From a virus, in IMG/VR virus record IMGVR_UViG_3300037502_000606, positions 1 to 61,862 of that record: a stretch of 61,862 nt of DNA, one strand, 5' to 3'. Position 1 is the first letter of the stretch. Each line of letters begins with the position of its first letter. The notes beneath the pieces are model-generated. The model searched no databases and was not told the DNA's origin. It saw only the letters and a program-made list of their open reading frames with translations. Of this stretch, positions 1 through 61,862 are shown piece by piece. Position numbers and translations under genes: made by a program.

Positions 1-77
1 TAAACCTGTGCCGCGATGAGTAGCCATTGAAAAACGTTGCCGTCTCTCTTTGGGTCATACACCGGGGCCTTGATCAC
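1..77 (-). CDS. small conserved phage protein, left-end partial copy
   Basis: This is the first 25 codons of the small GTG-started protein whose full copy is at 61517-61681; the window edge cuts it. The 77 bases are identical to the right-hand copy. The GTG overlaps the stop codon of the endonuclease gene by four bases (GTGA), just as in the other copy it overlaps the stop of the uninterrupted basic protein gene. It is listed only because it shows that the two ends of the window are the same locus. Confidence 0.7.
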   Translation of the reverse strand, partial: MIKAPVYDPKRDGNVFQWLLIAAQV

Positions 78-535
78 TTATAACCGCCGTAACTTCCAAA
101 CATGTTTAAGTATTCGATGGCATTTTGCAAAATTTTTGGATCATCTTTGAACATGCCTAACGCCCTATTGCACTGCTTACACAAAACACCGCGAAACTCA
201 TCTGTATGGTGATTGTGATCAATTGCGCTATCAATCAACTCTATTTCTATTTTGCAAATTGCACAACACTCTTCTTGTCTTTCGTAAGCGTCTATTAACT
301 GTTCTGGTGTGATTCCTCTGCGGGCGCAACGCTTTGCTAATGTCCAACTATCTTTATCCCTGTACTCACGAACCCGGTCTGGATTTTGTTCTGTCCAGCG
401 TCTGTGTTCTTTGTATAGGCATGAATTGCACCTGCTTTTAAATAAATGTGTTTGGCTACCACCACGACTACGATAAGCCGTAAGTGGCTTTTCCTCGCCG
501 CACATAGTACAAACTTTAACTTCGGTATCCACCAC
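74..535 (-). CDS. HNH/endonuclease VII-like homing nuclease
   Basis: The 153-residue protein resembles the T4 recombination endonuclease VII family of His-Me-finger nucleases. It has a CxxC pair at 9/12, another at 36/39, a zinc-type pair CAIC at 91-94 matched by CKQC at 119-122, and the catalytic DHNH at 106-109, followed by the family's NRALG. It starts at a GTG inside the 3' end of the neighbouring basic-protein gene, in another frame. Its last residues, GGYK, are encoded by the sequence that ends the uninterrupted neighbour at 61678. The uninterrupted allele shows it is a dispensable insertion, so a freestanding homing function is likely. DNA cleavage is inferred from family motifs. Confidence 0.85.
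   Translation of the reverse strand: MVDTEVKVCTMCGEEKPLTAYRSRGGSQTHLFKSRCNSCLYKEHRRWTEQNPDRVREYRDKDSWTLAKRCARRGITPEQLIDAYERQEECCAICKIEIELIDSAIDHNHHTDEFRGVLCKQCNRALGMFKDDPKILQNAIEYLNMFGSYGGYK
90..534 (-). mobile_element. 445-bp endonuclease insertion, polymorphic
   Basis: Comparing the left end with the right end of the window gives an offset of 61604 to the left of this segment and 61159 to its right, a 445-base length difference. The segment is almost exactly the endonuclease reading frame. No terminal inverted repeats or target duplication are obvious, which suits a homing endonuclease gene rather than an insertion sequence. The exact edges are uncertain by a few bases because GGY codons are shared by both sides. 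Confidence 0.8.
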
Positions 536-803
536 CAGCAGCCTTATATTTCTTAGCTAAGAGTTGGCTTTTCCTCGCTGACCATTGGCCCGCAGCAGTC
601 CCTTGAGTCGCGGAACCTTTAATTTGCTCAAAGAGCTGCTTACGCATTGAAGGCTTCGTATAAACGCCTGCTTCATTGACGCGAGACTTAACCTTCCCAC
701 CGTCTTTGAAAGTAGTGAATTTATCGCCATCTTTCCGCCTTCCTATTTTGGCTTCTGGCATCTTTGAAGGGCGAATATCGCCCATTCCGCGAGACGGCCT
801 CAT
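516..803 (-). CDS. small conserved basic virion-region protein
   Basis: The 95-residue lysine- and glycine-rich protein begins MRPSRGMGDI and carries the stretch GQWSARKSQLLAKKYKAAGG, typical of a small protein repeatedly found beside structural genes in uncultured podoviruses. Its function is unknown. It lies one base from the next basic protein gene (804). Its 3' end has been replaced by the endonuclease insertion: here it ends GGGYRS, whereas the empty allele at 61678 ends AKGGGYK. The insertion therefore preserves nearly all of the protein. Confidence 0.8.
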   Translation of the reverse strand: MRPSRGMGDIRPSKMPEAKIGRRKDGDKFTTFKDGGKVKSRVNEAGVYTKPSMRKQLFEQIKGSATQGTAAGQWSARKSQLLAKKYKAAGGGYRS

Positions 804-1157
804 TTAGCACTTACCACCATAGCGCATCTTGGTCATGCCGCCTTTGGCCATTTTGCCTTTACCGTCGGCAGCGAAAGCAGGAACAGACTTGCCGCCTTTC
901 ATAACCATGGGCATCTTTCCGCCTTCAGCCATCTTGATCATCTTGCCCTTGGTCTTGCCTTTGGTAGCAACACCGTCTTTGCTAGGAGCAGCGGTCTTAA
1001 CTTTTCCCATCTTAGAAGCACCCATACCACCCATTGACATCTTCTTCATCGTAAATTCCTTTCCAACAGATTGAGGGACACCAACTTTTTTGGCAAACGC
1101 TGGATTGTTCGCCACGGCCTGCATAAATCTTTCCTGCTTTTTTGTCTTGGCAGGCAT
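804..1157 (-). CDS. Lys/Met/Gly-rich basic protein
   Basis: The 117-residue protein opens with PAKTKKQERFMQAVANNPAF, a start seen in many small phage proteins. It then becomes a low-complexity run of Lys, Met and Gly, with a KGKTKGK motif near residue 70 that resembles the C-termini of the next two upstream genes. It is strongly basic with no catalytic motif. It overlaps its upstream neighbour by one base, so the genes are co-transcribed. A packaged DNA-associated protein is possible but not shown. Confidence 0.75.
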   Translation of the reverse strand: MPAKTKKQERFMQAVANNPAFAKKVGVPQSVGKEFTMKKMSMGGMGASKMGKVKTAAPSKDGVATKGKTKGKMIKMAEGGKMPMVMKGGKSVPAFAADGKGKMAKGGMTKMRYGGKC

Positions 1158-1438
1158 TACACCATCCGACCTTTAGTCTTACCACGAACGGCGCATCCAT
1201 CTGCGCGTTTGGATGCTGAAGAAATTACTCCGCCGCTTGCTTTCTTTTCAGCTTCTTTTGGTGGTTCTTTGGATGCTTGCTTAGGACCGTAGTAATGCTC
1301 CTGGGTAAACCCAAGGCGATCACCAAGCTCGCTGGCTTTTACCGTAGCGGCTTTAATGCCACTCTTGATACCAAGAAAGTCATCTTCGATCTTGGCTTCT
1401 TTGATCTTCTTGGTACGGCTTGAGTCTTTGTTTTCCAT
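1157..1438 (-). CDS. small basic protein with RGKTKGR tail
   Basis: The 93-residue protein has a charged N-terminus rich in Lys and Glu and ends in SASKRADGCAVRGKTKGRMV. That tail closely matches the end of the neighbouring 1438-2073 protein. The gene overlaps its neighbours on each side by one base. Its function is unknown. The shared tail in otherwise unrelated proteins suggests a common sorting or binding signal. Confidence 0.75.
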   Translation of the reverse strand: MENKDSSRTKKIKEAKIEDDFLGIKSGIKAATVKASELGDRLGFTQEHYYGPKQASKEPPKEAEKKASGGVISSASKRADGCAVRGKTKGRMV

Positions 1439-2073
1439 CAGATGATCCTTCCACGGGTTTTGCCGCGCTGGGCGATACCGTCTGCACGTTTAGATGCCAC
1501 CATGCCACCAGACTTCATGCCGGTAGCTTGCTCACGCATACGAGTTCTGAACGCCTCTGCCTTGCGGGCTAGACGCTGAGATCCAGTCTGAGTGTCTTCT
1601 TTCTTACGAGCCTGTTCTTTCATGTAAGACTCGCGCTCTTTGGCGGTTGCTGCGGCACGTTTAGCGGCTGCTGAAGCGTCCTTATCTTGCTCGTATGCCC
1701 TACGCTCATCCCGAATGTTGGAAGCGGTCAGAGCGGCTTCCATGCGGTCAATATCTTGTCCAGAAGGCCCCATTCCCATCTTTGGTTGGGCAGGCGCTCC
1801 ACGACGAGTTAATCCACGCTGAGCATTTAGATAGTCACGCAGGTTATCGAACCCTGCCTTCTTCATCTGCTCTTTGGTAACTACCGGGGCTTTGGCTGCG
1901 GGACGGCTTTTTGCCATCTCTGCCATGGCCATCTCACGACGGTCACGCTCATCAACCTGGTCGTTTCGACTAATTGCACCAGACGCGTTTCTAGCGCCGC
2001 TAAAGTAATCTACGTCGTCACCCTGATACGGGTTTAGACCACCAGCTTCAAAACGTTTGGTTTTACGTTTCAT
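1438..2073 (-). CDS. charged helical protein with RGKTRGR tail
   Basis: This 211-residue protein begins MKRKTKRFEAGG. Its centre is dominated by Arg, Lys, Glu and Ala (roughly residues 40-190), which should form long helices. It ends VASKRADGIAQRGKTRGRII, the same kind of tail as the 1157-1438 protein. No enzyme motif is visible. It overlaps the 2070 gene by four bases. A virion or scaffold-associated role is inferred from position only. Confidence 0.75.
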   Translation of the reverse strand: MKRKTKRFEAGGLNPYQGDDVDYFSGARNASGAISRNDQVDERDRREMAMAEMAKSRPAAKAPVVTKEQMKKAGFDNLRDYLNAQRGLTRRGAPAQPKMGMGPSGQDIDRMEAALTASNIRDERRAYEQDKDASAAAKRAAATAKERESYMKEQARKKEDTQTGSQRLARKAEAFRTRMREQATGMKSGGMVASKRADGIAQRGKTRGRII

Positions 2074-2318
2074 GGTTTCCTCTGCGCCATCGCGTCAAGT
2101 TTGGCCTCTAGTCTGCGGAAGCCATCGTCAAAGTGTTCACGGATCTTGTCCAGATCTTGCCGCACTTCAGCACGGGTAATGTGGTCACGGGCTACTTCCT
2201 CCCGAGTCCTGTTAAGCAGGATGCTCAAGCGGTTGAGTTCATCGAACTTGCCCTTAAGCATCATTCCCATAATCGCCACTATCGCGGATAAGGCGATATT
2301 CCAAAGCATCATCTCCAT
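2070..2318 (-). CDS. small membrane-anchored coiled-coil protein
   Basis: The 82-residue protein has one predicted N-terminal membrane segment (about residues 3-21, WNIALSAIVAIMGMML) followed by a charged helical region with heptad-like spacing. This is the layout of a type II membrane protein with an exposed coiled coil. A spanin-like or holin-accessory role is possible, but the lysis genes lie elsewhere (48280-49594). It overlaps the 1438 gene by four bases. Confidence 0.7.
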   Translation of the reverse strand: MEMMLWNIALSAIVAIMGMMLKGKFDELNRLSILLNRTREEVARDHITRAEVRQDLDKIREHFDDGFRRLEAKLDAMAQRKP

Positions 2319-2573
2319 TTAGCACTTCCATGCTCGTAAGGATTTGTTAATCCGAGAGTTCGGGTCGTTAGCTGTCTTGGCTGAAGTCAGCTTCTTCTTC
2401 ATGCCGGTCATTCTGGCGCAAAAAGACTTTTTACGAGCACCACCTTCAGGCTGCGGCGCTTTAAGACCAGGCTTGCCAGGATTGGCAGCGTTATAGGAAG
2501 CTCGACCCTTGGCGTTCAAACCGCCCTTGGGATTTTTGCCTTCTTTACGCTGCCAGGCTGGTGTCTTTGCCAT
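2319..2573 (-). CDS. DUF6321-like small basic protein
   Basis: The 84-residue protein starts AKTPAWQRKEGKNPKGGLNA and ends NDPNSRINKSLRAWKC, with FCARMTGMKKKLT in the middle. I recognise this as a very widespread small protein of marine and freshwater phages, annotated DUF6321 as I recall. Its function is unknown. It sits directly after a structural gene (two-base gap). Confidence 0.8.
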   Translation of the reverse strand: MAKTPAWQRKEGKNPKGGLNAKGRASYNAANPGKPGLKAPQPEGGARKKSFCARMTGMKKKLTSAKTANDPNSRINKSLRAWKC

Positions 2574-2575
2574 GA

Positions 2576-3157
2576 TTAGCTACACAGAATGGTTGCTGAA
2601 CCGACCTGCGTCAGAGCTACCGTCGCATAGTCGTTGAGCGTATATGTCGCCACAATCCCCTCGCCAGGCACCCACACGTTAAACGCATTTGCTCCAGATC
2701 CAGCCGGGCTAAGGACGTTCAATACTTTGCGGGAATCACTGTACCGGGTAATGATCACTGACCCAGCCGTGGTTGCGCCGGTGTAGTACAAGCCACGAAT
2801 ACGACACTTAGGCAGAGCCAGGCCAGACAGGCCGATACTGACATTGTTAGCCGAAGTTGCGCTTGGAGTAATAGACGTTACTGAAGCAAAATAGTTGGTG
2901 CTAGTTACGGTATTTGAATCTACGCCCGTAATCACCTCAGTAAGTTGCTGCCCATCCATGCCTATACCAACCACCGTGAAATCGGTAATAGCGTCATCTC
3001 CATCTGAAGTCACTGTGACTTTTGCCCCAGCCCCGTTAAATGGAAGGTTCTCACTGGTCAATGTGAGCGCGGCAGCGACAGCAATAGGCCCAGCCGTTCT
3101 TAAAGCGGTTGCGCTATTGTTCCACGTAGCCGACCAAACATCAGACTGCATGCCCAT
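2576..3157 (-). CDS. beta-rich structural protein of the head module
   Basis: The 193-residue protein is rich in Ser, Thr, Val and Ala, with alternating polar and hydrophobic residues typical of beta-sandwich virion proteins. It has no enzyme motif. An SD-like GGAG lies eight bases before the chosen ATG; a second in-frame ATG follows two codons later. It overlaps the small gene at 3141 by 17 bases. A capsid decoration or fibre role is inferred from composition and location. Confidence 0.7.
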   Translation of the reverse strand: MGMQSDVWSATWNNSATALRTAGPIAVAAALTLTSENLPFNGAGAKVTVTSDGDDAITDFTVVGIGMDGQQLTEVITGVDSNTVTSTNYFASVTSITPSATSANNVSIGLSGLALPKCRIRGLYYTGATTAGSVIITRYSDSRKVLNVLSPAGSGANAFNVWVPGEGIVATYTLNDYATVALTQVGSATILCS

Positions 3158-3362
3158 TTTGTATCTCCGAGATCGGCACTGGGTCAGGTAGACCTAAGTC
3201 CGAAAATTTCAATCCTTCTTCTTCAGGAAGATCAAGACGCGCCAACAAAGCCTGCATGGTGTCTATTGAAGCCTGGGAAGCAACGGCCACATCATGCGCG
3301 TGGTCACGTTGCTGTTCCATTTTCTTGATCTCGGCTAGAAGAAACTCTTTAGTAATTTCCAT
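3141..3362 (-). CDS. small helical protein, unknown
   Basis: The 73-residue acidic protein has a helical N-terminal half (EITKEFLLAEIKKMEQQRDH), resembling small chaperone-like or coiled-coil proteins found next to decoration proteins. It is not recognised further. Its ATG touches the stop codon of the upstream gene, so the two are probably translationally coupled. Confidence 0.65.
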   Translation of the reverse strand: MEITKEFLLAEIKKMEQQRDHAHDVAVASQASIDTMQALLARLDLPEEEGLKFSDLGLPDPVPISEIQNGHAV

Positions 3363-3937
3363 TAGGCCGCGTTAGATACCATGAGGTAGTACGGGGTACC
3401 AGAGGCGTTCTTAATGGCAATAACGTGAGATACAGCGGCAGACGACTGAGTTGCGATCATGGCATTAGGCAGAACCGCAAACGTGCCAATCGTGCCCGTA
3501 CCAGAGTTCGTGCAACGAATGTACGAAGCATTGGTCCAGGTGCCACCAGAAGCAAAGTCAGAATCAAGCTGGAGAGCTGCAATGGTGCCGCCAGGATTCG
3601 TGGACGTTCCACCAAGGGTCAGACGCAGAGCATTACCGGCCCCGGAGATCGTTCCAGATCCATTAATGGACAGGGAGATATGAGCGCCGTTGATTGTGCC
3701 GCCGGTTGCGCCATTTGCACCAGTTACGCGGGTCAGGAACCGTGCAGTCTCACCAGAACCAGTAGAGGTAAAGGTCAGACGGCTGTAGTTCAGACGAACG
3801 TCACCAGTAGTATTCGAGGCCGAAACGTAGGAAGAGGAAACGTTTGATGCGGTGGTTACTGCAATCTCATCGGTTGCGGTACCAGAGATAAAGCCGTTAT
3901 CCGACGCGACTGGGCCGGAGAAGGTAGTGCGGGCCAT
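3362..3937 (-). CDS. head decoration-type structural protein
   Basis: The start is set at the ATG encoding MARTTFSGPVASDNGF because AGGAGG lies about six bases upstream; a longer reading from 3961 lacks such a site. The 191-residue protein is rich in Thr, Ser, Gly and Asn and predicted all-beta. The MARTTFSGPV opening is common in small virion proteins encoded near the capsid gene. The exact role is not known; decoration protein is the best guess. Confidence 0.7.
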   Translation of the reverse strand: MARTTFSGPVASDNGFISGTATDEIAVTTASNVSSSYVSASNTTGDVRLNYSRLTFTSTGSGETARFLTRVTGANGATGGTINGAHISLSINGSGTISGAGNALRLTLGGTSTNPGGTIAALQLDSDFASGGTWTNASYIRCTNSGTGTIGTFAVLPNAMIATQSSAAVSHVIAIKNASGTPYYLMVSNAA

Positions 3938-4035
3938 TAAAGCCTCCTTGTGTAGTAGCACATTCCCATGCCGTCTCTACTAAGTCTGCTAGGCCAGTCT
4001 GCATGGGTGGTAAATCCTAGACTTACCTCTTTGTA

Positions 4036-4617
4036 TCAGGGATTAGGGAGGGAGTCAAGGATCTTGTTTGACTTACGCAAGTTTTCATCTTGCGTCATGA
4101 TTTGTAAGTTCTTCAAAGTGTGTAGGCCGCACACCACGTCGCTTATTAACGGGTAAATATGATCCACGACATAACGGACCCCGGTAAGTTTGGTTAGTCG
4201 CTGCGCTTCCAGGTATAGCTGCCGAATAGCCTTCTTCTCTTCTGGCCCAACCCACTTTGGCGTAGCAGCTCTATGCCGACGCTTACGGACACTGGTGAGT
4301 GCTTTGTAAAGCTCGGGATTTGCCGCTTTGTATTTATCTTTATATGCACGTACCTCTTGGTGTGGCCTGGCCGCTGCCCTAGCCTTCACTGCCTCTTTGT
4401 TTTTCTCGTAATACCTACGACCAGCCGCTTTTGATGCCTCCGATTTAGGCTTCTCTTTGCGGCGTTCGTTATCAATCTCCCAGTCTTCTTTCATGCACTC
4501 AACGCACACGCCTTTTAGCTTACGAAGTGCTATGTGCCCTCTTACACAAGGCTTTCCTGTGAAGTAGTGTGTGGCGCCCTGGGATTTTGCATCTGCTCTG
4601 TTGATTGGGTAGTCCAT
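4036..4617 (-). CDS. freestanding HNH endonuclease
   Basis: The 193-residue protein has an N-terminal zinc-finger-like half (CVRGH near residue 24, CVECM near 39), a basic middle, and a C-terminal HNH-type core with VVDHIYPL (about 149-156) and NLQIMTQDEN (about 169-178). A good ribosome site (AGGAGA) precedes the ATG. It sits between the capsid gene's terminator and the 3362 gene, so it interrupts the head module without breaking a gene, as freestanding homing endonucleases often do. Its target is unknown. Confidence 0.8.
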   Translation of the reverse strand: MDYPINRADAKSQGATHYFTGKPCVRGHIALRKLKGVCVECMKEDWEIDNERRKEKPKSEASKAAGRRYYEKNKEAVKARAAARPHQEVRAYKDKYKAANPELYKALTSVRKRRHRAATPKWVGPEEKKAIRQLYLEAQRLTKLTGVRYVVDHIYPLISDVVCGLHTLKNLQIMTQDENLRKSNKILDSLPNP

Positions 4618-4652
4618 GATCTCTCCTGTTAATTACGACACGAGAAATAATA

Positions 4653-4680
4653 GCACAAAACAAAGGGGGCCGAAGCCCCC
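4653..4680 (-). terminator. rho-independent terminator after the capsid gene
   Basis: On the minus strand a perfect GGGGGC-TTCG-GCCCCC hairpin (4680-4665) is followed by TTTGTTTTG, 25 bases after the major capsid stop codon. The stable UUCG loop and U-rich tail make a convincing terminator. It would let capsid mRNA accumulate over the genes downstream. Confidence 0.85.
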
Positions 4681-4705
4681 TCTGCAACCCGCATAAATAC
4701 TGGGT

Positions 4706-5611
4706 TTAGCCCTGGGAACCGTACATCCCGAGTGGGTCACTCCAGCCAAAGCTGTAGCGCTCGCGGGACTTGTAACGAACGTTCCCTGTATCAAAATCCC
4801 CGTCCATTGAGTTCTGCAAAGGAACCCGAACGAAGTGCTTCATACCATTGGGTACGTCCGTGGTAAGGAACCAGGCGTTGGTATCCGTCAAGAAGTGGTT
4901 AATGGTGTATCCCTCGGGGATCGAACCATTGTTCTTGATGGCGTTGATGTCGTTGTCAGCCGTACCAACACGCAGCTCAGTCTCAAGGAGACGGGTAGCC
5001 ACGAACTGGAGTGCGGGGGGAACAACGAGCTTCTTGGGCCGAGCGGCAATCAGCAACCCGCGCTCATCCGTCCAAGCGGCGATCTGAATGACGGCGTTCT
5101 CAAGAGAAGTCTCGTTCAGGTCCGTGGGGGTGGTGGGGATGTTGCTGTTGGTGCCGCCAGATACCAGCGGGTGTGCGTTAGAGAACAGGGCAACTCCGTC
5201 ACCACCGGGGTAGTTGGAGTCAAAGCCGTTGTTCAGTACCGCAGCCGCTTTCACCTGCTTGGTGTAAGCCATAGCACGGGCCAGAGCTTTGGTGTAACGA
5301 GCAGACAGGCTGTCGTACAGGTTGTCCTCGATGGCCTCTTCGGTCAGCGAGAAACCCAGAGCAATGGTTTCGTGGTTATAGCGAGCCGTCCAGGCTTCCT
5401 GGGCATTGTCATAAGCGATGGCCGAACCTTCGTTCTTGACCGGCGCTGCTGAGAAGCCAGAGAGCTTGGTTTCCTCTTCGAAAGAACGCTCGGAAGTCTC
5501 GGTTTCGTAGACTTCTTTGTGCTCTTCGCCGTAGCGAGCATACTCCATACCGAACAGTGCGTTCAGGCCAGGGAGAAGCTCTTTCAGTAGTTGTGCGCGT
5601 GAAATAGCCAT
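4706..5611 (-). CDS. major capsid protein
   Basis: The 301-residue protein resembles Mu gpT-like/HK97-fold major head proteins. It has a helical N-terminus with an FEEETKLSGF segment, an EEAIEDNLYD spine-helix region near residues 91-100, a TDERGLLIAARPKKLVVPP strand region near residues 180-200, and a C-terminus ending in RERYSFGWSDPLGMYG. Length and position (after portal and scaffold, with its own terminator) fit. There is no sign of a prohead protease gene nearby, so N-terminal processing is not expected. Confidence 0.85.
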   Translation of the reverse strand: MAISRAQLLKELLPGLNALFGMEYARYGEEHKEVYETETSERSFEEETKLSGFSAAPVKNEGSAIAYDNAQEAWTARYNHETIALGFSLTEEAIEDNLYDSLSARYTKALARAMAYTKQVKAAAVLNNGFDSNYPGGDGVALFSNAHPLVSGGTNSNIPTTPTDLNETSLENAVIQIAAWTDERGLLIAARPKKLVVPPALQFVATRLLETELRVGTADNDINAIKNNGSIPEGYTINHFLTDTNAWFLTTDVPNGMKHFVRVPLQNSMDGDFDTGNVRYKSRERYSFGWSDPLGMYGSQG

Positions 5612-5623
5612 TTAAATTTCTCC

Positions 5624-6244
5624 TTAAGCCGTGTAAGCAGTACCGGTCAGCGCCGTGTATTGCGGGTCGTTGATCTTGACGATCACTTCGGGGTAAAGGA
5701 CAACGCCACTTACCACCTTAGAGGTGTCAGGAACAACAGCAATCACACGGAACGGAAGCGTGGTAGCAGCACCAGCGCCGTTAGCCGGAAGCACAACAGA
5801 AGATCCAGAATCGCCAGTGGTGGCGGAACCGGTACCATAAACAGTCGCTACGTTGGCACCAACGATGGTCTGGTTCGCACCAGTAACCACGGCAGTGTCA
5901 CCAGAAGTGGTGATAGCAACTTTGAACGCTGCGAAGGGATCAACCACTACGTAGGCAATCGCTTCAGTAACAGCGGTGCCGGGATAGTATTGAGCCTGGA
6001 CAGTTTGTCCCTGAGAGTTCTTGTACTGGCAACCCATGAAGACACCAACGATGGTGCCGGAAGTGGTAGCGCCAGACAACTCGATAGAACCGCCCGCAAC
6101 AACTTTAACCGTGTCACCGAAGTAGATGGCCGTGTTGTAGGTGCCAGCAATACGAATTTGCTGCGTTGCACCTGCATACGGTAGACCATCGATCCGGTTA
6201 ACAGGCCTAAAGCCGTAGGGCTTACTAATAGTAGGATAAGCCAT
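5624..6244 (-). CDS. capsid-associated structural protein
   Basis: The 206-residue, Ala/Val/Thr/Gly-rich protein is predicted all-beta and starts MAYPTISKPYGFRPVNRIDG, a recognisable opening of head-associated proteins encoded immediately before the major capsid gene in several podoviruses. It ends 12 bases before the capsid gene. Head decoration or fibre function is likely but not demonstrated. Confidence 0.75.
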   Translation of the reverse strand: MAYPTISKPYGFRPVNRIDGLPYAGATQQIRIAGTYNTAIYFGDTVKVVAGGSIELSGATTSGTIVGVFMGCQYKNSQGQTVQAQYYPGTAVTEAIAYVVVDPFAAFKVAITTSGDTAVVTGANQTIVGANVATVYGTGSATTGDSGSSVVLPANGAGAATTLPFRVIAVVPDTSKVVSGVVLYPEVIVKINDPQYTALTGTAYTA

Positions 6245-6261
6245 TTGTTAACTCCTAAGAT

Positions 6262-6714
6262 TTAAGTTCCTTTACCAAAGCTACTCGACGATTTCCGCTC
6301 TTTAAAGATTGGCATCCTCGGATCGCTTTGCCGCATAAGGGTGTTGTCAACAGCCTCCGTCTGAGCTTGGGTCTGGCCACGAAAGTGATTAGCTCTCTGC
6401 TCAACCAGCTCTTCAGGGGTTTTGCATAACAACAACCCGCCGATCTCAATGTTGTCCTTAAAACGACTATTGGGATCTAGTAACAGTTTGAATTTCGGTT
6501 GTTCCTCGATACGAACCGGCTCCCATCCCTCTCGCATTTTGGACGAAAGGTTACGTGGGTCAGCCTGATTCAACATGGAAACACGAATCCAACGATACGC
6601 ATACCCAGCTTCTTTGTCTGGCTCGGGGAGTAACTCCGCTGGCACCCACTGTTTTGGACGCTCGGTTGTTGCTCGGGTTGCTACATCGCGTGAAGCTCTA
6701 ATTTGTTCAGCCAT
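6262..6714 (-). CDS. conserved head-module protein
   Basis: The start at MAEQIRASRD is chosen because GGAGG lies seven to eight bases upstream, overlapping the end of the scaffold gene by eight bases. The 150-residue protein contains PKQWVPAELLPEPD and a C-terminal SDPRMPIFKERKSSSSFGKG segment. I recognise it as a conserved neighbour of capsid genes but know no function. A minor capsid or assembly role is inferred from position. Confidence 0.7.
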   Translation of the reverse strand: MAEQIRASRDVATRATTERPKQWVPAELLPEPDKEAGYAYRWIRVSMLNQADPRNLSSKMREGWEPVRIEEQPKFKLLLDPNSRFKDNIEIGGLLLCKTPEELVEQRANHFRGQTQAQTEAVDNTLMRQSDPRMPIFKERKSSSSFGKGT

Positions 6715-7672
6715 TTTGGGCCTCCAATTTACGTAGTTCAACGGCATACTGTTCAGGGGTCAATCCAAACTTCTTCGCCAGTGCTACTTGGCTCGCTTTC
6801 AGCCTGATCCTATTTGGGGCTGTGCTGCGAACTGCTGGGGCGACCACTGTGCTCGGTTTTGTACGATCAGTTTTTGCCTTTTGAACCTCCGGCTCCTCGG
6901 CACCGAAATGCTCTGGAAACCGTTTGCGAATTGTTCTGTCCAAAATCGCGTAATACTCGTCAGACCCAATCTCCACTTCCCCCGACTTCTTGAGCTTTTC
7001 GTGTAGCCCTAGAGCAGTCGCGGTCATTTCGTCATCCTCGCCATACCAAGGGTTGCGTTCTTGCCACGCAGTGAGCTTGGGATTAGGCCGGGCGACGGGC
7101 GCCTGGGTCTCATAATTATTTTGTACCTGAAAATTTTCTTCTTGTAAAGTAGGCATTTGGAAGTGCTGTGCTTGCATAGACCGAATATGGGCCTCTTGCA
7201 GTGCCTTTTGCGCCTCTAATACCTTGTCAGAATCACCAGAATCATAGGCTTCTTTATAAGCCTGTTCGGCCATTTTGAGCTTTAAACTGGCCGCTTCTTG
7301 AAGAGTTGTTGCGTATTCTTTGCCGCCTGTATCCAGCATCTGCTTGATACGCTTATTCTCATTCATTAGCTTCTGGGCAAATTGAATTGCTTCTTGTTGC
7401 TCACGATAAGCAGCCTCTTTCTCGCGGCGCTCGTCGTGCCAGACCTTTCGCATCTGCTTGAGTTTTTGTTTAACTTCCTCGTCGTATGCCTCAAGGTCAT
7501 CTTTCTCTAATTCTTCCTTAAGGGGCATAGGGAGAGGCTGTCGGCCCCGATCATCCGGTGGAGTATCGTCTTCTATTTCCACCTCGACTTTATCGTCAGA
7601 GGTTTCCATAGTGACGCTTAACTCTTGTTTTTCGTCGGGGAACTGAAAATCATTTTTCTCTAATTCAGGCAT
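6707..7672 (-). CDS. scaffolding protein
   Basis: The 321-residue protein is acidic and Glu/Lys/Gln-rich, with long predicted coiled coils (about residues 50-190), a proline-containing linker, and a basic helical C-terminus (about 275-320, IRLKASQVALAKKFGLTPEQ). That is the usual architecture of podoviral scaffolds, where a basic C-terminal helix-turn-helix binds capsid. An AGGAGG site precedes the ATG. It sits between the portal/co-chaperonin genes and the capsid gene, as expected. Confidence 0.8.
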   Translation of the reverse strand: MPELEKNDFQFPDEKQELSVTMETSDDKVEVEIEDDTPPDDRGRQPLPMPLKEELEKDDLEAYDEEVKQKLKQMRKVWHDERREKEAAYREQQEAIQFAQKLMNENKRIKQMLDTGGKEYATTLQEAASLKLKMAEQAYKEAYDSGDSDKVLEAQKALQEAHIRSMQAQHFQMPTLQEENFQVQNNYETQAPVARPNPKLTAWQERNPWYGEDDEMTATALGLHEKLKKSGEVEIGSDEYYAILDRTIRKRFPEHFGAEEPEVQKAKTDRTKPSTVVAPAVRSTAPNRIRLKASQVALAKKFGLTPEQYAVELRKLEAQNG

Positions 7673-7684
7673 CTTGTCCTCCTG

Positions 7685-8101
7685 TTACTTGCGCTTTATG
7701 CCGCGCGGATCTTGAACAACCGCTTCTACCGAGTCATCGTTAATCAGGCGGAATTCTTTGCCATGAATAACAACTCTGGTTCCTGCATTGGGGCGGACGA
7801 GTACAAAGTCGCCTTGTTTGCACCAGGCACCAGTCGGGAAACGGGACGGGTCTTTATAACAATCTGGTCCCATCTCAACTACAAATAGGACCGTGGTCAA
7901 CAACTCTTCAAAATGAATCGTTGTATCTGCTTTTACTAAACCGCTTTCATACTCTTTCTCTATGTCTGGAATCGCGCACAAGATGCGGTATCCAGATGGT
8001 TTAGGTAACTGCCTTGCCTTCTCTTCGTTTGTTGCTTCCAGGTCAATCGAACCTACAACCTGGGGTTTATCGGGATTTGTACCGATAAGGATTTCACTCA
8101 T
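7685..8101 (-). CDS. GroES-like co-chaperonin
   Basis: The 138-residue protein resembles the GroES/Cpn10 family: PSGYRILCAIPDIEKEYESG (about residues 35-54) matches the family's first strands, VLFVVEMGPDCYKD the middle, and GDFVLVRPNAGTRVVIHG plus EFRLINDDSVEAVV the C-terminal strands. The region around residues 55-75 (TTIHFEELLTTVL) may act as the mobile loop. The long N-terminal extension is unlike bacterial GroES. Placed between portal and scaffold, it probably adapts host GroEL to fold the capsid protein, as T4 gp31 does. It overlaps the 8094 gene by eight bases. Confidence 0.8.
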   Translation of the reverse strand: MSEILIGTNPDKPQVVGSIDLEATNEEKARQLPKPSGYRILCAIPDIEKEYESGLVKADTTIHFEELLTTVLFVVEMGPDCYKDPSRFPTGAWCKQGDFVLVRPNAGTRVVIHGKEFRLINDDSVEAVVQDPRGIKRK

Positions 8102-8282
8102 CCGAGTTCTCCATCTTTTGTTTGAGGTCTAATGTGTACCCCCTTGCGATGAGCAGACCCCGGATCTCACCGCAAATTCTTTTGTACTCTTCAAAAGACT
8201 CACACTTGCCATCTGCCAAGTGGTTCTTTAATTGCTCGACCTTCTCGTCGGTTTGTTCAACTATTACGTCGAGTGCATCCAT
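8094..8282 (-). CDS. small helical head-module protein
   Basis: The 62-residue, charged protein is predicted to be two helices and contains KRICGEIRGLLIARGYTLDL. It is wedged between portal and co-chaperonin, overlapping both by one to eight bases. Similar short proteins accompany portal genes in related phages. No function is known. Confidence 0.7.
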   Translation of the reverse strand: MDALDVIVEQTDEKVEQLKNHLADGKCESFEEYKRICGEIRGLLIARGYTLDLKQKMENSDE

Positions 8283-10795
8283 TACTTAGCCTTTGGTTGT
8301 TGTGGTTGACGCTGCAATTCTTTCTGATGCGCTTGGCTGGAGAGCTGTTTGGCAATATCAGCGCCAAGACGAATGATTTCTTTCTCTCGGCCATCACGCA
8401 TCTCTGCCGCAGCTTTAATGGCGTCCATCTGTTGATCAACCTGGAGCTTTTGTTTTGCCATTTCGTTCTGGGCAATGATGCGTCCAGCCTCGATCTCCTG
8501 CTGGCGTTTGCGTAGATCAATCTCTGCTTGATCTTTCTGGGCCTTGCGCTGTACCTCGGCCTGTTTAATTGCCAGCTCTTGTTGCTGCATTTGGATGATC
8601 GGATCTTGTGCCTGCTGCTGCGCTTGTTGTTGTGCAACTTGCGCCTGGTTTTGTGCCAGTAATCTTTGTGCGGCCTGAGCCAACATCGGGGCAAGACGGG
8701 CTTCAACTTCTGGGTTGATGTGAATATCCTCACCAGCTTCGTCTTGTGTGGCCGGCAGATTAAATCCAAGCTGCAACTCAATCTGTTTGCGATACTCCAT
8801 ACCAAGGTGCTCATTGATGTGGTTCATCATGGCCGCTTGTAACTGAGGCGTAGTCGGATTGTTCTTTAGCAACTCTTGAATCATCGGGTCTTGCATAGCC
8901 GCCATGTGAACAGTGATGTGCGCCCTGTGGTCCTGATACATAAACGCCTTGACGGGTTTATTGCGTAGGATGTTTTGATTCTCTGTAACAGGATCTTCTG
9001 GCTTCTGATCTTCGTCCATGGGGACTAACTTCTGCGCGTCTTTAATCCCTAGTACGTCGAGCATCTGCCTGTGAAGAAGCGGAAGGTTATAGAGATTGGG
9101 AGCCGCCTGCGCCAATTGCATGACCGCCTGATACTGAACGATCTTCTGCGCCATCGTTGACGCGTTTGGATCGGATACCGGGATGACATCAACATCGTCA
9201 TAGTCTGCTTTCTTCGCCCTGCGATGTCCGTCTACAGGTTCATAGCTGTATTCATCAGGTGTGTATGCCGCGATGATCTGCTTGAGTAGCCCAAGCTCCT
9301 GCTTCATCGAGTAATGAACGCGGGCCTGGACTGCCGACATGGTTTTGAGTGTGCGCTCAAGGATTGCCAGCGTAGTTCCTACCGGGGCTTGTGCAGACAT
9401 ATCGGAGATCTGAAGGTCTGCTGTATTTGCAAACCTACGGCCCTCTTCAATGATCGTATTGAACAACTGATACAGAGTCTGACTTGGCTCTTTGTATGGC
9501 AGCGGCATCAGGTTGTCTTTAATAGAACCTGACGGGACATCTACGTCACGGAATTCTCCTGGGGCTATCGGTGTGTCATCTCCCTTAACGCGCAGACCCC
9601 GCGCTTTAAAGCCTCCCGGCAGATTCGATAGTGTTCCAGCATCAACCAGCTGACGAATGAGAGAAGTACCAGACTTGGCAAAAGCACCAACAAGGTGAAT
9701 AAGACCGAAATAGTAAAACCCAAAGCCCGGAACGTATCCGTAATGAACAAAATGTTGTCGTTTTTGATACGTCTCATCATCAGGCTCCCAGTTACGGCGG
9801 ATTGCCAGGATTTGGTTCGATCCCTTCTCAATAGTTACAACATATGGAAGAGCAATACCCGTTAGTTCGCCTTTATCGTCACGGTGTTCGTGGCCAGGCA
9901 GATCTAATTCAACGTGCATCTCCAGGATCTTGTAGCGCGAGTCACTTGTCGCCCTAAACCCCAGCTTCTCAGCGATCTTCTTCTCTACTTCGTCAAGAAT
10001 ATTGTTGGGGGGTCCAAGATCTACGTCTACATAGAAGCCAGATACTTGAAGGCGCCGCAGTTCATTCTCGGTTTTCCGCATAACGTGGGTCACACGTTCG
10101 GCAGACTCAAGATCAGAAGCGCCATAAGGAACAACGATGTCTTCTGCCGGGACAAATAGAGAAATCTGCCGCTCTAAACTAGGGTCGTAGTAGACCTTTT
10201 TGAACGCATTACCAGAAAGTCCCAGGCCCCAAAGCATCCGCTCATGTTCTGGACGATATTCTTTCATTACGTCCATCAACTGATAGTTCATATCGTCTTG
10301 AACGCGCTTTGCAGCCTCTTTTTTTTCAGGCGTCTCTTTGCCGACGATCTGTGTCTTGACCGGACCCGAGGCAGGGAAGGTAGACATCATGGTTTCTGAC
10401 TGGAATTTCACCAGAGCTTCAGAAAGTAGGGGGTGATACACACCACACGCGCCTTCCCATGGCTCAGCCCGCTCTTCAATCTTCATTCCAAGAAGTTCTA
10501 GGCCGTCTACATAGGTCTGTATCCAGTCTTTCCTGGAGGCGATGTCGTCATCGTAGTCGCCAATAAGTTCTCCGGCGATAGTTGCTAAGACTTCTGAGTC
10601 CATAGACTCGGCCAGGTTGGCATTGAAGTCTTCATCGGACATTTCCTGCTTCTCAAATTCAATCTCCAGGTCTCCAATTCCGATTTTTACGGACTCAGGA
10701 TCTTCAATTTCAATCTCGATAGCCGGCTCTTGGTCTTCCATCATGTCCGTACCCATTCCAAGGGGCGCTTGGTTCAATGCTTTGTCGATAGCCAT
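8282..10795 (-). CDS. portal protein
   Basis: The 837-residue protein resembles P22-type portals. An acidic N-terminal tail (about 1-55) is followed by the portal core with WEGACGVYHPLLSEALVKFQ (about 113-132) and a stem/crown region. The C-terminal 130 residues are Gln/Ala/Glu-rich, as in the helical barrel that projects into the capsid of P22. It is longer than P22 gp1 (725 residues). It lies directly downstream of the large terminase gene. Its role is the dodecameric DNA entry and exit channel of the head. Confidence 0.9.
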   Translation of the reverse strand: MAIDKALNQAPLGMGTDMMEDQEPAIEIEIEDPESVKIGIGDLEIEFEKQEMSDEDFNANLAESMDSEVLATIAGELIGDYDDDIASRKDWIQTYVDGLELLGMKIEERAEPWEGACGVYHPLLSEALVKFQSETMMSTFPASGPVKTQIVGKETPEKKEAAKRVQDDMNYQLMDVMKEYRPEHERMLWGLGLSGNAFKKVYYDPSLERQISLFVPAEDIVVPYGASDLESAERVTHVMRKTENELRRLQVSGFYVDVDLGPPNNILDEVEKKIAEKLGFRATSDSRYKILEMHVELDLPGHEHRDDKGELTGIALPYVVTIEKGSNQILAIRRNWEPDDETYQKRQHFVHYGYVPGFGFYYFGLIHLVGAFAKSGTSLIRQLVDAGTLSNLPGGFKARGLRVKGDDTPIAPGEFRDVDVPSGSIKDNLMPLPYKEPSQTLYQLFNTIIEEGRRFANTADLQISDMSAQAPVGTTLAILERTLKTMSAVQARVHYSMKQELGLLKQIIAAYTPDEYSYEPVDGHRRAKKADYDDVDVIPVSDPNASTMAQKIVQYQAVMQLAQAAPNLYNLPLLHRQMLDVLGIKDAQKLVPMDEDQKPEDPVTENQNILRNKPVKAFMYQDHRAHITVHMAAMQDPMIQELLKNNPTTPQLQAAMMNHINEHLGMEYRKQIELQLGFNLPATQDEAGEDIHINPEVEARLAPMLAQAAQRLLAQNQAQVAQQQAQQQAQDPIIQMQQQELAIKQAEVQRKAQKDQAEIDLRKRQQEIEAGRIIAQNEMAKQKLQVDQQMDAIKAAAEMRDGREKEIIRLGADIAKQLSSQAHQKELQRQPQQPKAK

Positions 10796-10805
10796 GTCTT
10801 ATTCC

Positions 10806-12302
10806 TCAGTAATACGGCTCGTTTCGCCGTCTAAGTGTGGGAGGGTCGTCCTCTTGATCTAACAGTGTACGGATAAACCCGCCTTTACGAAACCTCATCA
10901 CGGCTAAAGACACTGCGTCTACATAGTCGTCATGATCTCCGGCAGGAAATGCCGCTACTTCATCTACAACTTCTTCGGCCCAACGCGTAGTCGGCGCCCA
11001 AACTCTCCCAGAAGCAAAAATATCTGATACGGCATTAAGTCTTGTTATCTTGTCGTTCCCCCGGACAGGGGTAAATTCTTGAACAGGGATACCCATGGCC
11101 CGTAATTCATAAATCAACGGGGCACCTGACGCCTTTTTCTCAATAATTACTGAGTCTGGCTCCCAATCTTTGTAATTCTGAATCGCCCTTTTCTTCAATT
11201 CAGGGAATTCCATCCTATCTCTGAAGGCGTTTAGAAGAATAATGTTCGACTGAGGGGTGCCAGTCTCGTCTGGATGATCAAATACGCCCCATAAAGTACA
11301 GGCCGAGTAGTCAGCCCGGTTGTTTGCTTCAAACGCCGTGTCCCAAGACATCAATGTGTAGTCACACGGAGGGGGATCATCGTGTATCCATGTCCTCCAC
11401 CACTCTCTTTTGATGATCGCAGCCGACTCAGATGTCGGATTTTGTTGGTACTGCGCCATCCATTTGGAGTTTGGCAGCTCATTTCTTAGTGCTTGTAGCT
11501 CTTCTAACGGCCAGAACTCAGGCCACAATGGCTTTTTAGAGGGAAGAATGGCCGGGAACTCGATAACTTCCCACTCATCCCCTTCTCTCTGGGCGCTTGC
11601 TTTCAATACTTGGCCGGTCAGATCTCTCTTTGACCAGCGCGTCATCACTATAACAATCGCACCACCAGGCTGAAGACGCTGCCGAGGACCAGAGGTAAAC
11701 CACTCATACGTCTTATCGTAGATCTCAGGATTCATCTCGGCTAAAGCAGCCTCTTGCTCCGAGTGTGGGTCGTCAATAATCAGTAGATCGGCACCTTTAC
11801 CTGTTACAGCACCGCCAATACCAATAGCAAAATACTCCCCGCTCTTATTAGTAGACCACCGTCCAGCCGCTTTGGAGTCATGCCGTAGGGCTACATTAGG
11901 GAAGACTTTTGCATACGCGTCGCTATCAACCAGGTTTCTCACTTTCCGACCAAATCCGACAGCAAGTTCTGCCGTATGGGAAGTCTGGATGATCTTCTTA
12001 TCTGGGAACCGTCCAAGAAACCACGCCGGCAATAAGAAGGAAGCAAACTCCGACTTCGTATGTCGAGGCGGCATATTGATGATTAGCCTCTTTAGCTTCC
12101 CCTCGGCGATCTCTTCAAACTTCTTCGCCATGACGGCATGATGTCGGCCACTAATAAACCCCGGCCACATTGTCTTCACAAAGGACAAAAACTTCTTCTG
12201 CCCCGCCTCCCTAGACATAGCCTCTTGATACTGTAGAGCCATCTGAACTAAAGACTCCCTCTCCCCTTCAGGAAGAGCATCAAGGATCTCTAGTATCTTC
12301 AC
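10806..12302 (-). CDS. terL: terminase large subunit
   Basis: The 498-residue protein has the two-domain terminase layout. The ATPase has an atypical Walker A, MPPRHTKSE (about 78-86), and Walker B LLIIDDPH (about 173-180). The C-terminal RNase H-like nuclease has MSWDTAFE near 320, IEKKASG near 405 and DDYVDAVSLAV near 465. It drives ATP-dependent packaging of DNA into the prohead through the portal and cuts the concatemer. It overlaps the winged-helix gene at 12299 by four bases. Confidence 0.93.
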   Translation of the reverse strand: MKILEILDALPEGERESLVQMALQYQEAMSREAGQKKFLSFVKTMWPGFISGRHHAVMAKKFEEIAEGKLKRLIINMPPRHTKSEFASFLLPAWFLGRFPDKKIIQTSHTAELAVGFGRKVRNLVDSDAYAKVFPNVALRHDSKAAGRWSTNKSGEYFAIGIGGAVTGKGADLLIIDDPHSEQEAALAEMNPEIYDKTYEWFTSGPRQRLQPGGAIVIVMTRWSKRDLTGQVLKASAQREGDEWEVIEFPAILPSKKPLWPEFWPLEELQALRNELPNSKWMAQYQQNPTSESAAIIKREWWRTWIHDDPPPCDYTLMSWDTAFEANNRADYSACTLWGVFDHPDETGTPQSNIILLNAFRDRMEFPELKKRAIQNYKDWEPDSVIIEKKASGAPLIYELRAMGIPVQEFTPVRGNDKITRLNAVSDIFASGRVWAPTTRWAEEVVDEVAAFPAGDHDDYVDAVSLAVMRFRKGGFIRTLLDQEDDPPTLRRRNEPYY

Positions 12303-12526
12303 TTAACGACTTTATGAACTCGCATATACGATGGCCGTATAGACCTCGGCGCCCTAGGCCGCCCTTTCAAGTAGCCAGCCTTGAGCAACGCCTTGATCTT
12401 CCTATGCACATTCCCCCGACCCTTGTCCCCAGTCACAAGCATAATATTGTCTATAGACGGCCCATACCCAAACTTATTCCACCAGCCCTCTATCACTACA
12501 TATATCTCTCTCTGAGCATCCGTCAT
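12299..12526 (-). CDS. winged-helix DNA-binding protein
   Basis: The 75-residue protein fits a LexA-like winged helix: a long first helix (REIYVVIEGWWNKFGYGPSI), an HTH-like segment GDKGRGNVHRKIKALLKAGY (about 33-52) and a basic C-terminal wing. It is the first gene after the operator cluster at 12541-12649 and overlaps terL by four bases. It could be an autoregulator of the packaging genes or of the palindromic operators, but this is inference. Confidence 0.7.
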   Translation of the reverse strand: MTDAQREIYVVIEGWWNKFGYGPSIDNIMLVTGDKGRGNVHRKIKALLKAGYLKGRPRAPRSIRPSYMRVHKVVK

Positions 12527-12540
12527 TTTCTATCCTTGCC

Positions 12541-12649
12541 GTAACAATGTTACTTGCACTGTAACATCATGTTACAGTACTCTTGCTCTGTATCACTGTT
12601 ACGCATACTATAACTTTGGTACATTTGCACTGTAACATAATGTTACAGT
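12541..12649. promoter_or_regulatory. cluster of palindromic operators
   Basis: Two 21-base palindromes (12558-12578 and 12629-12649) consist of ACTGTAACAT, one central base, ATGTTACAGT, and lie 71 bases apart in matching flanks. A shorter palindrome GTAACAATGTTAC lies at 12541-12553, and degenerate copies lie at about 12587-12602 and 12607-12621. The same motif recurs at 22244, 31283 and 58355. This is the expected appearance of multiple operators for one dimeric regulator controlling the leftward transcript into the winged-helix, terL and portal genes. Confidence 0.8.
12607..12635 (-). promoter_or_regulatory. candidate leftward promoter overlapping an operator
   Basis: On the minus strand TTACAG (12635-12630) and TATAGT (12612-12607) are separated by exactly 17 bases, a reasonable sigma-70 type promoter. 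The -35 lies inside the right arm of the 12629-12649 palindrome, so a protein bound there would block RNA polymerase. It would drive the 12299 gene and the head module. Confidence 0.5.
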
Positions 12650-12673
12650 ACTCACTTTTCGGGGGTACCCTTT

Positions 12674-13456
12674 TCATAAGGGGGGGGTGTTTTCTGTATC
12701 CTGCGTTACAGAGCTATCGGGAAAATTTTGGTCCCCCTCTGTAAAATTGGTACAGTCATTGGATGGGGTGTCTGTAACATTGGTACGGGATAGTGATTGG
12801 TTGTGCGGATTACTATGCGTATATATCCCCTCCTCATCGCTGGAATCTTGGGGGGTGCCGGTGCCGGGGTCTGCGTCTGCCGCGTTTTGCATGGGGGCGG
12901 GTGCCAGTTCTGCCAGCAAGTCGTTGGCGTCTACATCCACGGCCTGGGATTGCATGGCCATGCGTAGGCTTGCGAGCAGGCGCTCCCGTGCTTCGGTAGA
13001 GTCGGTGGACTTGATAACCTCCCGCCGTTCTGTGAAGGCCGCGACTTCTGTAACTGTGCCTAATGCTTTGAGTGCATTGACTCGAGTAGCCGGCGGAAAG
13101 TCCGGATTCAGCGCCGCCTCGGTCAATTGGTGGATGACTAATGCTCTTAAATGGGCAGGGGTTTGATACTTCTGCGCCTCGATTGCCCTTTGGAACGCCT
13201 CTACTTGTGTCTGCACTGTGGGATCCTTCAGCAACTTCTGCCCCATTCTTGACTGGTTCCCTTTGTTGGCCCTGCTATTCGGTCGGCTCTTACGGTATGC
13301 CCCAGCCTTAGATTCACCCAATGCTATCGCCCTGGCGAACTCTATCTCCTTCGGGCTGAGTCTTTTTTCCCCTGTTGCGCCGGCACTCCCTAGAAGGACG
13401 ACTTCCATGGGTACTGTGTCTAGTGCTTCTTTCATTGCCTTACGACTGAGTTTCAT
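12674..13456 (-). CDS. terS: terminase small subunit
   Basis: The 260-residue protein has RLSPKEIEFARAIALGESKA (about 32-51) and a following helix-rich DNA-binding region like phage small terminases, then an oligomerisation-type helical region to about residue 180. The last 75 residues are low-complexity (Asp, Ser, Thr, Asn, Pro) and their DNA contains three degenerate copies of the operator motif (about 12694-12711, 12742-12757, 12771-12788). TerS recognises the packaging site and hands DNA to TerL, two genes downstream. Confidence 0.75.
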   Translation of the reverse strand: MKLSRKAMKEALDTVPMEVVLLGSAGATGEKRLSPKEIEFARAIALGESKAGAYRKSRPNSRANKGNQSRMGQKLLKDPTVQTQVEAFQRAIEAQKYQTPAHLRALVIHQLTEAALNPDFPPATRVNALKALGTVTEVAAFTERREVIKSTDSTEARERLLASLRMAMQSQAVDVDANDLLAELAPAPMQNAADADPGTGTPQDSSDEEGIYTHSNPHNQSLSRTNVTDTPSNDCTNFTEGDQNFPDSSVTQDTENTPPL

Positions 13457-13642
13457 TTTTGCCTTCCGCCCTTCGGGCTAAACACCCGCCAGCGTCCGCC
13501 GCCGACCGGGTACAAACCAGGAATAGGCGAATCCTATCAATCGCCCGGAATCATTGCAACAAAGAATGGAACACCATCTTGTTTTTCAAGCCCTACGCAT
13601 AGACACTGTCGAATGTGTCATTAACCAATAGGAACCTGAACC
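13457..13642. other. divergent intergenic region
   Basis: This 186-base gap separates the leftward terminase operon from the rightward block of small genes, so it must hold promoters in both directions unless transcription enters from elsewhere. I see no convincing sigma-70 pair and none of the palindromic operators. A short GCCC-TTC-GGGC hairpin (13468-13478) lies in the leader of the small terminase gene. Confidence 0.5.
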
Positions 13643-13906
13643 ATGCTTAAAACAATCCACCAGTTCCGCGCGGGCGACATAGTCTGCTACCTGGGAGCAA
13701 AGTTTCTCATCCTGGAAGATGCAAAAGAATCGCAAGCCCACCGCCCAGGGCGTGACCACCTCATGACTGCCCATGGCCCGAGTGATTGCGCCTGGGCGCC
13801 TTCGGAGTGGATAGAAGGGCACATCGAGCCTGGATACTTCGGCCCGAAAGACCTCGACTGGACTTTCCAAGGGAACCACCGCGCTGGACTGTACAAAGTA
13901 ATCTAA
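13643..13906 (+). CDS. small accessory protein, unknown
   Basis: First gene of the rightward block. The 87-residue protein reads FRAGDIVCYLGAKFLILEDA near its start, like a small SH3-type barrel, and contains GPSDCAWAPSEWIEGHIEPG. It is similar in style to small accessory proteins of proteobacterial phages and mobile elements, function unknown. A strong UUCG hairpin follows its stop codon. Confidence 0.7.
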   Translation: MLKTIHQFRAGDIVCYLGAKFLILEDAKESQAHRPGRDHLMTAHGPSDCAWAPSEWIEGHIEPGYFGPKDLDWTFQGNHRAGLYKVI

Positions 13907-13910
13907 CCCT

Positions 13911-13926
13911 GGGGGCTTCGGCCCCC
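13911..13926 (+). terminator. GGGGGC-TTCG-GCCCCC hairpin
   Basis: This perfect 6-bp stem with a UUCG loop starts four bases after the stop of the first small gene. It is the same stem as the capsid terminator at 4665-4680, but here no U-run follows (TCTACC). It may therefore be a partial terminator or an mRNA-stabilising 3' structure rather than a full stop. Confidence 0.55.
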
Positions 13927-13949
13927 TCTACCTGGAGCCTAACCACCAA

Positions 13950-14111
13950 ATGAAACTTTACATTTTCGCCATTCTGTCTGTTATCGCCGCGACAGTCGCC
14001 CTGGTACTCAGCGGAGACCTGCACCCATTCTATGCCCGCGCTATCACCGGGCTGGTAATCATCTTTTCCGTTTTTATTGCCTTCATGCCCTACCACACGA
14101 AAGGAAAGTAA
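13950..14111 (+). CDS. 53-residue membrane protein
   Basis: A short reading frame begins at ATG 13950 after GGAGCC and ends at TAA 14111, two bases before the next gene. It encodes two hydrophobic segments (LYIFAILSVIAATVALVLSG, and ITGLVIIFSVFIAFM) separated by a short polar loop. It is predicted to be a small inner-membrane protein. Tight spacing with neighbours supports it as real; function unknown. Confidence 0.65.
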   Translation: MKLYIFAILSVIAATVALVLSGDLHPFYARAITGLVIIFSVFIAFMPYHTKGK

Positions 14112-14113
14112 CC

Positions 14114-14491
14114 ATGCTCCTAATAGACAAAACCTTCGAAATCGTCACCCATGAGAGCGCCGACCATGGCGAAATAGAGGACGGCGGATTTTCTAGCATC
14201 AATGAACCCATAACCTTCCGCGAACTGGTAACAGCCTTAAAACGCGACTTTATCCATGCGTCACAGTCACCAGTCACCCGTTCGACACGGGTCTGGTTCA
14301 CTACCGAGTCTGAGCAAGACTACAGGACAGGCGAATACCGAAACGAGTCAATCCACTTTAGCCCATCCAATCCCGCCCGGAAAGTTAAGTATTGGATTAA
14401 GGCAATGCAGGCCGCCGGATACCGCATATCCAAAGATCACAATATTCTTTTGAATCCTTCCCACCCCTTCACCAACACCAAAGGAGCCTAA
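14114..14491 (+). CDS. small accessory protein, unknown
   Basis: The 125-residue mixed alpha/beta protein contains EPITFRELVTALKRDFIHAS and STRVWFTTESEQDY. Similar proteins with a phrase like TRVWF occur in mobile elements and phages of Proteobacteria; no function is known to me. It is part of the closely spaced rightward operon. Confidence 0.65.
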   Translation: MLLIDKTFEIVTHESADHGEIEDGGFSSINEPITFRELVTALKRDFIHASQSPVTRSTRVWFTTESEQDYRTGEYRNESIHFSPSNPARKVKYWIKAMQAAGYRISKDHNILLNPSHPFTNTKGA

Positions 14492-14494
14492 ACC

Positions 14495-14854
14495 ATGAAA
14501 GAATACTTAGAACTTTCCCCCACGCCCACCGATGAACCCTGCGCCATGGTCGGGTCAGCCGACTACGACCGCCGCGCCCGCCTGGAGTGCCGGGTTTTTA
14601 TCAAACAACTTGAGCGGACTTTCCCCCAGGCTATTGCCGCCGGGGTTACTTTCCGCGCCGCCAGCAACCCCCACGACTTCGGCCCGTACTATGAAGTCCG
14701 GGCAATATTCGACGACGAAAACGAAGACCAACTCGATTGGGCCTATATCGTCGAAGGTTCACTCCCGGAACATTGGGACGACGACGCCCGCTTGGAACTA
14801 TTAGCCGCCGGGTATGAAATCGTGCCCGCCTACTACGACACGAACCCCGCTTAA
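14495..14854 (+). CDS. acidic accessory protein, unknown
   Basis: The 119-residue protein is acidic and rich in Asp, Glu and Ala. It contains YYEVRAIFDDENEDQLDWAY and ends with AGYEIVPAYYDTNPA. It follows its neighbour by three bases. High acidity leaves open a DNA-mimic or inhibitor role, but nothing in the sequence proves it. Confidence 0.65.
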   Translation: MKEYLELSPTPTDEPCAMVGSADYDRRARLECRVFIKQLERTFPQAIAAGVTFRAASNPHDFGPYYEVRAIFDDENEDQLDWAYIVEGSLPEHWDDDARLELLAAGYEIVPAYYDTNPA

Positions 14855-14864
14855 ACCACCCTTT

Positions 14865-14878
14865 GCCCCTTCGGGGGC
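14865..14878 (+). terminator. GCCCC-TTCG-GGGGC hairpin with short U-run
   Basis: A 5-bp stem with a UUCG loop is followed by ATTTTCTGG, between the 14495 and 14898 genes. It is plausibly a weak rightward terminator or attenuator that grades expression within the block. Confidence 0.55.
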
Positions 14879-14897
14879 ATTTTCTGGAGCCTTTGCC

Positions 14898-15077
14898 ATG
14901 CGTTTATTTCAATACTTGCCAGACACGCCGCACAACGATGCCCGCGTCTACTGTTACGCCTGCAATCGCATTTTTGCCCTATCGCAGACAGTCGCAGACC
15001 TAGACGGCCCGGCTTATGCCGCCTACTACTGCCAACCCTGCGCCACCAAATTAATCAAAGAAACCACCGGAGCCTAA
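14898..15077 (+). CDS. small zinc-ribbon-like protein
   Basis: The start at MRLFQYLPDT is chosen because GGAGCC lies just upstream and the preceding hairpin occupies the sequence before it. The 59-residue protein has CYACNR (about 20-25) and YCQPCATK near 48-55, two CxxC pairs spaced like a zinc ribbon. It may bind nucleic acid or protein; target unknown. Confidence 0.65.
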   Translation: MRLFQYLPDTPHNDARVYCYACNRIFALSQTVADLDGPAYAAYYCQPCATKLIKETTGA

Positions 15078-15081
15078 AACC

Positions 15082-15555
15082 ATGAACACAAACGAACTTG
15101 CAACCCTGATACACCAGACCAGCCACGCCCGCCTGTACGAATCGCGCTATTTTCACAACCCCGTGCATTTCGCCCAAGATCAATTAACCGGGCGGACGCA
15201 TTATGTAGACGATTCCACCCTTCGGTACTTTCACGCCCGCGTTATTGGAGCCCACGACGACGCCAACGGCCTTTTGTTCTGGATCGTGGAGAGTAGCGCC
15301 AAAGACCCAGACAACAACGCCAGAGGATTTAGGCCCGTCGTTTTTGATATTTTTGGAGAGGTCGTTTTTAAGCCTGATTTAGCGAACATGGTGAAAACCA
15401 GCGATAAAGCCCGCGCCCTTTATCGTGAATGGCTGGAGTCGTTCGACATAGTGGGCCACTACCGCGAAGCCCTGGAGAGCCGCGCCCGACGCCTGGAGAC
15501 CGAAGCCCACAAGTACCGCGAAGCCCTGCAAGCCCTGGAACCCGCAACCGCCTAG
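15082..15555 (+). CDS. conserved accessory protein, unknown function
   Basis: The 157-residue protein contains GRTHYVDDSTLRYFHARV, LLFWIVESSAKDPDNNAR and GFRPVVFDIFGEVV, a combination I recognise from proteobacterial phages and integrative elements, with no known role. The last 30 residues form a charged helix (YREALESRARRLETEAHKYR). The gene is followed by two hairpins before the next start. Confidence 0.7.
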   Translation: MNTNELATLIHQTSHARLYESRYFHNPVHFAQDQLTGRTHYVDDSTLRYFHARVIGAHDDANGLLFWIVESSAKDPDNNARGFRPVVFDIFGEVVFKPDLANMVKTSDKARALYREWLESFDIVGHYREALESRARRLETEAHKYREALQALEPATA

Positions 15556-15589
15556 AGCCCGGCCTCCAGCCCTTTGCGGAGGGTTGGGG

Positions 15590-15604
15590 GACGCGCTTTG
15601 CGTC
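15590..15604 (+). other. intergenic hairpin GACGC/GCGTC
   Basis: A 5-bp stem with a five-base loop lies between the 15082 and 15626 genes, downstream of a G/C-rich inverted stretch (about 15563-15590). No U-run follows, so it is more likely an mRNA processing or stabilising structure than a terminator. Confidence 0.4.
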
Positions 15605-15625
15605 ATAACCAAGGAGAGTTAAAAC

Positions 15626-15898
15626 ATGAAAACCGAATTTTATTTATACACTGACCCAGGCCACGGCTGGCTGGAGGTGCCCCGCGCCCTATTGCATGAA
15701 CTCGGAATCGCTGACGAAATCAGCGAATTTTCCCGCCAGAGACTTGATAAGGTTTTTCTTGAGGAAGATTCCGACCTTCTGAGGTTTACGCGGGCAATGG
15801 GCGCCGCCGGTCGTGAGTTTAAGACCGCCGACATTCACACCGATGGCAATTCGTTCGTTCGTGGCCTGCCGCCCTATCAAGTCGAGGTGCAATCATGA
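15626..15898 (+). CDS. small accessory protein, unknown
   Basis: The 90-residue protein begins MKTEFYLYTDPGHGWLEVPR, a phrase seen in small proteins of phages and plasmids (GHGWLEVP). A good SD (AAGGAGAG) precedes it. It overlaps the next gene by four bases (ATGA), so translation is probably coupled. Function unknown. Confidence 0.65.
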   Translation: MKTEFYLYTDPGHGWLEVPRALLHELGIADEISEFSRQRLDKVFLEEDSDLLRFTRAMGAAGREFKTADIHTDGNSFVRGLPPYQVEVQS

Positions 15899-16158
15899 GG
15901 AGCGATGCCAAAGCCCAATTTCAGGCGATTAGACGCGCTTACAGACTCGCCCGCAAGGTTTCCCCTCTTGCTCATGAAAACGCCGTGGTGCTCTATATGT
16001 CCACAGTGTCGGCAATGAGGGCATTCACCAACAAATGGGATTGTTGCGAACCCATAAACCTAGCCAGCACCTACGAGCGGGGGAAAAAACGCGGTAACCA
16101 TTGGACAAGACCGCTCCATGTCGCCGCCGCTTGCACTCGTTTTATGAAAGGGATTTGA
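15895..16158 (+). CDS. small helical basic protein, unknown
   Basis: The 87-residue, Arg/Ala-rich protein is predicted mostly helical (FQAIRRAYRLARKVSPLAHE). No motif is recognised. It starts in an ATGA overlap with the previous gene and ends two bases before the next. Confidence 0.6.
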   Translation: MRSDAKAQFQAIRRAYRLARKVSPLAHENAVVLYMSTVSAMRAFTNKWDCCEPINLASTYERGKKRGNHWTRPLHVAAACTRFMKGI

Positions 16159-16160
16159 TC

Positions 16161-16337
16161 ATGACCAAGACTTACGAAGTAGAGATATGCCGAACCTCAT
16201 ACATTACGCTGATTATCGAGGCCGACAACAAAGACGAGGCCGAGGAGAAAGCCTGGAAAGAAATCGAGGTCAGAGGGGACACGGGCGACGCCCATTGGGA
16301 CTGTGAACGCATCGAAGAAGTGGGGGCGCAGTCATGA
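16161..16337 (+). CDS. DpnD/PcfM-like small protein
   Basis: The 58-residue protein reads YEVEICRTSYITLIIEADNK followed by DEAEEKAWKEIE, the pattern of a small beta-alpha protein resembling the DpnD/PcfM family of mobile elements. Its function is unknown. ATG 16161 is the only start with a suitable position; the frame ends in an ATGA overlap with the next gene. Confidence 0.6.
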   Translation: MTKTYEVEICRTSYITLIIEADNKDEAEEKAWKEIEVRGDTGDAHWDCERIEEVGAQS

Positions 16338-16672
16338 ACACGCGCGAGATTAAAACCGCCCTGGAGCGAGGCGACCGGGTTTTCTGGGTGCATAACGGCT
16401 ACGAGGTCGTGAAGGATGATCTGGGCCAATACCTCATCAAATGCCACGACAACGGGAGTTGCATCGGCCTCACCCACCAGGACGGGCAAACGCTGAACGG
16501 TAAAGAGAAGGAATTTTTCTCTATTCCCGCCCGGAAGAAACCGCCAGCACGGGCTTTTGTGGTCGTGAATGATGGCGACGCCGTGGGAGTTTTTGAGACC
16601 CACGGGGCCGCGATGCAATACGCAATGAAGCATTTCGACGATTTTGTCGTGAACGATTGCCCCCGATTCTGA
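16334..16672 (+). CDS. small accessory protein, unknown
   Basis: The 112-residue protein has a beta-rich N-terminal half (GDRVFWVHNGYEVVKDDLGQ) and a C-terminal AFVVVNDGDAVGVFETHGAA segment, perhaps two small repeated folds. It is a neighbour of the DpnD-like gene in an ATGA overlap. Not recognised further. Confidence 0.6.
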   Translation: MNTREIKTALERGDRVFWVHNGYEVVKDDLGQYLIKCHDNGSCIGLTHQDGQTLNGKEKEFFSIPARKKPPARAFVVVNDGDAVGVFETHGAAMQYAMKHFDDFVVNDCPRF

Positions 16673-16684
16673 AAGGTACAAACG

Positions 16685-16924
16685 ATGACACTCACCAAAT
16701 GGGCTGAAATAGCCTCAAATCAACTCCTAGGCCGGCGCATTGTAGGGGTTCGGTATATGACCATTCCCGAGATGCAGGACTTCTTCTGGCAGTCCCGTGC
16801 CCTGGTCTTAGAACTTGACGATGGCTCGATGATCTTTCCCGCCGCTGATGATGAGGGCAACGACGCGGGCGTACTGTTCACGACCAGCAAGACGAACCCT
16901 GTAATCCCGGCTTGGAGGGAGTAA
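16685..16924 (+). CDS. small conserved mobile-element protein
   Basis: The 79-residue protein contains LLGRRIVGVRYMTIPEMQDF and LVLELDDGSMIFPAADDEGN, a pattern common to small proteins of phages and plasmids with no assigned role. It is predicted to be a small beta barrel. A two-base gap separates it from the 27-residue membrane peptide. Confidence 0.6.
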   Translation: MTLTKWAEIASNQLLGRRIVGVRYMTIPEMQDFFWQSRALVLELDDGSMIFPAADDEGNDAGVLFTTSKTNPVIPAWRE

Positions 16925-16926
16925 CG

Positions 16927-17010
16927 ATGGGCCAAATTCTTTTCATTTTCTATTTTGTGATTCTCACCATCTGCGCGGGAATCATTTACTTAAATATTTT
17001 AGGAGTCTGA
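16927..17010 (+). CDS. 27-residue membrane peptide
   Basis: The frame ATG 16927 to TGA 17010 encodes one hydrophobic helix (ILFIFYFVILTICAGIIYL). It sits two bases after one gene and one base before the next, and its last codons (TTTAGGAGTCTGA) supply the ribosome site AGGAG for the following gene. Context supports translation, but so short a gene is uncertain. Confidence 0.45.
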   Translation: MGQILFIFYFVILTICAGIIYLNILGV

Positions 17011-17011
17011 A

Positions 17012-17389
17012 ATGGGATTTTTCTCTAAGGTATGCGTAAAAACAAATAAGCCAGTCGTCCACAATATGCGCGGGTTTCCTGCGCTCTCCGAGGTGGTTGC
17101 CCTGTATCCAGACGGTCGGAAGATCACGGGTTCTTACGACGGATACGGGCGGGTTGATGGTGAGGAATTGTGCCCTGGCGGTTATGACGAGAAGACCTGG
17201 AACTCGATCAAGTTTGTTCTGATTAATGCCTACGAAGGCGAGGAGTGGAAAGATTTACCAAAATCCCGCGATGAACTAGCCCAAGGGCATTTCATGGACG
17301 ACAAATTCCTGCGGCACTGCCAGTCAATTACCGGGTTCAAAGACTACGCGGAGTACAAACGGGTTTTCAAAACGATGGCGAACTGGTAG
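17012..17389 (+). CDS. small accessory protein, unknown
   Basis: The 125-residue protein starts MGFFSKVCVKTNKPVVHNMR, has DGRKITGSYDGYGRVDG near residues 35-51, and ends in a helical region. I recognise the first half as a recurring motif in phage hypothetical proteins. No function is known. Confidence 0.65.
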   Translation: MGFFSKVCVKTNKPVVHNMRGFPALSEVVALYPDGRKITGSYDGYGRVDGEELCPGGYDEKTWNSIKFVLINAYEGEEWKDLPKSRDELAQGHFMDDKFLRHCQSITGFKDYAEYKRVFKTMANW

Positions 17390-17398
17390 GGGGAGATC

Positions 17399-17590
17399 AT
17401 GAGAACAGGACTTGCTGAGAAGTTGCTGACTATATGCACGGATGATGAAATTATCAGGTTTGCCGCGAGTGAGGGCTACACGCTATCAGAGGCCGATTGT
17501 GCCGAAATGCGGAAAACTCCCTTGTTCAGACTCCCTGCGGAAACCTTGGAGGAAGCACTAGAGGATTTTCTAAACGCGTATGAGCGATAA
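17399..17590 (+). CDS. small helical protein, unknown
   Basis: The 63-residue acidic, helical protein contains TDDEIIRFAASEGYTLSEAD and ETLEEALEDFLNAYER. The first part loosely recalls Nif11-type leader folds, but without their other features. A GGGGGAGA site lies just before the ATG. Confidence 0.6.
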   Translation: MRTGLAEKLLTICTDDEIIRFAASEGYTLSEADCAEMRKTPLFRLPAETLEEALEDFLNAYER

Positions 17591-17608
17591 ATTGACGGAG
17601 GTTTGATC

Positions 17609-17746
17609 ATGAATTGGTTAAAAGACTTATTCTTCGCGGAGTCCTGGTCGGAGTTTGCCCAGAACTTGATCGTGAGTGCCGGCCTATTGGCTGGATTATG
17701 GGTTGGGTTGTGGGCGGTGATGATCTTTTTCGAGGTGGCGCCATGA
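17609..17746 (+). CDS. 45-residue single-pass membrane protein
   Basis: ATG 17609 follows GGAGG at eight bases. The peptide has an amphipathic N-terminus (NWLKDLFFAESWSEF) and one membrane span (LLAGLWVGLWAVMIFFEVA). It ends in an ATGA overlap with the next gene, good evidence for real translation. Its role is unknown. Confidence 0.6.
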   Translation: MNWLKDLFFAESWSEFAQNLIVSAGLLAGLWVGLWAVMIFFEVAP

Positions 17747-18015
17747 ACTTAAAACAAGGCGGTGGCCGCGTACCTATCCGTGATAATGACGGTTACAGGC
17801 TGGTTCCGATGCCTGATCGTGAGGCGTTTGATGCCATGCTTCCCCGACAGACCCAAGAGATGCGCGACCGTATGTGGTCGATCATCAACATGAGACTATC
17901 GGGGCAGACCCTATCGGCGGTTTCTAAGGAACACGGGGTTTCGATTGAGAGAATCAGGCAGATTGAGTATTACTTTCAGCGGAAGCTCGACTCGCACTTA
18001 TCAAAACTTTCTTGA
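17743..18015 (+). CDS. sigma-70 region 4-like DNA-binding protein
   Basis: The start at MNLKQGGGRV is fixed by the ATGA overlap with the preceding membrane peptide. The 90-residue protein ends in an HTH, SGQTLSAVSKEHGVSIERIR followed by QIEYYFQRKLDSHL (about 54-87), which is strikingly like sigma region 4.2, including the VSxERIRQIE recognition helix. There is no region 2, so it cannot act as a full sigma factor. It could bind -35 elements or core polymerase to redirect host transcription; that role is inferred. It overlaps the convergent primase gene by 62 bases. Confidence 0.65.
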   Translation: MNLKQGGGRVPIRDNDGYRLVPMPDREAFDAMLPRQTQEMRDRMWSIINMRLSGQTLSAVSKEHGVSIERIRQIEYYFQRKLDSHLSKLS

Positions 18016-18790
18016 GAGATTGTGAAACATGGAACACCCCCTCGACTTGGTGTGCGTCATTGAAGTCGTGCCCGGTTGTGGGGGCGAGCCAGTACGGTTT
18101 GCCTATCTCAAGGGCAAATCTCTCACCGGTGCCGCTGGCGTCATTGTCCGCGACGACGATGCCCCCGACGATGCCCCGCGCTACTTCCTTCATATTCCCT
18201 GCCGAAAAACAACAGTAGATTGTGTAGCGCATATTTATCGCCTGCATGACGGCGCGTATGGAGAGGGCGGTCGCATACCCCTCACAGAAGATGGGGATGC
18301 CTTTTGCGTCAATCATGAAGGATGCGCCTTTCGTGGCCTGACCATAGAGGAACTTTTTTTCCCCCTCTGCGCTTATCATCTGACATCCAACAAGTCTGCC
18401 CGCTCTCCGCATGGGGATAACTAAGAGACTCTTTCCTTCGGTCTCCCAGACATTGCCCCGGTCGTTCGGGAATCCCTTTTTCTCCAGGTACGGATGCGTC
18501 TTTAGTTCGCATTGATTGAGTATCCAGGCCGCTTTCTTTGCCGCCTTTGCCGCCAGCTCTGCGCGGTCATCTTTGATCATGACGGGACGAATGGCGACGG
18601 GTTTGTCTGACTTCCACATCGCCGGGCCATCCATGGTCGCCCAGTTCTGCACCCACCCAATATCCCCGATCAACTTGTATCTGCCGTTCCGTTTGTGAGG
18701 GTGATCTGTCGTGGGCGTCGCCACCCACCGATTGTGAATGGCTTGATTGATGACAAGACCATGAGCACGGGCGAAGTCTTCAAATGTCAT
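17954..18790 (-). CDS. Toprim-domain primase-like protein
   Basis: The 278-residue protein resembles the primase/Toprim half of phage primase-helicases. A basic N-terminal region is followed by the Toprim fold with its glutamate in IFCEGYATALSIRA (about 169-182) and the Asp pair in GGIVVADNDASGTG (about 209-222). An SF4 helicase domain is absent; the separate SF2 helicase at 19569 is two genes upstream. It probably synthesises or processes primers in phage replication. Its ATG overlaps the stop of the previous gene (ATGA). Confidence 0.75.
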   Translation of the reverse strand: MTFEDFARAHGLVINQAIHNRWVATPTTDHPHKRNGRYKLIGDIGWVQNWATMDGPAMWKSDKPVAIRPVMIKDDRAELAAKAAKKAAWILNQCELKTHPYLEKKGFPNDRGNVWETEGKSLLVIPMRRAGRLVGCQMISAEGEKKFLYGQATKGASFMIDAKGIPIFCEGYATALSIRAVMQAINMRYTIYCCFSAGNMKEVARGIVGGIVVADNDASGTGERFALEIGKPYWLAPTTGHDFNDAHQVEGVFHVSQSLKKVLISASRASAESNTQSA

Positions 18791-19572
18791 ACCGATACCC
18801 TGTAGTCATGGTGAATGAATCCCTCTGTCGGTATCTTGTGCCGATTGATTGTTGTTGGCCGAATGTAAACGACCTTGCCATTTTTGTATCGCCGCTGATG
18901 CCCTCGACGATCATGGGGCTTCGGGCTAGCGTGAGTCCCGCCTTGAGAGACCACCTCTTCGCATATTGATTTGGTATCGATCTCGACAGTTGTCCACTCA
19001 AAAAACTGCCGCTTACCTTTTGCTCTGCGCTTGGTGTTGTGGTGATGGTCTCGCAGTTTGGAACCAATTACCTTGTAGCCCTGGGCCGGGATGCCGTAAC
19101 ACAACATAAAGATTCTGGACATCAGGATTTCAGTTGATCTCAGCGTGTCTTCTCGGAGACTTGAGACATCTTTTTGATCTACACCCAAAGCCTTCAAATA
19201 CTTTGGGTGATATTTCAGAATGCAAGAATCTTTATAGTTAAAGTTTTCCTTGAACACCACCGAGATCGCTGGCTCTGTTAGACCTGCTATGTAACTCCTT
19301 ATAGTGATTTCTGAACCATTGCGATCAATCAAGTAGGGATACGGTATCCAGGTTGACCGATCTCCTTCTGGCTTTAGTGTGATGACCAGTCCGATTCGAT
19401 CAAAGGGCATGGGTATCTCGGTAATCTTCTTGTCCATGTTTTCTAATGGATTTTCCTTCATCCATTTGGCGAACATGAGTCTAAATCCAGACTCTTCTGT
19501 TACATCGAACCAAACATGAGACACGGGACTCACTGGCATTAGCGATATGTACTCAGCAACGATTGGACTCAT
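18787..19572 (-). CDS. replication-region protein, unknown
   Basis: The start at MSPIVAEYIS is chosen because its ATGA overlaps the helicase stop codon. The 261-residue protein has no recognised domain in its first 190 residues. Near the end it carries ASPKPHDRRGHQRRYKNGKV followed by a VYIRPTT strand, a basic motif that recurs in phage hypothetical proteins and may bind nucleic acid. Sandwiched between helicase and primase genes, it is probably part of the replication machinery. Confidence 0.65.
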   Translation of the reverse strand: MSPIVAEYISLMPVSPVSHVWFDVTEESGFRLMFAKWMKENPLENMDKKITEIPMPFDRIGLVITLKPEGDRSTWIPYPYLIDRNGSEITIRSYIAGLTEPAISVVFKENFNYKDSCILKYHPKYLKALGVDQKDVSSLREDTLRSTEILMSRIFMLCYGIPAQGYKVIGSKLRDHHHNTKRRAKGKRQFFEWTTVEIDTKSICEEVVSQGGTHASPKPHDRRGHQRRYKNGKVVYIRPTTINRHKIPTEGFIHHDYRVSV

Positions 19573-21044
19573 GCTGTCCTCCGCTTGCTCTTGGCCCATG
19601 CAATCTGCCGGCTACGAATCCAGTTCATTGTCGTGAACTCTGGAACCTTGGTTACTTCCTCAAGACCACGGGGCCAGACACCGAACTTCTCTTTGTACTT
19701 GTGCGCTGCCCACCCTTTCGCGTATCCACGGTCATTGGCAATGTAGATCAATTGTGAATAGAAGGACTGCCGATCATCTCTCCTGACGGTCTGCCCTAGT
19801 TCCTGTAGTTCGCCTGGGATTTCAGAAACTAATGAGCGCCGTGGTTTCACATGACCACACGCCGGGCAACTGAGTGCTGCCTTGGGCCATAGATGCCCAC
19901 ACGCGGGGCACTTGGATTCTTTCTTCTCTTTCTCTGTCGGTTCCTTCCTGGCCTTTTCTTTTGAATCGTCCAGTTCTTTCACGCCGTCATTGAATACCTC
20001 GTCCCAGTCGTCACGGAACCGTAAGTAATTGCCCGAGTGATCAAGCCACAAGCCGTACTCTTTGCCAGGATACGAACGCATCACGCGGCCCATCTGTTGC
20101 ACATGGGAGGACAGAGACTTAGAGAACGGTCTTGCTGACACGCCAATCATCACATCGGGGACATCAAAACCGCGAGTTAGTATGTCGGTTGCGATCAGGC
20201 CGTGAATCGTTGTGTCTGGTTTACTGAAGTCCTCGATGGCCTGGCGCTTGAACTCGTCGTCGTCTTTGTAACTGATAGACACGAAGTTATAGCCGCGCTC
20301 TGCAAACTTTGCGACCAGATCCGCGCCGTGTTGAACTCCAGAACAGAAGACAATCGTCTTCCTGGGGCGTCCAAATACTTCATGAGTCTTGGTGATCCAT
20401 GACTCGACAATGTCGCCCGTGATCTTCATGCCGCGCTCGGTTGCAACATCCTGAGACCACTCGCCTGCTACCTTCTTGGCCCCGGTCATGTCGATCTCTT
20501 TGGCAATGTAGACCCGCAGCGGAGCCAGCCACTTATTCGTTACCAGAAAGTCTGTGGTGCTGCCGTTGACCACATGGGTATAGACATCCCCCAGACCTTT
20601 TGTGAATGGCGTAGCGGTCAATCCAATGACCTTCATCTCAGGGCGAGACTTGATGAACTCTAATGTCTGGCGACGCGCGACATGGCACTCGTCAACAATC
20701 AAGAGATCTGTCTGCGGGAAATTGTCTCTGCGCTCCAAAGTCTGAGCTGAACAGACTTGGAGTCTTTCTAGCGGGCGATACCGCCAATGATCTGCTTGGT
20801 AAACGCCATGCTCTAGGTTGTACTTCTGTAGCCTGGAGCTTGTCTGGTCTACGAGAACGATTCGATCCATCAACATCACGGCCCGCTTGTAGTTCTCTGC
20901 GGTTGCCTTCATGAGATATATCGAACACTCGGTCTTGCCATACCCGGTGGGCGCATAGAGTAACTGACATCTATGTCCCTTCTTAAATCCCTCCCGCAAT
21001 GCGTCGATAGCGCGCATCTGGTGATCGCGTAATGCTAGTTCCAT
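19569..21044 (-). CDS. SF2 DEAD/DEAH-type helicase
   Basis: The 491-residue protein has the motifs of superfamily 2 helicases in order: an N-terminal Q-like RDHQMRAIDAL, Walker A APTGYGKTE (about 31-39), DECH (about 117-120), GLTATPF (about 136-142), and motif VI QQMGRVMRSYP (near 318). A zinc ribbon with two CPACGH units (near 375-400) follows. It likely unwinds DNA at the origin or during recombination. A strong AGGAG lies before the ATG. Confidence 0.88.
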   Translation of the reverse strand: MELALRDHQMRAIDALREGFKKGHRCQLLYAPTGYGKTECSIYLMKATAENYKRAVMLMDRIVLVDQTSSRLQKYNLEHGVYQADHWRYRPLERLQVCSAQTLERRDNFPQTDLLIVDECHVARRQTLEFIKSRPEMKVIGLTATPFTKGLGDVYTHVVNGSTTDFLVTNKWLAPLRVYIAKEIDMTGAKKVAGEWSQDVATERGMKITGDIVESWITKTHEVFGRPRKTIVFCSGVQHGADLVAKFAERGYNFVSISYKDDDEFKRQAIEDFSKPDTTIHGLIATDILTRGFDVPDVMIGVSARPFSKSLSSHVQQMGRVMRSYPGKEYGLWLDHSGNYLRFRDDWDEVFNDGVKELDDSKEKARKEPTEKEKKESKCPACGHLWPKAALSCPACGHVKPRRSLVSEIPGELQELGQTVRRDDRQSFYSQLIYIANDRGYAKGWAAHKYKEKFGVWPRGLEEVTKVPEFTTMNWIRSRQIAWAKSKRRTA

Positions 21045-21088
21045 GTTTTCTCCTGCCGAGATTCCCCCTCGGCGTGGGCTTTAAGAAC

Positions 21089-21244
21089 TTATTTGTCCAG
21101 CAAAGATTGGACAAGTTCTGTAGATAAAATCTTTAAATCAACCGCTAGTTTTAATGCACCGTCCCTATCGCCCTCGTTCATCAGACGATAGAGTTCGGTG
21201 ATCTTTGCTTTGATCTCGGTACTGACTTCTGCGTAGTCCCTCAT
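21089..21244 (-). CDS. small helical protein, unknown
   Basis: The 51-residue frame MRDYAEVSTEIKAKITELYR... ends VQSLLDK. Its ATGA overlaps the ParB-like gene's stop codon, which argues for coupled translation. It is predicted to be two helices and resembles no family I know. It lies between the ParB-like and helicase genes. Confidence 0.6.
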   Translation of the reverse strand: MRDYAEVSTEIKAKITELYRLMNEGDRDGALKLAVDLKILSTELVQSLLDK

Positions 21245-22062
21245 CCTTCCACCTTTTTGAGTTTGGCCTGTAGTGATTTGATCGTGCGCTTGAGTTCTGC
21301 GTTCTCATTTTGATACATGTCACGGCTTTCTTTGAGAGCCAGGATCTCAACATCCTTGACCCGCAGCTGCTCCCGCAATTCTTTAATGGTGTCTTCAATG
21401 TCAACCTTCTCAATGTCGCTGACATCCAACTGACCGATGGCGATAGCATCCTTCAATCGTTCGTTCTCTTCCGATAGTTTATTTATTTCATCTATCAATT
21501 CCTCGGGGACATTGCTTTCTTCTATCGGATCGAACTCCTCGGGAGGCTTCTTTTTGGGCTTCTTAGGCGTCTTGCCTATCGCTGAGGTATCCATGGTCTT
21601 CTCTTCCCCGTTGCGGGTGTAGGAAACCTTTTTAGGGGCTTCCTCAAAGGAACTACGGATACGACTGACCGTCATGTGGGAGCAGCCGATATGCTCTGCG
21701 ATCTTTCTGGTAGACCAGGTGCTCCAGACCGGGTGCTTATTGATTCTACCGATGATCTCGGTGAGATCTGAGCGGGTGAACGATAGGCCGCGACGATTGG
21801 TGGCGCCGAAGGCATAAAGGGTAGCGTCGTCTACCGTCCCGCTGTGGACTTCTACTTCGATCTCTAACGCGCCGTTCTGCCGGTGGGCATAGTACCGGTG
21901 GAATCCATCAGCCAGCCAATTGTTTGAGCCGTCATTGAAGATCACGACAGGTGGGAAGACAACCCCGTCTTGCATCTGATTGGCGTACTCATTGACTACT
22001 TCTTGGTTCAGCTGCGCCCTGGCCTGGGTGCCGCCGTCGGTACGGATTTCGGTTAATTTCAT
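21241..22062 (-). CDS. ParB-like DNA-binding protein
   Basis: The start at MKLTEIRTDG is chosen for the AAAGGAGAG just before it. The 273-residue protein has a ParB/Srx-type N-terminal domain with WLADGFHRYYAH (about 50-61), a helix-turn-helix TRKIAEHIGCSHMTVSRIRS (about 119-138), a basic linker and a long coiled coil to the end. Such proteins regulate transcription or partition; no ParA is present, so regulation is likelier. Operator palindromes lie directly upstream (22085-22124, 22244-22263), so autoregulation is an attractive guess. Confidence 0.78.
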   Translation of the reverse strand: MKLTEIRTDGGTQARAQLNQEVVNEYANQMQDGVVFPPVVIFNDGSNNWLADGFHRYYAHRQNGALEIEVEVHSGTVDDATLYAFGATNRRGLSFTRSDLTEIIGRINKHPVWSTWSTRKIAEHIGCSHMTVSRIRSSFEEAPKKVSYTRNGEEKTMDTSAIGKTPKKPKKKPPEEFDPIEESNVPEELIDEINKLSEENERLKDAIAIGQLDVSDIEKVDIEDTIKELREQLRVKDVEILALKESRDMYQNENAELKRTIKSLQAKLKKVEG

Positions 22063-22084
22063 GGTGCTCTCCTTTTTGTGGTGG

Positions 22085-22124
22085 ACTGTAACTGTGGTAC
22101 ACAATAACTATAACACTGTTACAG
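22085..22124 (-). promoter_or_regulatory. operator pair and candidate extended -10 promoter
   Basis: A degenerate operator (22085-22101, ACTGTAACTGTGGTACA) and a good one (22108-22124, CTATAACA-C-TGTTACAG) lie 23-62 bases before the ParB-like gene. On the minus strand the second contains TGTTATAGT, an extended -10 promoter element, so an operator-bound protein would cover the promoter. No good -35 is seen. Confidence 0.6.
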
Positions 22125-22243
22125 ATGATTTTTGGGGGAGTTACCCCCCTTTGTTGTTTTTGACCTTGACTTCTTGCTGTTTCTACCTTGTTTATCACCA
22201 CCTGTCCGTTGGTGGGCAAGACTTAGCCATCCCCGAGCCGTGT

Positions 22244-22263
22244 ACTGTAACAAATGTTACAGT
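22244..22263. promoter_or_regulatory. palindromic operator
   Basis: A perfect 20-base palindrome, ACTGTAACA-AA-TGTTACAGT, is flanked by GT and GTAC. It belongs to the same family as the sites at 12558, 12629, 31283 and 58355. It lies about 180 bases upstream of the ParB-like gene and could act with the 22085-22124 pair by looping. Confidence 0.75.
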
Positions 22264-22269
22264 GTACTC

Positions 22270-22440
22270 GGGTGCCTTTACAAAGTCTGTCCATTGGAGC
22301 CGCTTTGACTCGCCAGTCGTTCGCTGCTAGGGCACTAGCTTCGCCACCCCGTTCCGATTCTTCCGCAGCTTTCCCCCAGTATCAGATCTTTGGTTCATGC
22401 GCTGGCGTTGAGACCCCGTCCACATGGACCGCAGCCGGAG
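22270..22440. other. gene-free stretch with hairpins
   Basis: No convincing gene is present. Perfect small inverted repeats occur at 22307-22318 (GACT/AGTC), 22326-22339 (GCTAG/CTAGC with a four-base loop) and 22418-22429 (GTCCA/TGGAC). The density of hairpins next to replication genes and operators would fit a replication origin or structured leader, but no iterons or AT-rich unwinding element are obvious. Confidence 0.4.
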
Positions 22441-22595
22441 ACCCAAAAGAAAAACCCCCTAGGGAGGACTTGGGCTTGACAGGCCAGCATCGGGCGAACA
22501 CCAAACGATGACTACAAGCCCTCTCTAGGAGGTTCTGGTACTACAAGGTGTTCGCCAAATGCCGGAGCGTCACTTCCGACAGACATAGGATAGCA
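22440..22595 (-). ncRNA. candidate pseudoknotted small RNA with U-rich tail
   Basis: Two interleaved stems are seen: GGCGAACACC (22493-22502) pairs with GGTGTTCGCC (22547-22556), and CCTAGGGAGG (22458-22467) pairs with CCTCTCTAGG (22520-22529, one G-U). Their order makes an H-type pseudoknot. Read leftward, the structure ends in a stem with AACC/GGTT-type extension followed by TTTTTCTTTT, like an intrinsic terminator. The strand and the existence of a transcript are inferred; a weak TGCTATCCT -10-like element lies near 22590. Confidence 0.4.
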
Positions 22596-22697
22596 CAACT
22601 GAGAAAAAGTTCCCTAAAAGGGTGGGGGCCGGAACATTTGCACCAAGAAGAGGTTACGGGCTATTTAAAGTCGCCGCGCCGACTCCCGGCCCCCATG

Positions 22698-22735
22698 AAA
22701 AAAAGACCCAGCTCCGGGAGGGAGAGTCTGGGTCT
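22698..22735 (-). terminator. rho-independent terminator of the leftward early operon
   Basis: On the minus strand AGACCCAG (22735-22728) pairs with CTGGGTCT (22711-22704), an 8-bp stem whose 16-base loop contains a further short C-rich stem. It is followed at once by TTTTTTT (22704-22698). It lies about 65 bases downstream of the last early gene (22800). A further inverted repeat, GGGGGCCGG/CCGGCCCCC (22624-22632 and 22686-22694), lies just beyond. Confidence 0.85.
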
Positions 22736-22799
22736 AAGCCCTGTGAACAGGGAGGAGAGTTACACATGAAACATTAGGGAAAGTACCATCTCCCCACCC

Positions 22800-23084
22800 C
22801 TAAGACAAGACCTTGAATTTCTCGTTCTGGAACAACCAGCCGATGGTCTCGTTTAGTACAGATAACTCTGTCTTTTTCGTTATGTTCCACATGGCTTTTC
22901 GTCCGTGTATGCCGTTATGGCTACCCTGGTGACAGTCTTTGCACAATGGGATGCAGGTAAAGTGTAGCCCCTGTTCTATGTGATGTGCATCGCTTGGACC
23001 GCTTGCGCCGCACACCCCGCATTTCATAGATTTAATTTCAAAAAGATATTTTTTTTCTAATTTATTTAAATTTTTACTGTTCAA
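22800..23084 (-). CDS. small HNH nuclease, Ref-like
   Basis: The 94-residue protein is a compact HNH nuclease resembling Ref-type recombination enhancement nucleases: CGVCGASGPSDAHHIEQG (about 22-39) supplies the first CxxC and catalytic histidine pair, CIPLCKDCHQGSH (about 44-56) the second zinc pair and distal histidine. It overlaps the upstream HNH gene by 11 bases. Its A+T-rich codons and those of 23074 differ from the neighbours, a sign of recent arrival. Confidence 0.75.
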   Translation of the reverse strand: MNSKNLNKLEKKYLFEIKSMKCGVCGASGPSDAHHIEQGLHFTCIPLCKDCHQGSHNGIHGRKAMWNITKKTELSVLNETIGWLFQNEKFKVLS

Positions 23085-23670
23085 TTTGTTTTAGCTTTCC
23101 TTGCTTTAACCACCTTGAAGCAGAAGATTTGCTTATATTTAAAACTTTTGCCGCCTCAGACAAGATCATTTTTGTTCCATCAATCTCAACCCAAACGTTT
23201 GTTGATCTGTTTGCAGCTTGTTCCTTGTGGGTTGCCCATCTTACATTTCCAGGAAAATACCCTTTTAAATTATCAATTCTGTCGATGGTGTGATGTTCGC
23301 TTGGGGGGTGGCCAATGTACCTTGCAAAGTTTTCATAAACTTTCCACTCTTCAAAAACCGTTATCCCTCTTCCGCCGTATTTTTTGTAGTGCGAAGAGCT
23401 TGGTTTTGTGGTTCTTTCAACCATTGATTTCCAAGATTTCCAAAGTTTTGTATTTGTTTCTCCGTGTCTTAAGTTTAGCGTAGACATCCTGATTGAACAT
23501 GTTTTTCTTCTTGAACAGCCACAGCTGGTGCTATTTTTTCTCCTTAAATTTCCTGCTAAAACTTTTGTTTCGTTTCCACAATCGCATTTACACAAATAGA
23601 TTGTTTGCCCATCTTTTGCTTTCCCATAATTAGACAGGACGGTGAGTTTTCCAAAAATTAAACCAATCAT
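23074..23670 (-). CDS. homing-type HNH endonuclease
   Basis: The 198-residue protein has an N-terminal zinc region (CKCDCGNETKVLAGNLRRKN and CGCSRR), the HNH-like core YGGRGITVFEEWKVYENFA (about 98-116) with TIDRIDNLKGYFPGNVRWAT (about 128-147), and a C-terminal helix-turn-helix LSEAAKVLNISKSSASRWLK (about 171-190), a NUMOD-type DNA-binding tail. This is the layout of homing endonucleases. A GGAGG lies eight bases upstream. It sits inside the truncated YbcO-like gene at 23630-23791. It is AT-rich compared with neighbours. Confidence 0.82.
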   Translation of the reverse strand: MIGLIFGKLTVLSNYGKAKDGQTIYLCKCDCGNETKVLAGNLRRKNSTSCGCSRRKTCSIRMSTLNLRHGETNTKLWKSWKSMVERTTKPSSSHYKKYGGRGITVFEEWKVYENFARYIGHPPSEHHTIDRIDNLKGYFPGNVRWATHKEQAANRSTNVWVEIDGTKMILSEAAKVLNISKSSASRWLKQGKLKQIEQ

Positions 23671-23791
23671 TTAGGCGCCTCCAATTAAACTGATTGGAAG
23701 TATACATCGCCGTTCCGTCTTTGGCTCCGCACATCTGACAAGGAGACTCCCGGACAACCTCCAGGAGCGCCTTGTTGCGGTAGTTAGACAT
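23630..23791 (-). pseudogene. truncated YbcO/DUF1364-like nuclease gene
   Basis: ATG 23791 opens a frame beginning SNYRNKALLEVVRESPCQMC, then GAKDGTAMYTSNQ, the recognisable start of small YbcO/DUF1364-type HNH proteins. There the normal continuation (histidine, then a second zinc pair) is replaced by unrelated residues and a stop at 23630, inside the 23074 endonuclease gene. The start overlaps the upstream gene's stop by eight bases, as an intact operon gene would. I infer that the endonuclease insertion removed or displaced its 3' part; no remainder is visible downstream. Confidence 0.65.
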
Positions 23792-24011
23792 ACTTCTGAA
23801 GAGCCTCGATAGCGTCTGACCTGACCTTGGATGCGTTTGTTTTAGGGATCATCTCTTCCCAAAGGAGAAGGGCGTTCAAAGCGATCTTCATAGCGTCGTC
23901 TTTGGGTTCACGGCTCAATCCATACATGGTAAACGGTGGGTCTTGTTCTTTGATCTCGACCTTGATGGTGTCTGCTGCGGAATACATACCTGTGAGTGGC
24001 GTGATGTTCAT
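23784..24011 (-). CDS. small early protein, unknown
   Basis: The 75-residue protein has a beta-like N-terminus (DTIKVEIKEQDPPFTMYGLS) and a helical C-terminus (KIALNALLLWEEMIPKTNAS). No family is recognised. It lies two bases after the 24014 winged-helix gene and overlaps the truncated YbcO-like gene. Confidence 0.6.
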   Translation of the reverse strand: MNITPLTGMYSAADTIKVEIKEQDPPFTMYGLSREPKDDAMKIALNALLLWEEMIPKTNASKVRSDAIEALQKYV

Positions 24012-24013
24012 GG

Positions 24014-24205
24014 CTAGTCCTTTATCTTGTATAGAAATGTAGTGCCGACCTGGATTCGATCCAGCACCTGCTTACGGGTCAAATCTCCGAGAACTCTTTG
24101 AACCGAGTCTTTGCTTACCAAGTAGTGATCTGCAATCTTGTCTTTGGTAACTGGCCTCTTGTGCTCGACCAGGTACGTCCAAACTTTGTCACTTACCGTT
24201 CTCAC
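24014..24205 (-). CDS. small winged-helix protein
   Basis: The start is set at GTG 24205 because GGAGG lies seven bases upstream; a longer TTG-started form is possible. The 63-residue product, VSDKVWTYLVEHKRPVTKDK then IADHYLVSKDSVQRVLGDLT, is a compact winged-helix DNA-binding domain. It overlaps the DUF3310 gene. It could be an early transcription regulator; the target is unknown. Confidence 0.65.
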   Translation of the reverse strand: MRTVSDKVWTYLVEHKRPVTKDKIADHYLVSKDSVQRVLGDLTRKQVLDRIQVGTTFLYKIKD

Positions 24206-24428
24206 CTTCTGCCTCCGCAATTAAGTAACTGAGATACCAATGGGCCTTCTTCAAATCCTCCAGCGCGTCATCTTTGTAGCCAGTACGGCTGAGATATTTG
24301 ATGGCCGTCAATCTTAAATGACCCATGAACTCTTCGGGTGTGGATTTAGCCCGCATAAAGTCTATGGTTTCTATCCCGCCTACAGTGTAGTGGGGTGGGT
24401 GGTTAATCAGATCTACTTTCTTTCTCAT
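24189..24428 (-). CDS. DUF3310 protein
   Basis: The 79-residue protein is a clear member of DUF3310, a family of small phage proteins often mislabelled nucleotide kinases. It shows NHPPHYTVGGIETIDFMRAK (about 8-27), AIKYLSRTGYKDDALEDLKK (about 44-63) and AHWYLSYLI. The real biochemical role is unknown. It is common in early regions of T7-like and other lytic phages. Confidence 0.85.
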   Translation of the reverse strand: MRKKVDLINHPPHYTVGGIETIDFMRAKSTPEEFMGHLRLTAIKYLSRTGYKDDALEDLKKAHWYLSYLIAEAEGENGK

Positions 24429-24553
24429 GGTCTCTCCTTAGTATAGGTGCGGGGTCACCTCCTGGAGCCAAGCCGGAACCCCTCGGTGCCGGATGAAGGC
24501 CCCCGCTGCCGGTGTTGTTTGGATGTCTAGGCCACGACACCTCCGGCTGGTCG

Positions 24554-24817
24554 CTATTCTTTAACTGGTTGTCTCTCTGCCCACATATTTAAGCATGTCT
24601 GCTCCAGCTCAAGCGAGGGCGGGTTTGTCTTCATGGCATCTTTAAGCCCCATGTTGTACGCCTGGACGACATCTTTTGGCATAGTCAACTGGCTGGGGTC
24701 TGGTTGCTGCGTCAGGCGGTCAAAGATCAGGACTGCCAGGAGCATGGAGAACATGCCGAAGGTGAAGCCAGCCCAGTAGGTGCCGTTCTGTATGCGTTGA
24801 TCAAGTAGTGAGTTCAT
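24554..24817 (-). CDS. small single-pass membrane protein
   Basis: The 87-residue protein has one N-terminal membrane span (about 14-35, YWAGFTFGMFSMLLAVLIFD), then a soluble helical C-terminus. Its ATGA overlaps the upstream gene. It lies downstream of a 125-base gap before the DUF3310 gene. Function unknown; early phage membrane proteins may alter envelope processes or exclude other phages. Confidence 0.65.
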   Translation of the reverse strand: MNSLLDQRIQNGTYWAGFTFGMFSMLLAVLIFDRLTQQPDPSQLTMPKDVVQAYNMGLKDAMKTNPPSLELEQTCLNMWAERQPVKE

Positions 24818-24969
24818 CTCATCTCCCTTATCGCTATTAAAGCTCTTACATAGTCTTCTTTTGAAATGCCAAGACGTTCAGCGGACTGCAACTCTGCAAA
24901 CGTTACCGTGATGACGCGTGCTTTCATGGTCGGTCGCACGGTGAGCCTGACTTTTTTTCTTACTTTCAT
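24814..24969 (-). CDS. small basic protein, unknown
   Basis: The 51-residue frame starts MKVRKKVRLTVRPTMKARVI and contains the helical SAERLGISKEDYVRALIAIR. ATGA overlaps on both sides tie it into the operon. The beta-strand plus two-helix pattern could be a ribbon-helix-helix protein, but the evidence is thin. Confidence 0.6.
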   Translation of the reverse strand: MKVRKKVRLTVRPTMKARVITVTFAELQSAERLGISKEDYVRALIAIREMR

Positions 24970-25172
24970 GTATTTTTCTCCATCAGTCTTAATTCAATCT
25001 CCACGGCCAGGACTCGGGGGTCTTTGCCAAGTTCTTTGATTACCTCTTCAAACTCTTCATCGGTGAGGTGAACCCATTCACGCCTCTTTTCCATGGCTTG
25101 GCGTAACTCATTCCGCTGAGCCAGGATGCACTCTGGCCTATCGCAGTAGTAGCTGCATGTGTGTGTGCTCAT
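24966..25172 (-). CDS. tag-array protein 1 (WVHLTDEE / EKNT tail)
   Basis: The 68-residue protein has a cysteine-containing N-terminus (CSYYCDRPEC), then REWVHLTDEEFEEVIKELG and ends RLMEKNT. It is the last and most diverged member of a run of genes (24966-26687) sharing a W-V-x-L-T-D-E-E box and an EKN(T/S) tail. Its tail codons contain GGAGA, the ribosome site for the next gene. The N-terminal cysteines may bind zinc. No known function. Confidence 0.65.
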   Translation of the reverse strand: MSTHTCSYYCDRPECILAQRNELRQAMEKRREWVHLTDEEFEEVIKELGKDPRVLAVEIELRLMEKNT

Positions 25173-25327
25173 GTGTTCTTCTCCCTTGATACTTCTTCAG
25201 GTATTTTTTCTAATCGCACGTAGGTAACTGGCTCCCATTTGTCGCTTCCGTCTCGCAGGACTTGTATGTCCCACTGTAACTTCTTGGCCTCGTCTACCCA
25301 CTCAACTACACGTATGTCTTTAATCAT
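25169..25327 (-). CDS. tag-array protein 2 (EKNT tail)
   Basis: The 52-residue frame begins MIKDIRVVEWVDEAKKLQWD and ends EEVSREKNT. It lacks the WVGLTDEE box but has the same C-terminal EKNT whose codons (GGGAGAAGAACACATGA) supply the next ribosome site and ATGA junction. It is predicted to be a small beta-rich protein. It overlaps genes on both sides by four bases. Confidence 0.6.
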   Translation of the reverse strand: MIKDIRVVEWVDEAKKLQWDIQVLRDGSDKWEPVTYVRLEKIPEEVSREKNT

Positions 25328-25542
25328 GTGTTCTTCTCCTTTTCTGCGGCTTCGTAGCCCGCTTCAAACCCTTTATGCCATGCTTTCTCCCAACACTGAC
25401 ACCACATTTCGTAGTATCCCCGTTGTAGCGGAAATGAAAACTCTGGTTCTTTAAAATACTCCTTTACATCTTTGCGTTTGATGAACGCCGCCCATGCCTT
25501 GTCACGGTCTGAGTCGTTGACTGGTATGTTGTTTAGTTTCAT
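25324..25542 (-). CDS. tag-array protein 3 (EKNT tail)
   Basis: The 72-residue protein contains PLQRGYYEMWCQCWEKAWHK and GFEAGYEAAEKEKNT. The W-x(3)-W-x-x-GFEAGY pattern is common in small phage proteins of unknown function. Its tail codons end AAGGAGAAGAACACATGA, so the C-terminus doubles as the next gene's ribosome site. Confidence 0.65.
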   Translation of the reverse strand: MKLNNIPVNDSDRDKAWAAFIKRKDVKEYFKEPEFSFPLQRGYYEMWCQCWEKAWHKGFEAGYEAAEKEKNT

Positions 25543-25736
25543 GTATTCTTCTCCTTTAGTTTGGCTTCGATCTGGTCAAACAACTTGCGGGTATAGCCCT
25601 TTATCGGAGTGGGACCCCAGGGGCCGATGATTTCTTTGATCTCCTCGTCGGTCAGCCCAACCCATTGTTTGGCGTTCTCTCGTTCACACCCAGACCTCTT
25701 ACAAAGACCACCGCAAGACGGGCATTGTCTATCCAC
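25539..25736 (-). CDS. tag-array protein 4 (zinc knuckle, WVGLTDEE, EAKLKEKNT)
   Basis: The 65-residue protein starts at a GTG overlapping the previous gene by eight bases. Its N-terminus CPSCGGLCKRSGC (about 5-17) is a likely zinc knuckle. The conserved box QWVGLTDEEIKEIIG follows at about 24-38, and it ends QIEAKLKEKNT. It shows the modular plan of the array most clearly: variable head, fixed box, variable linker, fixed tail. Confidence 0.65.
   Translation of the reverse strand: MDRQCPSCGGLCKRSGCERENAKQWVGLTDEEIKEIIGPWGPTPIKGYTRKLFDQIEAKLKEKNT
25545..25571 (-). repeat. tag/SD repeat, copy A
   Basis: This 27-base unit encodes IEAKLKEKN and contains AAGGAG, the ribosome site of the next gene. 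It differs from the copies at 25738 and 26004 at only two positions. Confidence 0.75.
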
Positions 25737-26001
25737 CGTTCTTCTCCTTCAGTTTGGCTTCGATAGCAATATACAAATACAACATCATGGGCGCCCATAC
25801 TGGGCCAAGCTTTTCTTGAATCTCTTGCCATTCACGAATTCCATGCCGCTCCTCATCAGTCAGCCCAACCCATTCTTTTGATGGTGCGGGTGAATTAACC
25901 CTTGCAAACCTAACGCCAGCAAGAAAAGCAGCGTAGTTGTCGGACTGCTCCGCCGCAATTTCAACGTCACTTGATTCTGGCTCTCGCTTTATTTCTTTCA
26001 T
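25729..26001 (-). CDS. tag-array protein 5 (WVGLTDEE, EAKLKEKNGG)
   Basis: The 90-residue protein has a helical N-terminus (EIAAEQSDNYAAFLAGVRFA), the conserved KEWVGLTDEERHGIREWQ box (about 42-59) and ends AIEAKLKEKNGG. Its N-terminal half differs completely from its neighbours. The ATGA overlap with 25998 is kept. Confidence 0.65.
   Translation of the reverse strand: MKEIKREPESSDVEIAAEQSDNYAAFLAGVRFARVNSPAPSKEWVGLTDEERHGIREWQEIQEKLGPVWAPMMLYLYIAIEAKLKEKNGG
25738..25764 (-). repeat. tag/SD repeat, copy B
   Basis: This 27-base unit is identical to the copy at 26004-26030. It encodes the IEAKLKEKN tail of the 25729 protein and carries AAGGAG before the GTG start at 25736. Confidence 0.75.
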
Positions 26002-26687
26002 GAGTTCTTCTCCTTCAGTTTGGCTTCGATGGCTCGGGCAAACGATGTTGCAGGTCTTGATGTCGTTATAGGCAGCTCAGCCAATATTTCCTCGTCGGTC
26101 AGCCCAACCCATTCACGGGATGCGGCAACAATGGCGGCAAAGTTTTGAAGGTCCTCTACTTTGTTGATTCCGTACCCAGCACCGTTTAGTCCTTCTACCC
26201 AAGCAAGTCCTGCTTTTTTCGCCATGCGAATAAGTTCATTCTTTGTAAACACAGGCTCATGTCGATCTTTTGCCGTTTCATCGACACGTTCTTGCGATAT
26301 GTCGCTGGCGTGTACAGGTGCGGTTTTAGAACAAGCCCCAACGCATCCGTTTGTTGCTTGGCATTGTGGATATGTGCATTGAACCGCATGCACCACAGGT
26401 CTGGCGTGTACAGGTGCGGCATAAAAAGGTATTGCAGTTGATTTAAAGATTTCATTTGCTTCTTTGTGAACTTTAAATTGTCCCTTTTTGTTTGCCCACG
26501 CCACAGGTTGTGGTTCACGATGGCTTATTGGTTCGCCTTCTGAAAAGTAAACCTCACGCAATACCCACCCTTCTTGCTTCTCTGCCTGCTCTATGGCTTG
26601 GCGTAGGGCAACAGCAGCCCTCAATTGAATGCTTGGGTCATCGGAATCCAAAGCCTCCAATGCTTGCTTCATAGCCTCAATGCTCAT
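25998..26687 (-). CDS. tag-array protein 6 (WVGLTDEE, EAKLKEKNS)
   Basis: The 229-residue protein is the largest member of the array. The N-terminus MSIEAMKQALEALDSDDPSI is a common phage opening. The middle has a cysteine-rich segment CTYPQCQATNGCVGACS (about 103-119) and AKKAGLAWVEGLNGAGYGIN, a fragment shared with other phage proteins. It ends with REWVGLTDEEILAELPI and AIEAKLKEKNS. It looks like a mosaic of small modules assembled onto a fixed C-terminal pair. No enzyme motif. Confidence 0.7.
   Translation of the reverse strand: MSIEAMKQALEALDSDDPSIQLRAAVALRQAIEQAEKQEGWVLREVYFSEGEPISHREPQPVAWANKKGQFKVHKEANEIFKSTAIPFYAAPVHARPVVHAVQCTYPQCQATNGCVGACSKTAPVHASDISQERVDETAKDRHEPVFTKNELIRMAKKAGLAWVEGLNGAGYGINKVEDLQNFAAIVAASREWVGLTDEEILAELPITTSRPATSFARAIEAKLKEKNS
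26004..26030 (-). repeat. tag/SD repeat, copy C
   Basis: The third copy of the 27-base unit encodes IEAKLKEKN at the end of the 25998 protein and supplies AAGGAG for the 25729 gene across an ATGA junction. Confidence 0.75.
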
Positions 26688-26698
26688 CTCTCACCCCT

Positions 26699-26932
26699 TT
26701 AAGTTTCTAGTGCCTCGGTCTTAAGTTTGTAATCCTCGGCTTTGGGTTTACGGTTGATCAGATTAAAAGGGTCGTGCCACTTCATTTCCGGTGGTTTGTC
26801 AAAGTAGACGTACTTGTGGTCAGGCCCTCGCATACGCCGCATGTACCCGAGCTTGACCTTGCGCTCTAGCCTTTTCCGAGCACTGTTCTCCGATATCTTT
26901 TGTTTCTTAGCATACTGCGCCACGGTCATCAT
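26699..26932 (-). CDS. small HTH protein
   Basis: The 77-residue protein has an N-terminal helix-turn-helix, TVAQYAKKQKISENSARKRL (about 3-22), then a basic wing-like LGYMRRMRGPDHKYVYFD. It is probably a DNA-binding regulator. Its ATGA overlaps the Rap1a/Tai-like gene's stop. Confidence 0.65.
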   Translation of the reverse strand: MMTVAQYAKKQKISENSARKRLERKVKLGYMRRMRGPDHKYVYFDKPPEMKWHDPFNLINRKPKAEDYKLKTEALET

Positions 26933-27246
26933 GTTCCACGTCCCCTGCGGCAGGGCCAGATCTGCTCGAGCTTATTCTTGATAAGGCTGTCTGCGGTGAA
27001 ATGACGACTAGACGGATTAGCCTCTAAATGTTGCTTGATGATGTCTTGCACTTGACCAGCGGTAACGTTGGCCGGTGGGCATATCGTTATGGTGGTAAAG
27101 GTATCTGACACCCCCATGATGTAGCCCAGAGCAAGCATCTGGTTCATGGCAGTCCCATTCATATCACTGAGCAATTGATTGCCTGACATGAACTCTGCGC
27201 TTGCCATCGTAGGTACCATCAGTAAGCCAGCTAAAATCTTTTTCAT
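26929..27246 (-). CDS. secreted Rap1a/Tai-like protein
   Basis: The 105-residue protein begins with a clear signal peptide (MKKILAGLLMVPTMASA, cleavage after residue 17), then a small helical domain resembling the Rap1a/Tai family: ALGYIMGVSDTFTTITICPP (about 40-59), VTAGQVQDIIKQHLEANPSS, and LIKNKLEQIWPC with the paired cysteine. Bacterial members neutralise type VI secretion effectors in the periplasm; several phages carry relatives. Here it may protect the infected cell or inhibit an envelope hydrolase, but the role is inferred. Confidence 0.65.
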   Translation of the reverse strand: MKKILAGLLMVPTMASAEFMSGNQLLSDMNGTAMNQMLALGYIMGVSDTFTTITICPPANVTAGQVQDIIKQHLEANPSSRHFTADSLIKNKLEQIWPCRRGRGT

Positions 27247-27255
27247 ATCATCCCC

Positions 27256-27636
27256 TTATTTAATGCGAAGCAGAGTTGTTGCAGTCTTATCTTCGGTCTG
27301 CTCGGTCATATATCCACCATCACCCCATAAATTACGCGCGAGGTTGCACACGACTGATCGCATGGTGCCGTAGTGGTATTTGTTCGGTATTGTCACCATT
27401 TGCCCAGGCTCTAGGTCTTTGATAAACGGCATGACATACCCTGTTGGCTCGCCGCGCTTAACGCCAGGATTGCGTGATTCTCCTCGTTTCCACTTGACTC
27501 CAGATTTCGTTGGCTCTAATAAGTTGTTGGGGTCATACACGATGACTTCACCATCGGCAAGGATTACTTTGAACGACGCTCCGATGTTACGCAGGAAAGT
27601 CAGTTGCGTGTCAGTTGCTTTTCTAACTATGTTCAT
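27256..27636 (-). CDS. early protein, unknown
   Basis: The start at MNIVRKATDT is chosen for the ATGA overlap with the upstream winged-helix gene. The 126-residue protein has a beta-rich N-terminus (FKVILADGEVIVYDPNNLLE) and a C-terminal helix. No family is recognised. Position among DNA-binding proteins suggests a regulatory partner. Confidence 0.6.
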   Translation of the reverse strand: MNIVRKATDTQLTFLRNIGASFKVILADGEVIVYDPNNLLEPTKSGVKWKRGESRNPGVKRGEPTGYVMPFIKDLEPGQMVTIPNKYHYGTMRSVVCNLARNLWGDGGYMTEQTEDKTATTLLRIK

Positions 27637-27926
27637 TGTGCGCTCCAATCTTTGAGAAGTTTCCTGCCGCTATTAGTTATCTGAATGTAGGTGCACCTCT
27701 GATCGCTTACCTCATCAATCTCCTCAACAAATTTTCTGTCTTTGAGTTTGAGTAGGTACTTGAACACGGTGGCCTGAGATGCAAAAGCGGAGCTGGTCGT
27801 CGCGTCTGTAACCATCTGGCCCGTCATGATTGGCCGGTTGTAGAAATCCAACCGTTCAAGGATCATCATGGCCTTTAGGTCTACATCTTTTTTATTTAGG
27901 AATCTAAACGTTTCAATCGGTGTCAT
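27633..27926 (-). CDS. MarR-like winged-helix protein
   Basis: The 97-residue protein is a plausible MarR/PadR-type winged helix: LKAMMILERLDFYNRPIMTG, then ASQATVFKYLLKLKDRKFVE as the HTH (about 50-69) and CTYIQITNSGRKLLKDW as wing and last helix. It may control early or host genes. Ten bases separate it from the methyltransferase gene. Confidence 0.7.
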   Translation of the reverse strand: MTPIETFRFLNKKDVDLKAMMILERLDFYNRPIMTGQMVTDATTSSAFASQATVFKYLLKLKDRKFVEEIDEVSDQRCTYIQITNSGRKLLKDWSAQ

Positions 27927-27936
27927 CTATCTCTCC

Positions 27937-28473
27937 TTATTTCTGTACAAACCAGGACTGAAACAAACTCGCCCAGTCTTCCCCTTTGTCACACTGAGTT
28001 ACATATAGTTCACGGTTTACGTTCTTCACAAACGTGTTGACCGCAGTGGTTGTCTCTGGCCATTGAACGTCGTAGTCATCCCCACCAAAGAGCCCGCCAG
28101 GCTTTACCTTCGGCCACCAGTCATAGAAGGTCTTGCCCCGCTCCTGACCGGTATGGGCGTAGCCATCGACGTAGATGAAATCAAAGTATTCATCCGGGAA
28201 TAACTTGACCGCCACGGAGAAGTCGCACCGCAGCAGGGTGAACCGATGCTTGAATCGCTCCAGTCTATTAAGAGCCTTCAGGTACTCATCATCCGTATGC
28301 CCGCGCTCCCCGGTGTAGCGATCCACCCCGTAGTGATAGGAGGCCCGCCCCTTAACGAGTATGGCTTCCGAAAACCCGCCTTCAGCTACGCCTAACTCAA
28401 TAGAAATGCCATGAAAAGGAATGAGATTAGGGAGGTCATACCGACTCTTGATTGCTGCAATTTTGTCTTTCAT
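27937..28473 (-). CDS. class I SAM-dependent methyltransferase
   Basis: The 178-residue protein has motif I-like ELGVAEGGFSEAIL (about 27-40), the SAM-binding acidic residue in YHYGVDRYTGE, and motifs in DFIYVDGYAHTG (about 97-108) and WWPKVKPGGLFGGDDY (about 118-133), as in the Methyltransf_24/TylF-like group. There is no DNA target-recognition domain, so a small molecule or sugar is likelier than DNA. Its role in infection is unknown. Confidence 0.75.
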   Translation of the reverse strand: MKDKIAAIKSRYDLPNLIPFHGISIELGVAEGGFSEAILVKGRASYHYGVDRYTGERGHTDDEYLKALNRLERFKHRFTLLRCDFSVAVKLFPDEYFDFIYVDGYAHTGQERGKTFYDWWPKVKPGGLFGGDDYDVQWPETTTAVNTFVKNVNRELYVTQCDKGEDWASLFQSWFVQK

Positions 28474-28751
28474 TTCTTTTCCTTTATTAGCATCTCAATC
28501 TGTTCAGATAAGTAGACCCCAATGTCTCTGCCTTTGACTGCCACCAGCTGCGCCTCGGGGCACTCATAAACAACCTGGGCTGCGTCTTTGATTCCCTTCT
28601 CATAGCCAGCATCGAATACTTCTTTGTTATCCAGGATGATTGATAGCCCGTCACGAACGATTGTTGCTGCGCCGCGAGACTTGGCTGCGTCCTTCAGTTT
28701 TTTGTAGTGCTCCTCGGGTATGAAGACCGAGTACGAAACTAACTTTCCCAT
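28470..28751 (-). CDS. ribbon-helix-helix-like small protein
   Basis: The 93-residue protein begins with a basic strand and helix (LVSYSVFIPEEHYKKLKDAA, then RGAATIVRDGLSIIL), as in RHH regulators, followed by an acidic helical tail. DNA binding is likely but unproven. It overlaps neighbours by 4 and 13 bases. Confidence 0.6.
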   Translation of the reverse strand: MGKLVSYSVFIPEEHYKKLKDAAKSRGAATIVRDGLSIILDNKEVFDAGYEKGIKDAAQVVYECPEAQLVAVKGRDIGVYLSEQIEMLIKEKK

Positions 28752-29155
28752 GCTTGAAAGTCCTTGTAGATGATGTCGAGCTTTATCCTCGCCGCGTCAT
28801 TAGTCTTGAGATCCGACCGGGACTGAACCTCCAGGTGCATACGCAAGAACTCGGTAGCCTCTTCTTCTGTGGCTTCCATAATCTCGTTCTTCTCTTCCAG
28901 GTATTCCCAGAACTTAGGATTCCGGCATAGCATCCCGGCAATACGGACAGCCTTGTCACCTTCAAACTCTTGCTGCCGATCCATAGGTTCTTCGACTAGG
29001 TTCAGGCGAACCATGACTACCTGATACCTAGCCCCTATGTAATCCCGCAGCAGGTTCTCTGGAACATCGTCAGGGTGGACGCCAAGAGTCAGGACATAAC
29101 CATTCTTGTCCTGCTTCAAGGCGATCTTTACTCCCTCAAATTTAAGTACGTCCAT
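28739..29155 (-). CDS. recombination-operon protein, unknown
   Basis: The 138-residue protein begins with a beta-hairpin (LKFEGVKIALKQDKNGYVLT), a mixed middle and a helical acidic C-terminus (EYLEEKNEIMEATEEEATEF). It is a conserved companion of ERF/SSB genes in related phages as far as I recall. An annealing accessory or host nuclease inhibitor would fit, without proof. Confidence 0.6.
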   Translation of the reverse strand: MDVLKFEGVKIALKQDKNGYVLTLGVHPDDVPENLLRDYIGARYQVVMVRLNLVEEPMDRQQEFEGDKAVRIAGMLCRNPKFWEYLEEKNEIMEATEEEATEFLRMHLEVQSRSDLKTNDAARIKLDIIYKDFQAWES

Positions 29156-29157
29156 GG

Positions 29158-29460
29158 CTAGAAGGGAAAGTCATCTTCTACTGGTTCTTGTGGTTCCGGC
29201 TTTGGCTCAGGCTTAGGCTCGGGCTTTTCTTTGGCTGGCCTGGGGGCCTGGATTTTGAGACCAAGGTATTCTTTGCCGGTAGCACTAATGTTTTCCCACG
29301 CGGTTATTTCTACGACGACAAGCTCGTCTGTCTGTTCAAGCATCTTGGCAAGGAACTCACGATCCAGATAAAGACTTCCCTTCCTATCTGGGTGGCTGTC
29401 TTTCTCTTTGTATTCGTTGATAAACAGTTTGCCAGTATTGGGTTTGTTCTGATAAGTCAT
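29158..29460 (-). CDS. SSB-like protein with DDFPF tail
   Basis: The 100-residue protein has an OB-fold-like body (KGSLYLDREFLAKMLEQTDE, VVVEITAWENISATGKEYLG), a proline/lysine/glutamate linker and the acidic C-terminus VEDDFPF. Bacterial SSB proteins end in DDDIPF, the hook that recruits replication and repair proteins. It lies between the ERF gene and the 28739 gene, matching an annealing operon. The OB fold is inferred. Confidence 0.65.
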   Translation of the reverse strand: MTYQNKPNTGKLFINEYKEKDSHPDRKGSLYLDREFLAKMLEQTDELVVVEITAWENISATGKEYLGLKIQAPRPAKEKPEPKPEPKPEPQEPVEDDFPF

Positions 29461-30170
29461 GCTGCCTCCTGGAACTTGTTCTTAGCGTTGGTAAAGACTG
29501 CCATTAGATCTTTGTGGAACACCGCGTCAACGTTCTTCACAGCCTCAAAGAGCGTCTTGTTATTGCGGTAGATAGACATGACGTCGTCTTGCGAACCAGC
29601 CGCTTCTAAGGCGATATGAGAGGCTCTCTTAACCAACTCCAGCCACTCAGTAGGATCTCCCTCTGGCTCAGCCGGGGCAACGATCTGCCAGGCCCCTTCT
29701 CTGCCTACGATCTTCTTTGGCGCCTCTTTGACTTCTGCCTTTGGCTCGACCTTTGGTTCAGGCTTAGGCGTGGGCTTAGGAGTAGGTTTAACTTCCTCTC
29801 CCGTCGTGGCATCCAGGGCATCGTGCTCGACGATCTCAAAGGCGTTCGTCCACAGATACCGACGGAGATAAGTCTGTACGGCTCCAAGGTTCTGGACGGC
29901 ATGACAGCCCTTCAGTTCAGCCGATGACATGGGAGAACTAAAGACTATGCACTCGCTATTGGTCGTGTCATAGATGTTCAGGAAGGCGTTGTTCGCGGTG
30001 TAGGAGACAACCCCGCAGAGACCCACTTCGTTACAGATCTCTTGGATAGCTGGAAGGAAGTCTCCCAGTTCAAAGTATTCGTACCCTGCAAACTTGTTCT
30101 TCCCTGACTTGGTAAGTTTGCGACCCTGTAACTTGACTCGGGCTTGTTGTAGTTTTGCGTAGACAGTCAT
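29457..30170 (-). CDS. ERF-family single-strand annealing protein
   Basis: The 237-residue protein fits the ERF recombinase family: AKLQQARVKLQGRKLTKSGK and NKFAGYEYFELGDFLPAIQE near the N-terminus, and LGAVQTYLRRYLWTNAFEIV (about 93-112), the family's hallmark. A Pro/Lys/Glu-rich linker precedes a helical C-terminus. It anneals complementary single strands made by the RecB-like exonuclease, giving recombination-dependent replication. The ATG overlaps the previous stop codon. Confidence 0.85.
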   Translation of the reverse strand: MTVYAKLQQARVKLQGRKLTKSGKNKFAGYEYFELGDFLPAIQEICNEVGLCGVVSYTANNAFLNIYDTTNSECIVFSSPMSSAELKGCHAVQNLGAVQTYLRRYLWTNAFEIVEHDALDATTGEEVKPTPKPTPKPEPKVEPKAEVKEAPKKIVGREGAWQIVAPAEPEGDPTEWLELVKRASHIALEAAGSQDDVMSIYRNNKTLFEAVKNVDAVFHKDLMAVFTNAKNKFQEAA

Positions 30171-30322
30171 CAAGAAATCCTTTTGTAGTATTCATCAACC
30201 AACGCCGTAGCGCAGTTCGCTAGGTCTTTTGTGAACTCTGGATCGCCTAGCCAATCCATGACCTCCGCGTTAGACGCTAAGGCCAACATGAACTTAAGCA
30301 GCAGTTCCTGTCTTGTTTCCAT
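30170..30322 (-). CDS. small helical protein of the recombination operon
   Basis: The 50-residue protein starts at ATG 30322 after GGAGAG and ends in the overlap with the ERF gene. The sequence METRQELLLKFMLALASNAE is helical and acidic. It overlaps the RecB-like gene by 29 bases in another frame. Function unknown. Confidence 0.6.
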   Translation of the reverse strand: METRQELLLKFMLALASNAEVMDWLGDPEFTKDLANCATALVDEYYKRIS

Positions 30323-31193
30323 TGATACTCTCCTGATAGTCCCGCCATTGTTGGCAGTACATGTTGACTGGGCAGAATGATTCACAACGGGTCCGACTGC
30401 CCGGACGGACCTCCAACTCTTGCGTCTTGGGATCGAGCGCAGCCTCCGCTTCCTCCTTGACTTCATATACCTTGATAGCCCGGACGCCACCCTTCTTCTT
30501 GATAGCGTAGGTTGTAGGCCGCTCCCACATCTCATCAGGGGTGCATGGGGGTAGATCCTCATCTGTCTCCATGGCAAACTCACAGGCCGAGTGCAAGGCC
30601 AACCGCTTGGCTATGTACTCCTCTCGATCCTGATAGGGCCATAGCTTGATAGGGATCTCTTTGATGGGGGCTTGAGGATAGTCTGGGTTCTTTGCTGCCT
30701 CCCGCCGCGACCAGTCCCGGATGATGGCTACGATGCCCAGGTTACTCACATGATGGTCATGCTTAACCGTCTCAACCAGCCAGGCGTAGATGTTCAACTG
30801 GTTTTCCCAGTCTATCTTCTCGTTCATCACCGCCCATGCCGAAGTGGTCTTGTAGTCCCGTATGGCAATCCCACCCTGGTCATCCAGGATCTGTAGGTCT
30901 ACGGCACCAGAGATCCGCCAGCCCTCCAGGGTAGCGTGTAGCCGCTCCTCAACGATATGGTTGTCTGCCTTGCCATGCTCCAGTACGCCATGAACGGCTG
31001 TACCAAAGATACTCCATACCATGTCAGCTACGTCCTGTTCCAACTCGTCTTCAAATTTCTTGGTCAGAGCCACAATCTTCGGGCTGTTGAGTAGCTGCGT
31101 AGCCGAGAGGTGGGCCTTACCTTTTGAATAAGTCGGGCGCTTCAAGACATTGATGAACGTCTCTGGTATGTTGTGCTTGTTCGTTAGCTTCAT
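30294..31193 (-). CDS. RecB/Cas4-like PD-(D/E)XK exonuclease
   Basis: The start at MKLTNKHNIP follows CAGGAGAGCAC. The 299-residue protein has the RecB-family nuclease motifs: the early histidine in FGTAVHGVLEH, EGWRISGAVDLQIL (first acidic residue) and IRDYKTT (K of the PD-(D/E)XK core). A C-terminal cysteine cluster RTRCESFCPVNMYC may hold an iron-sulphur cluster as in Cas4. It probably resects DNA ends for the ERF annealing protein. It is the first gene of the early operon. Confidence 0.85.
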   Translation of the reverse strand: MKLTNKHNIPETFINVLKRPTYSKGKAHLSATQLLNSPKIVALTKKFEDELEQDVADMVWSIFGTAVHGVLEHGKADNHIVEERLHATLEGWRISGAVDLQILDDQGGIAIRDYKTTSAWAVMNEKIDWENQLNIYAWLVETVKHDHHVSNLGIVAIIRDWSRREAAKNPDYPQAPIKEIPIKLWPYQDREEYIAKRLALHSACEFAMETDEDLPPCTPDEMWERPTTYAIKKKGGVRAIKVYEVKEEAEAALDPKTQELEVRPGSRTRCESFCPVNMYCQQWRDYQESINGNKTGTAA

Positions 31194-31224
31194 GTGCTCT
31201 CCTGTTATATCGTTCCTATGCAAT

Positions 31225-31253
31225 ATACTAGCTTCTGATCGTGCATATAGCAA
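31225..31253 (-). promoter_or_regulatory. candidate early leftward promoter
   Basis: On the minus strand TTGCTA (31253-31248) and TAGTAT (31230-31225) are spaced by 17 bases, 32 bases upstream of the RecB-like start. This fits a sigma-70 promoter for the early operon. A perfect operator lies 30 bases upstream (31283-31307). Confidence 0.6.
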
Positions 31254-31282
31254 CTAAGTTCCAAAAATATTTCTGTCCGTCT

Positions 31283-31307
31283 GTACTGTAACATTATGTT
31301 ACAGTAC
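31283..31307. promoter_or_regulatory. palindromic operator (25-bp)
   Basis: This is the most extended copy: GTACTGTAACAT and ATGTTACAGTAC around one central base, perfectly symmetric. It lies between the divergent RecB-like and RuvC-like genes, so one protein could control both directions. It is closer to the RuvC start (27 bases to the ATG), where it would cover that promoter. Confidence 0.8.
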
Positions 31308-31333
31308 AACATATTGATTTATAAGGAAAAATT

Positions 31334-31783
31334 ATGCTCTACCTTGGAATTGACCCTGGATTCACCGGTGCATGGGGCCTTGTAAATCATCGAGGAGACT
31401 TCGTTGCCTGCGGGGATATGAAGCATAACGACCGCTGGATAGACACCAATCAAGTGTCCCGAGACATCATGCAGGCCAGGCAATTAGACGATGTGATGGT
31501 GGTGGTGGAGGCCGTACACGCTATGCCCAAGCAGGGCGTATCAAGCTCCTTCAAGTTTGGGATGGCCTATGGCGCTGCCATTGCAATCGCAACGCGGTTC
31601 TCTCAGTTTGAACTTGTTCCGCCCAGGGTCTGGAAGAAGGATATGGGACTGACGGCAGACAAGAAGGACAGCCTGGTCATGGCCCGAGAGCTATGGCCAG
31701 ACTCCCCTCTTGAAAGAGTGAAGGATAACGGCAGGGCAGAAGCCCTTCTCCTAGCTGAGTGGCTACGGAGAGCTTATCTCTGA
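31334..31783 (+). CDS. RuvC-like Holliday junction resolvase
   Basis: The 149-residue protein has the RuvC/RNase H-like pattern: GIDPGF with D7, VVVEAVHAM with E59, and DNGRAEALLLAEW (about 131-143) with the last acidic residues. It resolves junctions in the concatemer before packaging and so partners TerL. It is encoded alone on the plus strand, overlapping the giant gene's end by ten bases. Other RNase H-like enzymes are possible but RuvC is favoured. Confidence 0.85.
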   Translation: MLYLGIDPGFTGAWGLVNHRGDFVACGDMKHNDRWIDTNQVSRDIMQARQLDDVMVVVEAVHAMPKQGVSSSFKFGMAYGAAIAIATRFSQFELVPPRVWKKDMGLTADKKDSLVMARELWPDSPLERVKDNGRAEALLLAEWLRRAYL

Positions 31784-34700
31784 GCTGCCGCTACCCTGTC
31801 GTTGAACCGCTTCATCTGGACAGCGATCTGATTCTCTACCGCCTTGACCTGCTCCTTCGGGGCATCCTTCTCTAACAGAGCATCCCGGCGCTTACGGAGG
31901 GCCTGGAGGTTACGCTCGACCTGATTGGCGTAAGAGAAGAGCCTGGCGTCTGGATTGTCCATCAGGTACTCCTGGACGTTCTCCCGGTTCTCGCGTCTAC
32001 CTTTGATCTCCCGCTCATGTTTATTGAGCTGCATGATGTTGTTGTAGAAGCGGTTACGCTCGGCAGCAAGACCCTGGGTGTCGCCAACAAAGCGTCCAAT
32101 CAGGGGCACCTTATAGATCGGCAGATCTTCGCCTGTAACTTGGCTACGAAGAGTCTGTTCAACCTTCATAACCTCACGGCCAACACCACCAGTAAACTGA
32201 CCTATCAGGTAGTCAATCTGATCTGGGGTGGGACTCACTACTCCAGGGGTGTACTTTGTTCCACCAGAGGCATAGTTCAGGAACTCAGACAGGCCCTTGC
32301 CAACAATGCTGGCCGTCTCTCTAGCCCGTGTATACCCAGGGGTAGGATCAAGCCCAGAGATGTCTTCCTTGGCAATCGGCTTACCAGTCCAATCTACGTT
32401 CTCCGTAAGAGCAATAACAGGATCTAGGGCGGTAGGGGTTATCGTTTGAGCCGACCACCCGGCATTGCCAAGCGGGTTGAACATATCCAACGTTGCCGAG
32501 AGGATGCTGCTAATCCGCTTGGGCGTATCTTTGAACCCAGAAATCGCCCACTCTGTAGCAATTCGGCTTGTGTTAGGGATAACGTTGTATCCCAAAGGCA
32601 TTGGAATGGTAATGTACTTTGATCCGCCAATCGGCAGAACAATGTTCCGCTCTTTCACAAACTCCGGTGGCTCATCTTCATCAAAACCTGCCGCTGCAAG
32701 CGCCATGGCTTGAAGTATTCCAAGGATAATACCGCCCCCAATAATTTTTATTCCAGCCGGGCCTTTGAGCGTGTCATACATCCTGACTGTACCCTGGACG
32801 GAGGCATTGAAGAACGCATACAGAGCACCCATCTGCCGGCCAATCTGTCCCTTGCGGTTAAAGTTCACCGTAAGGTTCTTGGCCACTGACGCTGCCTGCT
32901 GCTTGGTCATGCCTTGGTCGAGCGCTACCTTATACGCAGAGAGACGAACCGCGTTCTCCATCGTCTGGTTATAGTCAGACAACCAGTCAAAGAGTGGGGT
33001 GGCTGCTTTACGAGCTATCTCTGCGGGAACTTTGAGTGTTCCGCCAGCCGTAAAGATTTTCCCAAGTTTGCTTTTCGTCCAAGATGATGGGTCGAGGATG
33101 CGTTGCAATGCCTCTGCCCGCTCTTGACTACGGCTAAACATATCTCTAAAGCCGGTCTGCGCCCCTTCTTTCTGGAACTCTTCCCAGAGCTGCGCCCAGG
33201 GACGATTCGTAGAAGGCTGACCCTTACGCTTAGCTCTTTCTTCTCCGTAGATTCCGCGAAGAGCGGGCATAACACCAGCAAGAACTTGCTTTTGCTTCCC
33301 GGCAATTGGCGTAGTGCTGAGCTGTAGCATTGCACCTTGAACGTCGCGCAAGAAGTTGATGCCGCCGAAAATTGGGTTGTACTGCGTGTTGATCTTGGCG
33401 AAATATTGAGTAAACGCCTGAGAAATACTCAGAGCTTTACTGAGCTGATCAACGTCCAGATTCTTCAACGACTCCACCATCCTCACTGCCCGAGGATCTT
33501 TGGAGTTAAAAATTAGAAACTTCTCTTCTCCGTTGATGCGGATAGGCAAAGACAGTGCGCTTGTGATCAACCGCTCGTTTGGAACCTCTTTGACTGTATT
33601 TGTTGCCGGATCAACATCCCTGCGGGTCGGCGTGTTGGCAATGTTTTGCGCGTCAGACGGGTTGATCCCCATCGAGATAAGATCATTGATTAGCTGCTGC
33701 GGATCTTTCTTGATGTAAGGATCGTATGGCAACCAGAACCCAGGATTGGGATTAGTCACCGCCAGAGCATAGACAGCCTTGGCCACACGGAGCTTCTCTG
33801 CCCGGATGATGGCCCGCTCCCGCTGCATAGCAACGTTAGCCAAGATGTCTACAACCTTACGTCCAGATCCTACAGATGCCCTGCTGAACGGTCCTTTGAT
33901 AGCAAAACCAGACCCAACGCCGACACCAACGTTCTTGACATCGTAGTCAGCTTCTTCCCGGTTTAGCGGAACATAGTGCTTGTAAGCCTTGTTCCAATTG
34001 TCAATTACCTCTTGCTTCTCTTGGCCGCTGGAGACAATAAGATCTTGCGTCCCCTTGACGATGTCATCAACCATCTTGGCAACGTCATCAAAGGCTTTCT
34101 TCTGCTGCGGGGTAAGAGCTGCTAGATACTTCTTAGCGTCTGCCGTGAGGATTCCTGATCCCCCGTCAGGCATGGTCGGATCACGTTTAGCGTTTTGGAT
34201 ATTGCGCTCTTCAGCATGGCGATTCTGTAGGTACTCTTCTACCTGATCCATGGTTAGCTTGCGATCACGCAGCGCCTTCATCAATGGCTCAAGCTCATCC
34301 TTCAAGAAGTCTTCTGTCTGTTTGGCCGTCCTGCCGTGATACAACTCCTCTTGGAGATACGGGTTCCAGGAATCAATCAGGCTCTTACGTTGCGCCGTAA
34401 TCTTTTGAACAACCCGCTTTGTATCAATGTTCTTGTCTTGGAGAACGTAGAGAATGTCATCGATCTTCGACTCATCAGGAGATCCCCAGGTCGCCTTGGG
34501 CATGGGCTGGCCAAAGATATTCTTGCTGACATTTTGGGGAACCATCGCCCGAACACCCGTCTCTGTAACAAAGTCTACGAGAGACTTGTTATCCATGCGC
34601 TCTGGCTGATCTTTCATCAGGCGATCAAAGACTTTGTGTACGCCAAGACGATTGTCGAATCCAAAGACCTTCTTCATGGACTCTATGAGCTTACGCACCG

Positions 34701-37700
34701 CAGACTTAAACCGCTCCCACTGAGTACCTAGCTTGGCAGCAAAGAGCTTCTCAGCATTGATCGCCCAATATTCTGATGGACTGAGGTACTGATAGAAGTC
34801 ATAAGACGGCATGGATTGGACAGCCGCAGCAAAGGACGCATCACTAGGAGTATCTAAGAACTCGATGACATTCTTAAAAAACGCCTGTGACTGAGCATCT
34901 TTGTTCTTTTTGACCGCCGCATCAAAGGCGCTTCTCCAGGAATCCAAGACAACCTTCTTCTGTTCAGCGGTCATCATCTGCTCAAGCGAGTGCATGATTT
35001 CGTGACGGACAGTAGAAGGATCTTCAATCCCCGACGTTCCATTCCATAGAGTCACCACCCTAGCAAACGGCTGGAAGTTTCCTGAAGACTTGTCTTCCTT
35101 TGGTTTCCTGACAGACAGACGCAGACCGTTGAGAACCCACGGCGTCTTAACATACGCATCACGGATAGTCGCTAACACCTCTGGGCTGAGATCACCCTTC
35201 TCATAGGCATCAAGAGCACGACGCAGGAAGTTCTCAGGACTACGGGAAGGTTCAGCGGTGGCATCAATGTCTTCTTTGAGCTGCTTGGCAAGCTCATCTG
35301 TAAGAGCAATGTTGCGCTGCAATTCAATGCTTGGACCCTGGGCTACGTATTCTTTGACTAGCTGGCTGCGCTTAGCACGGAGACGGGTGTACTCAACAAT
35401 CTGCTCGTCCCTTGATGCAATACGTCCAGCATCAACTTCAACCTCTGTTACAGGAGTCGTAGCATCAATGTTGTAGAGGAAGTTCTGCTTGGAACCATAC
35501 TCAACACCACGGGCCAAGATCATGTTACCGATCTGGAGAACTGCATCAGCCTTGACCACTGGAAGAGTAGTGGCCCTATCAAAGAAGTAGGCATGTCTTG
35601 TCGGATCAAAACCTAACTGGACATACCGTGGATCTTTAATAGCCTGCTGCGCCATTTGATAGGCTTCGGCTGGAGATACGTTGACGTACTCCCCTTCCAT
35701 GGTCTGAAGGGCATCTTTGGCCTGGCCAGCGGCAATCTCTAGGGCTTTGGCCTGATTGCTCAGAGCAAACGTAACATTCTTTACCATCGCTACGCTGCGG
35801 TATCCAATGGCTAAACCAGGCTTTGCCGACGTTGATTTAGGCCGGCCCTCATGTATGGATACAACGAACGTCTTGTGATTGTTCCAGGCTGGTATGTCTA
35901 AGCGCAGACCAACCTTGGTTCCATCGGGGATAGATACGTTCGCCTTGGGCTTCTTGTCTGAGGACAGGGCATTGACTACCTGCTCATCGGTCGCAGGGAC
36001 AAGCGGCTCTGTATAGACGGGGATAGGACGATACTTGTTGACCGCTGCGTCGTATTCCTCTTTGGTAAGCAGGCCAGCCTGGAGCTGTTCAGCCATAGCA
36101 GCAAGCTCAGGTGAACGCCCAGGAGGTAGCTTCTTCTTAGCCTTGGGGAGTTCTTCGTTTATCTGGTTAAGAGTCTTGGCGTCATCACCAAAGAGATCTG
36201 TCTGGGGGCTGGCTACGTCTATGGTAATAGTTTCTTTAGCCTCCACAGATCTTGGGCTTACCTTGGTTCTTCCAAGCTCTCTCAAATCTTTATCTAGCTC
36301 GACCAACGGACTAGAAAGCAACTTATCTGAGGTGCTAACAAGAGCTTCAAGCGCAGATAAAGTGTTTGTCGGAAGACCAAGTATGCGACGAGCAATATCT
36401 ACCAGCTTGCCAAAAGCTGTAAATTGTTTACTTACTTGGATGTCTTTTAAGTAATTTTGAACATCACCCTCAGACATCCCCATTGCCATCAATTCATCTA
36501 TGTTTGATAGCGTGTACGTAACTTTAAAAATGAATTTTTCATCTTTAACCGGATCGTACTTGTTTGCTTTTAATTCTTCTCTAAACTTGGTTCTCAGTTC
36601 TTGACGAAGACTTTCAAGTTCTTTTATTCGTGGATCTGATTTTTTTAGCCCCGCTGTCTGGATAACTGTTGCCGCATGAATCAGCTCATGCAAAATAGTT
36701 TGATACTCCAGCCCATTGCCGCGAGGCGCCTTTTTTCCTTGCACCAAACCATTCAGGCGATAGTCAAACTTGAATCCATCTATGTTCAGTCTGTAAGTTA
36801 CCTTGCCCTTATATCCTTGGACACGACGGCTGTCGTTAAGGATGATTGGGCCATTCATCTCTATACCGCGAGAAGAAAAATCCTTGATTCTGTTTTTAAT
36901 CTTGGATGCTATTTCTTTCGCTAGTTCGTTTGGCGCGTTATCAACTGCCCACTTAGCCAACCCAGGTACATCTAGTTTTTTTATCTCGTCATAAATCTGT
37001 TCCGCAGATTTTTCTATCTCCGCTTTAAATTCTTTTGGAGCTGGTGGCTCGGGTGGCTTGACCTCTGTAGGTTCACCAAATAAATCTGGCTCTTGTTCTA
37101 TTTCTTTGAGAGACTCAAATACCTGATCTAGCGTAGGCCGAGGAGGAACCTGCCCAAACATATCTGGCTCTTGCGATACCTGGCTTGCATCCATGGCCGC
37201 ATCGGCAAGACGAGATAGTCCTTCAGCAATGCGCTTGGTAGAACGCCCACTGTCAGCAATGAACTCCATGATCTTCTGGGCATATGGGTCTAATCCAATA
37301 GCGCCCTGCTTCACAAAGGTGGGCATTTCCTTGATAGGAACGCCCTGGCGTACAGCAGATACAAGGTTCTCAATACCCTCTACAACCTTGGAGCGAATGT
37401 CGTAATCGCCCGCCCCTGATAGTTTGACCATCTTTGGAGCAACCTTAGCCAGACTGTTGAGATACATCTTTGCGTCTGGGTTTGTGGTTGCTGCGTACAG
37501 ATCTATAAGCGCATCATTCTCATAGGCGCCGTAGAAGATGGCGTTTAACAGTCGAGCACTAGCCTCCGGGGTTGGAAGCCCGGTGGACTTGTTAATTAAC
37601 TCTGACTGCTCACTCTCCGGCATGGCCTGGATGAACTGTCTCAGAGTAGAGAGCTGCGGGACTCCCTCTTCGGTGAATTGCAAACCAGTAAGGTCGAACT

Positions 37701-39846
37701 TACCAGCAAGCCTATTGAGGTCGTTCTTCGCCCTGTCTACAGGTTCAAGTCCAGCGATACCAGATACGTTTGATAAGTCGCCAATGTTTTCCGGTACCAG
37801 CCCTTTCGGCATGATCCGAACGAGGACTGGGTTTGGTATGGCAGCGATGACCTCTTGACTGACACCATGAGAAGGATCGTTGATTAGTTCATTACGATAC
37901 TTATCTGTCGTCTTGCGGTTGTATGCCTCTTGTATTCCAGCGATACGACCATTGCCAGCGACGGCCCTGATACCAGGGACACTTAAGTCTCCGTAAAATG
38001 GATTGACTGTTCCATCTGCAAGGTTAGACGTAAACACTTCTGTTGCCGGTACGACTGCATAGCGAACTGGGAATCTCTGCCCATTAGACGCCGTGGCCAT
38101 ATCAGTACGTCCAAGAAACTCACTTGGGATGTTTATGTCACTGATGATTACAGGAGCACCTTCAGCCAAAACCTTGGACGGGCCAACGAGTGAGTAGTCT
38201 GGTGCTGATGCAATCTTCTGCATCTGAGCAACCGACCCTTTCCCAGACCTATCGCGGTTCTGGAATATCGTCTGAGCATTTGGTACCTGCCCCTGAAAAT
38301 AGTTATCCAGAGCTTGCTGTTCTTCCGGCGTGAACTCCGTCGGCTTTATCGTAGGTGGAACACCAGGCGTCGTGCCTGTTGGGATGGATGGAGGAGTCAA
38401 TCCAGAAGTAGGAGGAACACCGGTCGGTGGTGTCGGCGTAGTACCAACAGGAACCATGGGCGGCGTAGGCGTCGTTGAAACCGGCGTTGTTGGTGGAGTG
38501 GGAGTTGCAGGAGGAGTGGGCGCCGTTGGCGGAGCAAAGGTGGCTGGATTTACACCAACGAGCATTGCCGCCGTTGAATTGGCGCCATCAAAGTCATCGA
38601 ATATACCGGCATCAGAAGACTGCCCAGAGTTCCCATCTACGTATATGACCTGGAACCTCCCATCTGGTGTTGGAGTTATCCTCACCTCGACGTTGTTTCC
38701 AGCGTCTGCATATCCACCAAGAAGGTCTGGCCCTGGAGAAAGAGGTACGACTGGAGCGGCCCCAGGAGCAGCGCCCGTGGGAGTTACAGGAGTAACTGCG
38801 GCTGGTGGTGCAGCAGGCGTCGGTGCAGCGGCAGCTGGCGGAGTTGCGGTAGGAGGGATAGGAGGAGCGGCAGGACCAGCTTCACCAGCAGCTCCAATAC
38901 CAGCACCCAGAGCACCACCTGCAATAGCCTCTAATGCAGCCTGACCAGCTACGCCTCGAAATGTCGGTACATCAAGCCCTTCTCTTTGAGCAGCAATGTT
39001 AGCCGCCAATTGTTCCTGTCCAGCCTGAATAGCCTCTGGAACAGCCTCTGTCACGCCGGTTTCTACCGCCTGACGAACAGCGCCCTTTTGAGCAGCCTGT
39101 TGAGCCGCTTGCTTTGCCGCGATCTTTCCAAGAATGTATTTCTCAACACCAGTCCTACCAGCAACAGCACCAAGAGCCGTGCCGGCAAGAATCATGTCAA
39201 GGTTTTCACCGCCGTACTCTTGAGCAGCTATAGCCCGCTCTTCAGCTTCCTTCTCTGATGCGCCGGCCTTCTTAAGTTCTTCTTTGACGGTGTCATATAT
39301 CGTGCCTTTGACTACGCCAGCGCCCGTCAATCCAGCGGTGGTAACTAAGCCTGGCAAACCAGCAACGGCGCCCAACAGAATAGGAACGGACGATCCAGCA
39401 GCTTGAGCAAGGAAGTCAACCGGAGCCGTGGCAAATGCAGATAGCGCGGCTTTAAGTTGTTCACCAAGTCCCTTGTCTTCCGCATCCTTCATGATGGCGG
39501 CAATCGCCTGAGAGTCCTGTTTGGACTGTGCAGACGCTAGTTCAGCAAGGTACTTCTCTACGCCACGAATGTTTTGAGCAGCAGCATTGTTGGCACCAAA
39601 TGCTTCCGTAATAGCGCGGGTCGTTGATACAGTCCCTTCAGCAATTTTAAGAGGAACGTCAAGAACTTCCCTGGTAAAAGACTCTGGCTTGGCCGCTTCA
39701 GCAAACTGTTTCGGCGTTACTCCAAAGACGGACTCAAGGAATCCTTTTTCTTCTGGCGGCTTAATCCCAATGCCAGTTAGATACTTGTCTGGATCAAATT
39801 CTGTCGAACTAATCCCCCGCAGGTATGCGTCTGGATCGAAAGCCAT
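31774..39846 (-). CDS. giant polyvalent ejected protein
   Basis: This 2690-residue protein is the last gene of the ejection module. Seen in order: FDPDAYLRGI-type repeats at the start; an Ala/Gly-rich helical region to about 330 with membrane-like segments; a long Pro/Thr/Ala linker (about 330-510); a DdrB/ParB-like domain (about 515-790) with GNGRIAGI; a metallopeptidase-type HELIH near 1054; another HEIMH near 1616; a helical region; an LPD38-type domain near 2180-2370 (FNRKGQIGRQMGALYAFFNA); and a coiled-coil end. Such polyvalent proteins are delivered with DNA to counter host defences. Enzymatic activity is not shown. Confidence 0.8.
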   Translation of the reverse strand: MAFDPDAYLRGISSTEFDPDKYLTGIGIKPPEEKGFLESVFGVTPKQFAEAAKPESFTREVLDVPLKIAEGTVSTTRAITEAFGANNAAAQNIRGVEKYLAELASAQSKQDSQAIAAIMKDAEDKGLGEQLKAALSAFATAPVDFLAQAAGSSVPILLGAVAGLPGLVTTAGLTGAGVVKGTIYDTVKEELKKAGASEKEAEERAIAAQEYGGENLDMILAGTALGAVAGRTGVEKYILGKIAAKQAAQQAAQKGAVRQAVETGVTEAVPEAIQAGQEQLAANIAAQREGLDVPTFRGVAGQAALEAIAGGALGAGIGAAGEAGPAAPPIPPTATPPAAAAPTPAAPPAAVTPVTPTGAAPGAAPVVPLSPGPDLLGGYADAGNNVEVRITPTPDGRFQVIYVDGNSGQSSDAGIFDDFDGANSTAAMLVGVNPATFAPPTAPTPPATPTPPTTPVSTTPTPPMVPVGTTPTPPTGVPPTSGLTPPSIPTGTTPGVPPTIKPTEFTPEEQQALDNYFQGQVPNAQTIFQNRDRSGKGSVAQMQKIASAPDYSLVGPSKVLAEGAPVIISDINIPSEFLGRTDMATASNGQRFPVRYAVVPATEVFTSNLADGTVNPFYGDLSVPGIRAVAGNGRIAGIQEAYNRKTTDKYRNELINDPSHGVSQEVIAAIPNPVLVRIMPKGLVPENIGDLSNVSGIAGLEPVDRAKNDLNRLAGKFDLTGLQFTEEGVPQLSTLRQFIQAMPESEQSELINKSTGLPTPEASARLLNAIFYGAYENDALIDLYAATTNPDAKMYLNSLAKVAPKMVKLSGAGDYDIRSKVVEGIENLVSAVRQGVPIKEMPTFVKQGAIGLDPYAQKIMEFIADSGRSTKRIAEGLSRLADAAMDASQVSQEPDMFGQVPPRPTLDQVFESLKEIEQEPDLFGEPTEVKPPEPPAPKEFKAEIEKSAEQIYDEIKKLDVPGLAKWAVDNAPNELAKEIASKIKNRIKDFSSRGIEMNGPIILNDSRRVQGYKGKVTYRLNIDGFKFDYRLNGLVQGKKAPRGNGLEYQTILHELIHAATVIQTAGLKKSDPRIKELESLRQELRTKFREELKANKYDPVKDEKFIFKVTYTLSNIDELMAMGMSEGDVQNYLKDIQVSKQFTAFGKLVDIARRILGLPTNTLSALEALVSTSDKLLSSPLVELDKDLRELGRTKVSPRSVEAKETITIDVASPQTDLFGDDAKTLNQINEELPKAKKKLPPGRSPELAAMAEQLQAGLLTKEEYDAAVNKYRPIPVYTEPLVPATDEQVVNALSSDKKPKANVSIPDGTKVGLRLDIPAWNNHKTFVVSIHEGRPKSTSAKPGLAIGYRSVAMVKNVTFALSNQAKALEIAAGQAKDALQTMEGEYVNVSPAEAYQMAQQAIKDPRYVQLGFDPTRHAYFFDRATTLPVVKADAVLQIGNMILARGVEYGSKQNFLYNIDATTPVTEVEVDAGRIASRDEQIVEYTRLRAKRSQLVKEYVAQGPSIELQRNIALTDELAKQLKEDIDATAEPSRSPENFLRRALDAYEKGDLSPEVLATIRDAYVKTPWVLNGLRLSVRKPKEDKSSGNFQPFARVVTLWNGTSGIEDPSTVRHEIMHSLEQMMTAEQKKVVLDSWRSAFDAAVKKNKDAQSQAFFKNVIEFLDTPSDASFAAAVQSMPSYDFYQYLSPSEYWAINAEKLFAAKLGTQWERFKSAVRKLIESMKKVFGFDNRLGVHKVFDRLMKDQPERMDNKSLVDFVTETGVRAMVPQNVSKNIFGQPMPKATWGSPDESKIDDILYVLQDKNIDTKRVVQKITAQRKSLIDSWNPYLQEELYHGRTAKQTEDFLKDELEPLMKALRDRKLTMDQVEEYLQNRHAEERNIQNAKRDPTMPDGGSGILTADAKKYLAALTPQQKKAFDDVAKMVDDIVKGTQDLIVSSGQEKQEVIDNWNKAYKHYVPLNREEADYDVKNVGVGVGSGFAIKGPFSRASVGSGRKVVDILANVAMQRERAIIRAEKLRVAKAVYALAVTNPNPGFWLPYDPYIKKDPQQLINDLISMGINPSDAQNIANTPTRRDVDPATNTVKEVPNERLITSALSLPIRINGEEKFLIFNSKDPRAVRMVESLKNLDVDQLSKALSISQAFTQYFAKINTQYNPIFGGINFLRDVQGAMLQLSTTPIAGKQKQVLAGVMPALRGIYGEERAKRKGQPSTNRPWAQLWEEFQKEGAQTGFRDMFSRSQERAEALQRILDPSSWTKSKLGKIFTAGGTLKVPAEIARKAATPLFDWLSDYNQTMENAVRLSAYKVALDQGMTKQQAASVAKNLTVNFNRKGQIGRQMGALYAFFNASVQGTVRMYDTLKGPAGIKIIGGGIILGILQAMALAAAGFDEDEPPEFVKERNIVLPIGGSKYITIPMPLGYNVIPNTSRIATEWAISGFKDTPKRISSILSATLDMFNPLGNAGWSAQTITPTALDPVIALTENVDWTGKPIAKEDISGLDPTPGYTRARETASIVGKGLSEFLNYASGGTKYTPGVVSPTPDQIDYLIGQFTGGVGREVMKVEQTLRSQVTGEDLPIYKVPLIGRFVGDTQGLAAERNRFYNNIMQLNKHEREIKGRRENRENVQEYLMDNPDARLFSYANQVERNLQALRKRRDALLEKDAPKEQVKAVENQIAVQMKRFNDRVAAAQR

Positions 39847-41399
39847 TATTTAACTCCAAGATGTTCTTTAATCTGCTTTGCCCTTGGGTCATTCGGATTT
39901 GAGTTTGCCCACGCTAATGCTTGTTGATCTTGCGTAGATAAGGCAGTTTTTCCAGGGGCGCCTCGTTGAGCTGCCCTGTATCTCCGGTCGTCTTCCACCA
40001 TCTGACGGGCACGGCTTTCTATAGTGCCTTCAGCGCCTATGTCTTGTCTGGCGGCAGCTAGAGCGTCCTTCATGGTCAACGGACGATCTCCAATAGCAGT
40101 CTGGAATCCTGTGAACGTTGGCTCTTCACCTTTAGCTTTAGCCTCACGTGAGTACAGTTTCCACTGTTTATCGAAGTCTGTAAGTTTTGAACCATATGCC
40201 GCCCGAGCCAAACGCTCCTGCGCCTCGGTGGTAAGCATCGTCTTGGCAAGATCTGCTTTGAGTTGGTCAAACTTCTCAGCCTTCTTGTCAGCCCGCTCTT
40301 GAGCCTTATCAATGGTGCCTTGAGTGATCTTGGCTTTACCCATGGCAGCTTCATTCTGCTTGAGCATAAGGTTCTGCTCGGCCAGTTTGAACTCACGCTC
40401 AGCCTTCTGTAGATCCTTGATGTCAGAGGCGAGTCCCTTCAAGCCAGGTGCTGCGCCCTTGCCAATGTTCTCAAAGGCGTTAGGCGATGTGCCAGCCATG
40501 ATCCCAAGGCCCATCTCAAGGAGACGGAAGTTACGTGCCTCGACCTTATCTTTGGCCAGAGATTCACGCTGCGATGCAATCTCTCTCTGAATGTTTCCAA
40601 GAACATTCTCGTCATATCCAGATGCTTTGAGAAGGTCGCTTGTCTGCTTACCAGCCTGTTCAATGGTCGGAATCGGGGTGGCTTCTTCAGTCCCACGGAG
40701 GGCCGTAGCCATCTCACCAGCCCGCTTAATGATCGGGGAGATAGGAATAGACGAGATACCAGCATCAGGCATGGCTTTCTCTTCATCCATCTCGGGGGCA
40801 ATGCCTGTGTCTTTGGGCGGAGTGCCTGGTACGCCTGTACCCTGCCGAGCAAACTTAGCTGCTTCCCTATCCATGTCTGCGCCGGCAATACCCTGATTGG
40901 GAGTCATTGGAACGCCTGTTCCTTGACGCGCAAACTTTGCCGCCTCGCTGTCTCTTAACTGAGCAAGGAGTTGCTCTCGTCTTTCAGGTGGCGCACTTGC
41001 ATATGCCTGCCGAATAAAGTTGGCATTGATAGATGGATCGCGCTGCACCAAAGAATTAATGGCTTGCTCCAGGAGCATCTCATCGGACTGAACCTTATCT
41101 CCTGCACTGAACGCTACGATGCCACCACCTGCGAACTCTGGTGTCTCGATGGGGATCTGGTCTATGCCGCCATCAACCATCTGGGCCTGGTCCATGACCT
41201 GTTCGGCAATGGTGGGCTGCTGACCCTGAGCCATGCGGGCTGCTGCGGCTGAACGCATCCTCTGTTCAAACTGGATCTTCTCTTCCAGGAGAGGAACGCC
41301 CATATAGGCCGGGATAGTCCCAGACTGAATGGCCTGCTGAAGCTGCGGGATGCTGAGCTTTTCTGCCGTCTGAACACGGCTGAGTGTGCTTCCGATCAT
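39846..41399 (-). CDS. internal virion/ejection protein
   Basis: The 517-residue protein has an Ala/Gln-rich N-terminus, two near-duplicate segments AAKFARQGTGVP (about 153-195), a coiled-coil centre (about 270-400), and ends NSNPNDPRAKQIKEHLGVK, a short motif frequent at the C-termini of podoviral internal proteins. It lies next to the giant protein, so it probably forms part of the ejectosome like T7 gp14/gp15. That role is inferred from position and composition. Confidence 0.75.
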   Translation of the reverse strand: MIGSTLSRVQTAEKLSIPQLQQAIQSGTIPAYMGVPLLEEKIQFEQRMRSAAAARMAQGQQPTIAEQVMDQAQMVDGGIDQIPIETPEFAGGGIVAFSAGDKVQSDEMLLEQAINSLVQRDPSINANFIRQAYASAPPERREQLLAQLRDSEAAKFARQGTGVPMTPNQGIAGADMDREAAKFARQGTGVPGTPPKDTGIAPEMDEEKAMPDAGISSIPISPIIKRAGEMATALRGTEEATPIPTIEQAGKQTSDLLKASGYDENVLGNIQREIASQRESLAKDKVEARNFRLLEMGLGIMAGTSPNAFENIGKGAAPGLKGLASDIKDLQKAEREFKLAEQNLMLKQNEAAMGKAKITQGTIDKAQERADKKAEKFDQLKADLAKTMLTTEAQERLARAAYGSKLTDFDKQWKLYSREAKAKGEEPTFTGFQTAIGDRPLTMKDALAAARQDIGAEGTIESRARQMVEDDRRYRAAQRGAPGKTALSTQDQQALAWANSNPNDPRAKQIKEHLGVK

Positions 41400-42967
41400 G
41401 CTGCCACCTTTTTCATAGCTTTCTTCAGTGCTAGGGAGTCTATACCTTCTTTAATCTCGCCTCCCTTCTTCTTTCCGGTTGCCATGCCGTATGCTGCCGC
41501 ACCTGTAAGTCCGAGACCAGCAAGTTGAGAGACGGGGCTTGGGGAAGCCTGGTACTGAGATACCGTAGTGACCGGCGTCTGGTATCCGCGTAGTAAGGCG
41601 TTGTATGCGGCAAGCTGCTGCTGCGGGTACTGCTGCGCCATCGCATAGTTTTGGATTGCCTGATTGATCATCTGTTGCTGCTGCTCTTGCTGCGTTGCAC
41701 CTACCTGCTGCTGGAACTGCATCCGAGCCAAGTCTGCTGCCTGTTGCTGCTGAGCAATATCTGCGAGTGACCGGCCCATCTGACCCATAAGGCCGTATCC
41801 AGCCTGAGCACCAGATACCCCTTGAAGGCCAACACCCGCCCCTTGCATACCTGCTTGAGCACCTTGGATGCCAACACCAGCACCTTGCATACCAAGTCCA
41901 TAAAGTTGACCGGCCTGTCCAAGCCCACGAAGCCCAGCCTCTTGACCACTTATTGCCTGGCCAATACCAGAGAGTCCTAGCTGACCACCCTGAAGAGCGG
42001 TTCCAAGTCCTGCCTGGGCACCTTGGAGTCCCTGCATACCAGCCGTAACACCAAACTGTTGTGCCTGCTGAGCTTGTTCAAACGCCCGCTGGAGTCCTTG
42101 AGCTTGAATGTCGCTGAGCTGTTGTTGTAGGCCGGCCTCCCTCTGTCCTTGGAGAAGCGCCTGACGAGCGCCACCGTATGTACCCGTCCTAACCGCTCCA
42201 AGGTTCTGACCTAGTTGAGCACGTTGAGCGTCATCAATCGCCTTGCGTTTAGCAACCTCTGTGACACCTTGTTGATACGGAGACATGTAGGCTTGGATAG
42301 ACCGTGGGTCTGTTGCCATGCGCTCATAGGTACCACTCATACTTGCTGCTTGACGAGCATACTGGCGAGCTTCTTCGCCTACGTCACGGCCAAGCTCTTC
42401 TGCACGGAGACCCATCGAACCAATGTCTGCTGCGGTACGGCCATATAACTGAGCTTCAGGAGCCATGCCGGCGCCCATCATTCCGTATCCAGCACCTAGG
42501 CCGCCAAACCGAGATCCTTGAGCGCCGTATCCAGCACCCATCTGGCCGTAGTCATATGCTGCACCAGCACTACCCATGCCGCCCATACCAGCACCACCAA
42601 CCATTTGTTGGCCAACACCAAACCCACCAGGCCGTTGCATCTGGGATGCTTCATACATTACCTGTTGTTGCTGTGGGCTAAACGGGGCAAAGTAATCTCG
42701 GGGATCTGCGCTATACGGAACGAATGGTTTGACACCAGTGATCTCATAAGTGCCCTCTGGAGTCTTCTGAGTCTGGAAGGTCTCTTGTGTTGCAGCACCA
42801 AGAAGCGCTTCAGTCTGAGGTCTTAACCAATCAGGGATGGAAGATTGAGTGACCGTGCTAGTCGTGTGACCGCCGCCACCACTACCGCCACCCTCTAGGG
42901 TCATGCCGCCAAATGGCCGCTTTTGGAAAGCCCGTTCGGGCAGCATTGAAAAGTGATCGTATCTCAT
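41396..42967 (-). CDS. Gly/Gln-rich internal virion protein
   Basis: The 523-residue protein is dominated by Gly, Gln, Ala and Met, with repeated GLQGAQAGL and GMQGAGVGIQGAQ units (about 310-400), and ends KEGIDSLALKKAMKKVAA. It resembles the low-complexity internal proteins between tail and ejection genes of uncultured podoviruses. The repeats probably form amphipathic helices that insert in the membrane during DNA ejection. Four-base overlap with the upstream gene. Confidence 0.75.
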   Translation of the reverse strand: MRYDHFSMLPERAFQKRPFGGMTLEGGGSGGGGHTTSTVTQSSIPDWLRPQTEALLGAATQETFQTQKTPEGTYEITGVKPFVPYSADPRDYFAPFSPQQQQVMYEASQMQRPGGFGVGQQMVGGAGMGGMGSAGAAYDYGQMGAGYGAQGSRFGGLGAGYGMMGAGMAPEAQLYGRTAADIGSMGLRAEELGRDVGEEARQYARQAASMSGTYERMATDPRSIQAYMSPYQQGVTEVAKRKAIDDAQRAQLGQNLGAVRTGTYGGARQALLQGQREAGLQQQLSDIQAQGLQRAFEQAQQAQQFGVTAGMQGLQGAQAGLGTALQGGQLGLSGIGQAISGQEAGLRGLGQAGQLYGLGMQGAGVGIQGAQAGMQGAGVGLQGVSGAQAGYGLMGQMGRSLADIAQQQQAADLARMQFQQQVGATQQEQQQQMINQAIQNYAMAQQYPQQQLAAYNALLRGYQTPVTTVSQYQASPSPVSQLAGLGLTGAAAYGMATGKKKGGEIKEGIDSLALKKAMKKVAA

Positions 42968-43395
42968 AGTTGTACTTCCACTAAAGTAGTTCGTGGCTCA
43001 AAGCCGTATCTCTTCCACAATCGAACGATAGATTCTCTACCGTACCCTTGGACTTTTGTCGCCCCGCGCTGCTTTAGAATCATCTTCAGCTGCTCAAACG
43101 TGTTGCTATTGGAGATCATCCGACCTCCTATCAGTGTGATGAACGCTACCCTGGCCATCGGATAGTTCGCAAATGACACTGTTGCGGCACCGTGGATCTT
43201 TCCTTCCTCATCTACCGCTACCAACAACAACCACATACCGCTAGTCAGAAACCCCTGGACATGATGAATGTTGTAACAGTTACTCCAGTCAGGGGCGTCG
43301 TTATCTTTTATTAGTGCATCTATTAAATACTGGTCTACCTGATTCCAAATCTGGCTGATGTAGTTTGTATCTACAACCTGGATGTTTAGGTTCAT
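42964..43395 (-). CDS. GNAT-like fold protein of the ejection module
   Basis: The 143-residue protein resembles GNAT-type folds: WLLLVAVDEEGKIHGAATVS (about 75-94), VAFITLIGGRMI and a C-terminal YGRESIVRLWKRYGFEPRTT. T7 gp13 and similar proteins use this fold in virion assembly rather than for acetylation, so a structural role is as likely as a catalytic one. It is translationally coupled to the genes on both sides. Confidence 0.7.
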   Translation of the reverse strand: MNLNIQVVDTNYISQIWNQVDQYLIDALIKDNDAPDWSNCYNIHHVQGFLTSGMWLLLVAVDEEGKIHGAATVSFANYPMARVAFITLIGGRMISNSNTFEQLKMILKQRGATKVQGYGRESIVRLWKRYGFEPRTTLVEVQL

Positions 43396-44186
43396 TTTCT
43401 AAGAAGAGCGTCTATACCACCATAGTTCTGCTTTCTTACCCGACCTCCGCCTTTGAACACTCCTGCTCCATCGCTATCGGCGCCCATTCCAACGCCAACA
43501 CCACTATCTCCTGGACCCATGCCACCAGTTGATGTTGCCCCTTCTGGTCCTACGCTACCTGGACCGCTATATCCACCACCAACAGCAGCAGAAGATGGTC
43601 CCCCACCAATGCCGCCGTCTCCGTATCCGCCACCACCACCGTCAGATGGCGTTGCGCCAATCGACCCACCAGGATTCCCAAACATATTTTGTCTTGCATC
43701 AATCTGAGATTGAGTCATGTATGGAATAGGCCGATATTGAGTCTGCACCGGCATGGGGGGTCTCATGGGTTGGAACGTTGCTTCTGGTCCAGTTGGAAGT
43801 TCATAGTTAATAGGCGCCCCACCGAGCATTCCGTGGTCCATTGCTCGCGGCTCTGTCAGGTACGTTGCTTGGCCACCAAACATGTCCCCGTAGTTGGTAA
43901 ACATGCCTCTAGGCGCCATGCCCATTCGCTGGCCACCCATTTGAAGCCCTCTGCCACGCCCCATCATCCCCATCATCGGCGGTTGATAAAACCCACCAAA
44001 GGGCGCTTGGCCGTAACCAAACGGGGAGAACTGAGCATAGCTAGGCTGATAGATCGGCTGATAAAACTGTTGGTTTGGACCAAACGGCATGTAGTCAGGC
44101 CGGCGTGAAGCGGTGTATGGGTCGTAATAAGGACTTTGTGGCTGGTACATTTGGTTAGATATTGCCCCGGCTGAAATTCCGCCCAT
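43392..44186 (-). CDS. Gly/Pro/Gln-rich virion protein
   Basis: The 264-residue protein is low-complexity, with a Tyr/Pro/Gln-rich N-terminal half (FGPNQQFYQPIYQPSYAQFS) and a glycine-rich C-terminal half, ending RVRKQNYGGIDALLRK. A small tail/ejection-related component is likely from its position. The terminal GGIDALLRK motif recalls other virion protein tails here. Confidence 0.65.
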   Translation of the reverse strand: MGGISAGAISNQMYQPQSPYYDPYTASRRPDYMPFGPNQQFYQPIYQPSYAQFSPFGYGQAPFGGFYQPPMMGMMGRGRGLQMGGQRMGMAPRGMFTNYGDMFGGQATYLTEPRAMDHGMLGGAPINYELPTGPEATFQPMRPPMPVQTQYRPIPYMTQSQIDARQNMFGNPGGSIGATPSDGGGGGYGDGGIGGGPSSAAVGGGYSGPGSVGPEGATSTGGMGPGDSGVGVGMGADSDGAGVFKGGGRVRKQNYGGIDALLRK

Positions 44187-44195
44187 CTCTATCTC

Positions 44196-45116
44196 CTAGG
44201 CTGGCATGTACTTATTGGGGTTGATCTCCTTGCCCTGACGCTTGGTTCCTGTACGAGCTTTGCGAACCTTGTCCATCATGGCGTAGAGCTTACGAGCACC
44301 AGCATCGGTTGACCCGTTGCCAATTCCTGAGACGACATCGGCAGGCACTACAAACTCACCGTCTGCTAAACGAGCGGGCTGCTTAGCCCCAATACGTGCC
44401 GGGATGTTGTCTGACATGCCATCGCCTGGTCCTTTGAGCAACCGTCCACCATCTGAGTAGGAACCAAGATGCCCGCCCCTCATGTAGCGCTGAGCTACTG
44501 CGGAGTCTGCCAGGCCACCACCGGCCATGGCTGAACGATATTTGTCCGGGTCGTAACGGAATCGACTTAGAGGGCCGCTGTATTTTTCTGGCTCAGGAAG
44601 CCCCTCTACGTCATAAGACTGCCCAATCGCTGTAGTAGCTGCGCCCAAACCAGCAGGCATCAATACCGGGTTCCTAGCGTAGAACGAGTTAATCGACGGG
44701 AAAGTAGGAGATCCTGCCGCTGGAGCTTGGGCTGCATTTATTCCCATCTCACCTGGAGTTAAAACACTTAGGTCACTATAAAACGTCGGTGTTGCTGCTG
44801 CCGTACCACCTACATTTCCAGCCCCAACTACTGCTGCCTCTGGAGCCATAGAAGTGGTAATCGGCGCTGCTGAACCTGCTGTAGCTCCGGTTGTTGCACC
44901 CGTGGTGCTTGCTGTGGTTATCGGAGCTGCTGCACTTCCCGCTCCACCAGCTGCCCCAGATGCCGCCCCTGTACCAGCACCGGCAATCCCGGCTCCTACG
45001 CCACCCCCGGCAGCACCAAGAAGCGCCCCTTTGAGTGGATCTCCACCTGTAATGGCAGAAGTACCGGCGCCAGTTACAGCACCAATGATCATTGCCTCGC
45101 CTACGCCCGTACCCAT
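44196..45116 (-). CDS. Gly/Ala-rich tail protein with conserved C-terminus
   Basis: The 306-residue protein begins with an Ala/Gly/Thr-rich region suggestive of helices or membrane interaction, and ends with a well-conserved segment: GPGDGMSDNIPARIGAKQPA, RLADGEFVVPADVVSGIG and GKEINPNKYMPA. The C-terminal module is widespread in uncultured phages. An AGGAGG site lies before the ATG. A tail or ejection role is inferred. Confidence 0.72.
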   Translation of the reverse strand: MGTGVGEAMIIGAVTGAGTSAITGGDPLKGALLGAAGGGVGAGIAGAGTGAASGAAGGAGSAAAPITTASTTGATTGATAGSAAPITTSMAPEAAVVGAGNVGGTAAATPTFYSDLSVLTPGEMGINAAQAPAAGSPTFPSINSFYARNPVLMPAGLGAATTAIGQSYDVEGLPEPEKYSGPLSRFRYDPDKYRSAMAGGGLADSAVAQRYMRGGHLGSYSDGGRLLKGPGDGMSDNIPARIGAKQPARLADGEFVVPADVVSGIGNGSTDAGARKLYAMMDKVRKARTGTKRQGKEINPNKYMPA

Positions 45117-45171
45117 AAAAGCCTCCTAAATGCTTGACTAACCGTATTATCCGTGATTTAGCTACTGTTGA

Positions 45172-46062
45172 CTAGGTTGTAACCGTGGGTAAAGAACCAG
45201 AAAGCAGGACTGCTTTTACCCCAGGTTTTACGCTTACGCTCTCTACTGCTGATACAAAACTGATTGATCCTATTGCCGACGGTATGGCTGGACGAACATA
45301 CGGGGTTGTCTGTGCGACATCGTGGAACATATATACCCCATCGACAGGCCCGGTCGAGTTATAAGCTTGATCTGTGGCCCAGTAAAGCTCTACTTCATCG
45401 CCAATCTGAACCGTAAAAGTGGCTTCAGAATAGGCTGCTAAATAACCTTCTTCGTTAGGGGATGCACTTTTTCGTGCAGGTATTGTGAAGATTGTTGCTG
45501 AATTAGCTACATCACTACCATTTACCTTCAACCATACGGTAGCGTAGTGAATGGCGTTTGCGGTATTGATGAACTGCAAGCTATACCGAATGGTAAATAC
45601 CCCAGCATAATCCGCTGTTGCAGAACCTGGCGAGTTAAGCGTCCATCCAAAACCTGAGTCCAGGGTATTCCACTTAACCACCGTCGGCGTATCGTTCCCA
45701 CCGGCGATCTGGTCTGTACTATCTGATGCGGAAATGTGTGGAAATACAAGCCTTCTTCCCTGGCCGGCAAAGACTCCACCGTTAAATTGATCCCCGTTGA
45801 AGTTTCCACCATTGAAGTAGTCACCGTTGAAGCTGTCGCCAGTAAAAACCGTTCCAGTAAATGTCCCACCGGTATAGGCTGAACCGGAGAAAATCCCTCC
45901 TATGAACTCGTCTGCTCGATAGGAGTTGGCCTGCTGCGGGGTGAGGGAGTCTAGTTGGTTGAAGTACAGGCGCAGCGCATTGATAAGCTGGTCCATCTGC
46001 TGACGGTCATACTGCTCCCTTGGCAGAGGAAGAGCTGGTGCCCGGAATCCAATAAGCGCCAT
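45172..46062 (-). CDS. pentapeptide-repeat tail protein
   Basis: The 296-residue protein has an N-terminal helix region, then about nine five-residue units of the type xxFxG (about residues 52-100, for example GTFTG, DSFNG, GVFAG), which should form a square beta helix. A C1q/TNF-like or jelly-roll beta domain follows (GVFTIRYSLQFI, TVQIGDEVELYW). It abuts the large tail gene by one base. It could be a tail spike or receptor-binding protein, or an assembly protein. Confidence 0.7.
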   Translation of the reverse strand: MALIGFRAPALPLPREQYDRQQMDQLINALRLYFNQLDSLTPQQANSYRADEFIGGIFSGSAYTGGTFTGTVFTGDSFNGDYFNGGNFNGDQFNGGVFAGQGRRLVFPHISASDSTDQIAGGNDTPTVVKWNTLDSGFGWTLNSPGSATADYAGVFTIRYSLQFINTANAIHYATVWLKVNGSDVANSATIFTIPARKSASPNEEGYLAAYSEATFTVQIGDEVELYWATDQAYNSTGPVDGVYMFHDVAQTTPYVRPAIPSAIGSISFVSAVESVSVKPGVKAVLLSGSLPTVTT

Positions 46063-48279
46063 TTATCTCTTGCCGTCTTCTCGGGCGTCGATCCTGGGCA
46101 TACCAAGTTGCCATTGAACCCCTAGACCATCTGAGCTGATCCGCATAGCCATCTGTCTGCCTCGGGCACGAATGAATACCTGTTCCGTATACTGATCGAC
46201 AGTCGTCTGAATGACCGGTTTTTCGTTCAAAGCATTGTTGGTAAACGCCGCGCCAGGGAAGTTCCTAGCCCGTATGGCCATGGTTACTTCTGGGTTTGCT
46301 GCCGTAGACCCACGGAAATTTACGTCCGGGATCATCCGTTTGGTCAGCATCAGCTTCTCGCCGTCCTCGATGTCAAAGTCTGAAGACTGGATAAACGCCT
46401 CCATCGGGAGATCACCGTCGTTCACTCCTACCTCATGGGTGTAGAGAATCCCTGGGTTTTGATTCTCATCGGTGTAAGTCGCTGTTGGATAGTCCCTGGA
46501 GGACACATCGAGCCAGGACGTTCTGACCATGTTCCCGTAGTACCAGACTTTCTCTAGGTGGTTGAAGACTACATAACGGTCAATCCAGTTGGAGTTTGCG
46601 CTGCAATAGAACCACCAGACTTCGTTGTATCCCTCGTTCGTCCCGCAGATAACCTGGTCTGCTTGATTCAGGTTAATGTCTTTGAAGACGTACTCTCTGA
46701 GAGTACAAGGAAGAGTCTGCACCCGACCATCATAGGCATAGAATTTATCCATCCCCATCCAGTAGGTTACGTTGTTTACGGAGATACAAGACCGTGGGGA
46801 CATGATCGAAATGTTGTCTGCCAGCTCCTGGAGGCCAAATACCTCAATAGTGCCTAGGAACTGGAAGCTATAAACGTGCGTATCTGTGAAGACAATAATC
46901 TCTTGCCTGGTCGGCAGCGCTCGGACAATCCTCGATCCACGGGATACCCGAATGAATCCAGCCGAGTTAGTCAGTAGCGGCGTCCATACGTTTGGCTGAT
47001 CCTGGGTGGCCCAACGAATCAGAAGAGGATCAAATTCGCCTGTAGATCCTGCATATGGCTGACATCCAAAAGCCAGAAGATGCTTATCATTCTGGGATAC
47101 AAGTATTTGGTAAGCGGATTCAGGAACATCGGCCGGGGCCACTCCATCAAGGGTTAGTCCAGACAACAAGACAGCCCTAGTGCTCAGCTCAGCCTGGGCG
47201 TTAACCGTCGTACCACGAACCCAGTAATAGATCGGACCACCGGTAGCTATTCCAGAACCGGTAGTAACCGCCCTAATGTTCATCACCAGGTCATTGTCAA
47301 AGTTATCAAAGAACCAGTCACGCTGAGGTAGATATACGGGCAACGGACTAGCCAGGCCCCATCCAGTTGGAGATGCTACAAGTTGAGCACTATGGGTACC
47401 GCTCTGTGTTCCGCTGGTGTTGATTGCTGCGCCGGCCTGAGTCAACGACAGGCTGCATGTACTACCAGAAGCATTGACAATGTAATAAGCAACACCTGCC
47501 GTCAGCCCAGTTGGAAGGGCGCCGGTCGTGCTCAGAATGATGACTGTGTTATCTACTGGAGTGTGTGTAGCAAAGGTAAGAACAGCCGGGGATGCGATGG
47601 TAACGGTGAACGTTCCGATGGCAGATAAGCCTGTTGTGCCACCAAATCCACCAGTGCCCCAGCCATAACCTGCGGTCTGCAAAGGAAAGCCTGGGTGTAT
47701 CTGACAGCCTACGAATATGGCCGTGCCACCGCCCGTAGTTGTAGAAGTAGCCGCTGTAGATACAACGATCTTAAAGTTGTCGTTATTCGGGACTTCTGTA
47801 ACTTTGTGCTCGGCATTAAGAATTGCACTGGGTATACCGCCTACGTCCGATGCACCAGCTATTGTGATGTAGTCACCTACCAAGCATCCATGCCCAGTGA
47901 TGTTGATATTGACCGTAGTTGAACCATTGGTCGTGTCGATACAGTTATCTGTAGTGGGGGTCTTAAATGTGTATTCCTGATCTGGAGAGGCAAGCGGATT
48001 ACGGATGGGCGTAATGTCGTAGAAGATCCCGCCTACCTCGATGTAGACCTTCTGGTCTGTACCAACCGCTAACAGATTGTCCGTGTAGGACGTAACCCAG
48101 TTCCAGAGCTGACGGCAAGTCCCTAGGAATCTTTCTGACGTTGCCTCAACCCAGCCGCCTAGCTTCTGTGGATACCCTGAGTAGAAACGGATCTTGTCGC
48201 ACTCATAGTAGCCGCCCTCGTTGGCATAGTTCGTTGTATCTCTGTTGATGCCTGGGCGAAGAGTGACTTTTCTTAACAT
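46063..48279 (-). CDS. large tail protein, nozzle-like
   Basis: The 738-residue protein begins MLRKVTLRPGINRDTTNYAN and is mostly beta. It contains WNWVTSYTDNLLAVGTDQKV, RWATQDQPNVWTPLLTNSAG and EVWWFYCSANSNWIDRYVVF, features of the beta-propeller nozzle proteins of short tails (T7 gp12/tail tubular B type). A domain rich in Ser/Thr/Val (about 130-300) appears inserted. It probably forms the distal tail tube. Confidence 0.78.
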   Translation of the reverse strand: MLRKVTLRPGINRDTTNYANEGGYYECDKIRFYSGYPQKLGGWVEATSERFLGTCRQLWNWVTSYTDNLLAVGTDQKVYIEVGGIFYDITPIRNPLASPDQEYTFKTPTTDNCIDTTNGSTTVNINITGHGCLVGDYITIAGASDVGGIPSAILNAEHKVTEVPNNDNFKIVVSTAATSTTTGGGTAIFVGCQIHPGFPLQTAGYGWGTGGFGGTTGLSAIGTFTVTIASPAVLTFATHTPVDNTVIILSTTGALPTGLTAGVAYYIVNASGSTCSLSLTQAGAAINTSGTQSGTHSAQLVASPTGWGLASPLPVYLPQRDWFFDNFDNDLVMNIRAVTTGSGIATGGPIYYWVRGTTVNAQAELSTRAVLLSGLTLDGVAPADVPESAYQILVSQNDKHLLAFGCQPYAGSTGEFDPLLIRWATQDQPNVWTPLLTNSAGFIRVSRGSRIVRALPTRQEIIVFTDTHVYSFQFLGTIEVFGLQELADNISIMSPRSCISVNNVTYWMGMDKFYAYDGRVQTLPCTLREYVFKDINLNQADQVICGTNEGYNEVWWFYCSANSNWIDRYVVFNHLEKVWYYGNMVRTSWLDVSSRDYPTATYTDENQNPGILYTHEVGVNDGDLPMEAFIQSSDFDIEDGEKLMLTKRMIPDVNFRGSTAANPEVTMAIRARNFPGAAFTNNALNEKPVIQTTVDQYTEQVFIRARGRQMAMRISSDGLGVQWQLGMPRIDAREDGKR

Positions 48280-48747
48280 TTACGCAACCAATCCTGGTAG
48301 GTATACGGTCTTTCCGTCTTTCCTGGTGGCCGTCAGAACCTGTTTCTTCAGATCCTGCTCATCGTAACTAACATGAACCCAACCACTGTCAGGTACGCCA
48401 GGAATATAGAATTCCAAAATAAGCTGTGTGTAAGCCAGGTTGTCTCTAATATAAGTAGCAAGCTCTGCATTGGGCACCCCCGGTATCTCTATGTCAGCAG
48501 CCATACCACGGGTATGGTCCGACGTTCTTGACCCGCCCACTTTAGCATTTACATCTGGCGAGCGATAGCCCGAGTTGACCTTCACACCTTTCTGGTAGTG
48601 GTCACGGATAGGCTGGAGGACATTGGCGCAGAGTTGCAATAGGTTGTTCAGTTCGTCCGGGCCGGGGTTATTCTCCATGCCATGCCGCAGCGCAGTCTCA
48701 GATTTAATCATCTCCGCCAGGGAGAAATTCTTTGTTAGTTGGGTCAT
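48280..48747 (-). CDS. M15-type peptidase, endolysin
   Basis: The 155-residue protein fits the Peptidase_M15_3 family of peptidoglycan-cleaving zinc peptidases: VNSGYRSPDVNAKVGG (about 57-72), SDHTRGMAADIE with H78 and D85, and GWVHVSY with H125 as the third zinc ligand. It lacks a signal peptide, so the adjacent holin should release it. It cuts cell-wall peptide cross-links for lysis. Confidence 0.9.
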   Translation of the reverse strand: MTQLTKNFSLAEMIKSETALRHGMENNPGPDELNNLLQLCANVLQPIRDHYQKGVKVNSGYRSPDVNAKVGGSRTSDHTRGMAADIEIPGVPNAELATYIRDNLAYTQLILEFYIPGVPDSGWVHVSYDEQDLKKQVLTATRKDGKTVYLPGLVA

Positions 48748-49181
48748 TTCTTCTCCAATAGATCGTCAATCTGCTTGGACTTTTCTTTGCTGCCAGCCGA
48801 CGAGCCGAAGTAGTACCCGAGAACCATCGTCACGGCAGAGGTCAGTGCCCCCAGAACGTAGATCAAAATGTCTTTGGACTGCTCATCCACATCTACAAAG
48901 ATAATCACAGCATAGAGCAAGAAGGTTAGGGTTACGGTGCCTAGGGCCAGCAGGGGGGTCACAATCTTGTTCAGAGTCGGTGCAAACTCGCTGGTGGCAA
49001 TCTGCACCTCACGGTCACGTGCAGAGTCCATCTCTTTGGCCTGGAAGTCTAACTGCGCTAACTCGCCCTTCTGAGCCATTTCCATAAGTTTGGCCTGGGC
49101 CTCGGCTTTAGCAGCAGGGTCGGGAATGACTTTATCGAGAACCTTTTCCCCGATAGATAGTAGTGCGGCTATGGGTAGCAT
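48744..49181 (-). CDS. holin-like membrane protein
   Basis: The 145-residue protein resembles the Holin_3TMs group. After a charged helical region it has two strong membrane spans, TPLLALGTVTLTFLLYAVII (about 75-97) and ILIYVLGALTSAVTMVLGYY (about 105-126), and a basic C-terminal tail. It overlaps the endolysin gene by four bases. It probably forms the pores releasing the peptidase. Confidence 0.8.
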   Translation of the reverse strand: MLPIAALLSIGEKVLDKVIPDPAAKAEAQAKLMEMAQKGELAQLDFQAKEMDSARDREVQIATSEFAPTLNKIVTPLLALGTVTLTFLLYAVIIFVDVDEQSKDILIYVLGALTSAVTMVLGYYFGSSAGSKEKSKQIDDLLEKK

Positions 49182-49594
49182 TACTTCCCCTTTCCGGTAG
49201 TAACTACATCGTCGCCTTTCCGTACCGTTACTCGCTCACCGTCAACTGTAACAGCCATAGGCTCGGCCTTGTCAGCCAACTTGTCCAGCCGGTCTATCAG
49301 GGTCTTGATGACTTCAAACTCAGGGCGTTCTTGTTTAGGTGCGGTACCGGCGATGCCGTTCATCATGGAGATTAGGGCCGTGAGAGAGGCGCCAAGTAGC
49401 CCCATGACCGCAGCCATCTTGCCTTCTTCTAGGAAGATACTGGCAACAACACCAATGATGACTATGACCGTGATGTACGGAAGGCCATGTTTGCCGATCG
49501 CCTTACCAGCAACATCTTTTGCTGCGGCCTGGGCTTCTAACTTATCTAACTCTATCCGGGCCTGAATCTTTAAGAGTTCGATGTCTGCGCTCAT
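49181..49594 (-). CDS. second lysis-cassette membrane protein
   Basis: The 137-residue protein has an N-terminal charged helix, two membrane segments (YITVIVIIGVVASIFL and MAAVMGLLGASLTALISMMN), and a C-terminal soluble beta-like tail. It lies between the holin and a tail gene and overlaps each by one to three bases. An antiholin, second holin, or spanin-like protein is possible. Confidence 0.68.
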   Translation of the reverse strand: MSADIELLKIQARIELDKLEAQAAAKDVAGKAIGKHGLPYITVIVIIGVVASIFLEEGKMAAVMGLLGASLTALISMMNGIAGTAPKQERPEFEVIKTLIDRLDKLADKAEPMAVTVDGERVTVRKGDDVVTTGKGK

Positions 49595-49905
49595 TACCAG
49601 GGTACCCCTTGGGCGGTTTTGATTTTTCGTTCATCCAGTGACATCTGTAGGGCACGTTGATATTTTGCTATTTGTTCTGGGCCAAGCTGCTCTTGAACCC
49701 ATTGAATAGTTTCAGCTTCGGTAAGCTGGTCAAACGGAATAAAACCAGGGTCTGATGGTGACTTATATGGAACCTCTTGATTGACATTCCCGCTGACTTT
49801 AGTTTGCCCATCAACCATAGAAAGATTGCAACAGACCGTAATAACAACCCCCTCTGGTACCGTGCGAATTAGGTTATACACAGACCAGATAATCTGGTTA
49901 TCCAT
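49594..49905 (-). CDS. small conserved tail-region protein
   Basis: The 103-residue protein reads IIWSVYNLIRTVPEGVVITV near its start and has FDQLTEAETIQWVQEQLGPE further on. This is a commonly seen phage family near lysis and tail fibre genes, function unknown. It may be a fibre assembly or tail cap factor. It overlaps the S74 fibre gene by eight bases. Confidence 0.7.
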   Translation of the reverse strand: MDNQIIWSVYNLIRTVPEGVVITVCCNLSMVDGQTKVSGNVNQEVPYKSPSDPGFIPFDQLTEAETIQWVQEQLGPEQIAKYQRALQMSLDERKIKTAQGVPW

Positions 49906-51550
49906 TTAACTTCTCCTTGAGTGCATTGATTTCTGCACGTAGCGTCTGAATCTCTTTAAGCATGGGAGCAATAAGTTGTTCGTAATTGATACCTGATACT
50001 TTGCCATTGACCATCACGCAAAGCTCTGGGCGAACACCAACAACATCATCAGCAATAAGACCAAACTCAGTATTTGTGTTGTACTGATCTGTATAGCCCC
50101 CGTCTTCATTGCGCTCACGACGGTTGTAAGACACCGGCTCTAAAGACATCAACCAACTTGCGTCAGTGATAGGGGCGATGTTCGTCTTTGACTCACGGGT
50201 AGAAGACAGGCCACCTATATCTCCAGTGCTGTCTATGTACAACGTGCGATTCGTAGCGCCTACGGTAAAACTATACGCATCATTAAACTTGACTCTGTTA
50301 TCCGCTTGTAACGAATAAGTGCGCCCATTAGATGCAATCTTAAGCGATGTTGTTGATATTGGGGTGTCGTTAATGCTAACCTCCCCAGTCGGTGTAATTG
50401 TTATTCGCTCAAAATCGTCTGTATCAATACGTATTTTTGTAGTAACCCCCGTACCAACAGAATTTGAATCTATTTTTACCTGAGTATTGTCTGCATATAA
50501 AAATCCGTAGTTGCAATTTAACGCATCTGTTGATGATGTATAAGCATAAAACCCTGTACCTTTATTTGTTCCATTGGGAATAATTCCAAAAACAGTACCA
50601 GCATCAGTGGTTGAGTTTTGTACTGAAAAAGCGTTGGCGTTCTGGTGAGCACCATCAAAAGGCGCTATAAGTCTTCGACTGTTACCCGTAAATGTAAGAT
50701 TTGCACCAATAGTCTGATTGGCTGTGAACGTCTGAATCTCTTCTAAAAACGCAAATGTTCTGTTACCGGTCACTGCTGGAATCGTAAGCGTCCTGGCTGT
50801 GTTGGTCGTGTAGCTAATCGTAGCTTTGTTAAGCTGGGTGCCGACGTTCAACGTACCAATATTGCCGGTTGTCATGCCAATCGTTGTAGCTTCAAATCCG
50901 CCCAACGAATCCCTAGCTACAATCGTTGATGCTGTACTAGCAGATGCCGTAGTGATTGCGTGAGTGTGGGTTGATCCAGATACGTTGTTAGTCGTTGTTG
51001 TGTTGAGCGTACTAGGCGTACCAAGCGTTACAGATCCTGACGTCGTAATCGTCGAGAAGCTCATCCCGTTGCCAGCGGCCACGGAAGATACCGTTCCAGA
51101 TGCGCTAGAAATTGGAGATCCACCAATCGTTGATCCAGCAGGAAGATTGGTTACGGCGTTTACTACGTCCGTTCCATTGTTATAAAGGTGCATCGTGGCA
51201 CCGTTTGGAACCGATACACCAGTCTGGCCAGAGACTTTAACCGTTACCGCAAATCCCCCAGTGGTACCGTTTTTAACTATGTAGGCTTTCTGAACCGCCG
51301 GGACATTAAGAGTCGCAGCTCCGCCTGGCGTACCAGTGAGATTGAGATACAAGGCCCGAGCATCTTGAAGCGCATTGGTATCGGTAAGGGTTAAAGTCTC
51401 AGATGTGCTGGACATCGTGACATCTGCTTTGCCACCTATGGCCTGCTCGATGGTTGTGCCCAGGTTGGTATTGGTGGTCTGGCCCCAGGTAGCTACTTGT
51501 TCGCCAGTGCCAATGAGTTCGATCTTAAGCGGGCTGTACGTACTTGCCAT
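49898..51550 (-). CDS. tail fibre with C-terminal S74-type chaperone
   Basis: The 550-residue protein starts with an N-terminal virion-binding region (ASTYSPLKIELIGTGEQVAT), a repetitive Thr/Ser/Asn-rich beta shaft, and ends with a Peptidase_S74 intramolecular chaperone: SSTRESKTNIAPI (near residue 450; the likely cleavage point is near the Ser), SLEPVSYNRRE, FGLIADDVV and a coiled-coil end. The chaperone trimerises the fibre, then cuts itself off. Such fibres bind the host surface. Confidence 0.85.
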   Translation of the reverse strand: MASTYSPLKIELIGTGEQVATWGQTTNTNLGTTIEQAIGGKADVTMSSTSETLTLTDTNALQDARALYLNLTGTPGGAATLNVPAVQKAYIVKNGTTGGFAVTVKVSGQTGVSVPNGATMHLYNNGTDVVNAVTNLPAGSTIGGSPISSASGTVSSVAAGNGMSFSTITTSGSVTLGTPSTLNTTTTNNVSGSTHTHAITTASASTASTIVARDSLGGFEATTIGMTTGNIGTLNVGTQLNKATISYTTNTARTLTIPAVTGNRTFAFLEEIQTFTANQTIGANLTFTGNSRRLIAPFDGAHQNANAFSVQNSTTDAGTVFGIIPNGTNKGTGFYAYTSSTDALNCNYGFLYADNTQVKIDSNSVGTGVTTKIRIDTDDFERITITPTGEVSINDTPISTTSLKIASNGRTYSLQADNRVKFNDAYSFTVGATNRTLYIDSTGDIGGLSSTRESKTNIAPITDASWLMSLEPVSYNRRERNEDGGYTDQYNTNTEFGLIADDVVGVRPELCVMVNGKVSGINYEQLIAPMLKEIQTLRAEINALKEKLNG

Positions 51551-51553
51551 GAT

Positions 51554-51925
51554 TTACTCCGTAGTTTCGGTCTGTACCTCAACCCATGATGTAGTTGCTT
51601 CGTCCCATGAGTACATTTTCTCACCTTCAGGTCTTGGAACCGGTGCTTCCCATTGGGCTGTTTCATTATTCAAAAACCAACTCGCAAAGGGTTTGGGCGG
51701 TACAAACGCATCAATGTCAGCGTTGTAGGTGTAGCCAATACCAGCATAGTTCTTGCGGACATTGCCGTTGTAGCTGGTCTGCTTCCATTCACCGCCGAAT
51801 AGACGCTCGCAGAACGCAGCACCGATATGCTCTTTTTCTACGCCAGCAGCATCGGCTGTGTCTTTGTTGTCTACTACGATGACCTGAGTCACCACTCCAT
51901 CTTCAATCTTAGCGAAATGCGCCAT
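51554..51925 (-). CDS. small conserved fibre-region protein
   Basis: The 123-residue protein reads MAHFAKIEDGVVTQVIVVDN, then WKQTSYNGNVRKNYAGIGYT and FVPPKPFASW, a sequence I recognise from cyanophages and other marine phages where it sits near fibre genes. Likely a short fibre tip or attachment component. It overlaps the oxygenase gene by 17 bases. Confidence 0.75.
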   Translation of the reverse strand: MAHFAKIEDGVVTQVIVVDNKDTADAAGVEKEHIGAAFCERLFGGEWKQTSYNGNVRKNYAGIGYTYNADIDAFVPPKPFASWFLNNETAQWEAPVPRPEGEKMYSWDEATTSWVEVQTETTE

Positions 51926-52529
51926 CTAGTTCTCCAATCTGTAATCCAGTTAGGCTTACTTCTTCACCGATACTTCCTACAGGGAAGGTGTTAAACGACA
52001 GGCTTATGCGGGTCTGGTTGCCCTGCACCGTCTCTACCATATGCTCCAGGCTAGAAGGAAACAGAACAAGATCACCTGTGCCGACTTCAAACCACCAGGA
52101 CTCTGAGTTGTAGATATTCCAGTTCTCAGGTGGAAACTTGATCTGCTGGAACCCCGCACGATAGAAGTAAATCTTGTCCGTCTCTCTGTTGGCCTGGGGA
52201 TAGAACACGCCAGATACGAACGAGTTAGGGTGTGCGTGTTTGTGATGCCATTGGCCTGGCTCTGTGTAGTTAGTCCATGACTGCGTGATCTTGAGGTCTA
52301 CCTTGTGCTTGGGGTTATGGACAGTCGTAAAGTAATCCGCAACAGAAGTCTCGATAAAGTCTCTGAGTTTCGTTAGTTCCTTGTTCCGCAAAATCGTGTT
52401 GTCTACAGAAGTTGTGTTGCCCATGTTCGGGCGAGTCTCTTGGCCTTTGATAAACGACAGTTCTTTTGCGGTCAGATCACGGTCTAGTTTGTAGATGCCA
52501 ACAGGTTGAGGGAAAAGGTTATGCAGCAT
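51909..52529 (-). CDS. 2OG-Fe(II) oxygenase-like protein
   Basis: The start at MLHNLFPQPV follows GAGG at nine bases. The 206-residue protein resembles the TIGR02466/2OG-FeII_Oxy_5 group: SWTNYTEPGQWHHKHAHPNS (about 84-103) with metal-binding histidines, WWFEVGTGDLVLFPSSLEHM with the distal histidine, and TRISLSFN with the 2-oxoglutarate-binding arginine. Such enzymes hydroxylate proteins, sugars or nucleic acids. Set among fibre genes, it might modify the fibre or a surface sugar; its substrate is unknown. Confidence 0.78.
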   Translation of the reverse strand: MLHNLFPQPVGIYKLDRDLTAKELSFIKGQETRPNMGNTTSVDNTILRNKELTKLRDFIETSVADYFTTVHNPKHKVDLKITQSWTNYTEPGQWHHKHAHPNSFVSGVFYPQANRETDKIYFYRAGFQQIKFPPENWNIYNSESWWFEVGTGDLVLFPSSLEHMVETVQGNQTRISLSFNTFPVGSIGEEVSLTGLQIGELDGAFR

Positions 52530-52779
52530 TGATAGCATCCTCAATCATCTTCTGCTGGCCTGTGATCTGTTCTATTTGCTCCGGCAACCAGATGGTGTTG
52601 ATAGAGTCCTCAAATGCTTTAATCTTCTCTATCGTCTCTTGTACTTCTTCCCATGTAGGGCAAGGCCGAGGGTCTTCCCACCGTGTAAACATGGTGTTGC
52701 TGATCTCCCACTTAGCCCCAGGACGAAGCAAGTGCATTGCAGTATCAATGCCTACGAGTCGGTATATTTTTGTATCCAT
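52519..52779 (-). CDS. small fibre-region protein, unknown
   Basis: The 86-residue protein contains KIYRLVGIDTAMHLLRPGAK, DPRPCPTWEEVQETIEKIKA and a helical acidic C-terminus. Similar small proteins occur near cyanophage tail fibres. It lies between the oxygenase and the glycine-rich fibre genes, overlapping both by a few bases. A fibre assembly chaperone is conceivable. Confidence 0.65.
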   Translation of the reverse strand: MDTKIYRLVGIDTAMHLLRPGAKWEISNTMFTRWEDPRPCPTWEEVQETIEKIKAFEDSINTIWLPEQIEQITGQQKMIEDAINAA

Positions 52780-54560
52780 TATTGATTGATCTTTATGATT
52801 ACGATTCCAGAGCCGCCTGCTGCGCCGTTTCCATTTCCACCTGATCCACTTCCACCGCCACCACCTGTATTAACTGTGCCTGGTGTTCCATTTTTAGCAG
52901 TTGAACTTGGTGAAAAGAAATAACTATTTGCGCCAGCACCACCACCGCCAGCACCACCAGGACCACCAGTCGTGCCACCTGTGTTGTTGAATCCACATCC
53001 ACCACCACCACCGGCATAAGTTACTGATGAGCCAGAAATAGATGAGGCTGTTCCATCACCACCCGTAGGGCCAACCGTTGTACCTCCTGTTGTTCCTGCC
53101 GCAGATGCGCCACCACCACTTCCAACTCTGTCTACTCCCCCTGCTCCACCATTAGTTCCTTGCGACGGAGTTGTTGATGGGGTATTTCCAGTTCCAGCAG
53201 CACCCCCAGTAGTTCCTCCTGCGCCACCTCCACCACCTGATCCACCGTTAAGACCGGCCGTTCCATTGTTAGGGGAAGTCCCATAGCCGTTACCACCCCC
53301 ACCACCGCCATACGCTTTCAAAGTATTTGTTCCAGCACCAGCAGGGTTTTCAGAAATAGGCGATCCAGCAATAGAAGAAAACCCACCAGTTGTGCCGTTG
53401 GATGATGGGGAGCCTGTACCACCAGCACCACCAGCACCAACGGTAATTGTGTAATTAGTTCCAGCAGTTACAGAAAGACCAGCGCCTGTGCGAAAACCTC
53501 CTGCTCCACCGCCACCACCAGCATTGCGAGCGCCACCACCCCCACCCGCCACAACGAGGTAGTCAACAGAACTCACCCCTGTCGGGCAAGTCCAACTTGT
53601 AGAAGTTGTAAAGGTAAAGACAGTCTGAGAAGGTACGTTGTACTTTAGGATGACAATTCCAGAACCGCCTGCACCTCCAAAGTTGGTTGATGCGCTAGGA
53701 TTAAAACCACCCCCACCCCCACCACCACCAGTATTGACAGTTCCCGCACTACCATTTGCAGAGGGCGATGTGCCAGAACCGCCATTACCACCACCACCAG
53801 AACCACCAGTCCCGCCAGTAGTTCCATTTGGGTTTCGGCTATCACACCCACCCCCACCGCCACCAGCATAGGTTACTGAAGTACCAGAAATAGATGATGC
53901 CGTCCCTGCTCCACCATTACCTCCAGTTGGAGACGATGATGTTACTGTTGCGCCGGTAGCACTAGCACCACCACCACCCGCTCCAATACCATATGACCCA
54001 CCTACAAACACTCCATTTCCGCCATTAGATCCTTGTGATGGGGATGTCGATGGTGTATTTCCAGTTCCTCCAGTACCATTAGCAGCAGGAGTATTTTGTC
54101 CACCTCCACCACCACCAGAACCACCACTTGCTCCGTTAATAATTGATGACCCACCGGCAGGCCCACTAGAAACAAATGACCCGCCACCGCCACCACCATA
54201 TGCCTTAAATGTATTGGTTCCAGCACCAGAAGGATTTTCAGTAATCGGCGAACCAGCAATAGACGAATCACTTCCTGAAGTACCTCTAGACTCAGAAGTT
54301 GAACCAGCTCCACCACCACCAATGGTAATCGTATAGGTTGTGCCAGCAGTAACGCTTAGGCCTGTTCCTGTTCTAAAGCCACCAGCACCGCCACCGCCTG
54401 CATCAATATGACCACCCCCACCCCCACCAGCAACAACCAAGTATTCAACCTCAGTCACACCCGCAGGGCAGATCCATGTGGTCGAAGCAGTAAACGTCTG
54501 GATGACGGTGTATCTCGCAGGGCGTAAGAACCCTAAAAGAGCATTAAGTATTCCGGTCAT
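52779..54560 (-). CDS. glycine-rich tail fibre with duplicated domain
   Basis: The start at MTGILNALLG is set by the ATGA overlap with the 54557 gene. The 593-residue protein has two similar halves, each beginning FTxSTxWxCPxGVxxVxYLV and continuing AGGGGG..., with a poly-glycine core, ending in GGSGIVI(I/L)K. This is the glycine-rich tail fibre type, in which polyglycine II helices form a rigid shaft. It likely extends receptor binding; partners are neighbouring fibre genes. Confidence 0.75.
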   Translation of the reverse strand: MTGILNALLGFLRPARYTVIQTFTASTTWICPAGVTEVEYLVVAGGGGGGHIDAGGGGAGGFRTGTGLSVTAGTTYTITIGGGGAGSTSESRGTSGSDSSIAGSPITENPSGAGTNTFKAYGGGGGGSFVSSGPAGGSSIINGASGGSGGGGGGQNTPAANGTGGTGNTPSTSPSQGSNGGNGVFVGGSYGIGAGGGGASATGATVTSSSPTGGNGGAGTASSISGTSVTYAGGGGGGCDSRNPNGTTGGTGGSGGGGNGGSGTSPSANGSAGTVNTGGGGGGGGFNPSASTNFGGAGGSGIVILKYNVPSQTVFTFTTSTSWTCPTGVSSVDYLVVAGGGGGARNAGGGGGAGGFRTGAGLSVTAGTNYTITVGAGGAGGTGSPSSNGTTGGFSSIAGSPISENPAGAGTNTLKAYGGGGGGNGYGTSPNNGTAGLNGGSGGGGGAGGTTGGAAGTGNTPSTTPSQGTNGGAGGVDRVGSGGGASAAGTTGGTTVGPTGGDGTASSISGSSVTYAGGGGGCGFNNTGGTTGGPGGAGGGGAGANSYFFSPSSTAKNGTPGTVNTGGGGGSGSGGNGNGAAGGSGIVIIKINQ

Positions 54561-55807
54561 GTAAGTCCATTCCCCGATATAACCCAAGTGGTCGAAGCAA
54601 CCTTCACCGCTGATGCCACACCATAAGCTGCAAGCGTCCGTGACCCCGTAGTGCCTGGGCCAGCTAAGTACATAGTGTCCGAGGTAATCGCAATCGTCAC
54701 TGTATTAATCAGGTTCACAAACGTGATTACCGTTCCTATCGGATACACCACACTTGAGTTGGCAGGAATTGTGAATGTCCTAGCATTGTTATCAGAAGCA
54801 GGGTGCAGAATCGTTTTGCCAGCATCAGCAAGCACCAACGTATAAGCCGCTGACTGTGAATTGACCGGCGTATTCCTGAACCCCACCGCATCCGTACCAT
54901 CGACCGTACAGTTGGACAAAGTGCCGGATGTTGGGGTGCCAAGAACAGGAGTTACAAGCGTCGGAGAGGTGGCAAAGACGAGAGCGCCTGAACCTGTCTC
55001 GTCCGTAACAGCCGCTGCTAGGTTTGCAGACGAAGGGGTTCCTAGCCAGGTGGCTACACCTGTACCAAACGACGTTATGCCCGTACCGCCGTTAGCAACC
55101 GGGAGAGTGCCCGTGATAGCCGCCGACTGAGCAAGGTTTACTGCACCAAACGCTACAGTAGTTCCTGATCTACGAAGAACCTGATGATCTGTGCCCGCCG
55201 CAATACTTGCGTTATCTGCTGTAGCGTTACCCGTTACACCCAGTACGGAAAGAGCAGAACCCTGAGCAAGATTAGAGAAGGGGAGATCGCCAGTAACCGC
55301 ATCAGAAGACGCTAGGTTTACCGCACCAAAACTTAAAGACGTACCAGACCTACGAAGAACTTGATTGTCTGTAGCGGCTGCGATACTGGCGTTGTCTGCT
55401 GTTGAATTTCCTGTTACTCCAAGGACTGACAGAGCAGATCCTTGAGCAAGATTAGCGAACCCAAGCCTAGCGGATATGGCTGGAGTAATTGTCGTTCCAT
55501 CAACGTACATAGACCGTTCAGCAGGGTACGTACAAAAGATCTCTTTAGTTCCTGCGCCCCAGTTAACGGCATTGCCAGAGTTTGAGGACTCTAGGATCGT
55601 ATCTCGACTAAGCGTGGTGCCAGACGCTGTATAGGTTCCAATACCAACTTCCCAGTCCGTGCCGTTGGTTACAGCGTAATAGGTCGTGTTGGCGTTTCCT
55701 ATTACAGAAAATGATTGGTATCCACCAACTGCACCGGCCAGTGTATAGGCCCCCGTGCTAGTCGTGGTCGTAGTTTCTTTAACTCTGTCTTTGAGAACTA
55801 ATGCCAT
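54557..55807 (-). CDS. tail fibre protein with internal duplication
   Basis: The 416-residue protein starts MALVLKDRVKETTTTTSTGA, a fibre opening common to phages, has two near-identical segments around NLAQGSALSVLGVTGN and NQVLRRSGT (about residues 121-185 and 187-250), then PVANGGTGITSFGTG, a frequent fibre joint. The C-terminal half is Ser/Thr/Val-rich. Predicted beta-helical trimer. It lies 10 bases from the repeat protein at 55818. Confidence 0.75.
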   Translation of the reverse strand: MALVLKDRVKETTTTTSTGAYTLAGAVGGYQSFSVIGNANTTYYAVTNGTDWEVGIGTYTASGTTLSRDTILESSNSGNAVNWGAGTKEIFCTYPAERSMYVDGTTITPAISARLGFANLAQGSALSVLGVTGNSTADNASIAAATDNQVLRRSGTSLSFGAVNLASSDAVTGDLPFSNLAQGSALSVLGVTGNATADNASIAAGTDHQVLRRSGTTVAFGAVNLAQSAAITGTLPVANGGTGITSFGTGVATWLGTPSSANLAAAVTDETGSGALVFATSPTLVTPVLGTPTSGTLSNCTVDGTDAVGFRNTPVNSQSAAYTLVLADAGKTILHPASDNNARTFTIPANSSVVYPIGTVITFVNLINTVTIAITSDTMYLAGPGTTGSRTLAAYGVASAVKVASTTWVISGNGLT

Positions 55808-55817
55808 AATCTATCCT

Positions 55818-56786
55818 CTATGCGGCAATCGGTATCCAATTAGGATCTTGCGTGTCGTTTATTACAACCCAATTTGGACTCTGCCGTTTGGGAGCAAAAG
55901 TCACGATAACTAAATTTGCGGTTCCTGGTGTGACAACAGAACTTTGGAAAACATCAGGAGCACTTGTTGCTATAGACAAAGCCCCCGAGCCTGGTGAAGA
56001 AATACTTCCTACTGCGGTTGATGGCGCAGCTCCAGCAAGACTTAATGCTGCCCCGGCGGGTGTCGTAACAACAGACTGACCAACGTCTGGCAATTGCCCT
56101 TGAAAAGATACCGCTCCAGCAGGGACAAATATAGAAACGTTTGTTTCTGGTGCCTGCGAACCAATATTTACAAAACCAGTACCAGGTACAGTAATCTGTC
56201 CAGCCACCACTACGCTTGGCGCCGAACCTACTATTACAGTGCCGCCTGATGGCGCTATGATTGTTTCTCTAATGATAAATGGAACTTGGCCATCTATCAC
56301 CAACGAACCTACATTTGGAGTAACTACTACTCCAGACACTACGCTTGGTGCATATCCTTGTAGTGAAATTGATCCAGATGCGGTCTCAACAAACCCACCC
56401 TCAACAACCAGCGGAACATTTCCTTGTAACGCTAGAGACCCAACTGGAACAGGAATAACAAACGTGCGCTCTAAAGTTGGAGCATATCCTTGAAGACTTA
56501 AAAGCGCAGTTGTTGGAGCTATCTGACCTTCGCCAGTTATGGTTGGCACAAACCCAGCAAAATTTAATGCCCCCGTATTGGGAGTTATTGCTGTTGCTAA
56601 AAAGAGTTCTGGTGCAGCGCCAACTATTGTTAGCTGTCCAACACCTGGAGTGATAAAAGAATCTACCCTTACCGCAGGAGCTAACCCCGCAGCGACAACG
56701 GCCCCTGTAGCCGGTGTGACTACATACTCGAATATCCCCTCTTCAGATGCAAAAGGGGCACCCGAAAATGGGGCCTGAGCAAACAT
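55818..56786 (-). CDS. 22-residue-repeat solenoid virion protein
   Basis: Apart from a short start and the end, the 322-residue protein is built from about twelve 22-residue units ending xxP and centred on xPxxGxLxLxG (for example ITPGVGQLTIVGAAP, VIPVPVGSLALQGNVP). Each probably forms two strands in a regular beta solenoid. It ends NWVVINDTQDPNWIPIAA, a motif seen at ends of fibre-region proteins. A long slender fibre or tail-tip protein is likely; the exact role is unknown. Confidence 0.72.
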   Translation of the reverse strand: MFAQAPFSGAPFASEEGIFEYVVTPATGAVVAAGLAPAVRVDSFITPGVGQLTIVGAAPELFLATAITPNTGALNFAGFVPTITGEGQIAPTTALLSLQGYAPTLERTFVIPVPVGSLALQGNVPLVVEGGFVETASGSISLQGYAPSVVSGVVVTPNVGSLVIDGQVPFIIRETIIAPSGGTVIVGSAPSVVVAGQITVPGTGFVNIGSQAPETNVSIFVPAGAVSFQGQLPDVGQSVVTTPAGAALSLAGAAPSTAVGSISSPGSGALSIATSAPDVFQSSVVTPGTANLVIVTFAPKRQSPNWVVINDTQDPNWIPIAA

Positions 56787-56802
56787 CTTGCCCCCTTACT
56801 GT

Positions 56803-57270
56803 TTAGGTAAGGGTGAAGACGCCAGTTGCAGCAGGCAGTACCGTAAGAGTATTGGGCGACGTAACAGTAAACTGTGCACTCGATAGCTGGCAGAAGCAGA
56901 CCAGCTTACGGGCAGAAGCTACCGCAGCCGAAGCACCATACGTGATTACCGCGTACCGAATGTTTGTCAGAGATGCGCCTGAAGCCGTGAAGGTCAAGCC
57001 CACTGTGGAGTAGGTGAACTTCATCTGCTTAGCAGAAGCGCCGGTGGTCCACTGGCCCGTAGCGGGAACCAGGGCTTTACCACCACTCACGTATCCGCCG
57101 GTCGCAGAAATCTGAGCAGTCAAAGAAGCAAACGTGCTCAGGGTAAAAGTCGAAGCATTACTAGAAGTACGGAACAATGCCATTTTGAAGTTACCAGCAC
57201 CGAGTTCAATCGTCCCGTTGCCGATGTAGCGTTTGGCAGTGTTATACAGTTGCCATGCGGTTGCAGCCAT
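56803..57270 (-). CDS. small structural protein
   Basis: The 155-residue protein reads MAATAWQLYNTAKRYIGNGT, then IELGAGNFKMALFRTSSNAS, as in phage structural proteins found beside tail adaptors. The C-terminus is beta-rich. The 58138 gene has a related theme (LYEGIHNLLTDTLKMALYTA), so the two may be distant paralogues. Position suggests a virion surface protein. Confidence 0.7.
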   Translation of the reverse strand: MAATAWQLYNTAKRYIGNGTIELGAGNFKMALFRTSSNASTFTLSTFASLTAQISATGGYVSGGKALVPATGQWTTGASAKQMKFTYSTVGLTFTASGASLTNIRYAVITYGASAAVASARKLVCFCQLSSAQFTVTSPNTLTVLPAATGVFTLT

Positions 57271-57271
57271 T

Positions 57272-58138
57272 TTAAATCTCCTCTAAGTCTGCGCGAGAAG
57301 CGCCAGTTTCCAAAATTTGACGGAGTAACCCGCCGTAGATTTCCAGCTCCATTACGTCACCCATACAGGCAATCAAGTCAATAAACTCTTTGGCCTGAGA
57401 AACCATCCACGGATTACAGTGAAAAACTTTGCCGCCGACACGCACAGGAATGACCATCTGGTCATCGTTTTCTTGCTGCTCGTAAGCATGGTGCGCCCCA
57501 TCCTCCAAACAAGAATCACACCCGAAGATGTGAAAACGCTTGAATCCCAACATTCTAAACAAAGGCAGCGCCCGCAACAAGACAGTAGATCCACCTGGAA
57601 CCGGATACCAATTGGCGTATTCCGTGGCCAGTAGATCGCTTATCTCTTCCGCGCTGGTATGCCAAATGTACGTCCTGTCTTTTGGCAAGTTATCAAAGAC
57701 CGATGGGTCACATTGTGACGCTATAAAGTATTTGCAGTCCGAGACAACGTTCTGCACAAACCGAACATTAAACGGCCTGGCATCGACCATAACCATGGCA
57801 GATGGCATGACCCCAGCATCAATACAGTATTGGTAAGCATTGTTTAGCGTAATCAGCTTCACGCCATTGCGGCGCAGCATCTTAATTTCGTGGATGTATT
57901 CTTTGAGGGACGGCCCACCCCCAACAATCATCGCGTCTACCTCGTTGGTAGGGTGAGGGGCAATCTGCTGAAAGCCCCGCTTGATGTTGGTTGAGACGTT
58001 GTTTTTCAGTAGATCCAGGTCAATGTTCAGCGAACCGCACATCTCAAAATCCTCTGCCGGCATCCAAGTCTCATGCTCAGTAGGCGGGATCTGGGATACC
58101 ACGACAGTAGGCGGCTCAGAGAAGAAAGAAGCGAACAT
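57272..58138 (-). CDS. DUF115/MptE-like protein
   Basis: The 288-residue protein resembles the DUF115/MptE-like group (6-hydroxymethylpterin pyrophosphokinase-like Rossmann fold, also in motility-associated glycosylation factors): DAMIVGGGPSLKEYIHEIKM (about 67-86), LNNAYQYCIDAGVMPSAMVM, and PGGSTVLLRALPLFRMLGFK (about 177-196). Bacterial relatives act in sugar transfer to flagellin or in cofactor synthesis. In a phage tail cluster it may modify a surface sugar; function is inferred. Confidence 0.72.
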   Translation of the reverse strand: MFASFFSEPPTVVVSQIPPTEHETWMPAEDFEMCGSLNIDLDLLKNNVSTNIKRGFQQIAPHPTNEVDAMIVGGGPSLKEYIHEIKMLRRNGVKLITLNNAYQYCIDAGVMPSAMVMVDARPFNVRFVQNVVSDCKYFIASQCDPSVFDNLPKDRTYIWHTSAEEISDLLATEYANWYPVPGGSTVLLRALPLFRMLGFKRFHIFGCDSCLEDGAHHAYEQQENDDQMVIPVRVGGKVFHCNPWMVSQAKEFIDLIACMGDVMELEIYGGLLRQILETGASRADLEEI

Positions 58139-58554
58139 TAGGTTGACCTTATCAGGGCGGTTGTGGCCGTGTTGGCAGGCATAGTTACTGTAAAAGTACC
58201 GTTGGCTACGATCTTGTCGGAACCAAAATTGATGACCGCAATTGAGCGGTTTGCCTTACTAGCGTTGTAGAGCAAAGCCCCACGGGTAGTAAACGAGGCG
58301 CCAGGCCACTGGACATTGTCAAAATTGACGTATGCAGTAGTCCCAGACGATTGCACTGTAACATTTGTTACAGTAACGCCCCCGGCTGTATACCCGGTTC
58401 CAGATACCTCTTGGTCTGTCGTGTAGACGGTTGTGGCAGCGTTTAGATCTGCGTTGGCCGTATACAGAGCCATCTTCAAAGTATCCGTCAAAAGGTTGTG
58501 GATTCCTTCGTAGAGTTCCTCTTTGAAAGAGGTTGTCTGCGTCTGAACGATCAT
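58138..58554 (-). CDS. small structural protein
   Basis: The 138-residue protein contains EGIHNLLTDTLKMALYTANA, then a beta-rich VTNVTVQSSGTTAYVNFDNV. It shares its general plan with the 56803 protein. The gene contains a perfect 20-base palindrome of the operator family (58355-58374). It overlaps neighbours by one to four bases. Confidence 0.7.
   Translation of the reverse strand: MIVQTQTTSFKEELYEGIHNLLTDTLKMALYTANADLNAATTVYTTDQEVSGTGYTAGGVTVTNVTVQSSGTTAYVNFDNVQWPGASFTTRGALLYNASKANRSIAVINFGSDKIVANGTFTVTMPANTATTALIRST
58355..58374. promoter_or_regulatory. operator-like palindrome inside a late gene
   Basis: ACTGTAACA-TT-TGTTACAGT matches the intergenic operators exactly in both arms, yet lies within coding sequence for VTNVTVQS. 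It may be an intragenic operator or roadblock, or a chance product of Val/Thr codons; the exact match in both nine-base arms favours function. Confidence 0.45.
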
Positions 58555-59207
58555 TTAATTGGAACCCTAATCTGCCCGTTTCTGTAGGCGTCAGACCTGT
58601 TCTTGCCTTCGCTGAGCTGTTTGAGCACATCCATGGCTTCACCGTAACGAGCCGTATAGTTGGCTATTGTATCTGGATCGCTCTTCATGAACGCCGCAGC
58701 TTCTAGCAAAGCCCCGTACAGAAGGACAGAGTCAAAGTTATCCCCTAGCCAGGACGTTCCAGCCGTCACAATCGACTCGGGATAATAGAAGTAGTGCAGC
58801 TCCATCGTGTAGTTAGCATCCGGCGTAGGCCCGAGAATGAACGTATTCTCATCCCATAACCCGTAGTACAGAGGCTTGCCTGATGTCGTTGGGTACGGAT
58901 ACGCCTGGCGGATGAAGTTCACATCCTTGTCCAGGAGATACTCGTACTCTCCCGTGACCGGATCAATCACGGCCAAGGAAAAGGTTGCCAACCAATCTAC
59001 AGGGGCGGTCAGATACTGGTTTCCAGACGACACCGTACCGGTCGAGTTCTTCCGCAGGGCAAGAATCTGGATGGAATTGTAGATCCGCTGCTCAGCCTCT
59101 TTGACAAACGTGGCTATCTGGGATGCAGAAGTAAAACTCCCCACAGTCTCTGGGAAATCATTTTCTGCGTAGCCCTTAATTGCAGCGGTCAGTTCCGTAT
59201 AGTTCAC
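58551..59207 (-). CDS. tail adaptor (gp11-like)
   Basis: The 218-residue protein starts NYTELTAAIKGYAENDFPET and has FVKEAEQRIYNSIQILALRK (about 33-52), LTAPVDWLATFSLAVID and a helical C-terminus. This matches T7 gp11-type adaptor proteins that join head and tail in short-tailed phages. It lies downstream of the other connector gene (60136). Good overlap with its neighbours supports the start. Confidence 0.8.
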   Translation of the reverse strand: MNYTELTAAIKGYAENDFPETVGSFTSASQIATFVKEAEQRIYNSIQILALRKNSTGTVSSGNQYLTAPVDWLATFSLAVIDPVTGEYEYLLDKDVNFIRQAYPYPTTSGKPLYYGLWDENTFILGPTPDANYTMELHYFYYPESIVTAGTSWLGDNFDSVLLYGALLEAAAFMKSDPDTIANYTARYGEAMDVLKQLSEGKNRSDAYRNGQIRVPIK

Positions 59208-59494
59208 GCCATCGGCCCCCGAGCCATTACACCTTTAGTAGCTGCGCCAGTCCCACGGATTTTGATCCCGTCGGTCTTTACATAGTCACGGCCAGGATCA
59301 CCAAAGCTCACACGCCCAGCCGGGGTGTTGCAGGTGAAATCTTTGGCAGCGAGAGTGTTGGGATCTGGAGGGCGACTGACAGCCTTCATAGCCTCTTTGG
59401 GGCCAATGTCTTTGCCGGTCATCGTATGGGGAGGAGCATAAAGAGCGCCGTCTCCGACCTCTTTGCCCATCACCTTTTTGCTGTATTTAGCCAT
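59204..59494 (-). CDS. small protein with TDGIKIRGTGAATKG tail
   Basis: The 96-residue protein begins MAKYSKKVMGKEVGDGALYA and ends KIRGTGAATKGVMARGPMA, a C-terminal sequence frequent in small phage proteins near adaptor genes. It is basic and of unknown function. It belongs with the other lysine-rich proteins around the join. Confidence 0.75.
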   Translation of the reverse strand: MAKYSKKVMGKEVGDGALYAPPHTMTGKDIGPKEAMKAVSRPPDPNTLAAKDFTCNTPAGRVSFGDPGRDYVKTDGIKIRGTGAATKGVMARGPMA

Positions 59495-59496
59495 GA

Positions 59497-59694
59497 TTAG
59501 ATCCCCGTAGCACGTACTTTACGAACCGGCGAGCGCTGATTCATCACCTTAGCCATTCCACGGCCATACTTCTTCATGTCCATAGAGGTGGGGCCACCAG
59601 CCTTCATTTTCTTGGCCTTGTGCATGGTTGCCTCATGGCCCTTAACGGCCTTCATGGCTTCCCGCTTTGCAACGCCGCGCATTTGTTTCATCAT
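59497..59694 (-). CDS. small Lys/Met-rich basic protein
   Basis: The 65-residue protein has about a third basic residues and many methionines (GHEATMHKAKKMKAGGPTSM), like the 804 protein. It has no motif beyond composition. A DNA- or protein-binding virion component is possible. Confidence 0.68.
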   Translation of the reverse strand: MMKQMRGVAKREAMKAVKGHEATMHKAKKMKAGGPTSMDMKKYGRGMAKVMNQRSPVRKVRATGI

Positions 59695-59703
59695 TTTAAA
59701 CTC

Positions 59704-60132
59704 CTAGGATATTGAGATTGATACAGTTCCTACGGCTGTTGTAGCCACTAAATCGTTTGGCGTCAACCCCGCATCTTCAGCGCTGGCCCCGCCTATTGGG
59801 TACCATCCCCATTGGAACACTCTACTGCCTTCTGCCGGAAAACCAAAGCCCAGCGGCGCCGTGCTATTGGTCGTAAGCTCCTGCAATCCTGTCGTTCCAG
59901 ACTGCCTATAACTGACGTCTGGGCGCGGCTCTCTAACGGCTTGTGGATCGTTAACCGGGTACATGCCAAGCTGCAACTGGGGCTGATCAGGGTCCCAACA
60001 GGCCCGGCACACTTTGATCTTAAATGGCCTGGTCTTAACCGTCTGGATACGTAACTCTTTGAGCATGAACCGCTGGTCGCAGCGATCACACTCCGCGATT
60101 GCAAACTTACCAGAGGCGAACCTGTTAGACAT
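59704..60132 (-). CDS. zinc-ribbon structural protein
   Basis: The 142-residue protein has a zinc ribbon near the N-terminus: AECDRCDQRF (about 13-22) and VCRACWDPDQPQLQLGMYPV (about 41-60). It continues with a beta-rich C-terminus. The CxxC...CxxCW pattern followed by DPDQPQLQLG is common in phages at this position. Probably a connector or tail accessory protein. Confidence 0.75.
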   Translation of the reverse strand: MSNRFASGKFAIAECDRCDQRFMLKELRIQTVKTRPFKIKVCRACWDPDQPQLQLGMYPVNDPQAVREPRPDVSYRQSGTTGLQELTTNSTAPLGFGFPAEGSRVFQWGWYPIGGASAEDAGLTPNDLVATTAVGTVSISIS

Positions 60133-60135
60133 GGC

Positions 60136-61068
60136 TTACCCGTAATAGAACATGTTCCTGGGGACGATACGCAATGGTGCTGTATCTCTGTCCTCAGCCG
60201 ATGCCAAAGTCCACTGCTCTTCGTAGTCCATCTTCAGCATCTGAATCCTGGTGGGGTCTATGCCTGGCAGCTTCATGCCTAAGTAGTAAGACAAGCCGGC
60301 CACCATGCACGGAATAAGACGGAAAGGAATGTCCTGTACCGTCGTTCCATTACCTGCATCCTGCATCCTACGAAGTCTCCAGTAGACAAACGTGTACTGG
60401 TCTCCCGGTGGGTTTGGCGTCGGCCATATGTTCACGCACGGAATGTTTTGGACCGTGATAACAGGGGTGCCAATAACGTTGTGACCTACTGCCGTGGTGC
60501 CATTCTGTCCACGGGCGCAGTTGATTAGCGAGTTACCGGATATGTTCGGGTAGCTGATCGTCTCGTTGTTGATCTTAATGAATCCTGCCGCAGCCAGGCC
60601 CGTAGTCGTTGAAAGGGGAATGGTCGTATCCGTGGCCGTAATGTCCTGGGCCAGAAGGATCGTCGTAGGATTGTCGTTCCCAGACTGCCGGTTGAACCAA
60701 TACTGAATCGGCCTGCCCTGGGTTAGTTTATTGGGTATCGAGGAGTACGTTGGTTCCGCGATGTTGCTGATGTTGATGTCGATCTGGTTCAGTGTTCCAG
60801 GATTCTGCCGGATGACCGTATCGAGGATCTGAATGGTATCTACGGGGATTGGATAGATTGCCTGGCCTGTAACCAGCGGGAAAGATCCCTGCTCCATCGT
60901 CCAAAGGTTGATGCCTCTATTGGCCCACTCGATGGTCAACAGGTTCAGAGAGCGCCTTGCCGTCCGTAAGTCATACCCTGAACGCAGCTCACCACCGACG
61001 CGCTCAAACGCCTCTTCAATCAGATTAGAGAGGTCTAGGTTAAATGCTACGGTGCCGGACGTTGGCAT
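60136..61068 (-). CDS. head-tail connector/tail accessory protein
   Basis: The 310-residue protein starts NLDLSNLIEEAFERVGGELR with SLNLLTIEWANRGINLWTME (about 46-65), recognisable as a P22 gp4/T7-like connector found in uncultured podoviruses. A small inserted domain (about 139-200, TDTTIPLSTTTGLAAAGFIK, CARGQNGTTAVG) interrupts it. The C-terminal half has VYWRLRRMQDAGNG and ends DTAPLRIVPRNMFYYG. It probably seals the portal. Confidence 0.8.
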   Translation of the reverse strand: MPTSGTVAFNLDLSNLIEEAFERVGGELRSGYDLRTARRSLNLLTIEWANRGINLWTMEQGSFPLVTGQAIYPIPVDTIQILDTVIRQNPGTLNQIDINISNIAEPTYSSIPNKLTQGRPIQYWFNRQSGNDNPTTILLAQDITATDTTIPLSTTTGLAAAGFIKINNETISYPNISGNSLINCARGQNGTTAVGHNVIGTPVITVQNIPCVNIWPTPNPPGDQYTFVYWRLRRMQDAGNGTTVQDIPFRLIPCMVAGLSYYLGMKLPGIDPTRIQMLKMDYEEQWTLASAEDRDTAPLRIVPRNMFYYG

Positions 61069-61069
61069 A

Positions 61070-61342
61070 TTACTTTCCTAGCTTTTTCAATGTCTGGGCT
61101 AAACGTGCTCGTTGACCCATCTTTCCAGGCTTTTTGGCAGCGGCAGCAAGTTTCCCAGCAGGACTCTTTTCACCTTTTTTGACGCCAAGAGACGAGCGAA
61201 GGGCGCCAGGTTTCTTGATGGCATCTTTGATCCAACCACCAGACTTGGCTATGACCGTTTTGCCCTTGGCCTTCTTGATCTGGTCAATCGGGTCTTTGCT
61301 CATCTGGTCTTCTTTGGCTGGACTAGGAGTAACCGTTTTCAT
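61070..61342 (-). CDS. small Lys-rich basic protein
   Basis: The 90-residue protein is about one third Lys/Arg (DAIKKPGALRSSLGVKKGEK). Its ATGA overlaps the stop of 61339, which favours this start over an internal ATG 13 codons later. Similar to histone-like tails; possibly packaged with DNA. Function unknown. Confidence 0.7.
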   Translation of the reverse strand: MKTVTPSPAKEDQMSKDPIDQIKKAKGKTVIAKSGGWIKDAIKKPGALRSSLGVKKGEKSPAGKLAAAAKKPGKMGQRARLAQTLKKLGK

Positions 61343-61578
61343 CTGAACCTCGCTGTCTTTGCTGCAATTGACTTTGGTTGTTTAACGAATTGCTTTCCAC
61401 CAGCTTTACCAGCTCTTTTCGCTCTAGTCGTCGCTGCATACTCAGCTGGAGATAGTGCGTTGATCGCCTTCTCTGGGAGATAGCGTTCGCCAGTAACGGA
61501 AGACGGTTTGCCACTTTTAGTTCTCCACTTCTGGGTTCCCCAGTCTTTTAAGCTCTGCTGTGGCTTCTTTAGCGGCAT
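61339..61578 (-). CDS. DUF5872-like basic protein
   Basis: The 79-residue protein reads QSLKDWGTQKWRTKSGKPSS, then TGERYLPEKAINALSPAEYA and ends PKSIAAKTARFR. I recognise this as a very widespread phage/algal virus-associated family (DUF5872-like). Function unknown, likely nucleic-acid associated because it is so basic. Overlaps the next gene by 62 bases in another frame. Confidence 0.8.
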   Translation of the reverse strand: MPLKKPQQSLKDWGTQKWRTKSGKPSSVTGERYLPEKAINALSPAEYAATTRAKRAGKAGGKQFVKQPKSIAAKTARFR

Positions 61579-61681
61579 TTGACTCTACCTGTTTCCGTTG
61601 TCTGTAAACCTGTGCCGCGATGAGTAGCCATTGAAAAACGTTGCCGTCTCTCTTTGGGTCATACACCGGGGCCTTGATCAC
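61517..61681 (-). CDS. small helical protein, GTG start
   Basis: The GTG at 61681 overlaps the preceding stop (GTGA). The 54-residue product begins MIKAPVYDPKRDGNVFQWLL and continues as one long charged helix. It overlaps the 61339 gene by 62 bases in a different frame. Because 77 of its bases are repeated exactly at the left end, next to the endonuclease insertion, the frame's start is preserved in both alleles. Confidence 0.65.
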   Translation of the reverse strand: MIKAPVYDPKRDGNVFQWLLIAAQVYRQRKQVESNAAKEATAELKRLGNPEVEN

Positions 61682-61862
61682 TTATAACCGCCGCCTTTGG
61701 CTTTGTACTTCTTGGCTAAGAGTTGGGCTTTTCTGGCTGACCATTGGCCCGCAGCAGTCCCTTGAGTCGCGGAACCTTTAATTTGCTCAAAGAGCTGCTT
61801 ACGCATTGAAGGCTTCGTATAAACGCCTGCTTCATTGACGCGAGACTTAACCTTCCCACCGT
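61605..61862. repeat. terminal redundancy, right copy (empty allele)
   Basis: This is the same locus as 1-703 without the 445-bp endonuclease insertion. Flanking identity is complete on both sides except for about 48 bases directly beside the insertion point. It is the empty homing site. Confidence 0.9.
61678..61862 (-). CDS. uninterrupted allele of the small basic protein, partial
   Basis: The window edge removes its start. The visible part reads QWSARKAQLLAKKYKAKGGG then YK and stop, versus KSQLLAKKYKAAGGGYRS in the interrupted copy at 516-803. It shows the original 3' end of the gene, which the endonuclease's own last codons (GGYK) reproduce. Confidence 0.8.
   Translation of the reverse strand, partial: GGKVKSRVNEAGVYTKPSMRKQLFEQIKGSATQGTAAGQWSARKAQLLAKKYKAKGGGYK

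What the first reader, a model, noticed from the sequence alone, without database searches (positions are those of the whole stretch)
24966..26687. Gene cassettes whose C-terminal tag is also the next gene's ribosome site
Six overlapping small genes end in (IEAKL)KEKN(T/S). The codons for this tail, ATCGAAGCCAAACTGAAGG then AGAAGAAC, contain the Shine-Dalgarno AAGGAG and lead straight into an ATGA junction. Three copies are nearly identical over 27 bases while the N-terminal parts are unrelated. Each cassette thus brings its own coupling signal to the next, so cassettes could be added, lost or shuffled without breaking the operon.
Basis: partly seen in the sequence, partly recalled or inferred. 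Interest (0 to 1): 0.72.

Follow-up and report, generated by a model that had tools for sequence, protein, structure and literature searches.

The report
Swappable phage genes with built-in joints
Lake-water viruses of bacteria carry a row of small genes built from interchangeable pieces, and the DNA stretch that ends one gene's protein is also the ribosome landing site for the next gene, so pieces can be swapped without breaking the row.

Summary
The finding is real and larger than reported. Six '-' strand genes (24966-26687) end in EKN(T/S/G), encoded by GGAGAARAAY that leads into the next start. AAGGAGAAGAACACATGA (up to 3 mismatches) occurs 5 times in the window, all at these ends, with 0.05 expected. 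It has no match in Pfam, PHROGs, NCBIfam or the PDB, but is common in IMG/VR contigs (505 non-identical genes collected). Relatives show exchange: near-identical N-parts on unrelated C-modules and the reverse, whole-gene presence/absence precisely at the tail repeat (g4 missing in L087/L088), and a crossover inside the tail (L083). Breakpoints concentrate at the WVGLTDEE codons and at the tail/start. In those two tracts some silent codon positions are conserved far above background. The tail also occurs on unrelated neighbouring proteins and, rarely, as an untranslated leader, so the ribosome site appears primary. Best explanation: a cassette array exchanged by homologous or annealing recombination at two short coding joints, one doubling as ribosome site. 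Exchange is well supported by sequence. Translational coupling and the recombinase are inferred. Protein function is unknown.

The parts
25998..26687 (-). g1 (229 aa): N-part MSIEAMKQALEALD..ALRQAIEQAEKQE, middle part with APVHA / DISQERVDETAKDRHEP, C-module WVGLTDEEI..IEAKLKEKNS
   Evidence: its N-part recurs with different C-modules in other contigs
25729..26001 (-). g2 (90 aa): N-part ..VEIAAEQSDNYAAFLAGVRFARVNSPAPSKE, C-module WVGLTDEER..IEAKLKEKNGG
   Evidence: in L084, L086 and L087 its N-part lies inside one gene together with g1's DETAKDRHEP segment
25539..25736 (-). g3 (65 aa, GTG start): MDRQCPSCGGLCKRSGCERENAKQ + C-module WVGLTDEEIKEIIGPWGPTPIKGYTRKLFDQIEAKLKEKNT
   Evidence: near-identical C-module on many other N-parts
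25324..25542 (-). g4 (72 aa): no WVxLTDEE module, tail only (EKEKNT); absent in L087/L088 exactly between the junction repeats
25169..25327 (-). g5 (52 aa): no WVxLTDEE module, tail only (SREKNT); follows g3 directly in L087
24966..25172 (-). g6 (68 aa): N-part MSTHTCSYYCDRPECI.., C-module WVHLTDEEF..VEIELRLMEKNT; in L083 a close copy of this C-module has another N-part (MTDRELLHW..)
26088..26111 (-). joint 1 (WVGLTDEE codons) in g1
   Evidence: repeat D2; breakpoint peak; crossover gradient
25849..25872 (-). joint 1 (WVGLTDEE codons) in g2
25641..25664 (-). joint 1 (WVGLTDEE codons) in g3
25053..25076 (-). joint 1 (WVHLTDEE codons) in g6
   Evidence: L083 shares g6 sequence from about here on (window 25079, 88% over 115 nt) but not upstream
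26004..26030 (-). joint 2: IEAKLKEKN codons with embedded SD AAGGAG, g1 to g2
25738..25764 (-). joint 2: IEAKLKEKN codons with embedded SD, g2 to g3 (GTG start 8 nt before the end of g2)
25545..25571 (-). joint 2: IEAKLKEKN codons with embedded SD, g3 to g4
25330..25341 (-). joint 2, tail only (AAGGAGAAGAAC), g4 to g5
25175..25186 (-). joint 2, tail only (AGGGAGAAGAAC), g5 to g6
24972..24983 (-). joint 2, diverged (ATGGAGAAAAAT), g6 to the next gene (24814-24969)
26699..26932 (-). upstream flanking gene (77 aa), kept in L087/L088 (94.5% DNA identity) and L083
24554..24817 (-). downstream flanking gene (MNSLLDQRIQNGTYWAGF.., 87 aa), kept in relatives
29457..30173 (-). ERF-family single-strand annealing protein (candidate recombinase for the exchanges)
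   Evidence: PF04404 E=1.2e-12; phrog_155 E=4.2e-24
30294..31253 (-). PD-(D/E)XK exonuclease, likely partner of the annealing protein
   Evidence: PF12705 E=1.8e-9; phrog_2139 E=1.6e-51

Best explanation
This is an early-region cassette array of a phage found in the IMG/VR collection, most of whose relatives come from environmental metagenomes and whose likely hosts include Comamonadaceae. Each gene is built from exchangeable pieces: one or more variable N-parts, often followed by a C-terminal module. The module is bounded by two short coding tracts: joint 1 (codons for WVGLTDEE, 24 nt) and joint 2 (codons for IEAKLKEKN, 27 nt). Joint 2 contains AAGGAG at a fixed 7-8 nt before the start codon of the next gene, usually in an ATGA overlap. 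Homologous or single-strand-annealing recombination between co-infecting phages, or between copies in one array, crosses over within these tracts. That swaps N-parts, C-modules or whole genes while keeping the reading frame and supplying a ribosome site to whatever follows. Shown by sequence: the modules, the exchanges, the breakpoint positions, the silent-site conservation of the two tracts and the SD/start geometry. Inferred: that the overlap gives real translational coupling, that the phage ERF/exonuclease pair or an equivalent carries out the exchange, and that the proteins serve accessory or host-interaction functions, with the predicted two-helix module as a shared docking or stability part.
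For: Module and array: 505 non-identical module genes in 298 loci, almost always C-terminal; 1-7 per long contig, mostly clustered within one stretch of a few kb. Coupling signal: ATGA at the stop in 66% of module genes vs 29% of controls; start codon 7-8 nt after the GAG codon in 306 of 339 coupled copies, whether the overlap is 4 or 8 nt; AAGGAG in 74% vs 11% of ATGA junctions. Tail is a portable ribosome site: it occurs on unrelated genes next to module genes (24/293 vs 18/1731 elsewhere, p=9e-11); of 405 motif-plus-start instances 379 are coding tails and 26 lie in leaders or truncated remnants; a different C-module type (..LTDEEI..FARAIEAAHGI) also often carries an SD-like stretch in its tail. 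Exchange: in a set not selected by g3, 16 of 22 locus pairs with N-parts at least 85% identical have C-modules under 60%, and 32 of 38 pairs with C-modules at least 85% identical have N-parts under 50%. Cassette loss/gain at the tail and a crossover inside the tail. Homology ends per covering alignment 0.60 just before W and 1.09 at the stop, against about 0.15-0.2 elsewhere. Silent sites: Gly GGG 0.83 vs 0.17 background, Leu CTG 0.80 vs 0.24, Ala GCC 0.75 vs 0.25, Lys AAG 0.95 vs 0.60, with linker codons near background. Crossover gradient inside joint 1: the Val wobble matches in 0.32 of random pairs but 0.70 of same-N/different-C and 0.73 of same-C/different-N pairs; by W+7 same-N pairs are at random level, while same-C pairs are at 0.93 by W+9. 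ERF and exonuclease 3-5 kb upstream on the same strand. No integrase or resolvase found in the window.
Against: ERF was detected in only 14 of 48 long module-bearing contigs and RecT above cut-off in none, so the recombinase is not shown to be general; some contigs are fragments and other annealing families were not tested. Coupled and uncoupled copies do not differ significantly in AAGGAG use. The tracts (24-27 nt) are near or below the roughly 30 bp minimum quoted for Redbeta (PMC3945230). Part of the DNA conservation could be shared ancestry plus protein constraint. The same-N/different-C sample is small (23 pairs), and pairs are not phylogenetically independent.
Confidence: 0.72

Rival explanations
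1. The shared C-terminus is simply a conserved protein domain (a two-helix interaction module) spread by duplication and ordinary phage mosaicism. Exchanges happen anywhere and only in-frame products with a working domain survive; the SD is an ordinary consequence of ATGA overlaps.
For: Amino acids W, V, G, L, T and the tail are strongly conserved and AlphaFold2 gives a two-helix model (mean pLDDT 81.6, pTM 0.54). Overlapping ATGA genes are common in these phages (29% of controls).
Against: Silent sites in the two tracts are conserved far above codon usage while some neighbouring conserved residues (E at W+7, I at K-7) use free codons. Crossover markers decay through joint 1. The tail is found on proteins without the domain and in untranslated or truncated contexts.
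Confidence: 0.35
2. The repeats are a start-associated regulatory element (like SAS in Cluster K mycobacteriophages) or a target of a phage translational regulator; the peptide tail is a by-product and shuffling is incidental.
For: The element sits at a fixed distance before starts, occurs on unrelated genes and in non-coding leaders, and contains AGGAG as SAS does (PMC3203893).
Against: Does not explain joint 1, the N/C swaps or the breakpoint peak at WVGLTDEE. Conservation of GAAGCC in the tail lies outside SD pairing but within the homology tract.
Confidence: 0.15
3. A dedicated site-specific recombination system moves the cassettes (integron-like or invertase-like).
For: Precise gain or loss of a whole gene between short repeats (g4).
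Against: No tyrosine integrase or serine resolvase was found in the window; no inverted-repeat recombination sites are evident at the junctions; crossovers are spread within joint 1 rather than at one position.
Confidence: 0.04

Closest known systems
Mosaic boundary sequences of lambdoid and other phages (recombination at short conserved boundaries)
   Same: Short conserved sequences between exchangeable pieces, crossover in or at them.
   Different: Here the boundaries are coding, repeated several times per genome, shared by many different contigs, lie inside genes as well as between them, and one carries the ribosome site of the next gene. [quoted passage not shown]
Start-Associated Sequences (SAS/ESAS) of Cluster K mycobacteriophages (PMC3203893)
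   Same: A repeated short element with an embedded AGGAG, a few nucleotides before starts of unrelated small non-structural genes, sometimes overlapping the upstream stop.
   Different: Different sequence (GGGATAGGAGCCC, not enriched in this window). SAS is not described as encoding a shared C-terminal protein module, and no cassette swapping at SAS was described in the passages read.
Phage protein domain mosaicism (Smug et al. 2023, PMC10684548)
   Same: Otherwise unrelated phage proteins share near-identical fragments, showing ongoing shuffling.
   Different: [quoted passage not shown] A joint that is also a ribosome site was not found in the passages read.
Relaxed homologous recombination by Rad52-like phage recombinases incl. 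Erf of D3 (PMC3945230)
   Same: Mechanism able to recombine short, diverged tracts; an ERF and an exonuclease are present in this window.
   Different: Not shown for these tracts; ERF was not detected in most of the long contigs with the module.

Membership tests
Overlapping, translationally coupled gene pairs | Stop and start overlap (ATGA or similar) with SD inside the upstream coding sequence | tested here: met
Overlapping, translationally coupled gene pairs | Downstream expression depends on translation of the upstream gene | not testable with these tools
   needs reporter constructs
Boundary-sequence phage mosaicism | Exchanged segments bounded by short shared sequences | tested here: met
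Boundary-sequence phage mosaicism | Crossovers lie within the shared sequence | tested here: met
   gradient at joint 1; L083 g4 tail; small sample for same-N pairs
SAS/ESAS of Cluster K mycobacteriophages | 13-bp consensus GGGATAGGAGCCC before starts | tested here: not met
   2 matches with 2 mismatches, 1.5 expected by chance
Integron gene cassettes | Tyrosine integrase (IntI) in the element | tested here: not met
   no PF00589 match in the window
Integron gene cassettes | attC sites (imperfect inverted repeats) after each gene | tested here: inconclusive
   no long inverted repeats at the junctions; no attC model run
Known protein domain family for the C-module | Significant match to a Pfam, PHROGs, NCBIfam or PDB profile or sequence | tested here: not met
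ERF-mediated recombination system | ERF annealing protein with exonuclease in the same phage | tested here: met
   for this window; ERF in only 14/48 long contigs

The most novel reading that the evidence does not exclude
The two tracts are kept at the DNA level because they serve recombination: phages that keep the canonical joint sequence go on exchanging cassettes with a shared gene pool, so a standard connector (joint 1, and joint 2 with its ribosome site) is maintained across many phages as a common assembly format for small early genes.
Probability: 0.3. Interest if true: 0.85.

Novelty: new variant of a known kind. Interest (0 to 1): 0.68.

Why it matters
How phages build mosaic genes without destroying reading frames and operons is an old question, and boundary sequences are usually not visible. 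Here many natural recombinants share two visible coding joints, one of which doubles as the next gene's ribosome site, so the boundary hypothesis can be tested statistically and at the bench. The joints also offer a way to find and annotate a large, so far unnamed pool of small early phage proteins by their common C-terminal module.

Tried and rejected
Named families for the module: no significant Pfam, PHROG or NCBIfam hit; profile search of PDB sequences gave only weak, helix-like matches (calmodulin EF-hand and the like, best E 0.068), judged chance. Annotated phage records: one Dishui Lake phage (DSL-LC04) with a single clear copy and weak matches in Manatee Spring records; the Vibrio matches are weak and hit an NAD-metabolism gene, judged chance. 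Bacterial genomes: 6 loci in the GTDB scan, all in MAGs, and no match in 250 other genomes drawn from the family of the Comamonadaceae MAG, so not a common prophage. Codon difference between coupled and uncoupled copies: not significant. RecT as the general recombinase: not supported. Site-specific recombinase: none found. A literature search for earlier description of phage cassettes joined through overlapping tails found none; many subscription papers are not in that library. Structural search of the two-helix model was not run because short hairpins match too many folds to be informative.

Full report
What is there. The window is an IMG/VR virus record of 61,862 bp. Its genes in this region run on the minus strand. 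Six overlapping genes, g1 to g6, lie at 24966-26687. All end in EKN plus T, S or GG. The junction AAGGAGAAGAACACATGA with up to three mismatches occurs five times in the whole window, all at these gene ends, against 0.05 expected from shuffles. The 27-nt tail is identical in g1 and g2 and differs by two bases in g3. One junction (g2/g3) is an 8-nt overlap with a GTG start instead of ATGA.

g1, g2, g3 and g6 share more than a tail. They share a C-terminal module of about 36-50 residues: [KR]xWVxLTDEE, a linker of variable length and sequence, then IEAKLKEKN or a close variant. g4 and g5 share only the last residues. The module has no significant match in Pfam, PHROGs, NCBIfam or the PDB. AlphaFold2 models it as two helices (mean pLDDT 81.6, pTM 0.54).

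How widespread it is. From 351 sequences a profile found 505 non-identical module genes in 298 loci, nearly always at the C-terminus. Long contigs carry one to seven copies, mostly clustered in one stretch of a few kilobases. In cellular genomes only six loci were found, all in metagenome-assembled genomes, including Comamonadaceae and other beta-proteobacteria; 250 other genomes drawn from the family of the Comamonadaceae MAG had none. Among annotated phage records only DSL-LC04 from Dishui Lake carries a clear copy, with weaker matches in Manatee Spring records.

The ribosome-site claim. Module genes end in ATGA in 328 of 499 cases, controls in 1080 of 3769. In coupled copies the start codon is 7 or 8 nt after the GAG codon in 306 of 339, whichever overlap class is used, so the start stays at a fixed distance from the SD while the stop position shifts. 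AAGGAG is present in 74% of module ATGA junctions and 11% of control ATGA junctions. Within IEAKLKEKN the first Glu is GAA 217:15 but the second is GAG 205:27, and the SD Lys is AAG 226:6. Copies without a close downstream gene keep AAGGAG almost as often (35/48 vs 275/339, not significant). This fits a signal that moves with the module, but it means the comparison does not prove coupling. The tail also sits on unrelated proteins without the module, preferentially next to module genes (24/293 vs 18/1731). Of 405 instances of the motif before an ORF, 379 are coding tails and 26 lie in non-coding leaders or truncated remnants. A second type of C-module (..LTDEEI..FARAIEAAHGI) has other tails, several of which also carry SD-like stretches; L204 shows two such bodies with the KEKN tail.

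The exchange claim. In the near relatives L083-L088 the array is bracketed by similar flanking genes but differs in content and order. L087 and L088 join g3 directly to g5 at AAAGGAGAAGAACACATGA, where the window has g4 in between. In L083 the g4 gene has the tail EAKLKEKN in place of EAAEKEKN and is followed by a different gene, so a crossover inside the tail is the simplest reading. A close copy of g6's C-module in L083 carries a different N-part. The segments that end g1's DETAKDRHEP and begin g2's ESSDVEIAAEQ lie in one gene in L086 and L087 but are split between two genes in the window. In the set of loci not chosen by g3, 22 pairs of genes from different loci have N-parts at least 85% identical; 16 of them have C-modules below 60%. 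38 pairs have C-modules at least 85% identical; 32 of them have N-parts below 50%. Homology breakpoints per covering alignment reach 0.60 just before W and 1.09 at the stop, against about 0.15-0.2 elsewhere (that set includes loci chosen for C-module similarity, which inflates coverage of the module but not the position of its ends).

Where the crossovers fall. Silent positions are informative. In random pairs the third base of the Val codon matches in 0.32; in pairs with the same N-part and different C-part it matches in 0.70, and in pairs with the same C-part and different N-part in 0.73. Moving through the tract, same-N pairs fall to the random level by W+7 (0.39 vs 0.37), while same-C pairs rise to 0.93 by W+9. 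This is what crossovers spread within the 24-nt tract predict. In addition some codons in the two tracts are conserved far beyond usage (Gly GGG 0.83 vs 0.17; Leu CTG 0.80 vs 0.24; Ala GCC 0.75 vs 0.25; Lys AAG 0.95 vs 0.60), while some neighbouring conserved residues (Glu at W+7, Ile at K-7) and the linker use near-background codons. The SD explains AAG GAG; it does not explain GGG CTG ACG GAT or GAA GCC. Homology use by recombination is the best single account, but shared ancestry and an unknown DNA or RNA signal are not excluded.

Mechanism. The window carries an ERF annealing protein (29457-30173) and a PD-(D/E)XK exonuclease (30294-31253) on the same strand a few kilobases upstream. Phage Rad52-like recombinases including Erf of phage D3 recombine short and diverged sequences (PMC3945230). 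ERF was found in 14 of 48 long array contigs and RecT above cut-off in none, so other recombinases or host functions must serve in many of these phages. No integrase or resolvase was found in the window.

Comparison with known systems. It works like boundary-sequence mosaicism, with the boundary inside coding sequence and doubling as ribosome site. It resembles the Start-Associated Sequences of Cluster K mycobacteriophages (PMC3203893) in being a repeated SD-bearing element before unrelated small genes, but the SAS consensus is not enriched here, and a shared protein module or cassette swapping was not described there in the passages read. Domain mosaicism of phage proteins is known in general (PMC10684548). 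I therefore rate it a new variant of a known kind. I found no earlier description in the library searched.

What is not known. The function of the proteins, whether the module binds a common partner, whether coupling is real in vivo, and which recombinase acts. The location near recombination genes and the extreme variability suggest accessory or host-interaction roles; this is inference only.

Noticed in passing
window 26305-26323 and 26401-26419 (- strand), inside g1: An exact 19-nt repeat (CCGCACCTGTACACGCCAG on the coding strand, codons for APVHA) occurs twice 96 nt apart inside g1; the phrase APVHASDISQERVDETA recurs in relatives and may be a further internal joint.
   Followed up: partly
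WVGLTDE codons of the module, e.g. window 26088-26111: Codons GGG CTG ACG GAT GAG are strongly preferred across 349 non-redundant modules while the Glu codon after them is free; the reason is not explained by any SD.
   Followed up: partly
L204, L378, L402, L424 and others: A second C-module type (..LTDEEI..FARAIEAAHGI + tail) pairs with the same N-parts; several of its tails also carry SD-like stretches before ATGA, and two L204 genes are hybrids ending AHGIKEKN.
   Followed up: partly
window 31774-39846 (-): A 2690-aa protein with PHROG matches to DarB-like antirestriction and virion RNA polymerase families in different regions; a very large, probably virion-associated protein.
   Followed up: no
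NZ_MG869617.1 and NZ_MG869615.1 (Polaromonas plasmids): Weak matches (E 0.1-0.5) to the C-module in two Polaromonas plasmids, in stretches without a listed gene; possible phage-plasmids or remnants.
   Followed up: no
window 27937-28473 (-): Small methyltransferase-like gene (phrog_2675, E=5.9e-10) between the recombination genes and the array.
   Followed up: no
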